Assembly (NCBI RefSeq): GCF_023238625.1
Contig: NZ_CP096670.1
Location: forward strand, 4,491,501-4,555,500
Direction of reading: 5' to 3'
DNA: 64,000 nt
From: Agarivorans sp. TSD2052
GTDB taxonomy: Bacteria; Pseudomonadota; Gammaproteobacteria; Enterobacterales; Celerinatantimonadaceae
Position 1 is the first letter of the stretch; each line of letters opens with the position of its first letter. The position numbers were made by a program, and so were the translations under genes. The notes below the pieces were generated by a model. It ran no database searches. It saw only the letters and a program-made list of their open reading frames with translations, and had not been told where the DNA came from. Of this stretch, positions 1-64,000 are shown piece after piece.

Positions 1-817
1 CGGCATACTCGTTATCCTCTGGCCGTGAATGCTTATTCGCGATATTCAATCCGACCAAGGTTTTACCCGCTCCGGGAACACCAGTAACAAAGCAAATTAC
101 CTTTTGCTTGTTGAGTCTAGCTTCGTGGATTACTTCTAATAATTTGTCACTTGTTACGCCAAGATTGGTTACGTCAGCCTCTGTTTTTGCAATATCCTCA
201 ACAGCATGTTGAGCATACAATGCCTGCGCAGCCTCGATAATTGTCGGTGTTGGCAGGTATCCACTCGCAGCCCAATCGCAAGCATCAAAGGTAGGGGCAT
301 TACACTGTTGCGCAATGTCATCCACCAATGCGGCGATACCTTTACCATTAGTTAAAAGAGGTTTTGCTACTAAATCGCCCGCGAGAGCCAATTGGTTTGA
401 GCCAATACTTGATTGCGTAGCAATAAGGATCGGGATGATTGGTTTGTTATGACTGCCGCGATGAAAATTCTTAAGGTCAAGTGCATAGCTATGTGCTTGC
501 CGCTTATCAGCCTGCTGATACTTTAAGGTGCCAATCTTAAATTCCAACGCAAACACCACACCTCGGTAACACAAGACGACATCTGCGCGCTTGCCCATGC
601 GCGGGATCATAAACTCAAAAAAGATGTGCCCTGCAGGTTCAGTGAGCATCTTAAATTCTTGTTGTAACAGCTCAACTTGAGACAGCCAAGCTCCTGTTTG
701 TTCGTGCACCAGCTGCTGCGTATGGTTTGCAGTAAGCGCGCCAATGATGCTGTTATTACTGGCAGACATAAAATCAACCAGCTCAGCGCTATAAAATGCG
801 CGGCAGCTACTCATCAT
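1..817 (-). CDS. DUF2075-type nuclease/P-loop ATPase, C-terminus cut by window edge
   Basis: Translating the minus strand from the paired ATG codons at 812-817 gives 272 open residues that run off the left edge. A Walker A motif GVPGAGKT is at residues 246-253. Upstream, D79 followed by E92-F-K94 in a predicted strand-rich stretch (ALEFKIG) resembles a PD-(D/E)xK nuclease core. This combination is typical of the DUF2075 group of Schlafen-like helicase/ATPase proteins, often near defence genes. It overlaps the end of the XRE regulator by 11 nt, so the two are probably co-transcribed and translationally coupled. The helicase motifs after Walker A are outside the window. The exact function is not known. 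Confidence 0.72.
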   Translation of the reverse strand, partial: MMSSCRAFYSAELVDFMSASNNSIIGALTANHTQQLVHEQTGAWLSQVELLQQEFKMLTEPAGHIFFEFMIPRMGKRADVVLCYRGVVFALEFKIGTLKYQQADKRQAHSYALDLKNFHRGSHNKPIIPILIATQSSIGSNQLALAGDLVAKPLLTNGKGIAALVDDIAQQCNAPTFDACDWAASGYLPTPTIIEAAQALYAQHAVEDIAKTEADVTNLGVTSDKLLEVIHEARLNKQKVICFVTGVPGAGKTLVGLNIANKHSRPEDNEYA

Positions 818-1040
818 TAGTCTTTAATTCAAATGCCAGTAGTGATGCTGGCGTCACCTTAAGTGCGTCAGCCAGTTTAAAGATGTTGAGTAAACTAAGA
901 TTGCGCACCCCACGCTCTATGCCGCTGATATAGGTACGGTCTAGGCCGCTAGTTGCAGAAAGCTCTTCTTGGCTGATACCTATATCTAGGCGAATCTGGC
1001 GTACATGCGCACCAAAAGAGGTAAGAATTGATGTGTTCAC
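807..1040 (-). CDS. XRE-family helix-turn-helix regulator
   Basis: A 77-residue protein consisting almost only of one HTH_3/Cro-CI domain. The motif ISQEELSATSGLDRTYISGIERG is spread over residues 22-45 and the segment SLLNIFKLADALKV follows, which is the classical five-helix fold. The start codon is GTG at 1040. It lies directly upstream of, and overlaps by 11 nt, the DUF2075-type gene. It therefore probably represses its own promoter and that gene, as in restriction-modification controller or defence operons. No operator could be identified confidently in the 360 nt upstream. Confidence 0.8.
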   Translation of the reverse strand: MNTSILTSFGAHVRQIRLDIGISQEELSATSGLDRTYISGIERGVRNLSLLNIFKLADALKVTPASLLAFELKTNDE

Positions 1041-1444
1041 GCTGGTAACTCATTGAACTATAGAGAACAACATAATCACTACCTGTAGCTTTTACGTCCA
1101 CGGACTATGAGTCACATCCCCTAAAAGCTCAAAACACTTTCTACCTTGCTTAACCCGCTAGATACATGCTGCGAATGAACATAGATAACTCACCGCTCCC
1201 TATAGATAAAAAATTGATAGAAGGTATGCAAATGCTTTTACGAGGCACAACCTATTTCTAATGACCTCAAATGACCGCTAAAACCCAAGCTTAAAAAGCG
1301 CTTAAATGCTCAATCGACTTTTTCATTTACAACTACAAACCCACACCCCACTACTGATGATTAGCGCAGTTGATTGGCAGGTGATAAGTTCGCTGCACCT
1401 GATTGAATATCGCTGTAACTAGGGCGCTTTCCCGCTTATTTATC
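1041..1444. other. intergenic stretch, about 400 nt, no clear gene
   Basis: The region separates the XRE gene (leftward) from the endonuclease gene (rightward), so it should hold both promoters. It is AT-rich. A 31-codon open frame at 1166-1261 on the plus strand has an ATG but no convincing ribosome site. I see no terminator, repeat or RNA gene. Confidence 0.4.
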
Positions 1445-2209
1445 ATGTATTTAAAACACAAGCTAAACAGCCTACTAGGCTGTGTATTATCGCTTTGTCT
1501 TGGCGTTGCTCCTGTCGCCTTGGCCAGTGGCAACCAAACCATCGAGTCGTTTTCTACCGCCAAGCGCTTATTACTACAACAGGTATATGTTGAGCCCAAT
1601 GAGCGTAAAACGCTGTACTGCGAAGCAAGCTTTGATGAAAAGAAAAACCTGCATTTAAACAGCGGCTTTGCCACCAGCAAATATAAAAATCGCTTGGCCC
1701 GCTATGAAACCGAGCACGTCGTACCCGCCGAAAACTTTGGCCGCAGCTTTAGTGAGTGGCGAGACGGCCACCCCAGCTGTGTTAACAGCAAAGGTAAGGC
1801 CTATAAAGGGCGGCGTTGCGCCGAAAAGGTAAATAGCGAATATCGCTTAATGCAGGCCGACATGTATAACTTGTACCCAGCCATTGGGGCAGTAAATGCA
1901 GCGCGTTCTAACTATAACTTCACCATGCTAAGCACCCATAAATCTAGCTTTGGCAGTTGTGATATGCGTATAGAAAGCCGCAAAGTACAGCCGCCAGAAG
2001 TGGCGCGCGGCCCTATTGCCCGTAGCTATTTGTATATGGATGCCACCTACCCACGCTTTACTATGAGCAAAAGCCAACGCCAACTAATGTTAGCCTGGGA
2101 CAAGCAATACCCGGTCACTCGGCAAGAGTGCCTAAGAGCCGAGCGAATTGAGCGCAGCCAAAAAAACCGCCAACAGATAGTGAGTGAGCGCTGCTCACAT
2201 TTAAAGTAA
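1445..2209 (+). CDS. endA: secreted/periplasmic endonuclease I family DNase
   Basis: A protein of 254 residues. The first about 28 form a signal peptide (hydrophobic LLGCVLSLCLGVAPVALAS). The mature part carries the endonuclease I signature: ETEHVVPAENFGRSFSEWR from about residue 88 with catalytic E90-H91, and DMYNLYPAIGAVNAARSNYN from 139 with metal-ligand Asn151, as in Vvn and Dns. These are secreted or periplasmic nonspecific nucleases that degrade DNA and RNA; eight cysteines fit a disulfide-rich extracytoplasmic protein. An in-frame TTG at 1403 would add 14 residues, but they would spoil the signal peptide, so ATG 1445 is preferred. The gene stands alone. The symbol is by family; dns/xds names are also used. 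Confidence 0.92.
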   Translation: MYLKHKLNSLLGCVLSLCLGVAPVALASGNQTIESFSTAKRLLLQQVYVEPNERKTLYCEASFDEKKNLHLNSGFATSKYKNRLARYETEHVVPAENFGRSFSEWRDGHPSCVNSKGKAYKGRRCAEKVNSEYRLMQADMYNLYPAIGAVNAARSNYNFTMLSTHKSSFGSCDMRIESRKVQPPEVARGPIARSYLYMDATYPRFTMSKSQRQLMLAWDKQYPVTRQECLRAERIERSQKNRQQIVSERCSHLK

Positions 2210-2297
2210 GGGCGCAGCCCCCGCCACAATATGGTCGAGACTATCGCCGAAAGACAGAGAGCCAAACGGCATCGCTAACTATTAGCCGGTGTTGGCA

Positions 2298-3290
2298 TTA
2301 GTCTACATAGGTGGCTTTGTCGGCGATATTTTGAGGGAGCGTTATATTATAACGCTCAAGTTGTGAGCGGCTAAATAGGTAGCGGCCTTTATCTGCGGTT
2401 TTAGGCCCCAGTGAACGAGGCACCACATCGGTGGTAAGAATGGTATGCGCCATCTCGGCGGCTAAGCGGCCTTGCTCAAAGCCAAATAACACCATGCCAC
2501 CAATGGTTTTGTTTTTGCCAACGGCAAACTCCCAAAAACCAAAGGGAGGAATAGCGGTGTTTTCCGACGACCAAGCAATCACTTGTTCGGCATCTACATG
2601 CTTATTACTATCATCGCGAAGGGTGTGATAAAGGCCAAAGGCGACCGCATCAAAGCCCTCATCTTGCAGTGTTAGCACGGTGTTTTGCCACTCAGACCAA
2701 CTTTTTATCAGCTTTAACTGAACATCAATACCAGAGATACGTATTTCTGTTTCGCCAGAAAAGGTTTCTTGCAGAACATTTTTAGCGGTCACGCTATCAT
2801 CTAGCATGACTAAAATGCGTTTAGGTGCTGGGCTGACTAGCTCAGCAATATTAGACACCGAGCGTTTAATCAGCGGCCGCTCTAACACGCCAGTAATGTT
2901 TTTTCGTTTGTGTACATGATAGGCGCGCGGGTTGTTGTTTATGCCTAAATACACCACGGGGAGTCTGCTTTTAGCAAAACGTTTGCCTAGGTAGCGCAGT
3001 GCATTGTCGTCTCCCAAAATCACCAAGTCGGGCTTAATATCTAAGTGGTGTTGCCACGCCATTTCTGCTCTGCTGCGATGCCGATTGATGGGTAAGCGCT
3101 TGGTATCCATTTGAAAGTATTCTAGTTGATACCCCTCTTTCAACACCGATTCAATACCCTTACGATAGCTAATGTCCCACGCATATTCAGCGTGATAGCT
3201 TTCAATTACCAACACTGTTTGGGTGGCAAAAACGGGCCAAGCGCATAACAATGCGCTAATACCAAGTAACTGACTAAAAAATTTATGCAC
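2298..3290 (-). CDS. ABC-type periplasmic substrate-binding protein (ABC_sub_bind family), orphan
   Basis: 330 residues with a signal peptide (LLGISALLCAWPVFA, cleavage after about residue 22). The mature sequence begins TQTVLVIESYHAEYAWD and contains PDLVILGDDNALRYLG and LPVVYLGINNNPRAY, the pattern of the TrpX/YtlA-like ABC_sub_bind family (PF04392). Many homologues in marine bacteria are sensory input domains of diguanylate cyclases or histidine kinases rather than transporter parts. No permease or ATPase gene lies beside it, and it is transcribed alone. The ligand cannot be deduced. Confidence 0.8.
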   Translation of the reverse strand: MHKFFSQLLGISALLCAWPVFATQTVLVIESYHAEYAWDISYRKGIESVLKEGYQLEYFQMDTKRLPINRHRSRAEMAWQHHLDIKPDLVILGDDNALRYLGKRFAKSRLPVVYLGINNNPRAYHVHKRKNITGVLERPLIKRSVSNIAELVSPAPKRILVMLDDSVTAKNVLQETFSGETEIRISGIDVQLKLIKSWSEWQNTVLTLQDEGFDAVAFGLYHTLRDDSNKHVDAEQVIAWSSENTAIPPFGFWEFAVGKNKTIGGMVLFGFEQGRLAAEMAHTILTTDVVPRSLGPKTADKGRYLFSRSQLERYNITLPQNIADKATYVD

Positions 3291-3366
3291 TGTTGCACTT
3301 AGTTCATCTAGGGGTAACTAAAGTATAGCGAATGCCGAGCGACTAACTCGGCCTTTTATCACGTAA

Positions 3367-4347
3367 TTAGGATAAGTATTCTCGCCCGTGTGCCGCAGAC
3401 AATGGCAATAGCGGTCCCACGGGTACTACACCGGTTGGGTTAATCATGGTGTGGCTTTGGTAATAGTGCTGCTTGATATGCGCAAAGTTGACCGTTTCAG
3501 CAATACCCTCTACTTGGTAAAGCTCTAGCATGTAGCCATGTAAATGGGGGTAATCCACTATTCGGCGCAGGTTACATTTAAAGTGACCAACATATACGGC
3601 ATCAAAACGGATCAGCGTGGTGAAGAGTCGCCAATCGGCTTCGGTGAGTTGCGAACCGGTAAGGTAGCGCTGCTTACTTAATCGCAGTTCTAAGTCATCA
3701 AGCGTAGCAAATAATGGCACCAGTGCTTCTTCATAAGCGTCTTGGTTAGTAGCAAAGCCGGCACGATACACCCCATTATTTACCGTGTCATAAATGCGCT
3801 GGTTAAGGGGGTCTATCTCTTCACGAAGCCACTCTGGGTAGTAATCCCCCGCTTTAGCACCCATCTCATCAAAGGCTGAATTAAACATTCGGATTATGTC
3901 GGCTGATTCATTCGACACAATGGTTTGCTGGTGTTTATCCCACAATATTGGCACCGTAACTCTGCCGCTATAGTTAGCATTAGCGGCGGTATACACCTGA
4001 TGTAAATACTCAGCTTGGTTGATGGGATCGCTCACTACACCTTCGCCGGGGGCAAACGTCCAGCCGTGTTCACCCATAAACCAATGCACCACCGAGTAAT
4101 CAATCATCTCTTCTAAGCCTTTAAGCTTGCGAAAAATCATGGTGCGATTAGCCCAAGGGCAAGCATGCGAGATATACAGATGATAACGGCCAGTTTCGGC
4201 TTTAAAGCCAGGTTTGCCGGTTGGCCCGGCACTGCCATCGGCGGTGACCCAGTTACGAAACTGCGCTTCGCTGCGCACAAAACGCCCCTTGTTTTGTTTG
4301 GTTTCGTACCATTTATCTTGCCACTTGCCTTCTACTAACAAACCCAT
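3367..4347 (-). CDS. yqjG: S-glutathionyl-(chloro)hydroquinone reductase, YqjG-like glutathione transferase
   Basis: A 326-residue Xi-class glutathione transferase (Ecm4/YqjG family) that reduces glutathionyl-hydroquinones with glutathione. The N-terminal thioredoxin fold holds the catalytic Cys63 in SHACPWANRT, the same residue number as in E. coli YqjG; NESADIIRMFNSAF follows at about 170, then the helical GST-C domain. I chose ATG 4347 because GAGGAG lies eight bases upstream; a longer open frame to 4404 has no ribosome site. It is the last gene of a leftward trio with pirin and DoxX genes, facing a LysR regulator. The same four functions cluster in E. coli (yqjF, yqjG, yhaK, yhaJ). Confidence 0.93.
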   Translation of the reverse strand: MGLLVEGKWQDKWYETKQNKGRFVRSEAQFRNWVTADGSAGPTGKPGFKAETGRYHLYISHACPWANRTMIFRKLKGLEEMIDYSVVHWFMGEHGWTFAPGEGVVSDPINQAEYLHQVYTAANANYSGRVTVPILWDKHQQTIVSNESADIIRMFNSAFDEMGAKAGDYYPEWLREEIDPLNQRIYDTVNNGVYRAGFATNQDAYEEALVPLFATLDDLELRLSKQRYLTGSQLTEADWRLFTTLIRFDAVYVGHFKCNLRRIVDYPHLHGYMLELYQVEGIAETVNFAHIKQHYYQSHTMINPTGVVPVGPLLPLSAAHGREYLS

Positions 4348-4375
4348 TGCTTGCTCCTCATTGCCTAAATAGACA

Positions 4376-5218
4376 CTAAAACTTGTTATTCTGAAAATCA
4401 TCAAATGCTTGCAACACTTCTTCGCGAGTATTCATCACGAAAGGGCCACCCCAAGCAATTGGCTCGTTGATCGGCTCACCGCTTACTACGAGTACTCGGC
4501 TAGCATGGCCACTTTGCAAGTGCAGGGTATCACCCTCGCTTAGCACGCCTAGGTGATAAGCACTTAGGGTTTGCGCGTTGCCTGCCACCGCGACCTCGCC
4601 CTCAATCACATAGACAAAGCCATGATGATGGGTGGGTAAATCAAGGCTTAAATCAGCCCCAGCCACTAAGCTAATATCGAGATAGGTAGCGGCGGTTTTC
4701 TCGGTTTGCACTGCGCCTTTTAAGCCATTAGCGAGTTCACCGGCCACCACTCTTATTACGTTGCCTTGGCTGTCTTCGCTCACCGGTATTTGCTCGGCGC
4801 TGCATTCTTGATAACCCGGCGCCGACATTTTGTGTTCAGCGGCTAAGTTCACCCATAACTGAAAGCCTTTCATTAAGCCATCTTGTTGCTCGGGCATTTC
4901 TGAATGAATAACGCCTTTACCTGCGTTCATCCATTGCACGCCACCCGCTTCAATCACACTTTCGTGGCCGGCATTATCTTTATGGCGCATTCTGCCATTA
5001 AGAATATAGGTCACCGTTTGAAAGCCGCGGTGAGGATGCTCAGGAAAACCCGCCATATAATCTTGCGGTTTATCTGATTCAAAGCAATCTAGCATTAAGA
5101 AGGGATCTAAACTGGGGAGTTGAGTATTCCCTAACATGCGGGTTAACTTAACCCCGGCGCCGTCGCTAGTGGCCTGACCGGCCACCACCTTGAGCAATTG
5201 TCGTGTTTGCTTAACCAT
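4376..5218 (-). CDS. pirin family bicupin (YhaK/YhhW-like)
   Basis: 280 residues with the two-cupin pirin layout. Metal ligands are visible as H61 and H63 in FPEHPHRGFQTV and H105 and E107 in VIHSEMP. A C-terminal pirin_C cupin follows (SLDLPTHHHGFVYVIEGEVAV). Bacterial pirins can act as quercetinase-type dioxygenases or redox-sensing proteins. The gene starts ten bases after the DoxX gene ends and is followed 28 bases later by the hydroquinone reductase, so the three form one operon. A role in handling quinones or aromatic electrophiles is inferred from that context. Confidence 0.92.
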   Translation of the reverse strand: MVKQTRQLLKVVAGQATSDGAGVKLTRMLGNTQLPSLDPFLMLDCFESDKPQDYMAGFPEHPHRGFQTVTYILNGRMRHKDNAGHESVIEAGGVQWMNAGKGVIHSEMPEQQDGLMKGFQLWVNLAAEHKMSAPGYQECSAEQIPVSEDSQGNVIRVVAGELANGLKGAVQTEKTAATYLDISLVAGADLSLDLPTHHHGFVYVIEGEVAVAGNAQTLSAYHLGVLSEGDTLHLQSGHASRVLVVSGEPINEPIAWGGPFVMNTREEVLQAFDDFQNNKF

Positions 5219-5227
5219 TACAGCCTC

Positions 5228-5611
5228 CTATGCGCGGCGGTTATCTAGTGAGAACGCACCCGCACCATGCGCGACTAATAATAAGAAACCACCAGCAATC
5301 GAGACGTTTTTCATAAACATAATCATCTGCATTTGATCGCTTGGGTTGAAGTGAAATAACACTGCCGACACCAGACTAAAGCCTGCCAGTAAAAAGGCCA
5401 CTAAACGGGTTTGCCAACCTACAACAATGGCAATACCGCCCACCAGCTCAAGGGCTATCACTAACGGCAATAACATGCCCGGTACGCCCATCGCTTCCAT
5501 ATAACCTTGCGTGCCAGCGTAGCCGCCAATTTTGCTGTAACCAGACATAATAAACATAAATGCTAGCAGTAAGCGGGCTAAGGGTTGAGCAAGTAGTTGT
5601 AGTTGTTTCAT
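5228..5611 (-). CDS. DoxX family integral membrane protein (YqjF-like)
   Basis: 127 residues with four predicted membrane helices: LLLAFMFIMSGYSKIGG, LLPLVIALELVGGIAIVVG, LVAFLLAGFSLVSAVLF and a C-terminal ISIAGG-LLLVAHG segment. The SGYSKI and ALELVGG motifs are typical of DoxX/YqjF. It is the promoter-proximal gene of the DoxX-pirin-GST operon. In E. coli the homologue yqjF is switched on by YhaJ in response to trihydroxytoluene-like aromatic products. The 99-nt gap to the divergent LysR gene should contain the shared control region. Confidence 0.9.
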   Translation of the reverse strand: MKQLQLLAQPLARLLLAFMFIMSGYSKIGGYAGTQGYMEAMGVPGMLLPLVIALELVGGIAIVVGWQTRLVAFLLAGFSLVSAVLFHFNPSDQMQMIMFMKNVSIAGGFLLLVAHGAGAFSLDNRRA

Positions 5612-5770
5612 GATTTTTTCCTTGGTTTATATTTTATAAATTGGGTCAAACGTTGACTATGTGACTAGCTTAATCGCAGCCAAACCAACAATAAACCGTG
5701 CATATGGCAAATGATTGTTTCTATAATGGCAACAATAGAGAGTGAATGTAGCGGGTATTACGGGGCGGAG

Positions 5771-6703
5771 ATGGGCCAGTTAGAAGAGATGCAGATTTTT
5801 GTGCGGGTAGTAGAAGCGGGCAGTATTAGCCGCGCCGCCGAGCAATTGGGTATGGCCAAGTCGGTAGTTAGCCGACGTTTAGCCGGCTTAGAAGCCCGCT
5901 TAGGCTGCAGCCTAATACAGCGCACCACCCGCCGTTTAAGCCTGAACGACAACGGCCAACGCTTTTATCAACGCTGCTTAGGCATTCTTGATGAAGTAAA
6001 CATGCTTAACCAAGAAGCCAGTACTCAAAGCGATGCCTTAACGGGTACTTTGCATGTGGCCATGCCGCTTTCGTTTGGTTTAAACCACCTAAACTCAGCC
6101 TTTGATGCCTTTATGCAATTACACCCGCAACTGCGCTTAAAGCTCAGCCTGTCCGACAGCCAACATGATTTAGTGGCCGAAGGCATTGATGTAGCCCTGC
6201 GGATTGCCGATCTTAAAGACTCTAGCTTAAAAGCCCGCAAAATCACCCCGATTAATTTTGTATTGGTAGCGTCACCACAGTATTTACAACAACATGGCCA
6301 ACCTAAGCAGCCACACGATCTCACCCAGCACCAGATCCTGCATTATGCTAATTTAGCCACCCCTTCATGGCGGCTTAAAGACGCAGCAGGGCAGATTCAT
6401 CAAGTGCAGTATCAACCCCACATTAGCGCCAATAATGGGGAGTTTTTAAGGGATATGTCGATCGCCGGACACGGTATTAGCTTATGCCCCACCTTCATCG
6501 CATGGCGAGCAATAGCGACTGGCTCGCTTGAGTTAGTATTACCGCAGTACCAGATCCCTAATTTGCATGCTTGGGCGGTATACCCCAATACGCGTTATTT
6601 GCCACAGCGCACTCGGCGGCTAATTGATTTTTTATGTGAGCGATTTGGCGATAACCCCTATTGGGATCAGGCTTTAAACCAGCATTTAGCACACACAAAT
6701 TAG
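5771..6703 (+). CDS. LysR-type transcriptional regulator, divergent from the DoxX operon
   Basis: A LysR regulator of 310 residues. The winged HTH lies at residues 1-60 (VEAGSISRAAEQLGMAKS, then VSRRLAGLEARLG). An effector-binding domain follows, with a hinge near 85-95 and the usual DVALRIADLKDSSLKARK stretch. The open frame extends to an ATG at 5711, but the 20 extra residues are atypical and have no ribosome site. At 5771 a GGAG directly precedes ATG, which is close for a ribosome site, so the start is not fully settled. Its position back-to-back with the DoxX-pirin-GST operon marks it as that operon's activator, as YhaJ is in E. coli. Confidence 0.88.
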   Translation: MGQLEEMQIFVRVVEAGSISRAAEQLGMAKSVVSRRLAGLEARLGCSLIQRTTRRLSLNDNGQRFYQRCLGILDEVNMLNQEASTQSDALTGTLHVAMPLSFGLNHLNSAFDAFMQLHPQLRLKLSLSDSQHDLVAEGIDVALRIADLKDSSLKARKITPINFVLVASPQYLQQHGQPKQPHDLTQHQILHYANLATPSWRLKDAAGQIHQVQYQPHISANNGEFLRDMSIAGHGISLCPTFIAWRAIATGSLELVLPQYQIPNLHAWAVYPNTRYLPQRTRRLIDFLCERFGDNPYWDQALNQHLAHTN

Positions 6704-6889
6704 CGGCGGCCGTTGCTTTATGTCGCGCTTTACAACGGCAATCACCAAACTGTCAAAAAGCCCTGTATTCTCAGTACTTTTTGTGTTTATCTTGCAGCTA
6801 TTAATAAGTTATAAACTATCTAATTAAACCTAGGTAACGAACCACTCGCGAGCCACCCATTTAATTTTGTCACTGGTAAGGAAAGTAAC

Positions 6890-7825
6890 ATGCCTATCGT
6901 TTTTGATTATCTACTCACCGTGCAAGTCGCGCTGTTAATTTTTGCGTTATTTGTACTGAAATCATCTATAAAGTTTGTCCCACAAAATGAAGCTTGGGTT
7001 ATCGAGCGTTTTGGTAAATACCAATCAACCAAAGAAGCTGGGCTTAACTTTCTGATCCCTATGATTGACCAAGTGTCAGCGAGACGTTCGTTAAAAGAAC
7101 AAGCTTTTGATATTCCAAGCCAAGCTGCCATTACTAAAGACAACATCTCACTCACGGTAGACGGCGTATTGTATTTTCGAGTATTAGAACCTTACAAAGC
7201 CACCTATGGTGTTGAAGACTACGTATTCGCGGTTACCCAATTAGCGCAAACCACCATGCGTTCAGAAATTGGTAAAATTGAGTTAGACAAAACCTTTGAA
7301 GAACGCGATACCTTAAACGCAGAGATTGTGAATTCAATTAATGAAGCGTCAGCCTCTTGGGGTGTGGCCGTAATGCGTTACGAGATTAAAGATATTACTC
7401 CGCCAGCGTCTATTATGGATGCCATGGAGTCGCAAATGCGCGCCGAGCGCGAACGTCGCGCTAAAATTCTTGAATCTGAAGGTGAAAAAGCCGCAGCCAT
7501 TAATATTGCCGAAGGTCAGAAGCAATCACGGGTACTCGCCGCTGAAGCTGAAAAACAAGAGCAAGTATTAGCCGCAGAAGGTGAGGCCGAAGCCTTGGTG
7601 GCCGTGGCGAATGCCCAAGCCGAAGCAATTAGTACCATTGGTGCATCAGCCGCTACGCCTGAAGGTCAAAAAGCGATTCAACTTGATTTAGCCACCAAAG
7701 CGATTGAAGCTAAACATGCCATTGCTAAAGAGTCGAGCGTAGTATTGCTACCCGACAGCGGTACTGAAGCGGGCGCTTTAGTGGCACAAGCAACCTCTAT
7801 CTTAAATGCATTTAATAAAGGCTAA
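6890..7825 (+). CDS. qmcA: SPFH/Band 7 membrane protein, QmcA (paraslipin) type
   Basis: 311 residues. One N-terminal membrane anchor (LTVQVALLIFALFVL) is followed by a Band 7 domain beginning VPQNEAWVIERFGKY, then a long Ala/Glu-rich coiled coil (about 185-245) and a C-terminal oligomerisation segment. QmcA/YbbK proteins form large membrane-cage oligomers, often with FtsH. AAGGAAAGTAAC precedes the ATG. The NfeD partner gene starts within a few bases of its stop, reproducing the qmcA-ybbL pair. Confidence 0.92.
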   Translation: MPIVFDYLLTVQVALLIFALFVLKSSIKFVPQNEAWVIERFGKYQSTKEAGLNFLIPMIDQVSARRSLKEQAFDIPSQAAITKDNISLTVDGVLYFRVLEPYKATYGVEDYVFAVTQLAQTTMRSEIGKIELDKTFEERDTLNAEIVNSINEASASWGVAVMRYEIKDITPPASIMDAMESQMRAERERRAKILESEGEKAAAINIAEGQKQSRVLAAEAEKQEQVLAAEGEAEALVAVANAQAEAISTIGASAATPEGQKAIQLDLATKAIEAKHAIAKESSVVLLPDSGTEAGALVAQATSILNAFNKG

Positions 7826-7828
7826 GTG

Positions 7829-8287
7829 ATGGGCGAACTATTCACCAATTATATTCCGCAAACCCTGGTCACCTTAGGGATAATCCTGCTTACGATAGAA
7901 GTGGTGCTAATTGGTTTTGCCACATTTATCTTATTTTTTGTTGGTTTATCGTTGGTATTAACCGGTTCACTGGTGTGGTTAGAGATACTGCCTGATAGTT
8001 GGAACGCTATCTTATTAGCCAACGCCATTGCCACCTCGGTGATTGCCGCCGTATTGTGGAAACCGATGCGTAAATTACAAAATCACTCTGACACTAAAAA
8101 AGTGACCAGCGATTTTGATGGGCACCGTTTTTTCTGCAAGCAAGACATCGATAAACGCGGCCAAACTAGCTATAAACATTCAGGGATCAGTTGGGTGTTA
8201 AAAAGCGACATGCCAATTGCCGCCGATACAGAAGTAGAAGTAGTAAAAGTAGAAGTCGGCACGTTTTGGGTTAAAGCGGTCGACTAA
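7829..8287 (+). CDS. NfeD-like inner-membrane protein, partner of QmcA
   Basis: 152 residues from ATG 7829 (an adjacent GTG at 7826 is an alternative). There are two or three N-terminal membrane helices (LVTLGIILLTIEVVLIGF, ATFILFFVGLSLVLTG and WNAILLANAIATSVIAAVLW). A C-terminal OB-fold typical of NfeD proteins ends ADTEVEVVKVEVGTFWVKAV. NfeD proteins accompany SPFH proteins and are thought to assist membrane-domain organisation. The start codon is immediately after the qmcA stop, so translation is coupled. Confidence 0.88.
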   Translation: MGELFTNYIPQTLVTLGIILLTIEVVLIGFATFILFFVGLSLVLTGSLVWLEILPDSWNAILLANAIATSVIAAVLWKPMRKLQNHSDTKKVTSDFDGHRFFCKQDIDKRGQTSYKHSGISWVLKSDMPIAADTEVEVVKVEVGTFWVKAVD

Positions 8288-8405
8288 CTCTTTGGCTTGG
8301 TGTGAGTTTTTCAGCTTGCACCAAGCTAGCCCTTCAAATAATGCAAAGCCCGTATGATTGTGCTTAACTAAAGCCAGTTAACCCATACAGCGGTAGAGCA
8401 ACCCC

Positions 8406-8900
8406 ATGAGAAACCCAATGCGTAATGGCCTGTTGGTGCTGGCACTATTAATACTAAGCGCCTGTAGTAGTCTTGTGCCAAATGACCCGCCTAAGGTCAA
8501 CCTGGTATCGGTGATGCCCATTGCAGGTGACGGCCTAGCCCCTAGTTTTGCGATAAACCTGCGTGTAGTAAACCCAAACAAACAAGCCCTGAGCCTAGCC
8601 GGTGCGGTGTATTCACTGTCATTAAACGGCCATGAAGTGGTAAATGGCGCCACCACCGACCTACCAGAAGTACCCGGTTATGGCGAAGCCAGCTTTACCT
8701 TGCCAGCCCAAGCCAATTTAATTGCTACCTTTCGCTTGTTGGGCTCTTTGGTACAACTAAAAAGCCCCGAGCTAGATTACCAAGTAGACGTAAAGCTAGA
8801 TGTTGGTAGCTTATGGCCAGCCATTAAGCTTAGCGAGAAAGGTAACTTTAAACTTGAGGATTTAGGCGAGCAACTTAGTTCCAGCGTTCAAGCACTTTAA
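8406..8900 (+). CDS. LEA type 2 family lipoprotein
   Basis: 164 residues. The N-terminus has a lipoprotein signal ending LILSAC with lipidated Cys20, so the protein should be membrane-anchored in the envelope. The mature part is a single LEA14/WHy-like beta domain (INLRVVNPNKQALSLAGAV and SFTLPAQANLIATF). Proteins of this type are found in many marine gammaproteobacteria; their function is unknown, with envelope desiccation or stress roles suggested. Its 3' end overlaps the convergent ppiC gene by 26 nt. Confidence 0.82.
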   Translation: MRNPMRNGLLVLALLILSACSSLVPNDPPKVNLVSVMPIAGDGLAPSFAINLRVVNPNKQALSLAGAVYSLSLNGHEVVNGATTDLPEVPGYGEASFTLPAQANLIATFRLLGSLVQLKSPELDYQVDVKLDVGSLWPAIKLSEKGNFKLEDLGEQLSSSVQAL

Positions 8901-9162
8901 TTAAGTGATAACCAAACTGCGTTTTTACTGGCCCTATAACTTCATTTAAGGGGCCAGTGAACACCGCTTTATCAAAGCTTTTTACCATTTCACCCTTACT
9001 AAACTCTCCCAAATCGCCGCCTTGTTTTGCCGAAGGGCAACGAGAAAAGCGCGCGGCCATGGCTTCAAAAGAAGAGCCTTTATGCAGTTTTTCTAATATT
9101 TCATCTGCTTTCTTTTCTGAACTAACAATAATGTGCTGCGCACGTGCCTTAGCTTTGGCCAT
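8875..9162 (-). CDS. ppiC: peptidyl-prolyl isomerase, parvulin type
   Basis: A 95-residue single-domain parvulin. It begins ARAQHIIVSSEKKADEIL, has FSRCPSAKQGGDLGEFSKGEM in the centre and ends GPVKTQFGYHLIKVLER, the canonical PpiC fold and motif order. No signal peptide is present, so it is cytosolic. It accelerates cis-trans isomerisation before proline. AGAGGATAAC precedes the ATG. Its 3' end overlaps the oppositely oriented lipoprotein gene by 26 nt. Confidence 0.95.
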   Translation of the reverse strand: MAKAKARAQHIIVSSEKKADEILEKLHKGSSFEAMAARFSRCPSAKQGGDLGEFSKGEMVKSFDKAVFTGPLNEVIGPVKTQFGYHLIKVLERWN

Positions 9163-9348
9163 GTTATCCTCTCGTTGATTAAAAGCACCGCTATACTAAC
9201 ACTAAGTGTTACAAACTAATGTTTGGTCACAGTAACGCTCAAAAGCATAAACAAATAGCACTCTAGCCCCATTAGCTCACATTTTTTTAATGCACATAAC
9301 GGTATTATTTTTTCACCTGAATTATATTTTTACGCAGAGAGAGGTTAA

Positions 9349-10647
9349 ATGAAACAACAAGCAAACTATTTATCCTGGCTGCGTAACCTCTTAATCTTTG
9401 GCACTTTACTGGTACTGTGTATCACTCCATGGCTTCCTACTAAAAAACTGGTACTGTATCCGCGTAGCGATATGTTGATTGACCTGTTTGCTGACCGCAA
9501 CAGCGGCGGAAACTCGTTCGCTTATTGGCTAACCGGCAAAAAAGCATTTGCCTGTGACTTAGCCGAAAGTTCCGCGCCAGTAAGGTATTGCGGCGTTAGC
9601 ATCAAATACCACTCTTTGGCCAACGACCAACCGGGCGACCCCTATACCCACCTGCGCAATATCGACCTGAGTGACTATTATCAAATTAATGTAGATATTG
9701 AATACCAAGGCCCTAATGATGAATTACGTTTTTTTATGCGCGGCTCTGACTCCACCAGCGGCAAAAACTTATCCAATGCCAAATTCATGTTTACTTACTT
9801 TAAAGATCAAGAGTTAGGCCAAGCCGCCAGCGCCCAGCTAAATCAATTTTCCATTCCTGCTTGGTGGTTAGATAAGTTCTATCAGTCGCGAGAAGACTTC
9901 AGGTTAGATTTTTCAAACATTAAAGAGATCTCCTTTGATATCCCCTCTAACGCCAGTGATGCGCTGTATAAAATAACCTTAAATAAGATTGAAGCCGAGG
10001 GGCAGTGGGTCAGTAAACAAACACTGTATGGCAGCATCATTGCGGTATGGTCGTGCTATTTTATGGCAGTGTTAGCTCGCTATATCTACCAACAAAAAAG
10101 ACGCTTAACCCAATCTATTCGCACCTTAGAACACGATGTAGATGAACTTAAAGTCACCGCCACAATTGACCAACTAACCGGTGTATTTAATCGTCGCGGC
10201 TTACTCGATAAGCTAGAAGAAAAACCTCTCACCGAAGACAATCACTACTTATTTGTCTTCGATATTGACCATTTTAAATTGATTAACGATAGCTATGGCC
10301 ACAACAACGGCGACGAAGTATTACGCTTTTTTGCCCGACAACTTAGCTCGGCCATTCGCGGCCAAGACTTGTTTGCTCGCTGGGGAGGCGAAGAATTTAT
10401 ATTGCTATCACAACACCAACATGAAGTGGATGCTTTTAGCTTTGCCGAGCGTTTACGCGAGTTAATTTATCAACAAGATTTTTTACTGTCGAGTAAGGGC
10501 AAACAACAACACATTAAATTAAGCATGAGCGTTGGCCTAACCAAAATAGACAAAGAAGAAGCCTTTAATACTGCCTTTAATCGAGCCGACCACGCCCTCT
10601 ACCAAGCGAAAGACAGTGGCCGAAACCGTTCTAAGTTAGCCGGTTAG
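9349..10647 (+). CDS. membrane diguanylate cyclase with periplasmic sensor region
   Basis: 432 residues. A membrane helix at about 12-30 is followed by a roughly 190-residue periplasmic region with a beta-rich, carbohydrate-binding-like look (QINVDIEYQGPNDELRFFM). A second helix at about 225-245 (LYGSIIAVWSCYFMAVLARYI) leads into a short coiled coil and a GGDEF domain. The active site is GGEEF at 346-350, with an I-site RGQD just before it, so the enzyme should be active and product-inhibited. It makes cyclic di-GMP from two GTP. A strong AGAGAGAGG precedes the ATG. The gene is monocistronic. Confidence 0.92.
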   Translation: MKQQANYLSWLRNLLIFGTLLVLCITPWLPTKKLVLYPRSDMLIDLFADRNSGGNSFAYWLTGKKAFACDLAESSAPVRYCGVSIKYHSLANDQPGDPYTHLRNIDLSDYYQINVDIEYQGPNDELRFFMRGSDSTSGKNLSNAKFMFTYFKDQELGQAASAQLNQFSIPAWWLDKFYQSREDFRLDFSNIKEISFDIPSNASDALYKITLNKIEAEGQWVSKQTLYGSIIAVWSCYFMAVLARYIYQQKRRLTQSIRTLEHDVDELKVTATIDQLTGVFNRRGLLDKLEEKPLTEDNHYLFVFDIDHFKLINDSYGHNNGDEVLRFFARQLSSAIRGQDLFARWGGEEFILLSQHQHEVDAFSFAERLRELIYQQDFLLSSKGKQQHIKLSMSVGLTKIDKEEAFNTAFNRADHALYQAKDSGRNRSKLAG

Positions 10648-11307
10648 TTACACCTGCCAGTTGATTGCTTTCTTACCTTGCTGAGTGAGCAATTGGTTGG
10701 TTTGTGAAAAGTGACCACAGCCAAAAAAGCCGCGATGGGCCGATAACGGCGAGGGATGCGCAGCACCTAATATATGATGTTTGTTGGCATCTATCACTAA
10801 GCCTTTCTTTTGGGCATGCGCCCCCCACAGTAAAAAAACAATACCTTGGCAGTGCTGGTTAATTTGTTTTATGACCGCGTCAGTATATTGCTCCCAGCCA
10901 TATTTAGCGTGAGAATGCGCCTTAGCGTGCTCAACCGTTAATACGGTATTAAGCAGCAATACCCCTTGCTCTGCCCAGGCGCTCAAATTGCCATGCTGAG
11001 GGACAGTAAAACCGGCCACATCGCTGGCTAACTCTTTGTATATATTACGGAGCGAGGGCGGAATTTTTACCCCTTCAGGCACACTAAAACTCAAGCCGTG
11101 AGCTTGCCCCTCTCCGTGGTAAGGATCCTGCCCCAATATCACCACCTTTAATTGGTCAACGGGGGTGACGTCAAAGGCGGCAAATACTTGCTGAGTGGGC
11201 GGGTAAATCGATTTACCGGCTTGTCGCTGCTGCGCAACCGTTGCGTTTAATTGCTTAAAATAATCTTGTTGCTGCTCATCTGCTAACAAGCTTTGCCAAG
11301 TATCCAC
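10648..11307 (-). CDS. ung: uracil-DNA glycosylase, family 1
   Basis: 219 residues. The water-activating motif GQDPYHG places Asp61 at the catalytic position; [14 protein letters not shown] holds the uracil-recognition segment; [11 protein letters not shown] with His184 is the DNA-intercalation loop. The enzyme excises uracil from DNA at the start of base-excision repair. Length and motif order match E. coli Ung. It ends immediately beside the converging diguanylate cyclase gene, with no terminator hairpin visible between them. Confidence 0.97.
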
Positions 11308-11380
11308 CTTTGTCCACCGCTTAGTATTGTCTGTATATAAGAGCGGCCATTATATACTTGGCCGCGCTAATCAGCGTGAT

Positions 11381-12160
11381 TTAATACAGCTCTGGCACAA
11401 AGCTTTGTTCGTGCATCGGTACCCTTACATAATCTTTTTTATGGATCGGCGGTAAGGTGATCTCAGGATGGGCTAAATCTTGATAGTCTATTTGCGTTAA
11501 AAAATGGCTAATGCAGTTTAAGCGCGCACACTTTTTGTCATCAGAGTTCACCACCCACCAAGGCGAGTGCTTGGTATCGGTATAAGCGAACATTTCATCT
11601 TTAGCTTGTGAATACTCCACCCAACGCGAACGCGACTCTAAGTCCATAGGGCTGAACTTCCAGCGTTTAATCGGGTTATTTATCCGCTCTAAAAAGCGCT
11701 TCTCTTGTTCTTCATCGGACACTGAAAACCAGTATTTAATCAAAATAATGCCAGAGCGGATCAGCATGCGTTCAAACTCGGGACAAGCGCGAAGAAAATC
11801 TTGGTGCTGTTCTTCGCTACAAAAGCCCATTACTTTTTCGACTCCTGCTCGGTTATACCAAGAGCGGTCAAATAGCACTATCTCACCTGCGGCTGGAAGG
11901 TGGGTAACATAGCGCTGAAAATACCATTGGGTTTTCTCACGTTCGTTAGGGGCGGGTAAGGCCGCGATGCGGCAAACCCTAGGGTTAAGCTTTTCTGCAA
12001 TGCGTTTTATCACACCGCCTTTGCCGGCGGCATCGCGGCCTTCAAAAATAACCACAACTTTCAATTCTTTGGCCACCACCCAACGTTGCAATTTCACCAG
12101 CTCAGTTTGTAATTCTGCTAAGCGCTTTTCATAAGATTTCTTATCAATTTTCCCAGCCAT
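11381..12160 (-). CDS. ppk2: polyphosphate kinase 2
   Basis: 259 residues of the PPK2 fold. Walker A FEGRDAAGKGG is at about 39-49, the lid-region DRSWYNRAG at 98-106 and NPIKRWKFSPMDLESR further on. It transfers phosphate between polyphosphate and nucleotides. ATG 12160 is chosen because AGGTGAG sits seven bases upstream; an in-frame GTG at 12172 lies inside that site. It is transcribed alone. The substrate class (ADP, GDP or AMP) cannot be settled by eye, though single-domain length fits class I. Confidence 0.93.
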   Translation of the reverse strand: MAGKIDKKSYEKRLAELQTELVKLQRWVVAKELKVVVIFEGRDAAGKGGVIKRIAEKLNPRVCRIAALPAPNEREKTQWYFQRYVTHLPAAGEIVLFDRSWYNRAGVEKVMGFCSEEQHQDFLRACPEFERMLIRSGIILIKYWFSVSDEEQEKRFLERINNPIKRWKFSPMDLESRSRWVEYSQAKDEMFAYTDTKHSPWWVVNSDDKKCARLNCISHFLTQIDYQDLAHPEITLPPIHKKDYVRVPMHEQSFVPELY

Positions 12161-12414
12161 AAACGAACTCACCTTTAATGTTGATAAGCGCCCTGCACGG
12201 CGGCGCCAAAAATAATCAAAAACCTATTAATACAATAACTTAACCATAGCAACCCTAAACAGTTTCGCCAGTAATTATTGTGACCCCAAGCTTAAGCATA
12301 GTAAAAACTGACGCCCCAGATTGGCGCTGTGCCAATTTTCCTAACTGTGACGCTTTAAAAAAAACCATAAAATGGTAACCTTGGGCGCCTTTATACATCT
12401 GCTAAGAATTCAAC

Positions 12415-13041
12415 ATGGCAATTACAGGCACTTTATATATCGTCTCGGCGCCCAGCGGCGCGGGCAAATCAAGCATGATCAATGCTTATCTATCACGCCA
12501 TCGCGCCTACCCAGCCCAAGTGTCTGTTTCACATACCACTCGCCCAGCTCGTCCAGGTGAGATTGACGGTAACCATTATCATTTTGTTAGCCATGATGAG
12601 TTTAAACGCCTGATCGCTGAGCAAGCCTTTTTTGAATATGCCGAAGTATTTGGCAACTTTTATGGCACCTCGCGCTACACCATCGAGAAAACCTTAGCCG
12701 ACGGTATTGATGTATTTTTAGATATTGATTGGCAAGGCGCACGTCAGGTGAAAGCCATGATGCCAGAGGCTGTATCGGTATTTATTTTGCCGCCGAGTCG
12801 CGAAGAATTAGAGAATCGCTTACACATGCGTGGTCAAGATAGCCCTGATGTTATCGAAAAACGTATGAATGAAGCAGAAAGCGAGATGTCTCACTATAAT
12901 GAGTACGATTACCTGATAATAAATGGTAACTTTGATGAAGCGCTAAGCGAACTCACCGCGATAATCACAGGGCAACGATTACAAACCCGTCAGCAAGCGG
13001 CTAAACACAAAGCCTTGCTTGGCGATCTTTTATCGAAATAA
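12415..13041 (+). CDS. gmk: guanylate kinase
   Basis: 208 residues. The P-loop APSGAGKSS is at 12-20, followed by [19 protein letters not shown] and the GMP-binding [15 protein letters not shown] segment. It phosphorylates GMP to GDP, feeding GTP and (p)ppGpp metabolism. It heads the gmk-rpoZ-spoT-trmH block, the same order as in E. coli, with 73 nt to rpoZ. Confidence 0.97.
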
Positions 13042-13114
13042 TCGCGTTAAGTTCTAGCTAATTGTCATTAGATCGGCTAGGATCTTGCGTCATTTTTAGT
13101 CAACGGAGCTGTGC

Positions 13115-13390
13115 ATGGCACGAGTAACAGTAGAAGATGCAGTAGAACAGGTCGGCAACCGCTTTGACCTTGTCCTTATCGCCGCACGTCGCGCGCGTCA
13201 GATCGCAGTAGAAGGCAAAGAGCCTCTAGTTGAAGTAGATAACGACAAACCAACCGTTATCGCTTTGCGTGAAATTGAAGAAGGTTTGATCACCACCGAA
13301 ACCATGGATGCTCAAGACCGTCAAGAACGTCAGGAACGTGAAGCCGCCGAATTGGCTGCAGTTGCCGCTATCGCTGATAAACGCATTTAA
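13115..13390 (+). CDS. rpoZ: RNA polymerase omega subunit
   Basis: 91 residues beginning [20 protein letters not shown], with [14 protein letters not shown] and [12 protein letters not shown], nearly identical to the E. coli pattern. Omega assists folding of beta-prime and forms part of the ppGpp site with it. The position upstream of spoT is conserved. CAACGGAGCTGTGC precedes the ATG. Confidence 0.97.
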
Positions 13391-13494
13391 TTCGCTCCCG
13401 TCTATAAAATTACCGTGCTGGGTTTACTCTGCACGGTAAAACTTCCATAATCCAATCTACTCTATTTCTGTTTCCTCCGCTGATGAGGTAATGC

Positions 13495-15606
13495 TTGTAC
13501 CTATTCGAAAGCCTACGAGAGCTAGCCTCTAGTTACTTAAGTGAAGAACACGTAAACCTATTACGTGATGCCTATATATTGGGTAAAGAAGCCCATGAAG
13601 GTCAGTTCCGCTCTAGCGGTGAGCCCTATATTACCCATCCCTTAGCGGTAGCCAGTATTTTAGCGGCAACAAAACTCGACCATCAAACGCTAGCGGCGGC
13701 AATACTGCACGATACCATCGAAGATACTCCGGTCACCTACGAACAATTAGCTGAGCAATTTGGTACTGAGATTGCTGATTTAGTTGAGGGTGTCAGTAAG
13801 CTCGATAAAATTAAATTTCGTGATAAAAAAGAAGCGCAAGTAGAAAACTTTCGCAAAATGATGATGGCGATGGTGCAAGACATTCGCGTTATCTTGATTA
13901 AGCTAGCCGACCGTACGCATAACATGCGTACCCTTGGCTCATTACGCCCCGATAAACGCCGCCGTATTGCCCGCGAAACCTTAGAAATTTATGCCCCTAT
14001 CGCAAACCGTTTGGGCATTCATAGCATCAAAAATGAGCTAGAAGAGCTAGGGTTTGAAGCGCTGTATCCCATGCGCCACCGGGTACTAAAAGAATCGGTG
14101 AAAAATGCCCGCGGTAATCGTAAAGAGCTGATCAACGGTATTCATCAAGAGCTGCAAGGGCGTATCGAAGAAGCGGGCATTGTGGCTGACGTAAGCGGCC
14201 GCGAGAAAAACCTCTACAGCATCTACAAAAAAATGGTCAACAAAGAGCTGCAATTCCATGAAGTGATGGATATTTACGCTTTTCGTATCATTGTAGACAA
14301 GCTCGATACTTGTTATCGCGCCTTAGGCTTAAGTCATAGCTTGTATAAACCCCGTCCGGGCCGCTTTAAAGACTATGTAGCCATTCCTAAGGCTAACGGC
14401 TACCAAAGCTTGCATACCTCATTGGTAGGCCCTCATGGGGTGCCTGTGGAAGTGCAGATCCGCACTGAGCACATGGATCAAATGGCTGACAAAGGTGTCG
14501 CGGCACACTGGTCTTACAAACAAACAGACGATAGCCACGGCACTACCGCTCAAATTCGTGCCCAACGTTGGATGCAAAGCTTATTAGAGCTACAGCAAAG
14601 TGCTGGCTCATCATTTGAATTCATCGAAAACGTTAAAACCGATTTATTCCCCGATGAAATTTATGTATTTACCCCAGAAGGTAAAATTATTGAATTAGCC
14701 GCAGGCGCAACCCCCGTTGATTTCGCCTATGCGGTGCACACCGACGTTGGCCACGCTTGCGTAGGTGCTCGAGTTAATCGCCACCCGTTTCCGCTGAGTA
14801 AAGCGCTAAGTAACGGTCAAACCATTGAAGTGATTACTGCGCCCGGCGCCAGACCCAATGCCGCTTGGTTAAACTTTGTGGTCACCGGCAAAGCCCGCGG
14901 AAAAATTCGTCAATTGCTTAAAAACCAACGTCGCGAAGAGTCAGTAAACTTAGGCCGTCGTTTGCTTAACCATGCCTTAGGTAGCGTGAAGCTAAAAGAT
15001 ATTGCCCAAGAAAACCTCGAGCAGGTAATCAACGATCTTAAAGCCGAATCATTAGATGACTTGCTGGCCGATGTAGGCTTAGGTAATGCCATGAGCATTG
15101 TGGTTGCACGCCGCTTATTAGGTAATGCCGATGAGCTTAACCAACCCGAAGGCTCCGCTAACATCGCCATTCAAGGGGCTGATGGTTTATTGCTAACCTA
15201 CGCCAATTGTTGTCGCCCCATCCCTGGCGACCCAGTGGTTGCGCATATTAGTCAAGGCAAAGGCTTAGTGGTGCACCTAGAAGCCTGTAAAAACATCTCC
15301 GGTTATCAAAAAGAACCCGATCGCTACATCAATGTTGATTGGTCTAAAGAAGCCGATAAAGAAGCTGAATACAAAACAGAAATGCGGATCGACATGGTAA
15401 ACCACCAAGGTATTTTGGCGAGTTTAACCAATGTTGTGGCCTCTACCGGCGCGAACATAGTGAATATTGTTACCGAAGAAAAAGAAGGTCGGGTATATAC
15501 CGTAGACTTATTGGTCACCACACACAGCCGTATTCATCTTGCCAATATCATGCGAAAAATCCGCGTAATGCCAGAGGTATTACGGGTAGTTCGCCTAAGA
15601 AATTAA
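13495..15606 (+). CDS. spoT: bifunctional (p)ppGpp synthetase/hydrolase SpoT
   Basis: 703 residues with the RelA/SpoT order: HD hydrolase (H49, His72-Asp73, then IEDT), synthetase (GREKNLYSIYKKM at about 236, PKANGYQSLHTS), TGS (DEIYVFTPEGKIIEL at about 388) and a C-terminal ACT domain. The intact HD residues mean it can hydrolyse ppGpp. The start is TTG at 13495, forced because an in-frame TAA precedes it at 13489; GAGG lies six bases upstream. The protein begins MYLFESL, as E. coli SpoT does. It sits in the rpoZ-spoT-trmH operon. Confidence 0.97.
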   Translation: MYLFESLRELASSYLSEEHVNLLRDAYILGKEAHEGQFRSSGEPYITHPLAVASILAATKLDHQTLAAAILHDTIEDTPVTYEQLAEQFGTEIADLVEGVSKLDKIKFRDKKEAQVENFRKMMMAMVQDIRVILIKLADRTHNMRTLGSLRPDKRRRIARETLEIYAPIANRLGIHSIKNELEELGFEALYPMRHRVLKESVKNARGNRKELINGIHQELQGRIEEAGIVADVSGREKNLYSIYKKMVNKELQFHEVMDIYAFRIIVDKLDTCYRALGLSHSLYKPRPGRFKDYVAIPKANGYQSLHTSLVGPHGVPVEVQIRTEHMDQMADKGVAAHWSYKQTDDSHGTTAQIRAQRWMQSLLELQQSAGSSFEFIENVKTDLFPDEIYVFTPEGKIIELAAGATPVDFAYAVHTDVGHACVGARVNRHPFPLSKALSNGQTIEVITAPGARPNAAWLNFVVTGKARGKIRQLLKNQRREESVNLGRRLLNHALGSVKLKDIAQENLEQVINDLKAESLDDLLADVGLGNAMSIVVARRLLGNADELNQPEGSANIAIQGADGLLLTYANCCRPIPGDPVVAHISQGKGLVVHLEACKNISGYQKEPDRYINVDWSKEADKEAEYKTEMRIDMVNHQGILASLTNVVASTGANIVNIVTEEKEGRVYTVDLLVTTHSRIHLANIMRKIRVMPEVLRVVRLRN

Positions 15607-15620
15607 TTTACGAGAACCAC

Positions 15621-16334
15621 ATGACACCAGAACGCCATCAACGTATTCGAGCAATGCTAGACGCCCGCCAAACAGATTTAACCGTTTGTATGGAGAATGT
15701 ACATAAACCTCACAATCTGTCGGCGATCGTTCGAACCTGTGATGCTGTTGGCGTAGACCACGTACATGCAGTGTGGGAAAACTACAAAGATGAGTTGCGC
15801 CGTGGCACTGCCACTGGTAGCCAAAACTGGGTGAAAGTGCATAATCACGAAAAAATCGAAGATGCTGTAGCCAGCTTACGCAATAGCGGCATGCAAATCT
15901 TGGCCACTAATCTATCCGATAGCGCCATCGATTTTCGCGAGGTGGATTACACCAAACCCACCGCTATTTTAATGGGGCAAGAGAAACATGGTATTTCAGA
16001 TACCGCCTTAGCCTTAGCCGATCAAGACATTATTATCCCCATGGTAGGCATGGTGCAATCGCTTAACGTTTCCGTAGCCAGTGCGCTGATTTTATATGAA
16101 GCACAACGCCAACGACAAAATGCTGGCATGTACCAACCGCCATGTAAAGTGAGCCCTGAAGAACAAAACCGCATTTTATTTGAAGGCGGCCACCCTATAT
16201 TTGCCGAAGCCTGTAAGCGCAAAGGTTTGCCTATTCCACAGATCGATGAGCACGGCCAAATTATTGCCGATGACAGCTGGTGGGAGAAAATGCAAATGAG
16301 CAAAGAGGCTTGGGATCATATTGATGATGAGTAA
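15621..16334 (+). CDS. trmH: tRNA (guanosine-18-2'-O)-methyltransferase
   Basis: 237 residues of the SPOUT superfamily. Motif 1 is NLSAIVRTCDAVGVDHVHAV, motif 2 ILMGQEKHGIS, and motif 3 IIPMVGMVQSLNVSVA, which forms the knotted AdoMet site. It methylates G18 in the tRNA D-loop. It follows spoT by 14 nt, as in E. coli; there, recG is next, while here a chemoreceptor gene follows after a 122-nt gap. Confidence 0.96.
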   Translation: MTPERHQRIRAMLDARQTDLTVCMENVHKPHNLSAIVRTCDAVGVDHVHAVWENYKDELRRGTATGSQNWVKVHNHEKIEDAVASLRNSGMQILATNLSDSAIDFREVDYTKPTAILMGQEKHGISDTALALADQDIIIPMVGMVQSLNVSVASALILYEAQRQRQNAGMYQPPCKVSPEEQNRILFEGGHPIFAEACKRKGLPIPQIDEHGQIIADDSWWEKMQMSKEAWDHIDDE

Positions 16335-16456
16335 ATGATTTAAATTACAGCTTTTACTTTAATTTTAGTTTAAAGCGGCAGCTATCTTGATCTGAATTAA
16401 GCCCAAAATATCAATTTTATCTGAACATAGTTTCACTAAATTAAAGAAGTGAAATC

Positions 16457-18076
16457 ATGTTCAGTAAAATTAGAATCCCCCAACTATTCTTGTTAAGTGC
16501 GGCCCTCGTGTTATTTGTTGTTTGCTTGCAAGCTTGGAACAATACCCAACAGATCAAACAAACTCTCTATCAAGGCTACCAAACACAACTGGATACCAAC
16601 CTAGATATCGCCACCAGCTTAGTGGCCCACTACCAACAGCAACAAGACCAACTAGGACAAGAAAAAGCCCAGCAGCTAGCGCTAGAAGCACTTGCCCAAT
16701 TGCGTTATCAAGGCAATGAGTATTTCTGGGTAAACGACTTAGATCTCAAGCTACTGATGCATCCAATTCGCCCTAACAGCATTGGCCGCGACATGAGCCA
16801 AGTACGTGATGCCAATGGCTTGGCTCACTGGCAAGCAATGCGCGACACCGTAAGAAAAAGCGGTGAGGGTGCGGTGCAATATCACTTTTTGCACCCGCAA
16901 ACTCAGGTAATGCACGCTAAGCTTTCTTATGTGAAAAAAGTCGATGATTGGAACTGGATTATTGGTACTGGTGTATACATCGATCGCATAGACCAAGAGC
17001 TCAACAGCCTCTATGTATCCACCTTACTACGTTTGCTACTCGCTTGTGGTTTGTTTGGGGTATTAAGCTGGTTGGTAAGCCGTAATTTAGCCAAACAAAT
17101 GGATCAACTAAGCATCGCCATAGATCGTCTAGGCAAAGGCAATTATAGCCAAGCTATCAAGGTGGATGGAGGTAACGAGTTTTCTGAAATTGGATTGAAA
17201 TTAGAGAGTTTACGCCAACAAAATCAAGGCTTACTGCAAGACGTGAAAGCCTCAAGTGACAGTTTGCTAGACGCCAACACCGAGCTGGCCAGTGCCACGC
17301 AAATTACCCATAGCAATACCCAAAGTCAGTTTAGTGAGATAGACCAAATTGCCTCATCGATGACAGAAATGAATAGCTCTGTAGAAGAGGTGGCGAATAA
17401 CAGTGCCGAAACAGCAAAAGTATCGATACACGCTTTAAAGATTGCCCAAAAAAACTTACAAGTACAACGCAATACCGTGCACCAATTAGATGACCTGTCG
17501 TTACACATGAGTTCAACTAGGCCGGCCATAGAAGAGCTGCGCGAATGCAGTCAAAATATAGGGTCGGTGGTGGATGTCATCAGTGGCATTTCACAGCAAA
17601 CCAATCTACTGGCCTTAAACGCAGCGATTGAAGCAGCAAGAGCGGGTGAACAAGGGCGAGGTTTTGCCGTGGTGGCCGATGAAGTGAGAAACTTGGCATC
17701 ACGTACCCAACAATCTACCGAAGAAATCATGCAAACCATTGCCCAGCTGCAACAGGTATCTGAAACCGTAGAAAGCGACCTAGAGAGCACTGCCAAGGGG
17801 ATAACCCAGCAAGCAGAGCAGGCTAAAGCCAACATCTTACAGATAGAGCAAATTGAGGAACTGGTGGGTGGTTTAGAGCAACGTAACCAGCAAAGTGCCG
17901 TGGCGACAGCCCAACAACGCCAAGCCACCGACGAGATTAATCAAAACATACTGACTCTGCGAGATGGCAGCGAAGCCAATGCAGGCGCCGCACTGCAAAA
18001 CCAACAAGTACATAGCCACCTAAGTGGCGTGGCACAGGCCTTGAGTATACACCTCAAAAACCTGCGTTTTGATTAA
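16457..18076 (+). CDS. methyl-accepting chemotaxis protein with single cache domain
   Basis: 539 residues. The first membrane helix is at about 10-28. A periplasmic sCache_2-type domain follows ([16 protein letters not shown], then [15 protein letters not shown] at about 170). A second helix is at about 190-208, then HAMP. The cytoplasmic signalling hairpin contains the invariant tip [20 protein letters not shown] near residue 375. The family senses small molecules such as organic acids and signals to CheA/CheW. No pentapeptide CheR tether is visible at the C-terminus (ends LKNLRFD). It is monocistronic. Confidence 0.94.
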
Positions 18077-18098
18077 ACCTAAATTGGCTTAATTAAGC

Positions 18099-18356
18099 TT
18101 ACTCGGCAGGGGGAGTATTTCCCTCTGTCTCTTTATATAACTGAAATACGTAGTCATCGGCCCAAGGTGGATTAAATCCCCATAACAACTGCTCGCCAAC
18201 TTGCTTATCTACCCACAATATTGGGGTTTGTAGAAAACGCGGTACTTCTACCCTGATGCCATTTTCTTCTGCATCGTATAAAGAACTATTGGTATCACAT
18301 CGTACTAACAGCATCACTACGATGATGAAAAATAAACCACGCCAAAAACCGTCCAT
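18099..18356 (-). CDS. small membrane-anchored protein of unknown function
   Basis: 85 residues. The N-terminus (FWRGLFFIIVVMLLVRC) is a single hydrophobic helix ending at Cys20. Arg at the -1 position makes a true lipobox unlikely, so a membrane anchor is the better reading. The rest is soluble and Trp-rich (TPILWVDKQVGEQLLWGFNPPW). It is 39 nt downstream of the HIT gene on the same strand, so they may be co-transcribed. I do not recognise the family. Confidence 0.6.
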   Translation of the reverse strand: MDGFWRGLFFIIVVMLLVRCDTNSSLYDAEENGIRVEVPRFLQTPILWVDKQVGEQLLWGFNPPWADDYVFQLYKETEGNTPPAE

Positions 18357-18395
18357 TGTTTTTCCTATTGTTATTGTAATGCCGCTTAGCTGCGA

Positions 18396-18827
18396 CTAAT
18401 TTGCCATTGATTGCCAATACGGCATAAGGGCTTGCTGGATAGCAGCGATTTGTTCTGCCCGTTGCTCGTCAGTGTAAGCTTGGGCGCTAAGCTTACCCCA
18501 GATTGGCTGTGGCCATAACGGGTCACTATGAAACCTAACCACATGATGAACATGCAGCTGTGGCACCATATTGCCCAATGCCGCCAAATTCAATTTATCA
18601 CCCTGATAAATATCCATAATGGCTTTACTCAGCCGTTTTGATTCTCGCCAAAACTGCGCTTGTTGGCAACTATCTAATTGATAAATATCACCAATATCAT
18701 TAATCATTGGCACTAGTACCAACCAAGGAAATTGGCTGTCATTAATCAACAACACGCGACTAAGCTCAAAATCACCCAGCCAAATACCGTCTTTTTCTAA
18801 TTGTGGATGTAATACAAAGTCACTCAT
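18396..18827 (-). CDS. HIT family protein (diadenosine tetraphosphate hydrolase-like)
   Basis: 143 residues. The histidine-triad motif is QLHVHHVVRF near residue 91, preceded by NLAALGNMVPQ, the hallmark of the proteobacterial HIT subgroup beginning HPQLEKDGIWLGDF. HIT proteins hydrolyse nucleotide phosphoramidates or dinucleoside polyphosphates. TTGGAGGCTCA precedes the ATG. The substrate is unproven. Confidence 0.9.
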   Translation of the reverse strand: MSDFVLHPQLEKDGIWLGDFELSRVLLINDSQFPWLVLVPMINDIGDIYQLDSCQQAQFWRESKRLSKAIMDIYQGDKLNLAALGNMVPQLHVHHVVRFHSDPLWPQPIWGKLSAQAYTDEQRAEQIAAIQQALMPYWQSMAN

Positions 18828-18988
18828 TGAGCCTCCAAGCTAGGCGAATAGATTTACAACACCAGCATATAGTGGTCGGCGTTTCGCCCGCGAAAAAAAA
18901 TGCTAGAATGGGCGCAACCATAATTTATGCTGATTTTAATCTCAATAAATACCCGTTAATTGCTACCAATAGAGCCATGTAGATCACT

Positions 18989-19885
18989 ATGTTACGTTTT
19001 TGCCCTACTCCAATGCTAGTTATTCTGTCTGCAAGCCTAGCGATTCTAAACACCGCCTTTATTGGTTCCATCATTATCATTTGTGGCTTGATTAAGTTAA
19101 TCCTGCCTAAGGTGGCCTATCCGCTGATTGGTAAGTTATGTAATCAATTGATGTGGTGCTGGAGTGAAATTAATCGCGCTATTTTTCTGCTGGTTAACAA
19201 TACCGAATTTGTCATTGAAGATAACAGCCAGTTAGACAAAAACAGTTGGTACTTGATGATTTGCAATCATCAAAGTTGGGCCGATATTGTCTTGCTATGT
19301 ATGCTGTTTGGCTCGCGCATCCCTATGCCTAAGTTTTTCTTAAAACAACAATTACTATATGTACCTTTTGTTGGTTTAGCTTGTTGGGCTTTAGACATGC
19401 CATTTATGCGCCGCTACTCTCGCCAGTATTTACTCAAGAACCCCGAGAAAAGAGGTAAAGACCTAGAAGCTACTCAGCGCTCTTGCGAGAAATTTAAAAG
19501 CAGCCCCACCACGGTGATCAATTTTGTTGAAGGCACCCGTTTCACCCCTGAAAAGCAACAAACTAGCCATTCTAACTATCAACACCTACTGCCACCCAAA
19601 CCCTTGGGTATTGCCTACACCTTGTCAGCATTAGGTGAGCAATTTGATCAAATAATCGATGTGACATTGGCCTACCCAGGCACCACTCAACAAGAGCCAC
19701 CGTTTAAAGCGCTGCTATCAGGAAGGCTAAACAAAGTGGTGATAAAAATAGATACTATCTCTATAGGCCCGCAGCTGCGCGGTGACTATTTACAAGATAA
19801 ACAGTTTAAGCGGCACTTTAAGCTGTGGTTAGATAGTACTTGGCAAAACAAAGACAACTATCTAAAAAACATAATAAAAAACTAG
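18989..19885 (+). CDS. YihG-like lysophospholipid acyltransferase
   Basis: 298 residues. An N-terminal membrane segment (PMLVILSASLAILNTAFIG, then IIIICGLIKLILP) precedes the PlsC-type acyltransferase domain. Block I is NHQSWAD at about 91 with catalytic His and Asp, and block III is FVEGTRFTPE at about 175. It transfers acyl chains to lysophosphatidic acid or related lipids at the inner membrane. E. coli yihG lies in the same yihD-srkA-dsbA neighbourhood, supporting the assignment. Confidence 0.88.
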   Translation: MLRFCPTPMLVILSASLAILNTAFIGSIIIICGLIKLILPKVAYPLIGKLCNQLMWCWSEINRAIFLLVNNTEFVIEDNSQLDKNSWYLMICNHQSWADIVLLCMLFGSRIPMPKFFLKQQLLYVPFVGLACWALDMPFMRRYSRQYLLKNPEKRGKDLEATQRSCEKFKSSPTTVINFVEGTRFTPEKQQTSHSNYQHLLPPKPLGIAYTLSALGEQFDQIIDVTLAYPGTTQQEPPFKALLSGRLNKVVIKIDTISIGPQLRGDYLQDKQFKRHFKLWLDSTWQNKDNYLKNIIKN

Positions 19886-19956
19886 ATCTCTTAGCAATCC
19901 AATTCCCCGATGATTATTTAGCTGCTATTTTTAAGAGTAATACTTAACCATCAGGG

Positions 19957-21642
19957 GTGAACTTGCGCATTGCATTGATTGGCTTGTGGCTGTTGCATGC
20001 GACAAGCTATGCCGACGATCTCAGCCCATGGTTAAGTGAGTTCAGCCCCTCTAGCCTAAATCAAACTCAACAAATTGAGGAGCTGCGTTGGTTTAAACAA
20101 GCCGCTCAACCCTATCAAGGTATGACTATTCGCGCTATTTCTGAGCGCATTAATACTCATTGGTACGAAGCCACGGTAATCGCCCCGCTATTTTACCAAC
20201 TCACCGGCATTAAAGTGATCCACGAGTTAAGCAGTGAAGACGATGTGGTAAAAAAACTGCAAAGCCAAATGGATTTAGGCACAAACTTTTACGATATTTA
20301 TGTCAGTGACAGTGATTTAATTGGTGGCCACTTTCGCTCGGACAAAATCCTTAGCTTAAGCCAATTTATGCGCCAGCAAGGGCAAGCTGTCACCTTACCC
20401 AGTTTAGATCTGAATGACTTCATCGGCATCGCCTTTACGACCGACCCTTACGGTGAACTGTTGCAGCTACCAGACCAGCAGTTTGCTAATTTATATTGGT
20501 ATCGCCAAGATTGGTTTAACCGGCCTGACTTACAAGCACAGTTTCAAGCGCTATATGGTTACGCTTTAGCAGTACCGATTAACTGGTCGGCCTATGAAGA
20601 TATCGCCGAATTTTTTACCGAACATGTCAAACAAATCGATGGTAAAACAGTCTACGGGCATATGGATTATGGCAAACAAGACCCTTCTTTAGGTTGGCGA
20701 ATTTCTGATGCGTGGTTATCCATGGCTGGCATGGGCGATGTAGGCCTACCCAATGGCTTTCCAGTCGATGAATGGGGCATTCGCAGTAATGGCTGTAGCC
20801 CAGCGGGAGCCAGTATGAAGCGTGGTGGCGCCTTAGACTCGCCGGCGGCCATTTATGCGGTTCAAAAATATGTCGATTGGTTAAAACGTTTTGCCCCACC
20901 CGAAGCGCAAAAAATGAATTTCAGTGAGGCAGGGGCTGAGATAGCCAAAGGCCATATAGCTCAGCAAATTTTCTGGTATACCGCCTTTACTGCTGATTTA
21001 AGCCACCCCGACTTGCCCATTACCGACGCACAAGGCCTGCCTCTTTGGCGGGTAGCACCTTCTCCGCGTGGTGCTTATTGGCAACCGGGTATGAAATCTG
21101 GTTATCAAGATGTTGGCGCTTGGACCTTATTGAAATCAACCCCAGTTAAACGCCAACAAGCGGCATGGCTATACGCTCAATTTAATGTTTCTAAAACCGT
21201 GTCCTTGCGCAAAACCATGGTGGGACTTACCCCAATTCGCCAAAGTGATATTATGTCTACACCGTTTACTCAACGTGCGAAAGAGTTAGGCGGCTTAGTG
21301 GAATTTTATCAAAGTAAGGCTCGCAATGAATGGACCCCCACCGGGTTAAACGTGCCCAATTACCCAGAGCTATCGAAGCTATGGTGGCAATTTATTGGCC
21401 GAGCCAGCGACCAAGGAGAAGCCGTTCCACTGGTGATGCATGAGTTAGCGCAAAGCATGGATTTAGCATTGCTAAAGATAGGCCATGAGACTCAGCATGC
21501 CTGTAGCCCTAAATTGATTACAGCCCAAGATGAAAACTTATGGTTAGCCCATCCTGGCGCCCCTAAACCTAAGCTAGACAATGAAAAACCAAAAGGGAAA
21601 ACCTTAAGCTACTCGGAATTGATAAAACAATGGCAACCCTAA
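19957..21642 (+). CDS. extracellular solute-binding protein, orphan (GlpV-like)
   Basis: 561 residues with a signal peptide (LRIALIGLWLLHATSYA). The mature part is a long family-1 solute-binding protein (AAQPYQGMTIRAISE near the N-terminus, SAYEDIAEFFTEHV, ERIN and DIYVSDSD segments). From memory it resembles GlpV-type polyol/glycerol binding proteins, but the ligand is uncertain. The start is unclear: GTG 19957 as given, or TTG 19963 with GGGGTG just before it. The next gene, another periplasmic binding protein, overlaps its end by 13 nt. No permease or ATPase gene is near. Confidence 0.8.
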   Translation: MNLRIALIGLWLLHATSYADDLSPWLSEFSPSSLNQTQQIEELRWFKQAAQPYQGMTIRAISERINTHWYEATVIAPLFYQLTGIKVIHELSSEDDVVKKLQSQMDLGTNFYDIYVSDSDLIGGHFRSDKILSLSQFMRQQGQAVTLPSLDLNDFIGIAFTTDPYGELLQLPDQQFANLYWYRQDWFNRPDLQAQFQALYGYALAVPINWSAYEDIAEFFTEHVKQIDGKTVYGHMDYGKQDPSLGWRISDAWLSMAGMGDVGLPNGFPVDEWGIRSNGCSPAGASMKRGGALDSPAAIYAVQKYVDWLKRFAPPEAQKMNFSEAGAEIAKGHIAQQIFWYTAFTADLSHPDLPITDAQGLPLWRVAPSPRGAYWQPGMKSGYQDVGAWTLLKSTPVKRQQAAWLYAQFNVSKTVSLRKTMVGLTPIRQSDIMSTPFTQRAKELGGLVEFYQSKARNEWTPTGLNVPNYPELSKLWWQFIGRASDQGEAVPLVMHELAQSMDLALLKIGHETQHACSPKLITAQDENLWLAHPGAPKPKLDNEKPKGKTLSYSELIKQWQP

Positions 21643-22370
21643 CTCAATGCTGTTGTGGCGTATTACTCGTCCTTAGCCAGAGCTTGGGGGCCACCCCGCT
21701 GGTTTTTAATACCTATGTTGACCCCCCCTATGTTATTGATGGTGATAAGGGCTTAAGTGGCATCGCCATCGATATACTGATGCAGCTTAAACAACACAGT
21801 AAACTCGACATCAAAGTTAACTTATTGCCGCTTAAACGCGCCTACTTAAGGGCGCAAGAATCGCCAAACCAATGTGTATTTCCCATTGAGCGAACCCAAA
21901 CCCGAGAAAGCTCGTTTTCATGGATTAGCCCGCTATTTGTTAGCCGCTACGCCATATACCAGCGTAGCCAACAGGCAGTGCCACTAAAGAGTATTGGCAA
22001 CTTAAGCAGCTTAACCATCGGCAGTTATTTAGGAAGCGGTATAGGTGAGTATCTAGAGAGTTTTAGCATTAATGTTGATTTAGCTAAAACCAATTTAAAC
22101 AGTGCTAAAAAGCTTAACCGCTTGCGCACTGATGCTTGGGCCAGCGATGTATTATCAGCCGCTTATATTCAACAGCATTTTGATTTAGGCATTCAGGTTC
22201 AAGGCTTTCAGTTTTACAGCTCATTACGCGCTATTGCCTGCAATAAAAGCACCGAAGCCATCACTTTAATCAATTTGCAATCGAGTTTAAATCAACTGCA
22301 AAAAAGTGGAGAGATAAACCGAATATTGAGAACCTATGAGCGCCAATATCAAGTAGATTTAGGCTTATAG
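21630..22370 (+). CDS. periplasmic amino-acid-type solute-binding protein (SBP_bac_3)
   Basis: 246 residues. Signal peptide at 1-21 (CCGVLLVLSQSLGA). The SBP_bac_3 fold starts TPLVFNTYVDPPYVIDGDKG and includes LKRAYLRAQES, FSWISPLFVSRYAIYQRS and LTIGSYLGSGIGEYL. Similar proteins in marine bacteria are often stand-alone and may feed sensors rather than transporters. It overlaps the upstream binding-protein gene by 13 nt, so the two are translationally coupled. The ligand is unknown. Confidence 0.82.
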   Translation: MATLTQCCCGVLLVLSQSLGATPLVFNTYVDPPYVIDGDKGLSGIAIDILMQLKQHSKLDIKVNLLPLKRAYLRAQESPNQCVFPIERTQTRESSFSWISPLFVSRYAIYQRSQQAVPLKSIGNLSSLTIGSYLGSGIGEYLESFSINVDLAKTNLNSAKKLNRLRTDAWASDVLSAAYIQQHFDLGIQVQGFQFYSSLRAIACNKSTEAITLINLQSSLNQLQKSGEINRILRTYERQYQVDLGL

Positions 22371-22380
22371 AAGAAACAAA

Positions 22381-22406
22381 AAAGCAGCCAACAAGGGCTG
22401 CTTTTT
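22381..22406. terminator. bidirectional Rho-independent terminator
   Basis: A nine-base-pair stem (AAAGCAGCC with GGCTGCTTT) around a six-base loop, with A and T tracts on either side. It separates the rightward binding-protein gene from the leftward dsbA gene. Confidence 0.85.
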
Positions 22407-22422
22407 GTCAATCACCACTTGC

Positions 22423-23028
22423 TTAACCTTTAAGGTTAACCAAGTAATTAACGAGTTCGTTTAGTTCTTCAATAGACTTCACAGAGCCAGTGTTCACTTG
22501 GTATTTACCATTAACGATCAAGGCTGGAACGCCACGGATCTTATAATTGATGGTATTTTTGTCCATTTGCGACACCATGCCATTCACCACGAAGCTATTT
22601 GCGGCACTATCAAACTTCTTACCATCCACACCGTTTGCCACAAAAATCTTGCGCAGATCATCACGGCTAGTGAAGTTTTGGCGTTTGTTATGGATAGAAT
22701 CAAAAATAGCACCCGATATAGCCGGCTCTACTTCTAGCATTTCTGCTACTGCATAAGCGCGAACCATTTCTTCGCCCATTTTTCCGCCAATAAAGCTAAC
22801 ATGGTTCTTTTTAAACGCTACGCCTGCAGGTAGTGATTTTTTAATACCTTCTGCCACTGGTTCAAATTTAAAACAGTGTGGGCAGTAATAAGAAAAGAAT
22901 TCTATTACTTCTGGTTTAGCGGTCGCCGTTTGCTTAATCACTTCGTAATGGTTGCCTTCTTTAAAATCAGCAGCCATTACCATTGGCATTGCTAACATCG
23001 CCATCAAACCAATTAGTATCTTTTTCAT
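22423..23028 (-). CDS. dsbA: periplasmic thiol:disulfide oxidase DsbA
   Basis: 201 residues. Signal peptide at 1-19 (LIGLMAMLAMPMVMAA), active site Cys49-Pro-His-Cys52 in FFSYYCPHC, and cis-Pro in RGVPALIVNGKY. It inserts disulfides into secreted proteins and is reoxidised by DsbB. A longer frame to 23094 exists, but ATG 23028 starts the obvious signal peptide and has AAGGAA upstream. In E. coli, dsbA follows srkA directly; here an acyl-CoA synthetase and a CYTH gene lie between. Confidence 0.97.
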   Translation of the reverse strand: MKKILIGLMAMLAMPMVMAADFKEGNHYEVIKQTATAKPEVIEFFSYYCPHCFKFEPVAEGIKKSLPAGVAFKKNHVSFIGGKMGEEMVRAYAVAEMLEVEPAISGAIFDSIHNKRQNFTSRDDLRKIFVANGVDGKKFDSAANSFVVNGMVSQMDKNTINYKIRGVPALIVNGKYQVNTGSVKSIEELNELVNYLVNLKG

Positions 23029-23120
23029 CACTCTACATTTCCTTAAGTGAACACATAAAAAACCGAGCATAAAGATAAGCTTGTACTCGGTCAATCTTTG
23101 TCAGTGGCCTTGACAGTAAT

Positions 23121-24782
23121 TTACGTTTGCCAAGAGCCCATTTCAAACATTATTTTTGCATCTGATTCGCGGTGAATAAGCTCTGTGTAGTATTGTTCTA
23201 CTTGGTTTCGCCGTATTTTTAAGGTGGGCGTTAGCATCGCATTGTCTACGTTCCAGTCTTCTTCAACCACCATCAGGTGGGATAATTTCGCATGGCTCTC
23301 AAGGTGCTCATTAACCTTGGTTAAAGTACGGTTTAAGCTGGCCTCAATTTGTGCCTGCGGGTGTTGCTTCATCTCGGCGGCCAATACAACAAGGGCACAA
23401 GGTTGTGTCAGCGCACTGCCCACCACACAGACTTGCTCGATCATCGAATTGTCGGCAAGGCTCTGCTCAATAGGAACGGGGGCAACATATTTTCCTTTCG
23501 CGGTTTTAAAACTTTCTTTTACTCGACCAATAATTTTGACATAACCGTCGTCATCAATGGTGCCTTTGTCGCCGGTATACAGCCAACCATCAACGATAGA
23601 CTCAGCACTCAGCTCAGCATGCTTGTAATAGCCCTGCATCATGCCAGCGCCTTTCACTAAAATTTCACCCTGTTCGCTGACCTTTACTTCTACACCCGGG
23701 CCAGGTTGGCCAATGGTGCCTATTTTGTCACTCCGAAAAGGCACATTTAGGGTGCCATAAGCGAGGTTTTCGGTCATTCCCCAGGCTTCTGAAATATTCA
23801 AGCCAATGGTTTGATACCAGCGCAATAAAGATGGCGCCACTGGCGCACTACCACAGCCGAGTATGCGCGCCTTGTTCAAGCCCAAGGCTTTTTGAATTTT
23901 GCGCTTAATCAGGCCCGACACAAAGGGGATCGCCAGCAATAATTTGAGCTTCTTAGGCGGTAACTTTTCAAATACCCCTTGTTGGAAGCGTGTCCAAAGC
24001 CGCGGAACCGAAATAAACAGGGTAGGTTGCACACTGCGCAAGTTATCGGCAAAGGTATCTAAAGACTCAACAAACGACACGCTAAACTGACCATTAAAAA
24101 TACTGGTACCTTGAATGTAAACTCGCTCGGTAATATGCGCTAAGGGCAGATAAGACATCACACGGTCATCGCCACTAGCGCCTAATACGTCGATCAATTG
24201 TTCACTGGCATAGCGATAAGCGGCAAAACTAATTTCTGCACCTTTGGGGTCACCGGTACTGCCCGAGGTGTAGATGATGGTCATGATGTCGTTCTCAGAC
24301 CACAAGTGATGTTTATCTATCACCGATAGGTCGTTTAACCAGTCTTGCCATTGAATATGGCAAGGCATCGTTGGGTAAGGCATAGCAACGGTTTTTAAAC
24401 CAATAGGAATAGCAGCAGCTTGCTTGCCCCATTCGTCTAATTTACCAACAAACAGCAACTTGGCTTCACTGTGTTTTAGTACAAAAGCAATGGTATCAAC
24501 ACTGGCGGTAGCGTAAATTGGGATGCTGATACAGCCCGCCATGATGATAGCGAGATCGGCAATAAACCATTCGGCACTATTTTTTGCCAAAATAGCGACT
24601 TTGTCGCCAGGTTCTAAACCCTCTTGACGCAGCCCTTGAGCAATTTGTCCTGCTTCACGGGCCACCATCGCCCAGGTTTTCTCATGATAAACATCATCGA
24701 TAGGCTGACGTAAGTAGACTTGCTGGGGATGTTGCTTTTGCCAATGCATTAAAGCATCAACCGGAGTAAGCATATTTGGCAT
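23121..24782 (-). CDS. AMP-dependent long-chain acyl-CoA synthetase
   Basis: 553 residues of the ANL superfamily. The phosphate-binding motif TIIYTSGSTGDPKGAE is at about 170, followed by LPLAHITERV, the adenine-site SEAWGMTE at about 334 and the hinge GWLYTGDKGTIDDDGYVKIIG near 405. It activates fatty acids to acyl-CoA. The C-terminal domain is somewhat short, as in the long-chain (FAA/LACS) group. It sits just upstream of dsbA on the same strand but with its own spacing. Confidence 0.9.
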   Translation of the reverse strand: MPNMLTPVDALMHWQKQHPQQVYLRQPIDDVYHEKTWAMVAREAGQIAQGLRQEGLEPGDKVAILAKNSAEWFIADLAIIMAGCISIPIYATASVDTIAFVLKHSEAKLLFVGKLDEWGKQAAAIPIGLKTVAMPYPTMPCHIQWQDWLNDLSVIDKHHLWSENDIMTIIYTSGSTGDPKGAEISFAAYRYASEQLIDVLGASGDDRVMSYLPLAHITERVYIQGTSIFNGQFSVSFVESLDTFADNLRSVQPTLFISVPRLWTRFQQGVFEKLPPKKLKLLLAIPFVSGLIKRKIQKALGLNKARILGCGSAPVAPSLLRWYQTIGLNISEAWGMTENLAYGTLNVPFRSDKIGTIGQPGPGVEVKVSEQGEILVKGAGMMQGYYKHAELSAESIVDGWLYTGDKGTIDDDGYVKIIGRVKESFKTAKGKYVAPVPIEQSLADNSMIEQVCVVGSALTQPCALVVLAAEMKQHPQAQIEASLNRTLTKVNEHLESHAKLSHLMVVEEDWNVDNAMLTPTLKIRRNQVEQYYTELIHRESDAKIMFEMGSWQT

Positions 24783-24892
24783 TTACAACCTCATTACAAA
24801 TTATTCACCTTTTAGATCAATCCTATATCGCCAGCCAGAAGATGCCAGCATAATTAAACTCTGAGCTGAGTTAATGTGAACAAAGCCGTGCT

Positions 24893-25366
24893 TTAAGGCC
24901 AATTAATAAATGGGTTTTTGCTTAACATACTATTGTAGTATTGACGATTACCGGTGACTTCAGCGCCTAACCAACTGGGTTTTTCAAATAACTCTTGTTC
25001 ATCAAGTAACTCCACTTCGGCCAGAACTAGGCCTTGGTTATCACCGGCGAACACATCCACCTCATAGGTATGCTTCCCCACCGGCACCAGATAACGTACC
25101 TTATCGATACGTCCAGGCTCACATAATGTCAGTAGTTGTTCAGCATCAGTTTGGGCTATCGCTTGCTCCCACTCAAAACGGCTTAAGCCACTGTCGTTAC
25201 TCTTGCCCTTGATGGTTAAAAAAGCCATATCACCGCTAATTCTCACTCTCACTGTGCGGCTTTTATCACTGTTTAAATAGGCTTGTACAATCCGATTATG
25301 GCTAGCAGCTTGCGCTATAAAGCTCATATCATTGACTAAAAACTTACGTTCTATTTCTAGGTTCAT
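24893..25366 (-). CDS. CYTH domain protein (triphosphate tunnel metalloenzyme)
   Basis: 157 residues. The ExExK signature is at the very N-terminus (E4-I-E6-R-K8), followed by alternating basic and acidic strands (SRTVRVRISGDMAFLTIKG; YEVDVFAGDNQGLVLAEVEL) lining a tunnel. Related enzymes (YgiF, NeuTTM) hydrolyse inorganic triphosphate. Its start lies two bases from the srkA stop, so the two are one operon. Confidence 0.9.
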   Translation of the reverse strand: MNLEIERKFLVNDMSFIAQAASHNRIVQAYLNSDKSRTVRVRISGDMAFLTIKGKSNDSGLSRFEWEQAIAQTDAEQLLTLCEPGRIDKVRYLVPVGKHTYEVDVFAGDNQGLVLAEVELLDEQELFEKPSWLGAEVTGNRQYYNSMLSKNPFINWP

Positions 25367-25367
25367 C

Positions 25368-26345
25368 TTAGTACCCCGGCATAAGCGATAGAGTGGGTTG
25401 CTGCAAAGCTGAAAGCTGCTCTTTTAGGGCTAAAATTTGGTCTTCCCAGTAACGCTGCGAGTTAAACCAAGGAAATGCCCGCTGAAAAGCCGCATCTTGC
25501 CAACGGCGAGCTAACCAACCCATATAGTGAATCATGCGCATGGCTCGCAGAGGCTCAATCAAGCTTAGTTCACGGCTATCAAATTCACAGAATGACTCAT
25601 AACCTTCTAACAATACCTCTAGCTGAATGCGTCGTTCATTATCGTCACCCGCTAACATCATCCACAGGTCTTGCACCGCGGGGCCATTACGCGCGTCATC
25701 TAAATCGACTAACATTGGGCCGTCGCGCCATAAAATATTACTGGGGTGACAATCACCATGTAAGCGGATAATTTTGCTTGGCTTATAAGCGGCTCTTGCG
25801 GCGTCTGCAACTTGCTCGGCAATGGTAAAAAAGGGCAGCTGTAAACCTTCTGGAAGCCAATCTTTAAGAAAGATTAAGGGCTGGTCGAGCATTTCTTCGG
25901 TATTAATCGATAAGCGGTGCTCAAATAACTGAGAGCCTACTTTTTGGTGCATCCGGCCTAGATATTGGCCAACCCGCTCAAGCTGATCGAGATTGTCGAC
26001 TTCAAATCCTCGGCCACCTACGCTTGGGAATATAGCGAACCACCAACCTTTGTAATCAAAAAGGGTTTGCCCATCCCGCTCCAGCGGCGCCACAATGGGC
26101 ACATCCACTTCGGCCATCGATAAGCTGAACTGATGTTCTTCAATGATTTGCGCTTTGCTCCAGCGCTCTGGCCGATAAAATTTCACCACATAACGCAACT
26201 CGTCTTCAGCTTTAAACTGATAAACCCGATTTTCGTAAGAGTTTAGGGCTAACAAGCCACTACTGGGATAGATCCCTTGGGATTCAATGGCATCGAGGAT
26301 TAAATCGGGGTGCAATTCGGTAAATAAGAAAGCGCTCATAATCAT
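25368..26345 (-). CDS. srkA: stress response Ser/Thr kinase SrkA (YihE)
   Basis: 325 residues of the APH/choline-kinase-like fold. The nucleotide-binding Lys is in YVVKFYRPERWSKAQI; the catalytic loop is LHGDCHPSNILW at about 196 and the metal site LVDLDDARNGP at about 213. SrkA protects against envelope/MazF-linked death and is the direct upstream neighbour of dsbA in enterobacteria. ATG 26339 (MSAFLF) is as plausible as 26345. Confidence 0.95.
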   Translation of the reverse strand: MIMSAFLFTELHPDLILDAIESQGIYPSSGLLALNSYENRVYQFKAEDELRYVVKFYRPERWSKAQIIEEHQFSLSMAEVDVPIVAPLERDGQTLFDYKGWWFAIFPSVGGRGFEVDNLDQLERVGQYLGRMHQKVGSQLFEHRLSINTEEMLDQPLIFLKDWLPEGLQLPFFTIAEQVADAARAAYKPSKIIRLHGDCHPSNILWRDGPMLVDLDDARNGPAVQDLWMMLAGDDNERRIQLEVLLEGYESFCEFDSRELSLIEPLRAMRMIHYMGWLARRWQDAAFQRAFPWFNSQRYWEDQILALKEQLSALQQPTLSLMPGY

Positions 26346-26392
26346 ACAGCTACAAGAGGTAATGAACGCAGTGTAGCAGTAATGCTAAAGGC

Positions 26393-26785
26393 CTAGCTAA
26401 TAAATGCTAAGCAGACAATGTAAATACAACTTAACCACCCAAGAGCGGTTACCAGCGAGCGAAGCGTAGCCAAACCAAACACATATAACAACGGGTGAGC
26501 AATCCGAGTAGCCAAGAAAACAAGCGCGGGGATGTGCACCATTTCAGGCTTAAGCCCCGAAAAGTAACTAATCGCAGTGACCGCAGTAAATAAACTTAAG
26601 GCTTCCCATGCATTTTGCTGGGCGGCATATAAACGCCGCCCAGTTTGGTTTAATTGCAATGCTTGCTGTCTAGGGTCGTGATTATTAACCACGCCCAGCT
26701 GACGCCGCTTCATTAGCGAGCCGGCCGCCGCCAATAGATAAGGCAACACCAGCAGTAGCGCTAAACAAAGCAAGATCATACTCAT
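26393..26785 (-). CDS. MAPEG family membrane protein
   Basis: 130 residues with four membrane helices (LLCLALLLVLPYLLAAAG; NAWEALSLFTAVTAISYF; VFLATRIAHPLLYVFGLA; LSCIYIVCLAFI). Motifs RRLYAAQQNAWEAL and ATRIAHPLLY are typical of bacterial MAPEG proteins related to glutathione-dependent enzymes. The function in bacteria is not established. It begins seven bases after the ccoG stop, so probably belongs to its operon. Confidence 0.88.
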   Translation of the reverse strand: MSMILLCLALLLVLPYLLAAAGSLMKRRQLGVVNNHDPRQQALQLNQTGRRLYAAQQNAWEALSLFTAVTAISYFSGLKPEMVHIPALVFLATRIAHPLLYVFGLATLRSLVTALGWLSCIYIVCLAFIS

Positions 26786-26791
26786 CGCAGA

Positions 26792-28210
26792 CTAACCACC
26801 ACTAATAAAGCGACTATGTTGAATAAACTGGTCATCACCGCTTTCTAAGATAAATTCAATATCGGTGATCGAACCAGACATCAAGTAAGGGTCTGCCGCT
26901 AAAGACATCGGCAAGCTATACACCTCACCCCCATTCACCGTTACGGTTTGTTGTCCGATCCATTCCACTTCTTCTAAACCGCGCACACTTAAGTGAAACT
27001 CACGCGCTTCTGAAGACTTGTTAATCACCTTCAAGGTATAGGTATTTTCTACCAAACCTTCCGAGGTTTCGTTATACAAAGATGAACGGTCGCGTAATAC
27101 ATCTAACTGCATCGGTTTTACATTCAATAAGGTGAACACAAACGCCACCAGCATGATAGTAAGTACAATGCCGTAGCCAATCAGTTTTGGTCGCAAAATA
27201 TCGGTTTTTTGCCCAGCTAGATTGTGCTCGGTGGTATAGCGAATTAAGCCTTTAGGGTAATTCATTCGCTCCATGGTTTGGTCACAAGCATCAATACAAG
27301 CGCCACAGTTAATACACTCGTACTGTAAGCCTTCACGAATATCGATACCGGCAGGGCATACCTGAACACACAAATCACAATCTACACAGTCACCTAAACC
27401 TTGGGCCTTATGATCAGCGTTACGTTTACGTGGGCCACGCGCCTCACCCCGAGAAGTATCATAGGCCACGATAAAGGTGTCTTTATCAAACATGGCAGAC
27501 TGAAAGCGCGCGTAGGGACACATATGGGTACACACAATGGTACGCATCCAACCAGCATTGGCGTAGGTGGCAACGGTGAAAAATATAATCGAGAAGTTGA
27601 CTGCGCCACTGCTATTTAGGGTGAAGAAGTCCCACCATAGTTCTTTTACCGGCACAAAGTAGGCTGCAAACGACAGGGCGGTAAACACCGACACCGCTAT
27701 CCAAGCGGTATGTTTGGCGGTTTTACGCCATATTTTGTTAAAATCCCAAGCCGACTGATCGAGCTTTTTGCGCTTATTAGCACTGCCTTCTATCTTCTCT
27801 TCAAACCAAATAAAGATGAAGGTCCACACGGTTTGTGGGCATAAATAACCACACCAAACCCGCCCCAGAAAGGTGGTAATAAAAAACAGCGCAAATGCGG
27901 CAATGATGAAAAACCAAGCCAGCAGCAATAAATCTTGCGGCCACAGGGTTAAACCAAAAAAGTGATATTGGCGAGCAGCCATGTCTAGCAAAATGGCCTG
28001 GCGATCACCGTAGGGAATAAACGGTACAATCACAAAGGCGGCAATGAACACCCACCCCATATATTTACGTAAACGTTGAAACAAGCCTTTTTGCTCACGG
28101 ACATAAATTTGTTCTTTAGGGTTATATCGATCAACCGGAGCACGCTTTTTAGGGCTTCTTTTTTTAGGTGCTGGACTCACGTCTTTAACGGGAATACGTT
28201 CACTCATCAC
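26792..28210 (-). CDS. ccoG: cytochrome c oxidase accessory protein CcoG (RdxA/FixG)
   Basis: 472 residues. Five membrane helices, including WCGYLCPQTVWTFIF, are followed by two 4Fe-4S clusters (CVDCDLCVQVCPAG and CINCGACIDAC, about 265-310) and a C-terminal Ig-like FixG domain. CcoG is a cupric reductase needed to assemble cbb3 oxidase. No ccoNOPQ genes are in the window, so it is detached from the oxidase operon here. Confidence 0.95.
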   Translation of the reverse strand: MMSERIPVKDVSPAPKKRSPKKRAPVDRYNPKEQIYVREQKGLFQRLRKYMGWVFIAAFVIVPFIPYGDRQAILLDMAARQYHFFGLTLWPQDLLLLAWFFIIAAFALFFITTFLGRVWCGYLCPQTVWTFIFIWFEEKIEGSANKRKKLDQSAWDFNKIWRKTAKHTAWIAVSVFTALSFAAYFVPVKELWWDFFTLNSSGAVNFSIIFFTVATYANAGWMRTIVCTHMCPYARFQSAMFDKDTFIVAYDTSRGEARGPRKRNADHKAQGLGDCVDCDLCVQVCPAGIDIREGLQYECINCGACIDACDQTMERMNYPKGLIRYTTEHNLAGQKTDILRPKLIGYGIVLTIMLVAFVFTLLNVKPMQLDVLRDRSSLYNETSEGLVENTYTLKVINKSSEAREFHLSVRGLEEVEWIGQQTVTVNGGEVYSLPMSLAADPYLMSGSITDIEFILESGDDQFIQHSRFISGG

Positions 28211-28258
28211 TCAATCCTTTTGAGGGGAGGCAGTTAGTGGCTAATGCCTCAAGCAACA

Positions 28259-28285
28259 CCAGCAATCACCAAAGGTGATTGCTGG
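28259..28285 (-). terminator. perfect hairpin between yihD and ccoG
   Basis: A 12-base-pair perfect stem (CCAGCAATCACC with its complement) and a three-base loop. On the minus strand it is followed by GTGTTGC rather than a clean U tract, so it may be an attenuator or weak terminator ending the yihD transcript. Confidence 0.5.
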
Positions 28286-28293
28286 TTAACTAA

Positions 28294-28566
28294 CTAAACT
28301 TTTACACCGCGAGCTTTAAGCAAAGCCGTTTTGAAATCATCCTCGCAGTCTTTAGCGATACCCGGAATCATGTCATCTTTGCCAATACTCAACATTTTTA
28401 ATTGATAAATTAAAACGTCGTCGGTCAATTCACTCAGCGGCTGCTTAAAACCCGCTTGGTCGGCGATTTGAGTGATTATTTCTACTAAATTAAGCTCCGG
28501 TTGCTTGTTCCATACCGGGGTGAGTAAATCGATTAATTCTTCTATACGATGTAACTGCATACTCAT
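28294..28566 (-). CDS. yihD: YihD family protein (DUF1040)
   Basis: 90 residues matching the E. coli YihD pattern throughout: a HRIEELIDLLTPVWNKQPEL start, LTDDVLIYQLKM in the middle, and DFKTALLKARGV at the end. The function is unknown. Its start codon shares one base with the stop of the diguanylate cyclase gene (TAATG), so translation is coupled. In E. coli, yihD also lies by srkA-dsbA. Confidence 0.93.
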   Translation of the reverse strand: MSMQLHRIEELIDLLTPVWNKQPELNLVEIITQIADQAGFKQPLSELTDDVLIYQLKMLSIGKDDMIPGIAKDCEDDFKTALLKARGVKV

Positions 28567-29759
28567 TATACTTCTCCACGGGCGGCCACTACAGCTTGGT
28601 TTCGGCCTAGCTGCTTGGCTCTATATAGGGCTTTATCAGCCTTGTCTACGATCTCTTTTGCGTCTTGTTGAGCCACGGGGATCAAACAAGATACGCCAAT
28701 ACTCACAGTAATGTAGCTGGCGGCTGTTGAATACTCATGGCGTAGTTTAGCATCTGCTAATAGTGTTCTTATTCGAGCGGCAACTTGCAATGCGCCTTTG
28801 GTATCAGTATTAGGTAAAACCATGACAAATTCTTCACCGCCATAGCGCGCCACAATATCATCTTCCCGTTGTAAGGCTTGCTCAAATAAACTGGCCACTT
28901 TGCTCAGACATTGGTCTCCAGCAACATGCCCATAATGATCGTTATATGGCTTAAAGAAATCAACATCGATTAACAATAAACTTAAGGAGGTATTAGCGCG
29001 ACTACTTAAACGCCAATGCAGCGCCAAGGTTTGTTCAAATATTGCCCGGTTATACAACCCGGTTAGCGCATCACGCTCGCTTTGTTCACGCATTAACGCT
29101 TGGCTATTGGTTAGCTCGGCGACCTTTATACGGTTGATTGCCGCGTTTGTGGCGCTCTCACTTAGCCAACCCTTAGCGCGTTTTAGCACCAAGTTTAGCT
29201 GAAGCCAAGATAATATCAGCAAGCCATAAGCTATCCACTCGATTTGCTCTCCTCCTACGAGGCCAGCAATTAGCGCCATAAAAATAGGCAGACAAAAGCC
29301 ATTAAAGCTTCTAATGCTAAGCAAAGAAGGTAGCAACACCGACGAAAACAAGCCCGCCACCCCTAGCAACATTAGCAAACGCTGTTGGCTAGTTAGTTCA
29401 GGGATAAACAACAATATGCCCACCGCCCACAACACTCCTTTACTGGTGAATAGGCTAAAGTGACGGGTAAAAAGTAGTGACGGCGACACATCGGCTTGAA
29501 CACGCAATACCAAGGGTAAACTGGCCGATACCAGTAACATGCAGGCGAGCCAAGCGAAGCCAAGCCAAGAACCGGTATCAGGGCTAAACAATAACCACCA
29601 CAGCACGCTATTTACAGCAGTCACCAAGGCCATTAAACGCCCATTACTGAGTAAATAACCAACGTTTTCAGCGTTTACTTGTTGCTGCACATTGCGCAAA
29701 AACCGATACCTTGATGATGAAGAATGGACATTTTGTGTGCATTGTAGCAACAACACCAA
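28566..29759 (-). CDS. membrane diguanylate cyclase (MASE-like, GGDEF)
   Basis: 397 residues. Six to seven N-terminal membrane helices form an integral-membrane sensor (about 45-190). A short linker precedes a GGDEF domain (DALTGLYNRAIFEQ, then YGGEEF at about 306). An I-site REDD is five residues before GGEEF. An active, feedback-inhibited c-di-GMP synthase is expected. The start is uncertain: TTG 29759 as given lacks a clear ribosome site, and ATG at about 29633 would still keep the helices. It is coupled to yihD by TAATG. Confidence 0.88.
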   Translation of the reverse strand: MVLLLQCTQNVHSSSSRYRFLRNVQQQVNAENVGYLLSNGRLMALVTAVNSVLWWLLFSPDTGSWLGFAWLACMLLVSASLPLVLRVQADVSPSLLFTRHFSLFTSKGVLWAVGILLFIPELTSQQRLLMLLGVAGLFSSVLLPSLLSIRSFNGFCLPIFMALIAGLVGGEQIEWIAYGLLILSWLQLNLVLKRAKGWLSESATNAAINRIKVAELTNSQALMREQSERDALTGLYNRAIFEQTLALHWRLSSRANTSLSLLLIDVDFFKPYNDHYGHVAGDQCLSKVASLFEQALQREDDIVARYGGEEFVMVLPNTDTKGALQVAARIRTLLADAKLRHEYSTAASYITVSIGVSCLIPVAQQDAKEIVDKADKALYRAKQLGRNQAVVAARGEV

Positions 29760-29975
29760 GTGCTAGAACAGAAAAAACCATGGCTAAATTATGGAGAAAT
29801 TACCCCTTTAGGAAGATTTAGACTACAAATTGGTCAAATTTAACTAAAATAGGGCACAAGCTTTAATAGATTATTGATCTGATTGCTTGCGTCCTTTTTC
29901 CTAGAAAGGGTAAAGTGCTACCCGCAAGTAATGGTCAATAATTTTGCAAATCGGTCAACTAGGTAAAGTATCTAA

Positions 29976-31640
<1,665 letters not shown>

Positions 31641-31670
31641 AGCTCCGCTTTAAGTAACGCGTAAAATGCA

Positions 31671-31699
31671 AAGAGCTGGCCTAGGCCAGCTCTTTTTTT
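31671..31699 (+). terminator. Rho-independent terminator of pgi
   Basis: A perfect palindrome (AAGAGCTGGCC, TA centre, GGCCAGCTCTT) followed by seven T, 31 nt after the pgi stop. Confidence 0.92.
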
Positions 31700-31824
31700 C
31701 GAGACAGTAATAAGAAATAATTAAAATGTAACATCACCTCCTTATATTCGTGAACTTATTACCTAGTTGCCCCATTAAAAAAAGAGAGGGGTTGTACTTA
31801 AGCATGACTTTTTCGGATATAGCT

Positions 31825-33174
31825 TTATTTTAGCTTTAATCGCTCTCGTAAATCACGTGGAGCAAAATACCCCATCATTCGACCTTTAAGTGGGTGCTTA
31901 AGAAGTAGTTCGAGTTTGGCTAGTTTATCTAGATATGCTCGTGCAGCTGTAGCGGAGACATTAAATTCTGTCTGACATGCTACTACTGTAAACTCGCGGC
32001 CGGGATCGTCTAATGCCTTTTGAATGATAGTAATATGCGGCAGCTTGAATTCGTTGAAGTACGGCGACTTATATAAATCAAGTCGCGTCTTTTGAATATC
32101 ATCTATTTTGTTTTGCAAAAACGTAGAGAAATGTTCCAGCGAGCGAATAATAATAGTTAAGTTGAAGTCAATAAAATGTGTCGCATCAAACCTATCGACT
32201 TCAGTTTTAACAAAAGCTCTGGCATAACGACTTTTGGATTCTTTTAGTAGCGTTGATATCGAAATATACTGAAAGTTAGTATAGCCTGACTTAAGCATAT
32301 ACCAATAAAACAACGCTCTTGCTGTCCGGCCATTACCATCAGCAAACGGGTGAATATAGCCTACCATAAAATGTAGCATGACAGCTTTAACGATAGGATG
32401 AATGAAGCTGGCGTCTTCATGCTCTGCATTGGCAAAGCTGCACATGACCATTAATAGAGCGAGAGCAGTCTTTGCTTCAGGGGCGGTATGAATTGTTTCC
32501 CCGTACATTTCGTCGACCACCGCAATAGGTGTGGTTCTGATCATCCCAGCTGTGTGGTCATTTTCGCACACATTCTGAGTTGCCACTCGGTTGAACTCTT
32601 GAATCAACTCGACCGATAACGGTTCTTTTACCATATTATTGGCAAACTTCATCAGTTGGTAATTGTTTAAGATCATTTCCTCAGAAAAATCACGCGGCTT
32701 CCTGCCTGTTGATAGCATCTCTTTAGCCACTGGCCGGGTAGTGGCCGCCCCTTCCATTTGAGCACTAGTGATAGCTTCCTCCATCACCAAACTAGCTGAC
32801 AAGAAATTATTACGATTACTTTCCCCTAGCTGCAAATGCTTGAGCGTTGATAAACGATCAATTTTGTGTAGCTTCCCCATCAACGATGACGGGCTGTATT
32901 GTATAACCCCAGCCTCGTTCTGTTCATCGACGACCGCGAGGCCGGGAAATACTTCAAGATTACGACGAATACCCAGCACGTACCAAGCTGATTGGTTATT
33001 TTGTTTGAAGTGTGGTGGACGGGTGATGAACTCGTCCCATGAGAGATAGTTACCTTTGGAGTCAAATCCGCACTTTTTGGGGTCAACCTGAGACCAAAGG
33101 TCAGGTGGCATCCTCGAAAATTCATCGTCACGGGGAATTGGTGGCGTTTCGATGCCATAGACTTTTTTCTTCAT
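31825..33174 (-). CDS. Fic family protein, class II (N-terminal inhibitory helix), probable AMP-transferase
   Basis: 449 residues. The Fic core motif HPFADGNGR is intact at 275-283, so AMP transfer to a hydroxyl side chain is expected. An inhibitory helix with the S-x-x-x-E-G pattern (S137 to G142, SAQMEG) lies N-terminal to the core, defining a self-inhibited class II Fic. A C-terminal winged-helix-like segment (FNVSATAARAYLDKLAKL) may bind DNA or regulate. No separate antitoxin gene is adjacent, in keeping with built-in inhibition. It is transcribed alone; the target is unknown. Confidence 0.93.
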   Translation of the reverse strand: MKKKVYGIETPPIPRDDEFSRMPPDLWSQVDPKKCGFDSKGNYLSWDEFITRPPHFKQNNQSAWYVLGIRRNLEVFPGLAVVDEQNEAGVIQYSPSSLMGKLHKIDRLSTLKHLQLGESNRNNFLSASLVMEEAITSAQMEGAATTRPVAKEMLSTGRKPRDFSEEMILNNYQLMKFANNMVKEPLSVELIQEFNRVATQNVCENDHTAGMIRTTPIAVVDEMYGETIHTAPEAKTALALLMVMCSFANAEHEDASFIHPIVKAVMLHFMVGYIHPFADGNGRTARALFYWYMLKSGYTNFQYISISTLLKESKSRYARAFVKTEVDRFDATHFIDFNLTIIIRSLEHFSTFLQNKIDDIQKTRLDLYKSPYFNEFKLPHITIIQKALDDPGREFTVVACQTEFNVSATAARAYLDKLAKLELLLKHPLKGRMMGYFAPRDLRERLKLK

Positions 33175-33406
33175 TTACAAGTAAACAACGTTTTTGAAAA
33201 AGTTTGTTTGTCGATATTATACTTCCTAAAAAATAGGTCAAGCTATCTCTTGGCAATATATTGTAGATAGGTTAACAAACAGGTCACATTTCAGTTTTGA
33301 TTGCACATGGAAGAACATAACTAGCGAGTATTAAAGTAACATCCCCACCACATAAACTACTGAAACTTAGTACAAAAAATATTGGTTATAGAGTCAGATT
33401 GTTTAG

Positions 33407-34021
33407 TTACTCGCGCACTTCCCGCACCGTTTCACCCGCTTGTATCTCGCGAATCACCTTAGCCGGATTGCCTCCCACCAATACGCCTGCGGGTACATCT
33501 TTAGTCACTACCGCACCAGCAGCAACCACTGAGCCATTGCCCACCGTGACGCCAGCTAATATCACTGCATGACCGCCGATCCATACGTCATCTCCAATGG
33601 TGATAGGCGCCGGGTAGTCGATCACCTCTCGCTCGCCTTGCTGATTAATGTAAGTTTTACGTAGCTCTGGGTCTAAGGCGTGGTTAATCGAGAACAAACT
33701 GACATTGGGCGCAATCATCACCCGATCACCAATAGTAATTTTTCCCGAGTTCACCAAGGTGAAGTTAGTATTAATGAATACATCGTCGCCAATAAACACC
33801 GTATCGCCATAATCTACCGTGAGTGGTGGGCATACCTCGATGTTTTTACCGACTTCAACAAACAGCTCGTGCACCAACTCTACTCGCAGTGAATCTTGCT
33901 CGGGCGTAGTGAGATTAAAACGATGGGTAAGTTGCCGCGTAGCGAGGCGCCGAACGGCTAGGTCTTGGTCCCAGCGGTTAAAGCTTAAGCCTGCGATCAT
34001 CCGTTCAAATTGTGTTGTCAT
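33407..34021 (-). CDS. hexapeptide-repeat acetyltransferase, maltose/galactoside O-acetyltransferase-like
   Basis: 204 residues. An N-terminal Mac domain (FERMIAGLSFNRWDQDLA) is followed by left-handed beta-helix repeats (IGDDVFINTNFTLVNSGKITIGDRV; IGDDVWIGGHAVILAGVTVGNGSVVAAG). The catalytic His is expected in SINHALDPE. It acetylates sugars from acetyl-CoA and forms trimers. It is transcribed alone; which sugar is used cannot be told. Confidence 0.9.
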   Translation of the reverse strand: MTTQFERMIAGLSFNRWDQDLAVRRLATRQLTHRFNLTTPEQDSLRVELVHELFVEVGKNIEVCPPLTVDYGDTVFIGDDVFINTNFTLVNSGKITIGDRVMIAPNVSLFSINHALDPELRKTYINQQGEREVIDYPAPITIGDDVWIGGHAVILAGVTVGNGSVVAAGAVVTKDVPAGVLVGGNPAKVIREIQAGETVREVRE

Positions 34022-34216
34022 TGGTGGCTCCAGCCAGCTCGATGTATCTAACTACTGTGCAAGCAAAATGAGGGCTTGTCTATTAGGCTGACAACATAAA
34101 CCACTATTCACAATTAACCGACTAAAGAAAGTAAGCCAGCAGCGCTTACACTGGCTAAGTTGCTGGCGTTTATGCTAAGTTGCCAAGCAGAAATCGCAGC
34201 CAAAGAGTGCCTAGTA

Positions 34217-36565
34217 GTGACGCGCCAACAACGGCAAGGACAAGGTTTTTTACTTACCGCTAATAGCTATGATCGCCAAGGTCAGGCTTGTATTCAGTTG
34301 TGGCTGGCCAGCGACCAAGGTCCGATCCGTTTAGAGGTGAATGACCAACAACCGGTGTTTTTTATACTAAGCAGCGAACTGAGCGAAGCGCTTGAGGTTA
34401 TAGGCAAAAAACTATCTAAGCATCAGCCGCTTGAGTTAAAAACCTTTCAGCACCAGCCCGTCTCGGCCTTGTACTTTTCTAGCATAGACGATCATTTTAA
34501 CGCCGCACAGCAGCTAAAACAGGCAGGCTTAAGCTGTTTTGAAAACGACATAAAACTGCATGAGCGTTTTCTTACTGAACGCTTTTGTTATGGCAGCATG
34601 CTGTTTACTGGCCAGCAGAGTAATGACCCTCGTTACCCCGCTTTGCAACAGGCAAAAATTAAATCGGCGCAATATACACCCCAACTGTCGGTATTATCGC
34701 TAGATATTGAGTGCAGTGAAAAAGGTCAGCTATATTCAATTGGTTTATATAGCGACAACTACCAACGGGTATTGATGATCGGCCCAGAGCAAGCCGCCGA
34801 CACGCCAATCACTTGGCTAGCCAATGAGTACGCACTATTAAAACAATTAGAAGTAGAGTTTCAAAACCTCGACCCGGACATCATAATTGGTTGGAATGTC
34901 ATCAATTTTGATTTTAGATTGTTGGTTAAACGTGCCGCCTTACATGGGCTAAAACTGGCCATTGGCCGCGAGCAAGCAACAGCGCGCTGGCGAGAGCGCC
35001 ACGATAATCCCCATATTGGCTTTATAAGCATCCCCGGGCGGGTGGTGGTGGATGGTATAGATTCACTAAAATCAGCGACCTACCACTTTGATAGTTTTAG
35101 CTTAGAAAATGTGGCTCAACAGCTTTTAAATCGCGGTAAGTTGGTAGATGAAGTACACGATCGCATGGCCGAAATTAATCACAATTTCGCCCATAATAAA
35201 CCGCAGCTGGCGGCCTACAACTTAGAAGACTGCAAGCTAGTATTAGATATTTTTAAGCATACCCAAATACTAGAATACTTGTGCTTACGCTCGCAGCTTA
35301 CTGGCTTAATGCTAGATAGAAGCGGCGGTTCGGTGGCCGCATTTACCAATGTATATTTGCCTAAGCTACACCGAGCCGGTTATGTCGCCCCTAACCTTAC
35401 CCATGACTTTGTAGCCGACAGCCCCGGCGGCTTTGTAATGAGTTCTAAACCTGGGCTGTATAAAAATGTACTGGTACTCGATTTTAAGAGCCTGTATCCC
35501 TCTATCATTCGCACTTTTAAAATTGACCCCTTAGGCTTAATTGAAGGCTTGGCAAAGCCAGACAATGCCATTGAGGGCTTTAGAGGCGGTATATTTAGTC
35601 GCGATAAACATTTTTTACCCGATATTATTAATCAGCTGTGGTTACAGCGCGATCAAGCTAAGGCGAATAAGGACAAAGCCCGCTCACAGGCGATTAAGAT
35701 TTTGATGAATAGCTTTTATGGGGTACTTGGCTCTACCGGCTGTCGTTTTCACGACCCGCGCTTGGCGAGTTCTATTACCATGCGCGGCCACCAGTTGATG
35801 CAGCAAACCGCCGACTGGATCACCGAACAAGGCCATGAAGTTATTTATGGCGATACCGATTCTACCTTTGTCTGGCTAAAACAGAGCCTTAGTAATGATG
35901 AGGTAAATGCAATAGGCCAGCAGCTCGCAGAGGGGATCAATCTTTTCTGGCAACAAAAACTAGCCAATGAGATGCAGCTAGAAAGCCATTTAGAAATTGA
36001 GTTTGAAACCCATTTTTCACGTTTTTTAATGCCCACTATTCGCGGCTCAGAAACCGGCAGCAAAAAACGCTATGCAGGTTTAACCGCACAAAACCAATTG
36101 GTCATTAAAGGCCTAGAAACCGTGCGCTCAGATTGGAGCGAGTTGGCCAAGATTTTTCAAACAGGCTTGTTAGACCGCCTGTTCTCTGACCAAGACCCGC
36201 GCCAATTTGTTTTAGATACCGTGGCTAAGTTGTTGGCGGGTGAATACGACCAACAACTGATCTACCGCAAGCGTTTGCGCCGTAAGCTTGATGAGTACGT
36301 AAAAAACGTGCCGCCACAAGTTAGGGCTGCACGCCTCGCCGACCAACATAATCAAGCTTTGGGTAAACCGCTGCAATACCAAAACAAAGGCAGTATTGCT
36401 TACCTAATGACCATTAATGGGCCAGAGCCTATCACCAATACCACCAGCCAGCTTGATTACCAGCATTACCTAGACAAGCAATTACAACCGATTGCCGATG
36501 CCATTTTGCCCTTTATTAACTTAGATTTTGAGCAAATCACCGGGGCCCAGTTAGGTTTATTTTAG
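34217..36565 (+). CDS. polB: DNA polymerase II (family B)
   Basis: Family B polymerase aligning along its length with E. coli PolB: exonuclease motif LSLDIECSEKGQLYSIGL, PDIIIGWNVINFDFR, polymerase motif A VLDFKSLYPSIIRTF, motif B KILMNSFYGVLGSTGCRF, motif C YGDTDSTF, and C-terminal QLGLF. Both proofreading and polymerase sites look intact. It replicates past lesions and restarts forks, usually under SOS control. GTG 34217 gives 782 residues, close to E. coli's 783, with AAAGAG upstream. ATG 34172 or TTG 34160 would add 15 to 19 residues. Confidence 0.96.
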   Translation: MTRQQRQGQGFLLTANSYDRQGQACIQLWLASDQGPIRLEVNDQQPVFFILSSELSEALEVIGKKLSKHQPLELKTFQHQPVSALYFSSIDDHFNAAQQLKQAGLSCFENDIKLHERFLTERFCYGSMLFTGQQSNDPRYPALQQAKIKSAQYTPQLSVLSLDIECSEKGQLYSIGLYSDNYQRVLMIGPEQAADTPITWLANEYALLKQLEVEFQNLDPDIIIGWNVINFDFRLLVKRAALHGLKLAIGREQATARWRERHDNPHIGFISIPGRVVVDGIDSLKSATYHFDSFSLENVAQQLLNRGKLVDEVHDRMAEINHNFAHNKPQLAAYNLEDCKLVLDIFKHTQILEYLCLRSQLTGLMLDRSGGSVAAFTNVYLPKLHRAGYVAPNLTHDFVADSPGGFVMSSKPGLYKNVLVLDFKSLYPSIIRTFKIDPLGLIEGLAKPDNAIEGFRGGIFSRDKHFLPDIINQLWLQRDQAKANKDKARSQAIKILMNSFYGVLGSTGCRFHDPRLASSITMRGHQLMQQTADWITEQGHEVIYGDTDSTFVWLKQSLSNDEVNAIGQQLAEGINLFWQQKLANEMQLESHLEIEFETHFSRFLMPTIRGSETGSKKRYAGLTAQNQLVIKGLETVRSDWSELAKIFQTGLLDRLFSDQDPRQFVLDTVAKLLAGEYDQQLIYRKRLRRKLDEYVKNVPPQVRAARLADQHNQALGKPLQYQNKGSIAYLMTINGPEPITNTTSQLDYQHYLDKQLQPIADAILPFINLDFEQITGAQLGLF

Positions 36566-36568
36566 GCG

Positions 36569-36742
36569 CTACAGTGTAAAGCTAGCGCTAGACCCTACAA
36601 GCGGTTGCTTAGCCGTTATCACCATCTCTCGGGCCTCTATGGTGAAGCTTAAAAATAGTAAACAAACAACGGTGGCCGCCATTGTGCGCACCACAGCCGT
36701 TCGTTTACGTATTGTTTTTACGCGTTGTTGTAAGCTCAACAT
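36569..36742 (-). CDS. possible 57-residue membrane/secreted peptide
   Basis: A small open frame found by direct translation. The basic N-terminus (RVKTIRKRTAVVR) and one hydrophobic helix (MAATVVCLLFLSFTI) are followed by a short polar tail. AGGA lies seven bases before the ATG. It converges on polB, ending four bases after the polB stop. I recognise no family. Basic residues before a hydrophobic stretch fit a signal anchor. It may be spurious. Confidence 0.4.
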   Translation of the reverse strand: MLSLQQRVKTIRKRTAVVRTMAATVVCLLFLSFTIEAREMVITAKQPLVGSSASFTL

Positions 36743-37059
36743 AAGTCATCCTAATCGTTTGCGACATTAAGTGTTTATTAGTCATTAAAGGCTAGATAAG
36801 TCATCTAGGTAGACAACCAGAGATGATTAACCTGCGCTTAATACAAGGCTATTATCCACAGAAAAAAGGGGTAAATTGACTTTTAACGAACGATAAGGTT
36901 TCACATAGACAGTCTAAAAACCCAACAAAGGTCACTTTTATCAAATAAAAATCCGTAAATAGTTAAAAAGTTGAAACTTTTACTGGATGTGGCCTTCAAA
37001 TAAACTGAAACTTACATTTTAAATACTATGACAAGGACGGAGGCAAAGAGGAAATACAA
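36743..37059. other. AT-rich intergenic stretch with divergent promoters
   Basis: About 320 nt between two small divergent frames (57-residue leftward, 43-residue rightward). Very AT-rich, with several TTGAC/TAAA-like stretches, but no promoter stands out enough to call. No hairpin or RNA gene was recognised. Confidence 0.4.
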
Positions 37060-37188
37060 ATGGCTGTTATATCATTGGGTTCACGCATTTTATTATTGGT
37101 AGTGATGTTAGGTAGCGTGTTTATCTATCCCCACGCTACCCCTTCATCTTGGGCTATGCAGTGCACAGCCACTTCACATAATGTCTCT
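37060..37188 (+). CDS. possible 43-residue membrane peptide with GGA-rich leader
   Basis: A small frame (MAVISLGSRILLLVVMLGSV at the start) with one hydrophobic helix and a short polar tail ending CTATSHNVS; stop TAA at 37189-37191. The leader just before the ATG holds three GGA triplets in 20 bases (AAGGACGGAGGC, then GAGGAAATACAA), including a good ribosome site. GGA triplets over a ribosome site are the hallmark of CsrA binding. It converges with glgX with no gap. Family unknown. Confidence 0.5.
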
Positions 37189-37191
37189 TAA

Positions 37192-39282
37192 TTAGGTGAT
37201 AGAACGTTCAAACCTATTTTCAATTTGTGGATTAGCCACAAAAATCATCACTGAACGTGCCGCCACTTTTACCGAGGTGGTCTCTAACATCGGCGCCGTT
37301 TTAAAATCATAGACATCGGCTGGCGGTTTAGCGGCAGTATTTACCAAGGTAAACCAATGCCCTTCAATCATCGGTGCTTCAAACTCTAGTTCTTCCCAAT
37401 AAGAGTTAAACACCATGTACATGCGATCTTTTGAGTAAGGGTCTAAAAAGGTGACCGCAATAGAGTGGCTCTCTTCAGACCAATCAGGTTGACCTTGTTT
37501 AACCCCGTGCCATTCAATATTGGCATCGTGAATAACATCAGACAGCGATAAATGAATTTTCTCTTCTAACACATCATCGTATAAACGTAGTTTAATGAGC
37601 TCTCGTACAAAGCGCAGCAAATCTTGGTTTTTGTCTACTAAGGTCCAATCAAACCAAGAGGTTTCATTGTCTTGACAATAAGCATTGTTATTACCATTTT
37701 GAGTACGTTTAACTTCATCGCCCATGGTAATCATTGGGGTGCCTAAAGACAGCAACAAGGTGGTGAAGAAGTTCTTCATTTGCTGTTCGCGTAGGTCATT
37801 CACCTTAGGGTTAAGGGTTGGCCCTTCTACACCATGGTTATAACTAATGTTGTGGTTGTCACCATCGCGATTATTTTCACCATTATCTAAATTGTGTTTG
37901 TCGTTATAACTGACCAAGTCATTTAAAGTGAAACCATCATGCGCAGTGACCAAGTTTACCGAGCGTTGTGGCGAATGGTTTTCTTTGTAGTAAATGTCTG
38001 GGCTACCCAATAAACGAGAACCAAACTTACCTGTAACGCCGGTATCTCCACGGAAAAATGATCTGACATCATCGCGGAATTTACCATTCCACTCATTCCA
38101 ACGGTCACCCACAAACTCACCGACTTGATAGAGGCCTGCGGCGTCCCATGCTTCGGCAATAATTTTTGTGCCCGCTAAAGAAGGGTCTGAGTCTATCGAC
38201 CATAACAATGGCGGCTCTTTCATGACATGACCTTGCGAATCACGCGCCAACACTGATGCTAAATCAAAACGGAAGCCATCTACATGCATTTCGTTCACCC
38301 AGAAACGCAGCGAATCACGAATCATTCTGCGCATAACCGAGTGGTTAGCATTACAAGTATTGCCACAACCCGAATAGTTACTGTACCAACGTTTTTCGTT
38401 TTCTAGAATGTAATAGGTGTCGTTTTGTAGGCCTTTTAAGCTGAGGGTTGGACCATCATGGCCTCCCTCTGCGGTATGGTTAAATACCACATCAAGAATC
38501 ACCTCAATGCCGGCTTTGTGAAGCTCGCGCACCATGGTTCTAAATTCATTAAATACCCCACAAACACTTTTATCAGAGCTATACGCATTATGAGGTGAGA
38601 AAAAACTAATCGGGCTGTAACCCCAGTAGTTATTTTTGCCTAAGGGAGCGTCTTGTAGATCAAATTGTTGTATCGGCATCAACTCAACAGCGGTGATCCC
38701 TAATTCTTTAAGGTAAGGGATTTTTTCGATAACACCGGCGTAAGTTCCGCGTTTATGCTCAGCCACTCCTGATGAGGGATGCTTAGTAAAGCCAGCCACA
38801 TGCAACTCATAAATTACGGTATCTTGCAGCGAACGCTTAATAGGCCGAGTACCTTGCCAATCAAAGCCACGCAAATCAACTACCGCAGCTTTTATACACT
38901 GATCGGTATTAACATGACCATGGCGAGCAGCCACTTGACGCAAATAATTATCGGGAAAATGGGTTACTTTGGCATAAGGGTCGAGCAACACTTTACTCGG
39001 ATCAAAACGTAAACCTCGCTCAGGCTGCCAAGGGCCTTCTACTTGAAAGCCGTATAAGGTGCCGACCTCTAAATCTTCTACAAAGATATGCCAGTAGTGA
39101 TCGGTACGATTAAAGGTAGAGTTGAGAGGGATCTCTGCGAACGGTTTTCGCGAATTTACTTCCTTAAATAACAGCAGCTTAACTGCTGTAGCATTCTTAG
39201 AAAATATACTGAAATTTACGCCTGTACCTTGATAGGTAGCGCCGAGAGGAAAGGAACTGCCCGCTTGGGTTTGAATTACCAT
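37192..39282 (-). CDS. glgX: glycogen debranching enzyme GlgX (isoamylase type)
   Basis: 696 residues of GH13. An N-terminal CBM48 (PLGATYQGTGVNFSIFSKNA) leads to the barrel. Catalytic motifs are visible: DVVFNHTAEGG, nucleophile Asp in VDGFRFDLASVL, acid Glu in IIAEAWDAAG and the transition-state Asp in VTAHDGFTL. It removes short alpha-1,6 branches from phosphorylase-trimmed glycogen. It is longer than E. coli GlgX (about 657). No other glg genes are near, so it is detached from the glycogen operon. Confidence 0.94.
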   Translation of the reverse strand: MVIQTQAGSSFPLGATYQGTGVNFSIFSKNATAVKLLLFKEVNSRKPFAEIPLNSTFNRTDHYWHIFVEDLEVGTLYGFQVEGPWQPERGLRFDPSKVLLDPYAKVTHFPDNYLRQVAARHGHVNTDQCIKAAVVDLRGFDWQGTRPIKRSLQDTVIYELHVAGFTKHPSSGVAEHKRGTYAGVIEKIPYLKELGITAVELMPIQQFDLQDAPLGKNNYWGYSPISFFSPHNAYSSDKSVCGVFNEFRTMVRELHKAGIEVILDVVFNHTAEGGHDGPTLSLKGLQNDTYYILENEKRWYSNYSGCGNTCNANHSVMRRMIRDSLRFWVNEMHVDGFRFDLASVLARDSQGHVMKEPPLLWSIDSDPSLAGTKIIAEAWDAAGLYQVGEFVGDRWNEWNGKFRDDVRSFFRGDTGVTGKFGSRLLGSPDIYYKENHSPQRSVNLVTAHDGFTLNDLVSYNDKHNLDNGENNRDGDNHNISYNHGVEGPTLNPKVNDLREQQMKNFFTTLLLSLGTPMITMGDEVKRTQNGNNNAYCQDNETSWFDWTLVDKNQDLLRFVRELIKLRLYDDVLEEKIHLSLSDVIHDANIEWHGVKQGQPDWSEESHSIAVTFLDPYSKDRMYMVFNSYWEELEFEAPMIEGHWFTLVNTAAKPPADVYDFKTAPMLETTSVKVAARSVMIFVANPQIENRFERSIT

Positions 39283-39400
39283 ATTTTATTTGCTGTCTTA
39301 TTAATGTGGAAACTGAAATGTTAGAGCCTATTAGTTGGCTCTTTCATTATAGTTTATCAGTATAAGACCATTAGACAGCAAATTTATTAACCAAAGATGA

Positions 39401-39583
39401 TTATAATTTAGCCGAAATTGAATGCGAACGGCCGCTAGCATAGCGCTTTCTTCGGCCTTTAGATGATCCCATCTGTTCTAGCTGCGCTAACTCGTCGGGC
39501 AACATCAGTGAAAGTAACTGCTCAAGCTTATCTTGATCAGCTAATACATTAGAAATAGTTTGGCTGGTTTTAGTACGAAACAT
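39401..39583 (-). CDS. small basic protein of unknown function
   Basis: 60 residues with an excellent ribosome site (AAGGGG seven bases before ATG). The N-terminal half is amphipathic helical (VLADQDKLEQLLSLMLPDELAQLEQ). The C-terminal tail is strongly basic (SSKGRRKRYASGRSHS), which could contact nucleic acid or membrane phosphate. It lies between glgX and an acyltransferase gene on the same strand. No family is recognised. Confidence 0.55.
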   Translation of the reverse strand: MFRTKTSQTISNVLADQDKLEQLLSLMLPDELAQLEQMGSSKGRRKRYASGRSHSISAKL

Positions 39584-39661
39584 AACATACCCCTTAATTA
39601 TATACCTATTAAGGAGTATGCAGCTACAGTGCCAAATTTAAATAAAACTACAAAACAACCA

Positions 39662-40783
39662 TTAATCAGATAGTTGCTGGCGTGCCTTAACTGGGTTTGC
39701 ATACATTGCGTACAGTTGAGATCGGACCTCTGCACTAATATCGCGAGTCTTTGCTTCAAAGTAGCGCTTAGCATCGGCCAGGTCAGTGGCTGAGATACTT
39801 TCCGGAATAGCATCCCCTAATGCTAACCAGTTCGTGGGCATTAATTGGTAATTGCCAATGATCGCTTTGTCTAAGGCTTCGGCGACGCCCTTCGCGTTTT
39901 CAAACTCGCCGCTTAGCGCCTCAGCAAAATGAACGTGCACACGGCCTTTTTGGCCAACAATACCCCGAGAAATACTGTAGATATCTTCGTGCTCTTGTTT
40001 TAAATACTCGCCGTGTTGGTTTTGCGATACCAGTTCATTCGCCTTAGCGACATCACAAGGGTCAAACTCATAAGAAATAGACACTGGCACAATGCTTAAT
40101 TGATTAAGATAGTCTGCAAAGCTTTGATCTTTTGGTTTATTTAAGGCCAACATAGAGATAAGTGCTGAATTAGTGAGGTCTAATCCATCTTTAGCACGAC
40201 CTTCACGCTGAGCGATCCAAATATGGTCACCCGTGACGTTTAGCGTATGCTGAATATAGGCCGATAGCTCTTTGAGGTTAGCCAGTTTTTCACGTTTAGC
40301 CGTTGCAGAACGCTTTACGATAAAACTCCGATTTAGGCGCATTAAATCAGCCACCCACGGTTTGGTTAACAAATTATCGCCAATGGCAATTTGCACTGTA
40401 TCTTGGCCATTGTTATGCAAAATATAGTTAACAAAAGCGGGGTCTAAGGCGATATCACGGTGGTTAGAAATAAACAAATGGGGTTTAGTTAAATCGAGTT
40501 TATCTAAACCGCTAGAACTTAATTGTGAGGTGGTGGTTTTCACCATGTGGGTCATGTAACGTTCTACCATGACTTGGAAGTCGTAGACTTTGGCTACGTT
40601 TCTCACTTTAAACTTAAGTACTTGGCGCAATACAAATGACATTAACGCTAAGAAAGCACCACTGGCGCGCGGGTAGCGAAACTTGATTAGAGTAGTAATA
40701 AATTCAGGGTCATTAATTAGACGTTTTATTGTGCTTTTTACTTCAGAATCTTGATATGGGCGAATACTGTCAAACTCAGACAT
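39662..40783 (-). CDS. PlsC/GPAT-like lysophospholipid acyltransferase
   Basis: 373 residues. The acyltransferase block I is SNHRDIALDPAFV near residue 108 (His and Asp retained), preceded by HMVKTTTSQLSSSGLDKL. Block III is WIAQREGRAKDG near 193. It should acylate lysophospholipid or glycerol-3-phosphate at the membrane; the precise acceptor is unknown. A hydrophobic stretch (GAFLALMSFVLRQVL) precedes the catalytic domain. Transcribed leftward, alone. Confidence 0.85.
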   Translation of the reverse strand: MSEFDSIRPYQDSEVKSTIKRLINDPEFITTLIKFRYPRASGAFLALMSFVLRQVLKFKVRNVAKVYDFQVMVERYMTHMVKTTTSQLSSSGLDKLDLTKPHLFISNHRDIALDPAFVNYILHNNGQDTVQIAIGDNLLTKPWVADLMRLNRSFIVKRSATAKREKLANLKELSAYIQHTLNVTGDHIWIAQREGRAKDGLDLTNSALISMLALNKPKDQSFADYLNQLSIVPVSISYEFDPCDVAKANELVSQNQHGEYLKQEHEDIYSISRGIVGQKGRVHVHFAEALSGEFENAKGVAEALDKAIIGNYQLMPTNWLALGDAIPESISATDLADAKRYFEAKTRDISAEVRSQLYAMYANPVKARQQLSD

Positions 40784-40953
40784 AACTACTCTCGCAATTT
40801 AGGAAGGCGCAATTTACCGTTTTCCGCTCTTAAAGACAACAACAATGGTTAAAAATTAAACAACAAGTGCTAGTTTTTCGTTCTAAAGGAGGATTCTTTC
40901 GCTTAACAGCCTAGCCACGTATACTGTTAGCAGGTTTTCTCAGCGTATTATTG

Positions 40954-42312
40954 ATGGAACAACAACGCCAACAATTGCTTGATGCCCCCATCACGCCACT
41001 CATTATCAATAAAGCATTACCCAGTTTAGTTGGGATATTTTCGATCATCTTCTTTAACTTGGTTGATACGTTTTTTGTTGCCATGCTGGGCACTGATGCA
41101 TTAGCAGGCGTATCTTTTACTTTTCCTATTACCTTTGCCATTACTAGCGTGGCTATGGGCTTGGGGATTGGCTTGTCATCCCATGTGGGCCGTTTACTGG
41201 GAGCTCAGCAAAAACAACAAGCCGCTCAGCTTACCAGCCATGGTTTATTACTTAGTTTACTGTTAGTTATGGCTATAGCAGGGTTAGGGTATGTCAGCAT
41301 ATATCCTCTTTTTACCCACTTAGGTGCTGAATTACCGGTAATGCCTTATATCGAACAGTATATGCAAATTTGGTATCTGTCGGTGCCGCTGCTGGTGGTG
41401 CCAATGGTTGGCAATAGCGCAATACGAGCCAGTGGTGATAGTAAAACACCAAGCGTGGTGATGTTAGTTGCCGGCTTGGTAAACGGAATTCTAGACCCTA
41501 TTTTGATTTTTGGTTGGGGCCCGATCCCCACTATGGGGGTTCAAGGGGCGGCACTCGCAACCGCCATTGCCTGGGCTTTAACCTTTGTAGTGGCTCTTTA
41601 TTTACTGATATTTAGACTTAAACTGTTAGTGTTCAAGCTTTGTTCACTTCGTCTGTTAATTAGCTCATGGCAGAAGCTGTTGTCTATTGCGCTACCCGCC
41701 GTGTTTTCTCAGCTTCTAACTCCGATAGCCACAGCGATTACTCTGCTTATTCTCGCAAGCTTTGGTACTGCTACCGTGGCCGCCTACGGTTTTGCCACTC
41801 GGGTGGAGGCCCTTCTATTAATTGGAGTGATGGCAATAAACTCGGTGATCCCGATGTTAGTTGGCCAAAACGTCGGGGCAGGGCAAGCTGATCGTGCCCA
41901 ACAAATCGTGCACCATGGGATCCGTTTAGCGGTAATTTGGCAGTTAATACTGGCATTGCTGATGTATCTATTGGCCCCAGTGATCAGCCATAGTTTAAAT
42001 CATGATGCCGAAGTCGCCGAACTGAGTCAGTTTTATCTGCAATTAGTGCCATTTTGTTATGGCATGATGGCCGTACCATTGTTGTTAGCGCAAACCTTAA
42101 ATGCCTTAGCTAAGCCAATCTTAGCAATGGCGATTAACTTAGTCAGGTTATTTGGATTTATGTTGCCTGCTATTTACTTGGGTGCACTGTGGGGAAACAG
42201 TAAAGTTATCTTTTTAGCCAACATCGCAGCTCATACCCTTGCTGGTTTAGCGAGCTTAGCCATACTCTCTTACCTTATGGCTCAAAAACGTTGGTGGCGC
42301 AGCCAACATTAA
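40954..42312 (+). CDS. MATE family multidrug/metabolite exporter
   Basis: 452 residues with twelve predicted membrane helices in two MatE repeats (first repeat LINKALPSLVGIFSIIFFNLVDTFFVA; AIRASGDSKTPSVVMLVAGLVNGILDPILIFGWG). MATE proteins expel cationic drugs or metabolites using a sodium or proton gradient. ATG 40954 is preferred over TTG 40951. Its stop is immediately followed by the terminator hairpin that also ends csrB copy A from the other strand. Confidence 0.94.
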   Translation: MEQQRQQLLDAPITPLIINKALPSLVGIFSIIFFNLVDTFFVAMLGTDALAGVSFTFPITFAITSVAMGLGIGLSSHVGRLLGAQQKQQAAQLTSHGLLLSLLLVMAIAGLGYVSIYPLFTHLGAELPVMPYIEQYMQIWYLSVPLLVVPMVGNSAIRASGDSKTPSVVMLVAGLVNGILDPILIFGWGPIPTMGVQGAALATAIAWALTFVVALYLLIFRLKLLVFKLCSLRLLISSWQKLLSIALPAVFSQLLTPIATAITLLILASFGTATVAAYGFATRVEALLLIGVMAINSVIPMLVGQNVGAGQADRAQQIVHHGIRLAVIWQLILALLMYLLAPVISHSLNHDAEVAELSQFYLQLVPFCYGMMAVPLLLAQTLNALAKPILAMAINLVRLFGFMLPAIYLGALWGNSKVIFLANIAAHTLAGLASLAILSYLMAQKRWWRSQH

Positions 42313-42343
42313 AAAAGGGCGATACCGAAGTATCGCCCTTTTT
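42311..42343. terminator. shared bidirectional terminator of MATE gene and csrB copy A
   Basis: Stem GGGCGATAC/GTATCGCCC flanked by six A and five T. Read on the minus strand it is C(UUCG)G-capped and runs into a U tract, so it ends csrB-A. Read on the plus strand it ends the MATE transcript, whose stop codon overlaps its first bases. Confidence 0.93.
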
Positions 42344-42709
42344 AGTAGTCATATCGCTCTGGTCCATGAACGTTAATTGCTCCCTGCAATCCTTTTTGAC
42401 TGTTTCACACCTATCCGTAGTGTTTCCTCTTCCCAAATCCTTTGGGCTATCCTTTAGCCTTCTTTGGCATAAGCGTTCATCCTAAACACTTGCTCTCTCC
42501 ATCCTGGAGGTGTCCTTTACTTCATCCTGAAGCTGTTGGGTATGCTGCTCTCAAGCAATCCTATGCTGATTTCCTAGCTCATCTACCTTGATAAGCCTGC
42601 TCTTCCTGAGCGGTGCATCCTAAATACCTTGGCATCTTGCCCTGACTCTTCCTAAGCCTTGGCTCGTCCTGATGGGTAGTACTTTACGCTTTTGCTTTTG
42701 CTATCCCAG
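42315..42709 (-). ncRNA. csrB: CsrB-family CsrA-sequestering RNA, copy A
   Basis: About 395 nt on the minus strand, with roughly 20 GGA motifs, comparable to E. coli CsrB (about 369 nt). Many motifs sit in the loops of short stems: CTTC-AGGAT-GAAG, CTCC-AGGAT-GGAG, GCTC-AGGAA-GAGC, CCCAAA-GGA-TTTGGG, GGCTA-AAGGA-TAGCC. CAGGATG, the reported CsrB consensus, occurs. The RNA ends in a UUCG-capped terminator. Transcription probably starts near 42709, downstream of TACTAT at 42721-42716. It should bind and sequester CsrA dimers. The exact 5' end is inferred. Confidence 0.9.
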
Positions 42710-42838
42710 TAGCAAATAGTAAATAAATTCAGTTTTTCATACCTACATAAACACCAAAAGCTTCAACAAACTGAAAAATAACAATTAAATTTAAACCTAT
42801 CTAAAAAATAAGTGATATTACTCAATGGAAGTCGGGCT

Positions 42839-42849
42839 GATCTCTCACA
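42839..42849 (-). promoter_or_regulatory. UvrY/GacA-type activator half-site upstream of csrB-A
   Basis: TGTGAGAGATC on the minus strand, about 135 nt upstream of the inferred csrB-A start. It equals the left half of the palindrome recalled for E. coli csrB control by UvrY (TGTGAGAGATCTCTTACA). The same element lies at a similar distance before copies B, C and D. Confidence 0.7.
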
Positions 42850-43036
42850 TCGCTTCGGGCATATAAAGTAAAAGAATTAGACTTAACAACAGTACAAAGC
42901 TTCACGGAAAATAAAGTTAACCAACAAAAACACCAAGAGATAGCTAAAATCTGTAATTCATCGATCAACCGAGGGCTTGAAATAGAGGCTATTGCTCAAT
43001 CAGCGATATCGCTGTTTTTTAGGCGAGAAAAAGAAA
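42850..43036. other. spacer between csrB copies A and B
   Basis: AT-rich spacer. A plus-strand open stretch of about 60 codons runs through it (containing KVNQQKHQEIAKICNSSI) into the terminator of copy B, but has no start codon or ribosome site. It may be a decayed gene end or chance. Confidence 0.3.
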
Positions 43037-43430
43037 AGGGCGACACCGAAGTGTCGCCCTTAAAGTAGTCTTATCGCTCTGGTCCATGAACGTTAGTTGC
43101 TCCTTGCAATCCTTTTTAGACTGTTTCACACCTATCCGTAGTGTTTCCTCTTCCCAAATCCTTTGGGCTATCCTTTAGCCTTCTTTGGCATAAGCGTTCA
43201 TCCTAAACACTTGCTCTCTCCATCCTGGAGGTGTCCTTTACTTCATCCTGAAGCTGTTGGGTATGCTGCTCTCAAGCAATCCTATGCTGATTTCCTAGCT
43301 CATCTACCTTGATAAGCCTGCTCTTCCTGAGCGGTGCATCCTAAATACCGTGGCATCTTGCCCTGACTCTTCCTAAGCCTTGGCTCGTCCTGATGGGTAG
43401 TACTTTACGCTTTTGCTTTTACTATCCCAG
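43037..43430 (-). ncRNA. csrB: CsrB-family CsrA-sequestering RNA, copy B
   Basis: About 394 nt, nearly identical to copy A over the body (a handful of substitutions, for example TTAATTGCTCCC to TTAGTTGCTCCT). It has the same loop-exposed AGGA hairpins and a terminator GGGCGACAC-TTCG-GTGTCGCCC followed by TTTTC on the minus strand. The inferred -10 TACTAT is at 43442-43437. Copy B is the first unit of a 696-bp tandem duplication. Confidence 0.9.
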
Positions 43431-43559
43431 TAGCAAATAGTAAATAATTTCACTTTTTATTCTTCGCTGATCAGCGATTAAATATAAACGATTGAAATTA
43501 AACAATTAAATTTAAATTCAATTTGATTTTCGCTGACATAGCCCCACGCAATCAGGGCG

Positions 43560-43570
43560 GATCTCTCACA
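43560..43570 (-). promoter_or_regulatory. UvrY/GacA-type activator half-site upstream of csrB-B
   Basis: TGTGAGAGATC followed by CGCCCTG on the minus strand, about 135 nt upstream of the inferred start of copy B. Confidence 0.7.
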
Positions 43571-43732
43571 AGACGCTGGGCGAATAAAGCAGTAGTAAAC
43601 CAGTCACCAGCAAGATAAAAATCTAAATAAACCTAGTTATTCAAGCCAAATAACTGCCGACATCGAAAAGTATGCATAAAACACCGTAATACAGGTACGT
43701 TTGCGCCAGGAAGGCCAATCGCCAAAAAGAAA

Positions 43733-44126
43733 AGGGCGACACCGAAGTGTCGCCCTTAAAGTAGTCTTATCGCTCTGGTCCATGAACGTTAGTTGCTCCT
43801 TGCAATCCTTTTTAGACTGTTTCACACCTATCCGTAGTGTTTCCTCTTCCCAAATCCTTTGGGCTATCCTTTAGCCTTCTTTGGCATAAGCGTTCATCCT
43901 AAACACTTGCTCTCTCCATCCTGGAGGTGTCCTTTACTTCATCCTGAAGCTGTTGGGTATGCTGCTCTCAAGCAATCCTATGCTGATTTCCTAGCTCATC
44001 TACCTTGATAAGCCTGCTCTTCCTGAGCGGTGCATCCTAAATACCGTGGCATCTTGCCCTGACTCTTCCTAAGCCTTGGCTCGTCCTGATGGGTAGTACT
44101 TTACGCTTTTGCTTTTACTATCCCAG
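43733..44126 (-). ncRNA. csrB: CsrB-family CsrA-sequestering RNA, copy C
   Basis: Second unit of the 696-bp duplication. Body, promoter and terminator appear identical to copy B (terminator stem 43734-43755, inferred -10 at 44138-44133). About 20 GGA motifs. It should be functionally interchangeable with copy B and add to CsrA-binding capacity. Confidence 0.9.
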
Positions 44127-44255
44127 TAGCAAATAGTAAATAATTTCACTTTTTATTCTTCGCTGATCAGCGATTAAATATAAACGATTGAAATTAAACA
44201 ATTAAATTTAAATTCAATTTGATTTTCGCTGACATAGCCCCACGCAATCAGGGCG

Positions 44256-44266
44256 GATCTCTCACA
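44256..44266 (-). promoter_or_regulatory. UvrY/GacA-type activator half-site upstream of csrB-C
   Basis: TGTGAGAGATC on the minus strand, exactly 696 nt from the copy B site, about 135 nt upstream of the inferred start of copy C. Confidence 0.7.
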
Positions 44267-44428
44267 AGACGCTGGGCGAATAAAGCAGTAGTAAACCAGT
44301 CACCAGCAAGATAAAAATCTAAATAAACCTAGTTATTCAAGCCAAATAACTGCCGACATCGAAAAGTATGCATAAAACACCGTAATACAGGTACGTTTGC
44401 GCCAGGAAGGCCAATCGCCAAAAAGAAA

Positions 44429-44821
44429 AGGGCGACACCGAAGTGTCGCCCTTAAAGTAGTCTTATCGCTCTGGTCCATGAACGTTAGTTGCTCCTTGCA
44501 ATCCTTTTTAGACTGTTTCACACCTATCCGTAGTGTTTCCTCTTCCCAAATCCTTTGGGCTATCCTTTAGCCATCTATGGCATAAGCGTTCATCCTAAAC
44601 ACTTGCTCTCTCCATCCTGGAGGTATCCTTTACTTCATCCTGAAGCTGTTGGTACTTTGCTTTCTAACAATCCTATGCTGACATCCTAAACTCATCGACC
44701 TTGATAAGCCTGCTCTTCCTGAGCGGTGCATCCTAATACCTTGGCGTCCTGCCTAATTCTTCCTGAATTCTTGTCTCGTCCTGATGGTTAGTACTTTACG
44801 CTTATCCAAATAAAAGCCCAG
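44429..44821 (-). ncRNA. csrB: CsrB-family CsrA-sequestering RNA, copy D
   Basis: About 393 nt. The 3' half and terminator match copies B and C; the 5' half has diverged (for example CATCCTAAACTC where copy C has TTTCCTAGCTC on the plus strand), yet about 21 GGA motifs remain. Upstream of the conserved ACTGGG start region the promoter differs (TATTTTTGTCT in place of TACTATTTGCT). Divergence confined to one half suggests partial gene conversion with the neighbouring copy. Confidence 0.88.
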
Positions 44822-44952
44822 TAAGACAAAAATAAAAATATCCGCCCAACGCTATTACTTAAGAGGTAATCACAGTTAACACTCTGAATAGTAATAATAA
44901 AAAACGATCAAGCCTGACAAACAAAGAGACTTATCGGCATATTTAGATGGCC

Positions 44953-44963
44953 GATCTCTCACA
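44953..44963 (-). promoter_or_regulatory. UvrY/GacA-type activator half-site upstream of csrB-D
   Basis: TGTGAGAGATC followed by GGCCATC on the minus strand, about 135 nt upstream of the inferred start of copy D, although the surrounding spacer is unlike those of A to C. Confidence 0.7.
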
Positions 44964-45124
44964 CTACTTCAGGTTGATCGCCAAATAACCTTCTAGGCTT
45001 ACCCCACTACAATCAATAATTAGTCTACTGATAGTCACTTATAAAGGATAAAAATCTAAATAGGACGTATTCAGTTTCAGCATCAGCATCAGCATCACTT
45101 AAAACAATCGGTGACATTTAAACA

Positions 45125-45150
45125 ATAAAAAACCCAGCACATGGCTGGGT
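45125..45150 (-). terminator. second terminator behind csrB copy E
   Basis: On the minus strand ACCCAGC-CATGT-GCTGGGT is followed by six T. It lies just past the first hairpin of copy E (45164-45187), whose own T tract is displaced by GACC, so this may be the effective stop. Confidence 0.85.
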
Positions 45151-45163
45151 CTAGAAAAAGGTC

Positions 45164-45439
45164 GGGGCGACACTTACGTGTCGCCCCTAGTAGTCATATC
45201 GCTCAAGTCCGTGAACGGGTAGTTGCTCCCTGCAATCCTTTTTGACTGTGTTACTACTTCCTGTAGTTATCCTTTTCTCAAATCCTTTGAGCTGTCCTTT
45301 AGCCTTCTATGGCATAACCGGTTATCCATACCAGTTGCACGTCTCCTTCCTAGGAGGTGTCCTTTTGCTACATCCTGTAGCTGTCCTTTTTAGCTCCTGC
45401 TACGTATATCTTCCTGATAAACGTCAGTGCCTCCGTGCA
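45164..45439 (-). ncRNA. csrB: CsrB-family CsrA-sequestering RNA, copy E (divergent, shorter)
   Basis: About 276 nt (about 315 if it ends at the second terminator), with roughly 16 GGA motifs. The hairpins are kept by compensatory changes: CTACAGGATGTAG here versus CTTCAGGATGAAG in copy A, and CTCAAAGGATTTGAG versus CCCAAAGGATTTGGG. The element AAAAAGGATTGCAGGGAG near the 3' end is shared by all copies. A -10 TATAGT lies at 45451-45446 with no good -35, fitting activator dependence. Probably the older paralogue. Confidence 0.88.
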
Positions 45440-45594
45440 GAACTAACTATACGTATTTTAAATTTTAGAGAAAGCAGCATTTCAAAAAAAGTTTCATTTA
45501 TTTTGAAAAAAATATTAATGAATTCGTAAACCATTGAATAATATAATTATTAATAAAAATTTTGTGTTCATACTACGTCTATCGCGCACACTCA

Positions 45595-45612
45595 TGTAAG
45601 AGATCTCGCACA
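45595..45612 (-). promoter_or_regulatory. full UvrY/GacA-type palindrome upstream of csrB-E
   Basis: On the minus strand TGTGCGAGATCTCTTACA, one base from the 18-nt palindrome recalled for UvrY at E. coli csrB. It is centred about 165 nt upstream of the inferred start of copy E, a distance like that in E. coli, and 24 nt after the stop of the TRIC gene. Confidence 0.78.
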
Positions 45613-45635
45613 CGGCTTGCAGAGTTAGTGGTTTA

Positions 45636-46256
45636 TTAACGATTTTTAGACAATTTGGGCAAAGATAAGTGATAGCGAATAGCCACCAAACGAATAGTTA
45701 GCGCGGTGATGATGCAACTAGCGGTAACTACCGTAGTAGAAAAACCAAGATGAATGGCTGCAACCCACACCAAGCCACCGACAATGCACGCCGTCGCATA
45801 AACTTCTCGTTGCAATACTAAAGGAACCTGATTGGCCAGCACGTCGCGGATCATCCCACCTCCGCAGGCGGTAATTACCCCCATCGTAACGGCGACAATC
45901 ATTGGCGCCCCCGCTTGCAACGCTTTATCAGCACCTATCGCCATAAACACTGCCATACCAACCGCATCAGCGACGGGCAATAACCAACGAGGCGGCGTAG
46001 GAAAATTATTCAACAACAATACTGCGCTTAAGCTTGCTATCAATATTACCCATAGATACCAACCATTCTCGACCCAAAAGACCGGGCTAACTCCTAGCGC
46101 CATATCTCGGATAGTGCCCCCCCCAATTGCAGTAACGCAGGCCAGGACTAAAGCGCCAAACAAATCCATTTTTCTGCGGCTAGCTATCAATACACCTGAG
46201 ATAGCAAAAACCGCAGTACCAAATAGATCGAGACTAAAAATGATGGTGTTGCCCAA
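45636..46256 (-). CDS. TRIC-type trimeric intracellular cation channel family protein (UPF0126)
   Basis: 206 residues with about seven membrane helices in two three-helix repeats. Each repeat has a glycine hinge: GGGTIRDMALG in the first and GGGMIRDVLANQ in the second, the family signature. Bacterial TRIC homologues conduct potassium. It is transcribed leftward, downstream of nadE after a hairpin, and ends just before the csrB-E activator site. Confidence 0.92.
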   Translation of the reverse strand: MGNTIIFSLDLFGTAVFAISGVLIASRRKMDLFGALVLACVTAIGGGTIRDMALGVSPVFWVENGWYLWVILIASLSAVLLLNNFPTPPRWLLPVADAVGMAVFMAIGADKALQAGAPMIVAVTMGVITACGGGMIRDVLANQVPLVLQREVYATACIVGGLVWVAAIHLGFSTTVVTASCIITALTIRLVAIRYHLSLPKLSKNR

Positions 46257-46331
46257 TGTCGATTCCTCAAAAAATTCGGCTGCAATTAGACAACATGTAT
46301 CAATAACAATATAGGATGCAGATCAAACAAA

Positions 46332-46353
46332 GCCGAACCCTAATCAGTTCGGC
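46332..46353 (-). terminator. terminator of nadE
   Basis: Minus strand GCCGAAC, eight-base loop, GTTCGGC, then TTTGTTTG. It lies between the nadE stop and the TRIC gene start. Confidence 0.65.
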
Positions 46354-46372
46354 ATAGATAAACCGATTAGCC

Positions 46373-47203
46373 TCAATCGTAGATAGTGGGAATAGCCTGA
46401 CGCTTGTGTTGAGTACGCTGATAGATCGCTATCAGTTTTTGCTCAACGGCGCTATCAACCGTTTTACCTTCGAGAAAGTCATCTATTTGGTCGTAAGTTA
46501 CACCTAAAGCGACCTCATCGGGTAGTTGTGGGCGATCTTCCTCTAAGTCTGCCGTTGGCGCTTTGCCAATTAGGGGTTCAGGCGCCCCTAAATAGCCAGC
46601 CACTTGACGAACCTGACGTTTGTTCAAGCCAAAAATGGGGGCTAAATCACAAGCGCCGTCGCCATGCTTAGTGTAAAAGCCGGTTAAGTTCTCTGCCGAG
46701 TGATCTGTACCAATCACTAAAGCGCCAGTGAGGCCTGCAATTTCGTATTGAGCAATCATTCTCATTCTTGCTTTAACATTACCCTTAGCAAAATCTACCG
46801 CAGCTTGCTCTGGTATGGCTAAGCCTGCAGCTTGCAAGCTTGAGCTAGCACTTTGATGCAATCCTTCTGTACCATCCTTAATATTGGTGGTAACAATATA
46901 AGATGGTTTAATAAATCCAAGTGCGAGCTGCGCATCAGCTTCATCTTTTTGCTCGCCATAAGGTAGACGCATGGCAATAAAGCGATAGTCTTGGCTGTTA
47001 GTTTGTTCATTTAGCTGTTCTACCGCTAACTGAGCTAAACGCCCAGTAGTGGTAGAGTCAACGCCACCACTAATTCCCAATACTAACGTTTTTAAACCGG
47101 CTTGTTGTAGACGCGCTTTGATGAAATCAATGCGGCGGGCCACTTCATATTCCGGATCAATCTCTGGCAGTACTTTCATCTCTGCCAATATTGCTTGTTT
47201 CAT
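46373..47203 (-). CDS. nadE: NH3-dependent NAD+ synthetase
   Basis: 276 residues. The PP-loop SGGVDS is at 45-50. Deamido-NAD recognition segments are [24 protein letters not shown] near 165 (split over helix and loop) and [18 protein letters not shown] near 210. It amidates deamido-NAD using ammonia; there is no glutaminase domain. Length equals E. coli NadE. Confidence 0.97.
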
Positions 47204-47348
47204 CTTCTACCTCACAGCAAATGTAATCCCTAAGGGGCAATGTACTTGAGAGATAAAAAAAAACCAAGAGACAAGCTGATTTACATATAATTAAAACAGC
47301 AAGTAAAGAATTTGACAGATTACTAACTTCATTTTAAGGACAATTAAT

Positions 47349-48785
47349 ATGCTAAGACGCACCAAAATAGTTACCACCTTAGGCCCCGCCACCGATCGTG
47401 ATGATGTTCTGGAACAATTAATACTCAGCGGCGCAAATATGGTGCGTCTCAACTTTTCTCATGGCTCTGCAGAAGATCATCTGGCTCGTGCGGCTAAAGT
47501 GCGTGAACTCGCTGCCAAGCATAAACTGCATATTGCTATTCTCGGTGACCTTCAAGGGCCTAAAATTCGCGTTTCTACCTTTAAAGACGGCAAAGTGAAG
47601 CTCAATGTGGGCGATAGCTTTTTGCTAGACAGTGACCTTGGTAAAGGTTTAGGGGATGAAAAACAGGTTGGTTTAGATTACAAACACCTGCCGAACGACG
47701 TAGAGCCTGGCGATACTTTGTTGCTTGATGATGGTCGTATTCAACTAAAAGTGGTGGCCGTAAACGGTAACCAAGTGACCACCGAGGTAACCATTGGTGG
47801 AATACTGTCAAACAACAAAGGCATCAATAAATTAGGTGGCGGGCTTTCAGCTGCCGCTTTAACCGCTAAAGACAAAGCCGACATACTGACTGCAGCTCAA
47901 ATAAAAGTGGATTACCTGGCAGTGTCTTTTCCTAACAGCGGTGAAGACATGCACTATGCGCGTCGACTTACCCAACAAGCTGGCCTTGCCACGAAACTGG
48001 TAGCAAAAGTAGAGCGCGCCGAAACGGTGGCCACCGAAGAAGCGATGATCGACATTATTAAAGCTTCAGATGCGGTGATGGTAGCGCGTGGTGACTTAGG
48101 GGTAGAAATTGGTGACGCCGAGCTGGTTGGCGTACAGAAAACCTTGATTCGCTTAACCCGCAAATATAATCGCGCAGTGATTACTGCCACTCAGATGATG
48201 GAATCGATGATTAGCGCGCCAATGCCTACCCGCGCTGAAGTCATGGATGTTGCCAATGCGGTATTAGATGGCACCGATGCGGTTATGCTTTCAGGTGAAA
48301 CGGCAGCGGGCCAATATCCCATCGAAACAGTACAAGCGATGGCATCGGTATGTGTTGGCGCAGAAAAACAACGCAGCATTAACGTATCAAAATACCGAAT
48401 TAACGATATCTTTGAGAGCATTTCAGAAACGGTAGCCATGAGTACCATGTTTGCGGCTAACCACATGAAAGGCATGAAAGCGATTATCGCCTTAACCGAG
48501 TCGGGCAGTACCCCGCTGCTTATGTCACGCCTAAGTAGTGGCTTGCCTATTTTCTCTATGTCTCGCCATCACACGACATTAAGCCGTTGTGCACTATATA
48601 GAGGGGTGTACCCCATCTATTTTGAAGAGGCCAACGAGGATATTATTTCGGTATCCAATAGCGCGATCAATTTATTGAAAGAACAGGGCTACCTAAATAA
48701 AGGGGATTTGGTGATTTTGACTCACGGTGATGTGTTTGACCAAACCGGCCATACCAATACCAGTAAGATACTTAAGGTAAGTTAA
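47349..48785 (+). CDS. pykA: pyruvate kinase II (AMP-activated type)
   Basis: 478 residues. [19 protein letters not shown] at the start and [18 protein letters not shown] match PykA rather than PykF. Catalytic motifs: NFSHGS, the Lys in AKVERAETV and the [12 protein letters not shown] signature; [10 protein letters not shown] follows. It makes pyruvate and ATP from phosphoenolpyruvate. AAGGACAATTAAT precedes the ATG. Divergent from nadE. Confidence 0.96.
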
Positions 48786-48795
48786 ACACAGCAAT

Positions 48796-48838
48796 TAGAG
48801 TCACTTATTAATTCAAATTGGTGCCGTAAGTGACTCTA
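48796..48838 (+). other. long inverted repeat after pykA
   Basis: A 12-base-pair stem (TAGAGTCACTTA and its complement) around a 19-base loop, 11 nt after the pykA stop. No T tract follows, so it may stabilise the mRNA end rather than terminate. Confidence 0.45.
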
Positions 48839-48891
48839 TCAAAGGCTACATAAATACCGTTATCGAATCATTAATTAGTTGTAGTAGCTTT

Positions 48892-49599
48892 TTAACGGCG
48901 TAATAAGCCGGCCGTACGGGTACCTTCAACCGGGCGGTTAACAGATAACTTGCGACCTTTTTTTATGCCAGTTTGAAAATCTGGTGTTAACTGACCCATA
49001 GAAGCCTTAATTTTAGCTTTAAACGTTTCTCTATCTAGCTTTTCAAACATCTCATCTAGATAATCATCCATATGCTCATTACGGCCATCTTTAGTTAAAT
49101 CTGGCAGTTTTTCTAGAGCCCCTTCTAACCAACCCGCGGTGTAAGAAGAAACACGTCGAGCGAGGGTGACACTGTCGGTCCCCGAACCCGCAAAACTATT
49201 GCGGAACGACCCAACCTGTTGATTCATTTCTCGGTAAACAATATCAAATGCAAAAGCGGCAAATACTGCCCGCTCCGCTAAACCGACGAATTCAGCGCGC
49301 TTTAAGCCTTTGTGGTTAACCAGCACAGCTTCTACGCCAAACTTAGAGTTAATGCCTCTAATAATGCGTAATATGTTTTCGCTTACACTGGCTGGTAACA
49401 GAGTTTGAGTTGATGTTTTCCCCATCTGAATAAGCTCTATATCAGCTTGGTCTAAACCATGCTTCAGCATTAAACGATGAGCCATGCGAATAGCCTGAGC
49501 AGCCTCATGAACGTTTGAGGAATTACCCAGTTCTAAACACTTTGCAATTTTTTCTAAGGCACGTTCTCGACTCACGTAACTACAACAAGCTCTGTTCAA
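48892..49599 (-). CDS. DUF2786 domain protein
   Basis: 235 residues. The N-terminal DUF2786 segment (RERALEKIAKCLELGNSSNVHEAAQ, then AHRLMLKHGLDQADIELIQMG) is followed by a helical region with AEFVGLAERAVFAAFAFD and a basic C-terminus (GIKKGRKLSVNRPVE). The biochemical role is unknown; phage-encoded relatives exist. Start codon TTG 49599 or GTG 49575, neither with a strong ribosome site. Confidence 0.75.
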   Translation of the reverse strand: MNRACCSYVSRERALEKIAKCLELGNSSNVHEAAQAIRMAHRLMLKHGLDQADIELIQMGKTSTQTLLPASVSENILRIIRGINSKFGVEAVLVNHKGLKRAEFVGLAERAVFAAFAFDIVYREMNQQVGSFRNSFAGSGTDSVTLARRVSSYTAGWLEGALEKLPDLTKDGRNEHMDDYLDEMFEKLDRETFKAKIKASMGQLTPDFQTGIKKGRKLSVNRPVEGTRTAGLLRR

Positions 49600-49672
49600 A
49601 AATGAAGCGCTATTTTACTGACTTTGGCCAAATTTTCCAGTTATAAACCGCGTTGTTGTAATGCTAGTTAAG

Positions 49673-49704
49673 CAAAAGGCTTATCGAAAACGATAAGCCT
49701 TTTG
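49673..49704 (-). terminator. terminator of the MscS gene
   Basis: A 13-base-pair perfect stem (AAAAGGCTTATCG) with a four-base loop. It lies 37 nt after the MscS gene stop, with TTTT within the outer stem. Confidence 0.7.
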
Positions 49705-49740
49705 AATATTCGACAATTAACGGCCAATAACTACAAAAAT

Positions 49741-51435
49741 TTATTTTTCTATTTGCGCTGCTTCTGCCGTTGCCGGATAAAAGTGAACATCGCGCTGCGG
49801 GAAAGGAATCGATATACCATCGCGATCAAAGCGCATTTTCACTTCTCGCGTGATATCCCAGTAAACATCCCAGTAATCATCTGTTTTTACCCATGGGCGC
49901 ACAATAAAATCAACCGATGATTCATTTAGTACATGCAGTTTAACCACTGGCTCAGGACTGTTTAATACAAGAGGGTGATTCACTAACAGCTCCATTAGTA
50001 CCGCCTCGGTTTTCTCAATATCATCGGAATAGCCGATACCAAATATTAGGTCGACACGACGCAATTTTTGAGCAGTAACATTTTTAATCACATCCCCCCA
50101 AATTTTGCTATTGGGAATCACCAAGGTTTGATTATCGATGGTTAAAATAGTGGTTGAAACAAGGTTCATGCTCTTCACCTTACCAAATACACCGCCACCC
50201 ACTTCAACCATGTCTCCCACATCATAAGGACGATAGATAAGAATCATCATACCTGCGGCAAAATTACCTAACGTATCTTGCAAAGCAAAACCGATAATGA
50301 AACCAGCCACACCTAAACCAGCCAAAATAGGCGCCAGAGAAATGCCCACCTGAGCCAAGGCAAACAAAATACCTATGATAATAACCACTCGCGCCACTGA
50401 AGAAATAATCATATCTTTCATTAAAGAAGATAAATTAAGTTTCGATGAATCTAAACTCTTGGTCATCAACTTACGAACTAAACGCGATAAAGAGCGGAAC
50501 AGATAATAAATACCCACCAGCAAAATCAGCTTAAATATCCACTCTCCACCATGATCAACAAAATATTCAGTTAAACGCTCAACCCAACGTTTGGCAATGC
50601 CTCCCAGTATGTTGACATCCAAGACGTCGGTGGTAATTTGGCCACCCAATTTCAGTAGGGTTTGCTGATAGAACGACGAGTCAAAACCTAGTTGAGTCAA
50701 AAAATCTACCGTCAATTTAAAACTAAGCCCCGCGACGGCGAGTCGCTCAGTCACAACTGCGAGTTGATCTTTAAGGGCTTGGTCATCAGGGGTGATTTTG
50801 ATTAGCTTTGCTAACTCTTCACGCTTTTTCCCCACTAAACCTACCATGCCAGAGAATGATTCAGCTCGGCTATAAAGGTGGTTGATTAGGTAATCTTTCT
50901 CCGTATCAACATCAAACCCCAAAGCTTGTTGATTGTTAACTTGCTGCACCATCGCAGAGTAAATAACATCAGAACTAGCAAGATGCTCAGCATACAGCTG
51001 AAAGGCTCCTACGCTATCAGCTTCTTCACTGGCATAGGCTTGGTTAAACAGCAATTGTTTCTTATCAATCGCCTTAACTAACTCTTTATTATTTTTTTCT
51101 ATAATCACTTCAAGCTGAGCTAACACCGTTTGATCAGTAGCTAAGCCCAATGATTTTTGTTCGATAAGGTATTTAGATAGTTGATCTATGGTATCAAACG
51201 CAGAAAGGTGCCTTTCTAATAAACGATAAGATAAGGCTGCCTGCTCGATGCTTGATACTTGATTTTGACTCGCTTGAATTCTCTCTATACGTTGTTGCTG
51301 ACGCTGATATTTGTCCAGCAACATTTGCGCTTGGTCACCACCAGAATCGACCGCATAAGCCGAAAAAATACATGAACAGAACAACAACACAATCAGTTTA
51401 ATCGTGCCTAAGTGTCCAAAACCATCCTTTAGCAT
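49741..51435 (-). CDS. MscS-family mechanosensitive channel with large periplasmic domain
   Basis: 564 residues. A signal peptide (LIVLLFCSCIFSAYAVD) precedes a helical, Gln-rich periplasmic region of about 250 residues. Membrane helices then lead to the MscS pore region (LAPILAGLGVAGFIIGFALQDTLGNFAAG, about 385-413) and the beta domain (YDVGDMVEVGGGVFGKV). It should release solutes on osmotic down-shock. ATG 51435 has GGAGG five bases upstream; TTG 51447 is the longer option. Confidence 0.92.
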   Translation of the reverse strand: MLKDGFGHLGTIKLIVLLFCSCIFSAYAVDSGGDQAQMLLDKYQRQQQRIERIQASQNQVSSIEQAALSYRLLERHLSAFDTIDQLSKYLIEQKSLGLATDQTVLAQLEVIIEKNNKELVKAIDKKQLLFNQAYASEEADSVGAFQLYAEHLASSDVIYSAMVQQVNNQQALGFDVDTEKDYLINHLYSRAESFSGMVGLVGKKREELAKLIKITPDDQALKDQLAVVTERLAVAGLSFKLTVDFLTQLGFDSSFYQQTLLKLGGQITTDVLDVNILGGIAKRWVERLTEYFVDHGGEWIFKLILLVGIYYLFRSLSRLVRKLMTKSLDSSKLNLSSLMKDMIISSVARVVIIIGILFALAQVGISLAPILAGLGVAGFIIGFALQDTLGNFAAGMMILIYRPYDVGDMVEVGGGVFGKVKSMNLVSTTILTIDNQTLVIPNSKIWGDVIKNVTAQKLRRVDLIFGIGYSDDIEKTEAVLMELLVNHPLVLNSPEPVVKLHVLNESSVDFIVRPWVKTDDYWDVYWDITREVKMRFDRDGISIPFPQRDVHFYPATAEAAQIEK

Positions 51436-51672
51436 TACCGCCTCCAATAAGCCTTACTGTTATTTGTTGATTTACACGCTTAACTAATAGCAGCTAACCA
51501 CGCACAACTCTAGCTTTGGCTAGATAAAATCATCTGCCCACTAAAAATTAGCTAGCCTTTATATTTTACTATCAAGTTTAAGCGCTTATACTAACAATTA
51601 GCTCACAATGATGGTGACAAATGAGAAATAACTATAGCCAAGCGTTATTTCAAACAGCAACAAGGACAGTAT

Positions 51673-52500
51673 ATGAAATTCAAGCAAGGGCTTTGCCTCG
51701 CCATATTAACCAGCCTATTTAGTGCCTCTTCAATAGCTGGAGAATGGGTGGTAAAAGCAGGCGGTTTTTGGGCGCAAACTGATTCATCTATCTCAACCAA
51801 GGCTTTCGATAACCAAGATATCGACTTAGACTTTGAAGACACCTTAAACCTTGAAGAAAACCAGTTCTTACCGTTCTTTGAGGTCGGCTATAAATTCAAT
51901 GAACGCCACGCTGTTTATGCTGACTGGCGACGCTTACATCGCGCGGCGGAAACCAAATCCACGTTTGGCTACACACTGCCTAATAATCCCGATAAAGGCA
52001 TTGTAGTAGGCGCTAAAATAAATACCCGTATGGATATTGATATTCTACGAGCAGGCTACGGTTATTCTTTTTACAAAACAGATGCGCTTGAAGTAGGTGG
52101 CTCGCTAGGTTTACACATTATGTTTATTGAGATGGGCTTTAGCGGAGAAATAGCCGGCTGTTTAGACAATAACGGAACCATTACGTGTGATAGCGCCAAT
52201 ACCGATGGAGAAGTGGTGGATGAATCAACCACTGCGCCGCTGCCAGACGTAGGTTTATGGTTAAACTACCATATCTCTGAAGATTGGATCTTTGGCGGTC
52301 ATACTCAATTTTTCTATATAAAAATTGATGGAGCCAGTGGCTATTTAGCCGATTTGAATGCCTCTGTTTCTTATAGTATCAATCCAAACTGGAGTGTTGA
52401 GCTAGGTTATAACTATTACCTAGTAGAAGCAGACTGGAGCGACACAACCCTTAAATACAATTATAAAGGCCCGATGCTTAACGTGGCTTATAAGTTTTAA
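51673..52500 (+). CDS. outer-membrane beta-barrel protein
   Basis: 275 residues. The signal peptide ends near SSIAGEW. The mature part consists of alternating amphipathic strands (LPFFEVGYKFNERHAVYADWRR; WSVELGYNYYLVEADW) and ends in aromatic Phe (LNVAYKF), the BAM recognition pattern. Strand content and size suggest about ten to twelve strands. The function is unknown. AAGGACAGTAT precedes the ATG. Confidence 0.85.
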   Translation: MKFKQGLCLAILTSLFSASSIAGEWVVKAGGFWAQTDSSISTKAFDNQDIDLDFEDTLNLEENQFLPFFEVGYKFNERHAVYADWRRLHRAAETKSTFGYTLPNNPDKGIVVGAKINTRMDIDILRAGYGYSFYKTDALEVGGSLGLHIMFIEMGFSGEIAGCLDNNGTITCDSANTDGEVVDESTTAPLPDVGLWLNYHISEDWIFGGHTQFFYIKIDGASGYLADLNASVSYSINPNWSVELGYNYYLVEADWSDTTLKYNYKGPMLNVAYKF

Positions 52501-52507
52501 GTGGCTG

Positions 52508-52531
52508 GGCCACAAGCTTGAGCTTGTGGCC
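52508..52531. other. hairpin between convergent genes
   Basis: A perfect ten-base-pair stem (GGCCACAAGC and complement) with a TTGA loop between the outer-membrane gene and trpB. No T tract on either side, so the terminator role is uncertain. Confidence 0.5.
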
Positions 52532-52537
52532 TCCCTC

Positions 52538-53761
52538 CTATAGCAAATCGGCAATACCGTATTGCTCACCATAGTTTTCTACCACAAAGTCGATATCTTT
52601 ATCACCTCGACCCGATAGGTTGATTAGCATAGAACCTTTAATGCCTTGCTTGGCTAAGTTAATGGCGTGTGCCACAGCATGAGCAGATTCAATTGCTGGA
52701 ATTATCCCTTCTAAGCGTGATAACTCAAAAAACGCATCGATCGCTTCTTTATCGCTGACCACGCCATATTGCACCCGCCCTAAATCTTTTAAATAGGCGT
52801 GTTGCGGCCCCACCGAAGGATAATCTAAGCCACTGGCTACTGAGTAAACTTGCTGAGGCTCCCCTTGGTCATCTTTTAACATATAAGAGTGGAAGCCATG
52901 CATGGTACCCGGTTCACCTTTAGTTAAAGTAGCCGCATGCTCACCAACTTCATCTAAACTGCGGCCAGCTGGCTCACAACCATGCATTGCAACAGTTTCA
53001 TCTTCTAAAAAGGCACTAAACAAGCCCATGGCATTTGAGCCACCGCCAACACACGCCACTAGGTTATCGGGCAATTTACCGGTCATCTGCTGAAACTGCT
53101 CGCGCGCTTCAATACCGATGATGGACTGAAAATCTCTAACCATCATTGGGAACGGGTGTGGCCCAACGACAGAACCAATGGCATAGAGTTGAGTATGAGG
53201 ATCGGCCATATACGCTTGAAAGGCGCTATCTACAGCTTCTTTAAGAGTTTTTCGACCATGACTTGCAGGGATAACCTTGGCGCCTAGTATGCGCATTCTA
53301 ACCACGTTAGGATGCTCTTTAGCAATATCGACTTCACCCATGTGAATATCACACTCTAAACCCAGTAAGGCAGCAGCAGTGGCCAGTGCCACCCCATGTT
53401 GGCCAGCCCCTGTTTCAGCGATAACTTTAGTTTTCCCCATTTTTTTAGCTAACAGTACTTCGCCTAAACAATGGTTGATTTTGTGAGCACCGGTATGGTT
53501 TAAATCTTCACGTTTTAAGTAAATGTCACAACCATAGGTTTTAGAAAGATTTTCGGCATGAAAAATCGGGCTAGGGCGGCCTACGTATTGTTGGTATAAA
53601 CGCGTTAGCTCCGCGATAAACTCAGGATCTTTGCGGATTTCTTGATAAGACTGAGTAATTTCGTTCATTACTGTTTGCAACTCAGGGGGAATAAAGCTGC
53701 CGCCATACTCACCAAAATATCCATCATTATTCGGCAAAGCATGTTCAAACTGGTTTTTCAT
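52538..53761 (-). CDS. trpB: tryptophan synthase beta chain, stand-alone
   Basis: 407 residues. The PLP lysine is in [15 protein letters not shown] near residue 95; GAGQHGVA near 118 and the phosphate-binding [10 protein letters not shown] near 240 are intact. The beta chain condenses indole with serine. No trpA or other trp gene lies nearby, and the segment [20 protein letters not shown] departs from the usual beta-chain sequence, so this may be a second, alpha-independent paralogue. AGGGATAGATT precedes the ATG. Confidence 0.93.
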
Positions 53762-53870
53762 AATCTATCCCTACAGGCAAAAGCTTATTTATACCTAATA
53801 AAAATAAGGAATTATGTGCGCTAGTTTATAGCTTCAACTTTTGTTTGGTTTGATAAAATAAGCGCTTAAC

Positions 53871-53898
53871 TAAAAAAAGCGACCTAAGGTCGCTTTTT
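53871..53898. terminator. bidirectional terminator after glmU
   Basis: Stem AAGCGACC with GGTCGCTT around TAA, flanked by seven A on one side and five T on the other. It lies 19 nt after the glmU stop. Confidence 0.9.
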
Positions 53899-53916
53899 GC
53901 TTAACTTTCAACCACA

Positions 53917-55278
53917 TTAAGATTTTTTAACGGGTCTCTGCCAACCACTTAGGCTACGTTGTTTAGTGCGTGAAATAGCCAATGTATCCGCTTCTACATT
54001 ACTGGTAATGGTAGAACCTGCACCAACGGTAGCATTTTTACCGACTGTAACAGGTGCAACCAACTGTGTATCGCTGCCAATAAATGCGCCATCTTCAATA
54101 ATGGTTTGAAACTTATTCACACCATCATAGTTACACGTAATGGTACCAGCACCAATATTAACGTATTCACCTACCGTCGTATCGCCTAGGTAACTTAAAT
54201 GCCCCGCTTTAGACCCTTTGCCTAATGTAGACTTTTTCATCTCTACAAAGTTGCCCACATGGGCATCTTGCTCAAGCTTTGCGCCAGGGCGTAGCCGGGC
54301 AAATGGACCCGCAGAAGCATCAGCGGCTAAACTGGCTTGCTCAATAATGCTATTGGCTTTAATGGTTACATTGTCACCAATTTCACAATCAATCAAAATA
54401 CAATTGGCTTCAATGGTTACGTTGTTACCAATGGTAACTTTACCCTTGATGATAGCGTTTATGTCGATGAAACAATCGCTACCAATGCTTAGTTCACCAC
54501 GTAAATCGAAGCGATTAGCATCAGCAAGGCTAAGCCCTTCGCGCAGAAGGCTTTCAGCTTGGGCTTTTTGGTAAGCACGTTCTAAACCATTCAGTTGTAC
54601 ACGGTCGTTAACCCCTTGTACTTCAAAAATTGAGTCAGGTTGAACCGCTTGTACTATATTTCCCTCGTTAGTCGCCATTTCGATAATGTCGGTAACGTAG
54701 TATTCACCCTGAGCATTATCGTTACTCAAGTTAGCTAACCAGCGGTTAAAATCATTGCTATTGGCAACCAACACGCCGGTGTTTACTTCAGTAATAGCCA
54801 GTTGCTCAGCGTTGGCATCTTTATGTTCTACAATGGCGGCAACACTGCCATTTTGTCGAATAATTCGGCCATAACCTGTTGGGTCAGCTTGATCGACTGT
54901 TAATAAACCAATCCCCCCTTCTGGCAACGCTTCAATTAAGCGTTGAATAGTCTGCTCACTAATTAATGGCGTATCACCATATAACATCACTACCGCTTGG
55001 TCAGGCGCAAAATGAGGTGCCGCTTGTTGCATAGCGTGCCCCGTGCCTAGCTGTTCTGCTTGTTCTATCCAATTTAGGCTGGGATCTTGGATTTGCTGTT
55101 GAATCAACTCGCCACCATGACCATAAATTAAATGAACCGCTTCTGGTTTTAGCTTTTTAGCGGTATCGATAACATGTTGCACCATCGGCTTATCGGCTAA
55201 TTTGTGCAGCACCTTAGGCAAAGTTGAACGCATCCTTGTTCCTTTACCGGCAGCTAAAATCACGACACTAAAATTCAT
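53917..55278 (-). CDS. glmU: bifunctional GlcN-1-P acetyltransferase/UDP-GlcNAc pyrophosphorylase
   Basis: 453 residues. The N-terminal Rossmann domain has [18 protein letters not shown] at about 8; the C-terminal left-handed beta-helix runs from about 250 ([19 protein letters not shown]) and includes the acetyltransferase YDGVNKFQT loop. It makes UDP-GlcNAc for peptidoglycan and LPS. It is downstream of the ATP synthase operon, as in many gammaproteobacteria, but with viaA-ravA inserted between. Confidence 0.97.
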
Positions 55279-55369
55279 TTCTTTTCCTTTTTTAAGGCTA
55301 AATATTCCCAGTTAGCCACACCCATTCGATATATCAAACAAGTGTAAGCCAAACGGTACTGCTTTGGAA

Positions 55370-56809
55370 TTAACGTTTAAACAGACGTTGGATGGGTGAA
55401 CGGGTGTAATCCCAGAGATGGTCAAAAATCTCCATTAACTGTGGATTTCCATAGTTGGACAAATTTAAGGCATGAAAGCGATTTTTTTGTGCTTTAAGTT
55501 GTTCAATCTTGGTCAATAAGGCCGCTGGTGGCGCTGGTGCAATAAAATCTGACAACACCACTAAGTCTGCATTTTTATATTTATCATCTAACATTTGCTC
55601 AATCGCTTTCTCCAGCGCTGATGGCATGTCGGTGCCACCATGAAAACTGTAAGCAAGAAAATTGAGTACTTCACGTAAACCATCTTTTTTGGTGAGTTCA
55701 TAGGTAATCAGCTCGGTAGAGAACATAATGACATAACAGTCTCTCTCTTCAGCTAAAGCAATTTGCATCAAACCATAAGCCATCGCTTTGGCACACTTTT
55801 CCGGAAACCCCTCCATCGAACCCGAGCTATCGATGGCAAGAATAAACGGCCCTTTATCTAACATGGTTTGTTCCGCGGCTTTTTTGTAGGTTTTTACTTT
55901 ACGTAACTTACGTTGCTTCCCCTTCATCTGGTAATTCAATAATTGATGATCGACCAGGTGTTTATAGAAAATCACTTCTAGCTCAGGGTAGGCTAAAAAC
56001 ATGGTTTCGTTGGGTAATAATTTGGCGAGATCATCACCTTCATGAATACCAACAATATCGTCGGTAACTTGCTCAAGTTGCTCTTCGACCAGTTGGGTTT
56101 CTTCTACCGGGGTATTACTACTATTGGGGTCAATGACTTGGTCAGCCATTCGGCCTAACTGTTCCGCTATTTTTTGTAGGCCTTTTTGTCCTTTTAAAAA
56201 AACGGCAAACTGTTGTAAGAGATTAACTTCGTTTTTGCTCAGCTTTGCCGCCGCCATATCCCATAAACGGCCTAACTTACTCGAATCACCAGATTCGGTC
56301 ATTTCAGGCATCGCCTTTAAGGTATCTACCCGCTGATAAAGATCGGCCAACAAGGCTTGTTTATGCTGTTTCAATTCATTGAGTTGAGCTTGATTTAGCT
56401 CTTGGGCGATACTTTCAAACCACTGGTTACAAAAGTAACTCTGAAACATTGGGCTATAGCGATGATGCGGGTGAGCGGCTAATTCATTGGCTTTATGGTA
56501 GAAGGCTGAACACACACTTAACTGAATCAGTAAATCATCAACTTGTTGAACAAATGCTGCGCTATCTAACTCAATGGATTGTTGATATAAGGCTATTTCC
56601 TCGGCAAATTTTTCTTCGATAGTCACCTGACCAAGCTGTGAACGAATTTGGCTTTTCCATTTGCTCACTTGGTTTTTCATGGAAGTTTGAATGCCGGGGC
56701 TAGATTCGGCAATCATCATTAACTGAGGGCGCATCATCACTTCACGCACCGCTTCCTCTAGCATGCCAGATTCAGCCAACATAACCCCAAATTGCAGGCT
56801 ATCTAACAT
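55370..56809 (-). CDS. viaA: VWA domain protein ViaA, partner of RavA
   Basis: 479 residues. The C-terminal von Willebrand A domain holds an intact MIDAS (DSSGSM near 327, then GGTDMPSALE and VVLSDFIAP). The N-terminal part is helical. ViaA stimulates the RavA ATPase and associates with respiratory complexes. Its start lies three bases after the ravA stop. Confidence 0.95.
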   Translation of the reverse strand: MLDSLQFGVMLAESGMLEEAVREVMMRPQLMMIAESSPGIQTSMKNQVSKWKSQIRSQLGQVTIEEKFAEEIALYQQSIELDSAAFVQQVDDLLIQLSVCSAFYHKANELAAHPHHRYSPMFQSYFCNQWFESIAQELNQAQLNELKQHKQALLADLYQRVDTLKAMPEMTESGDSSKLGRLWDMAAAKLSKNEVNLLQQFAVFLKGQKGLQKIAEQLGRMADQVIDPNSSNTPVEETQLVEEQLEQVTDDIVGIHEGDDLAKLLPNETMFLAYPELEVIFYKHLVDHQLLNYQMKGKQRKLRKVKTYKKAAEQTMLDKGPFILAIDSSGSMEGFPEKCAKAMAYGLMQIALAEERDCYVIMFSTELITYELTKKDGLREVLNFLAYSFHGGTDMPSALEKAIEQMLDDKYKNADLVVLSDFIAPAPPAALLTKIEQLKAQKNRFHALNLSNYGNPQLMEIFDHLWDYTRSPIQRLFKR

Positions 56810-56812
56810 GAT

Positions 56813-58468
56813 TTAGCCAAAAAACTCGTTGATATTTCGCATTCTGTAAGCCTGTTTATCCAGTAACCCACTGACTCCTGTGACCATTAACTCAACCTCC
56901 ATTAAACTGGTTTCTATCGCTTCAGGGAGTTGATTAGCGATAAAGTTATGCGGTAGCGCACTATGGAACTGACCGCGGCAACGTTTAAGTTCAAACTCTG
57001 CCTGTTTAATAGTAGCAAGCACACCATCTATTTGCCTCTGCCATCCACTCACTAAATTTTCATCTAGGTGTTGTTGTTTGGCTAAGCCCAATAATAATGG
57101 ACGATTGGCAATATCTTTAATGACCAACTGGTGGTTAATATCTATTTCAAACTGTAAACGACAGAGCTCTGAGCCTTGGTTGATTAAGCCCATCATATCG
57201 CAGCTGCCGCTCTTAATTTTCTTAATGAATTCATCGGCATTAACATAAACCCAGCGCGTTTCGCCTTTGTCTTTTTCACTCACCGACAAATTACTTTGCA
57301 AGACCACCAGTTTAAGTAACTCAGCGCCAAATTTGTTTGGCATTCGCTTGGCATCTTTAAAGTCATATTTATACTGATCTTTGCGCAAGCCCGAATCATG
57401 ACTAAATTGCACCTTGAGCTGTTGGCAAATATCGTCAACCGTTGCCGCATAATGGCGCTCAGCACCCTCAGCTAACTCTTTCAATTTCAGTTGGTCGAAA
57501 GCATGATTAATTGCATAATCGCGAATACAGGTTTGCACAAACTGTCGGTCGTCGAGGTTATGCCACAAGCAGTCTTGCAGTAACAATAAATCTAGCGGGT
57601 TTATCTCGGAGCGACCATTAAAAAATGCACTGGTTTGCAGCAGGTGTACCGATTTTTTCCAGCGCCTATCAGACACATATAAGTCTGCAATATTGCCATC
57701 TACATCAGCTAAGGGTGAGCCTTGTTCAATCAGACCTTTTATTAGGTACATTTTCTCAAATACACTATCGCTCATGCTGACTTGGCTAATTTGACTTTGC
57801 CATGTTTGGTATTCGATATCTTTAATCACTAGGTGTTCTGGAATATCTTGTAAGCTTTGGTTGTCTAACAGCAAGGCTCTAAAATTATCTTTATGTTGAA
57901 TACGGTTAACAAATACCCGCAGTAACATACGGTCGTATAGTGCTTCTAATCCGCTATCTTCTTCAGGCAATTCGTTAGATGCCGAAATCAACAGGCGCAT
58001 CGGTACCGATAGGTTCTCATTGCCATTTCGAAAAGTGCGTTCATTCACCACTGTCAGTAGCGTATTTAGAATAGCGGGGCCAGCTTTCCAAATCTCATCA
58101 AGAAATACGATATGCGCGGTTGGCAAATAACCTTCAGTTAAGCGCACGTATTTACCATTATCTTTTAGTTCTTGAATAGACAGCGGGCCAAACACTTCTT
58201 CTGGGGTAGAGAAGCGGGTCATTAAATAATCAAAAAAGCTTTGGCTTTCAAAGGCTTTCACTAAGCGTTTGGCAATCATACTTTTGGCAATGCCAGGCGG
58301 GCCGAGTAAAAAAACGCTTTCGCCCGCTAAGGCCGCTAATAAACATAACTTAAAGCTTTCTTCACGCTCGTAGATACCCGCAGACAAAGCTTTAACCAAG
58401 CCTTGAATACGCTCTGATAGTAGCGCTTTGTTTGCCTGATTTAATGGCGCAATAGTTGCCATATTCAC
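56813..58468 (-). CDS. ravA: MoxR-family AAA+ ATPase RavA
   Basis: 551 residues. Walker A is in FLLGPPGIAKSMIAK near 54 and Walker B in IVFLDEIWKAGPA near 120; sensor motifs LLISASNELPEEDSGLEALYDR follow. A triple-helical region and LARA-like insertion follow. It forms hexamers that interact with CadA (LdcI) in E. coli. It is somewhat longer than E. coli RavA (498). It is inserted between the atp operon and glmU here. Confidence 0.95.
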   Translation of the reverse strand: MNMATIAPLNQANKALLSERIQGLVKALSAGIYEREESFKLCLLAALAGESVFLLGPPGIAKSMIAKRLVKAFESQSFFDYLMTRFSTPEEVFGPLSIQELKDNGKYVRLTEGYLPTAHIVFLDEIWKAGPAILNTLLTVVNERTFRNGNENLSVPMRLLISASNELPEEDSGLEALYDRMLLRVFVNRIQHKDNFRALLLDNQSLQDIPEHLVIKDIEYQTWQSQISQVSMSDSVFEKMYLIKGLIEQGSPLADVDGNIADLYVSDRRWKKSVHLLQTSAFFNGRSEINPLDLLLLQDCLWHNLDDRQFVQTCIRDYAINHAFDQLKLKELAEGAERHYAATVDDICQQLKVQFSHDSGLRKDQYKYDFKDAKRMPNKFGAELLKLVVLQSNLSVSEKDKGETRWVYVNADEFIKKIKSGSCDMMGLINQGSELCRLQFEIDINHQLVIKDIANRPLLLGLAKQQHLDENLVSGWQRQIDGVLATIKQAEFELKRCRGQFHSALPHNFIANQLPEAIETSLMEVELMVTGVSGLLDKQAYRMRNINEFFG

Positions 58469-58617
58469 CCTTTGCTTTGTGTGTCGTTAAATCAACGCTC
58501 AACGACTTAATAATTATCTCATTACACTAGTTAAGCATAATTAACTAACTGTATGTAGTAGACGAATGGTAGCGTTTTTAGTATTACTTTTTGTTGATAG
58601 CTCCATCACTTTTTAAA

Positions 58618-58650
58618 GACAAAAAAGGCGCTCTGGGAGCGCCTTTTTAT
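58618..58650. terminator. bidirectional terminator after atpC
   Basis: Stem AAGGCGCTC with GAGCGCCTT around a three-base loop, A and T tracts on both sides. It separates the ATP synthase operon from ravA-viaA. Confidence 0.9.
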
Positions 58651-58663
58651 TCTCAAACTAAAC

Positions 58664-59089
58664 CTATCGGATGTTTTTTCCGAGAATCTCGATAACTTGA
58701 AGTTGCGCCATCGCTTTGGCTAATTCAACTTGAGCTTTCGCGAAATCAACATCGTTGCTCGGATTGCTAATGCTTTCCTCTGCAGCTTGTTTAGCTTGTT
58801 GGGCCTTGGCTTTATCGAGCTCGTTGCCTCGAATCGCGGTATCAGCCAGTACGGTTACATTTCCTGGTTGTACTTCCAAGAAACCACCCGAGATGTAAAT
58901 CACCTCTTCGTGACCGTGCTGTTTTACCATGCGAACCATACCAGGCTTAATTGGGGTTAGCAGAGGGGCGTGACCATGTAACACCCCTAACTCACCCTCT
59001 TCACCGGTTACTCGTAAATGCTCAACGCGACCCGAGAATATTTTCTCTTCGGCGCTAACCACATCCAAGTGAACTGTCATCGCTGCCAT
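58664..59089 (-). CDS. atpC: ATP synthase epsilon subunit
   Basis: 141 residues. The N-terminal beta sandwich starts [20 protein letters not shown] and contains [16 protein letters not shown]; a two-helix C-terminal domain follows. It is a rotor-stalk subunit and intrinsic inhibitor. Last gene of the operon, with GGAGG before the ATG. Confidence 0.97.
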
Positions 59090-59120
59090 TGTAGCCTCCT
59101 GTTACGCCTATTGGCGATAC

Positions 59121-60533
<1,413 letters not shown>

Positions 60534-61397
60534 TTAAACGGCTGCAGCTCCCGCAGAAATTTCGCTCAATTCTTGAGTAATTGCTGCTTGACGCTCTTTG
60601 TTGTATATCAACTGAAGTTCGTCAATCAAATTACCCGCATTGTCGGTTGCCGCTTTCATTGCAACCATTCGTGCAGCTTGTTCACAAGCTAGGTTTTCTA
60701 CCACACCTTGATAAACTTGAGATTCGATATAACGAACCAGTAAACCGTCGAGTATTTCTTCGGCACTTGGTTCGTATAAATAATCCCAACTGCGAGACGC
60801 AATTTCTGGGTCATCTGCTTTAGGCAGCGGCAATAACTGGTCCATTGTTGGTTCTTGTACCATGGTGTTAACAAAATGGTTATACACCACATAAATGCGA
60901 TCCAATTTGCCTTCATCGTAGGCTTCAAGCATCACTTTTACGGTACCGATAAGCTCTTCAACGGTTGGGTCATCACCCAAACCCGAATTTTGAGCTACCA
61001 CATTACCACCGTGGCTATTAAAAAAGGCTGTCGCTTTTCCGCCAATAACGGCTAAGTCGGCGTCTACACCTTTTTCTTTCCACTGCTGCATGTCTGTAAC
61101 AACTTTTTTGAACAAATTAATGTTCAAGCCGCCACATAACCCGCGGTCAGTAGATACCACGATATAACCAACACGCTTGGTTTCTCTTTCTATAGCATAC
61201 GGATGCTTATATTCGAGTTTACCAAGCGCGATATGACCAATTACTTTGCGCATAGCTACTGCGTAGGGGCGGCTGCTTTCCATGCTGTCCTGAGAACGAC
61301 GCATTTTACTCGCTGCAACCATCTCCATCGCTTTGGTAATTTTTTGAGTGTTTTTAACACTACCCATTTTACCTTTAATTTCTTTAGCGCCGGCCAT
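60534..61397 (-). CDS. atpG: ATP synthase gamma subunit
   Basis: 287 residues. The N-terminal helix [20 protein letters not shown] and C-terminal helix with [19 protein letters not shown] form the rotating coiled coil; DRGLCGGLN is the family signature. It is the central stalk of F1. Confidence 0.98.
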
Positions 61398-61426
61398 ATC
61401 TATTCGCTCCTATTAGTCAGGTTTGA

Positions 61427-62968
61427 TTACCAAGATTGCGTTGATTTAAAGCTTTCAATTAAGCCTTTAATCGAAGCATCAATCTCGTCGTTGTAATCGC
61501 CTTTCTCGTTTATAGACGCCAATAGATCGGCATACTCGTTGTTAGCGTAAGCTAGCAACGCGGTTTCAAAATCAACAATTTTGTTAATTTCTACGTCCGC
61601 TAAGAAACCTTTTTCCGCTGCGTATAAACCCAAGGCCTGTTCAGCAACTGATAATGGGCTGAATTGCTTCTGCTTCATTAACTCTGTTACTTTTTGGCCG
61701 TGGTCTAACTGCTTACGGGTTACATCGTCTAAGTCAGAGGCAAACTGAGCAAAGGCCGCTAATTCACGGTATTGCGCCAGTGCGGTACGAATACCACCAG
61801 ACAGTTTCTTAATAATCTTAGTTTGCGCAGCACCACCAACACGCGATACCGAAATACCTGGGTCAACCGCCGGACGAGTACCAGAGTTAAACAACTGGCC
61901 TGTTAGGAAGATTTGACCATCGGTAATCGAAATTACGTTGGTAGGTACGAACGCTGATACGTCACCGGCTTGAGTTTCAATAATCGGCAATGCCGTTAAT
62001 GAACCTGATTGGCCTTTAACTTCACCTTTAGTGAACTCTTCTACGTACTTTTCGTTAACTTGAGACGCGCGCTCTAGTAGACGAGAGTGAAGGTAGAAAA
62101 CATCACCAGGGTAAGCTTCACGACCAGGTGGTCGACGTAGCAACAACGAAATTTGACGGTAAGCTACAGCTTGCTTAGATAAATCATCATAGATGATTAA
62201 CGCATCTTCACCGCGGTCACGGTAGTATTCACCCATCGTACAACCCGCATAAGGCGCTAGGTATTGTAGTGCGGCTGAATCTGAAGCAGATGCTGCAACA
62301 ATCGTGGTGTATTCCATTGCGCCATATTCTTCTAACTTACGAACTACGTTCGAAATAGTTGAAGCTTTTTGGCCAATAGCAACATACACACACTTAATGC
62401 CAGAACTTTTTTGGTTAATGATGGTATCAACAGCGATAGCTGTTTTACCGATCTGACGGTCACCAATAATCAACTCACGTTGACCACGGCCGATTGGAAT
62501 CATTGAGTCAATCGCTTTAATCCCTGTTTGCACAGGTTTATCTACCGATTTACGTTCCATTACGCCGGGTGCAATCACTTCGATTGGCGAGAAGCCATCG
62601 TTGTCAACCGCGCCTTTACCGTCAATAGGTTCGCCTAGTGTATTTAGTACACGTCCAAGTAGGCCACGACCTACAGGAACTTCCAAAATACGACCAGAAC
62701 TTTTAACTTTGTCGCCCTCAGCCAAATCGGTGTAAGGGCCCATTACTACCGCACCTACAGAATCACGCTCTAGGTTTAATGCGATAGCATAACGACTACC
62801 AGGAAGCTCAATCATCTCGCCTTGCATTACATCAGCAAGACCATTAATTCGAATAATACCATCACTTACAGAAACGATAGTACCTTCGTTACGAGCTTCA
62901 CTGACAACTTCAAACTGTTCAATTCTTTGCTTGATCAGTTCGCTTATTTCAGTGGAATTCAGTTGCAT
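61427..62968 (-). CDS. atpA: ATP synthase alpha subunit
   Basis: 513 residues. The nucleotide-binding loop reads GDRQIGKT at 169-176, where E. coli has Thr at the fifth position; the GxxxxGKT pattern is intact. The signature [10 protein letters not shown] and arginine finger in [10 protein letters not shown]-type context ([10 protein letters not shown]) are present. It is the noncatalytic F1 subunit. Confidence 0.98.
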
Positions 62969-62982
62969 ACTCTATTCCCCAA

Positions 62983-63513
62983 TTACGCTTGCAGTGCGTC
63001 GGATAGTTTTGCCAATTGCCCTTTAACAGAGCCATCAATCACCAAATCACCAGCGTGAATAATCACACCAGCCATTAGTGAGGCATCAACACTACAGTTA
63101 AGCTTCACTTTGCGTGATAAACGCTGTTCCAAGGAAGCACTAATTTGCGCTTGCTGCGCCGCATCTAATTCTGTAGCAGAAACAACATCAGCTGTTATTT
63201 CTTTAGCCAATTCGGCCTTATACTCCAGAAACATTGCTAACACAGCAGGCAACGCATCTAAACGTGCATTCTCAGCCATTAACTTTATGAGGTTAAGGCC
63301 ATGCTCGTTAAGCTGTTCAGCACATACTTTGGTAAATAAATCTACCAATGTACTCGCCGATTCCTTTTTCAGTTGCACAGAAATATGTTCGTTCGCAGCC
63401 ACTTCGGCAACAAATGCTAACATTTCAGTCCACTCATCTAAGGCTTTATGCTCAACGGCAAAATCAAACGCAGCTTTAGCGTAGGGACGAGCAATGGTGG
63501 TTAAATCAGCCAT
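62983..63513 (-). CDS. atpH: ATP synthase delta subunit
   Basis: 176 residues. It begins [18 protein letters not shown] and ends with [17 protein letters not shown], the delta-family hallmarks. It joins F1 to the b-subunit stalk. It sits 19 nt downstream of atpF and 14 nt upstream of atpA. Confidence 0.97.
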
Positions 63514-63532
63514 AAGCTCTACCTTTTATCCC

Positions 63533-64000
63533 TTATTTCAGCTCAGCGACTAGCTTATCAACAATATGCTTGTTGGCTTCTTTGTCGATTGAACGCTCAA
63601 GAATTTTCTCAGCGCCAGCGATGGCTAAAGCAGCGACTTGTGCACGTAACTCTTCACGAGCACGATTACGTTCTGCTTCAACTTCAGCATTACCTTGAGC
63701 AAGAATTTTCTCACGCTCTAGATTAGCCAACTCTTTTGCTTCGTCGATGATTTGAATTTTGCGCTTATTAGCTTGCTCAACAATCACAGCAGCTTCCGAT
63801 TTAGCATCTTTCATTTGCTCTGAAGCTTTAGCTTGAGCTAATTGAAGATCTTTACCGGCACGTTCAGCGTCAGCTAAACCATCCGCAATTTTCTTTTGAC
63901 GAGCTTCAATCGCGTCGATTAATGGTGGCCATACGTATTTAACGCAGAACCAACAAAAAATCGCGAACGATATCGCTTGTCCAAACATGGTTGCATTGAT
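63533..64000 (-). CDS. atpF: ATP synthase b subunit, N-terminus cut by window edge
   Basis: An N-terminal membrane helix ([18 protein letters not shown]) is followed by a long coiled coil ([20 protein letters not shown]). An internal ATG at 63988 is not the start: the frame continues upstream as I-N-A-T to the window edge, and homologues begin M-N-x-N-A-T, so about two residues are missing. It forms the peripheral stalk. atpI, atpB and atpE should lie beyond the edge. Confidence 0.96.

Follow-up and report, generated by a model that had tools for sequence, protein, structure and literature searches.

The window analysed here, a 64,000-nt stretch of Agarivorans sp. TSD2052 (contig NZ_CP096670.1), carries five csrB genes in a row on its minus strand, flanked by a MATE gene (40951-42312) and a PF03458 'Glycine transporter' gene (45636-46256), the latter followed by an NAD synthase gene. 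A covariance-model search of the window with RF00018 (CsrB) gave five full-length matches, all on the minus strand and over model positions 1-356, and a search of the whole genome (one contig, 4,616,181 bases) at a threshold of E 0.001 returned these five array units alone. With scores of 80.2-91.5 bits, 5/5 lie above the curated RF00018 cut-off of 71 bits, confirming the CsrB-family identity that the first-pass annotation had given to five direct minus-strand units, and for which it had named this search as a check. In the direction of transcription, the units and their parts are:

45153-45438, minus strand: unit 5 csrB (class A, head of the array), predicted 286 nt, 16 GGA
45153-45439, minus strand: unit 5 RF00018 match, 80.2 bits
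45187-45164, minus strand: unit 5 terminator hairpin, terminator scan
44420-44785, minus strand: unit 4 csrB (class B), predicted 366 nt, 20 GGA
44419-44744, minus strand: unit 4 RF00018 match, 81.1 bits
44453-44428, minus strand: unit 4 terminator hairpin, terminator scan
43724-44090, minus strand: unit 3 csrB (class B), predicted 367 nt, 19 GGA
43723-44048, minus strand: unit 3 RF00018 match, 86.8 bits
43757-43732, minus strand: unit 3 terminator hairpin, terminator scan
43028-43394, minus strand: unit 2 csrB (class B), body the same as that of unit 3, predicted 367 nt, 19 GGA
43026-43352, minus strand: unit 2 RF00018 match, 91.5 bits
43061-43036, minus strand: unit 2 terminator hairpin, terminator scan
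42311-42673, minus strand: unit 1 csrB (class B), predicted 363 nt, 19 GGA
42306-42631, minus strand: unit 1 RF00018 match, 90.4 bits
within 42343-42311, minus strand: unit 1 terminator, by predicted fold

Gene structure, GGA motifs and folding

Transcript starts were assumed to lie 7 nt after the -10 hexamer, and the lengths and GGA counts rest on that assumption. The predicted transcripts measure 286-367 nt and hold 16-20 GGA motifs each, where the first-pass annotation gave ~16-21 per unit of ~280-395 nt, and the total is 93 versus its figure of about 95. On the minus strand, 300-nt windows at the array contain 16-19 GGA; the richest such windows in the rest of the stretch contain 7 (minus strand) and 8 (plus strand). 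All five units are free-standing intergenic genes with an intrinsic terminator, the Rho-independent terminator per unit that had been claimed being found for units 5, 4, 3 and 2 as a hairpin and T-run in the terminator scan; the scan lists nothing for unit 1, for which the predicted fold has a 14-pair stem and T-run, where a compensatory change sets one pair apart from the other units.

The earlier view that many GGA motifs sit in the loops of short stems is upheld by the predicted folds, where 44-53% of the motifs per unit have at least two of their three nucleotides in a hairpin loop, versus a mean of 14-16% by the same criterion in dinucleotide shuffles; across the five units, 3, 1, 0, 0 and 4 of 200 shuffles reached the observed share. 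Minimum free energy z-scores range from -2.8 to -5.5. Conservation was assessed in an alignment of 12 of the 16 class-B units known from seven Agarivorans genomes, this one and six relatives (G001-G006); unit 2, G003_2, G006_2 and G006_3 were left out, and G001_3, G002_3, G003_3, G004_3 and G005_2, whose automatic ends overshot, were shortened beforehand. Across these 12 rows, 17/19 of the unit 3 GGA motifs are invariant, and invariant columns make up 54/57 of the GGA positions versus 196/310 of the others (Fisher p 3e-7, for related sequences whose columns are not independent). RNAalifold predicted 78 pairs, five of them with compensatory changes (three in internal stems, two in the terminator). 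In seven orthologous pairs, the bodies are 86-97% identical versus 57-69% in the 220 nt upstream.

That the array is a chance product or a non-RNA repeat (a simple repeat or coding sequence) has next to no probability, as repetition itself, and nothing further, points that way, against the RF00018 matches, the compensatory pairs in the consensus fold, and the lack both of a credible ORF and of a short-unit tandem repeat. Inside the array, the only ORF of at least 80 aa is a 95-aa antisense frame with no Pfam match, as expected from the original description of a stretch with no credible protein gene, and the protein-coding reading was dropped. A short-repeat reading was also dropped, as no tandem-repeat array of short units overlies the csrB genes.

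Predicted upstream regulator sites and promoters

Each unit is preceded by a full or partial match to a VarA/UvrY-type palindrome and by a putative promoter:

45595-45612, minus strand: full VarA/UvrY-type palindrome upstream of unit 5, 0 mismatches to the consensus given in PMC6262261
45446-45451, minus strand: putative -10 (TATAGT) of unit 5, conserved in 7/7 Agarivorans genomes
44953-44963, minus strand: left half-site of the palindrome upstream of unit 4 (TGTGAGAGATC), motif search
44793-44821, minus strand: putative class-B promoter CTGGGC-N17-TAAAGT of unit 4, conserved pattern
44256-44266, minus strand: left half-site upstream of unit 3, motif search
43560-43570, minus strand: left half-site upstream of unit 2, motif search
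42839-42849, minus strand: left half-site upstream of unit 1, motif search

The range delimited by the first-pass annotation ends at the unit 5 box (45595-45612). With at most one mismatch, the left half-site occurs six times in the window versus 0.38 expected. The right half is absent ahead of units 1-4, which show 5-6 mismatches to the full site, and in this genome the palindrome or half-site begins 174-178 nt ahead of every predicted start. The same arrangement recurs in 7/7 Agarivorans genomes, with a full palindrome ahead of class A only (0 mismatches in this genome, 1 in the six others) and half-sites ahead of all class-B units, which retain its left half and differ from the full sequence by 4 to 6 mismatches.

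Two putative promoter patterns accompany these sites. In class A, the TATAGT box precedes TGCACGGAGGCA in 7/7 genomes, and CT[AG]GG[AC]-N17-TAAAGT is present in 15/16 class-B units of the seven genomes (G006_3 being without it), both patterns having been derived from the same sequences in which they were counted. The equivalents of the unit 4 promoter end near 44098 (unit 3), 43402 (unit 2) and 42681 (unit 1). A sigma-70 consensus scan of the region gave no minus-strand site, so the promoters are put forward solely on their conservation.

Candidates for the corresponding regulators are encoded in the genome, with homologues of UvrY (73% identity), BarA (46%) and CsrD (29%, in an open frame of 630 aa), and csrA gives a single match. 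In Vibrio tasmaniensis, csrB1 has a VarA site yet does not depend on VarS/VarA (PMC6262261), and sites alone are therefore no proof of control.

The division between full and half-sites suggests that the array might serve differential control and not dose, with unit 5 under UvrY/VarA and units 1-4 under another regulator or only weakly under UvrY. This seems rather unlikely to us, despite the site distribution shared by 7/7 genomes, the two promoter patterns, and upstream regions that keep separate histories where the bodies do not (see below); half-sites may suffice, and the identical upstream regions of units 2 and 3 add dose and no new control.

Copy number and growth of the array

Comparison of the locus in related genomes, another of the checks put forward at the outset, finds the csrB genes conserved across Agarivorans. 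All six relatives have three RF00018 matches and three GGA-rich peaks at the same locus, with the same neighbours and with class A first and class B following, but they have three genes (two class-B units) versus five here, with a GGA total of about 56 in G001 versus 93. In G006, the last two genes lie ~2.2 kb apart with two ORFs between them. The sequence retrieved around the array contains all three neighbours (MATE, PF03458 and NAD synthase genes) in 6/6 of these relatives and in 3/5 other members of the family (G007, G009, G011); that of G008 and G010 contains none of the three. Among the best 80 of 324 loci for the flanking transporter protein, the closest relative is that of Agarivorans sp. 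Toyoura001 (91% identical), in which three GGA-rich stretches of 16-21 GGA follow the transporter gene. At a loose threshold, nine of these best 80 loci (Vibrionaceae and others) have a transporter-adjacent GGA-rich stretch; each of the eight others shows a single, weaker one (8-14 GGA).

Copy counts across the order were drawn from 128 genomes (10 candidates scored for almost every one) and from 60 genomes (21 scored for almost every one); a 394-genome count was set aside, as it scored three candidates per genome and showed three of the five in this one. Of the 128 genomes, 67 have an RF00018 match, and 27/67 have at least two same-strand matches with starts at most 2 kb apart (a hand count by start distance alone, weakest matches left out), so that csrB genes lying close together are common in the order. 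The longest run among the matches listed for the 128 genomes is that of this genome. Several genomes have equal or higher match counts (G094 five, G012 six, G058 six, G109 eight), some of these matches falling inside one long RNA, and G084 has seven above the cut-off, most of them scattered and two lying close together. Six genes each in G012 and G058 were rejected, several of the matches there lying within one long GGA-rich stretch with 51-52-nt internal repeats. In G109, GGA-rich units reach the ends of two contigs; its array may be as long as the one here, so a run of five csrB genes may not be unique. As a background expectation, the first-pass annotation's "one to four dispersed copies" was too strong, given published tandem csrB/rsmX genes and the three genes in tandem in 6/6 other Agarivorans.

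The last step in the growth of the array is visible as a duplication:

43028-44572, minus strand: 696-bp tandem duplication, 44572-43724 being identical to 43876-43028 over 849 nt

Given 849 identical nucleotides at an offset of 696, the breakpoint falls within the last 153 nt that the units share, and units 2 and 3 are identical in both bodies and upstream regions. Such exact identity could also arise if two real copies had been assembled as three, which we regard as very unlikely: the genome is one contig, exact repeats are more commonly collapsed than expanded in assemblies, and units 5, 4, 1 and either 2 or 3 are distinct regardless.

Older steps were examined in trees of 15/16 class-B units (G006_3, without the promoter pattern, left out) and none of the seven class-A units; the clades for testing were picked after seeing an earlier tree of all 23 units, class A included, which did not resolve units 1-4. 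In the body tree, units 1-4 form a clade (96/97), and groupings by position were rejected both for unit 4 with the second units of G001-G004 (p-AU 0.0055) and for units 1-3 with their third units (p-AU 0.022). In the upstream tree, by contrast, a clade of units 1-4 was rejected (p 2e-6) and unit 4 joins the second units of G001-G005 (93/100, just below the tool's mark for strong support); the two narrower positional clades under test are absent from the best tree and were not rejected either (p 0.23 and 0.39). Body identity is 90-100% among units 1-4 and 82-91% to the class-B units of the six relatives. We read the grouping of bodies, but not of upstream regions, within the genome as a sign that the bodies have undergone gene conversion or unequal crossing-over. 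Furthermore, the 220 nt upstream of units 1 and 3 are 36% different, about as between species, and so the fourth copy is probably old; the fifth is probably recent.

These ages bear on whether the copies above three are real csrB genes that are neutral or transient, their number varying by unequal crossing-over with no selection for dose. This is quite possible, though we do not favour it: the 849-nt identity at the 696-bp offset, the 6/6 relatives that manage with three, and the largely redundant csrB copies published for Vibrio (PMC6262261) all fit it, against which the divergence between units 1 and 3 makes the fourth copy probably old, and that copy keeps its half-site, promoter pattern, 19 GGA and terminator. 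The suggestion that the array implies selection for high sponge dose or staged control is plausible, but the newest duplication, with its 849 identical nucleotides, could be recent and neutral.

A model for the array and its relation to known Csr systems

In our best reading, the array would act as a CsrA sponge of extra dose, perhaps with graded induction. We are highly confident in the overall picture of five csrB genes, each with its own site, promoter and terminator, that would titrate CsrA under UvrY control and would have grown from the three-gene array of the genus by recombination, raising the number of binding sites. Following the established Csr pathway, BarA/VarS would probably drive the response regulator UvrY/VarA and so switch on the csrB genes, each through its own upstream regulator site and putative promoter. 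Each RNA, with 16-20 GGA of which about half lie in predicted hairpin loops, would bind several copies of CsrA, lifting the hold of CsrA on its mRNAs. Recombination between the repeated bodies would have added two copies to the genus array and would keep the four downstream bodies alike as the upstream regions diverge, the outcome being more CsrA binding sites and perhaps graded induction.

A stronger version of this model, which we consider doubtful, would make the array a graded CsrA switch that gene conversion maintains: the full-palindrome gene would respond first, and the four half-site genes would bring in further binding capacity once UvrY is more highly phosphorylated or through a second regulator. 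If it held, recombination would keep the RNA bodies interchangeable, promoters could specialise, and copy number could change fast.

The family, its function and the tandem duplication of csrB/rsmX are already known; the additions made here are the length of the array, bodies that evolve together, and one full site with four half-sites. In the open-licence literature we found no report of five tandem csrB genes, which is no proof of absence in print, and none that treats Agarivorans together with CsrA. Close parallels include Vibrionaceae, where V. tasmaniensis LGP32 has four largely redundant csrB genes (csrB1-4) and csrB3 of Aliivibrio salmonicida adjoins csrB2 (PMC6262261). As in the array here, the CsrB RNAs of both have multiplied by gene duplication; a VarA site lies upstream, as the full palindrome does for unit 5, and in A. 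salmonicida a new copy likewise adjoins an old one, but at most four copies are described in the csrB passages of that paper versus five here. In Pseudomonas, rsmX-1/rsmX-2 of P. brassicacearum form a tandem pair, and P. syringae is cited as having as many as five rsmX and as many as seven Rsm RNAs (PMC7911923). These too are amplified GGA-motif sponge RNAs, rsmX being under GacA, and the P. brassicacearum genes are in tandem like those here, but as a pair only; moreover, RsmX RNAs, at about 110 nt, belong to another RNA family than the csrB units. Pseudoalteromonas fuliginea, like Agarivorans a marine gammaproteobacterium with several Csr RNAs, has three (Pf1, Pf2 and Pf3) for which CsrA binding or CsrB-like action has been demonstrated, with Pf2 and Pf3 between different gene pairs as opposed to one array (PMC11882849).

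PMC6262261 poses it as an open question why csrB copies are so numerous. In Agarivorans, a single locus supplies a natural series, from three genes in the six relatives to five here, with bodies that are closely similar and upstream regions that have diverged, which would allow dose to be told apart from differential control. The system itself is known, and the array extends it in a way that is useful for asking why several csrB copies are kept.

Long CsrB-like stretches with internal repeats

In two of the genomes with many CsrB (RF00018) matches in the order-wide comparison, G012 and G058, we found long CsrB-like stretches:

G012, L117 2512-3264: CsrB-like stretch, 753 nt, 56 GGA motifs
G058, L119 2229-3082: CsrB-like stretch, 854 nt, 63 GGA motifs

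Both consist of head-to-tail internal repeats of 51-52 nt each (approximately 11 in G012 and 13 in G058). In each genome a single terminator hairpin was detected, at the end of the stretch. Judged from sequence, the sponge in these genomes is one that would have grown within a single RNA, not through additional genes. GGA-rich units were also detected in G109:

G109, L156 2045-4247: GGA-rich units
G109, L155 15-1933: GGA-rich units

These units are of unequal lengths, share the same 51-nt repeat (9.8 and 3.8 copies in L156, by TRF) and extend to two contig ends. Possibly, they form a single long array of large csrB genes, lying on contigs that are separate in the assembly.

A fusion-like stretch and dispersed copies

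A further genome of the family, G007, carries one GGA-rich stretch:

G007, L111 3017-3691: GGA-rich stretch, 675 nt, 48 GGA motifs

Its two halves are alike and one terminator hairpin was seen, and the stretch resembles a fusion of two csrB genes. The draft genome G084 holds seven CsrB matches above the 71-bit cut-off (contigs C52, C95, C103 and C117; L153), mostly dispersed apart from one close pair.

An altered array neighbourhood in Agarivorans G006

Two features set apart the array surroundings in this genome:

L110 5964-6580: transporter gene (PF03458) adjoining the csrB array
L110 3005-4481: two ORFs, 313 and 168 aa

The transporter match is split into two overlapping pieces, as if the reading frame were broken. 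The two ORFs sit between csrB units two and three, where the other Agarivorans have just a short spacer.
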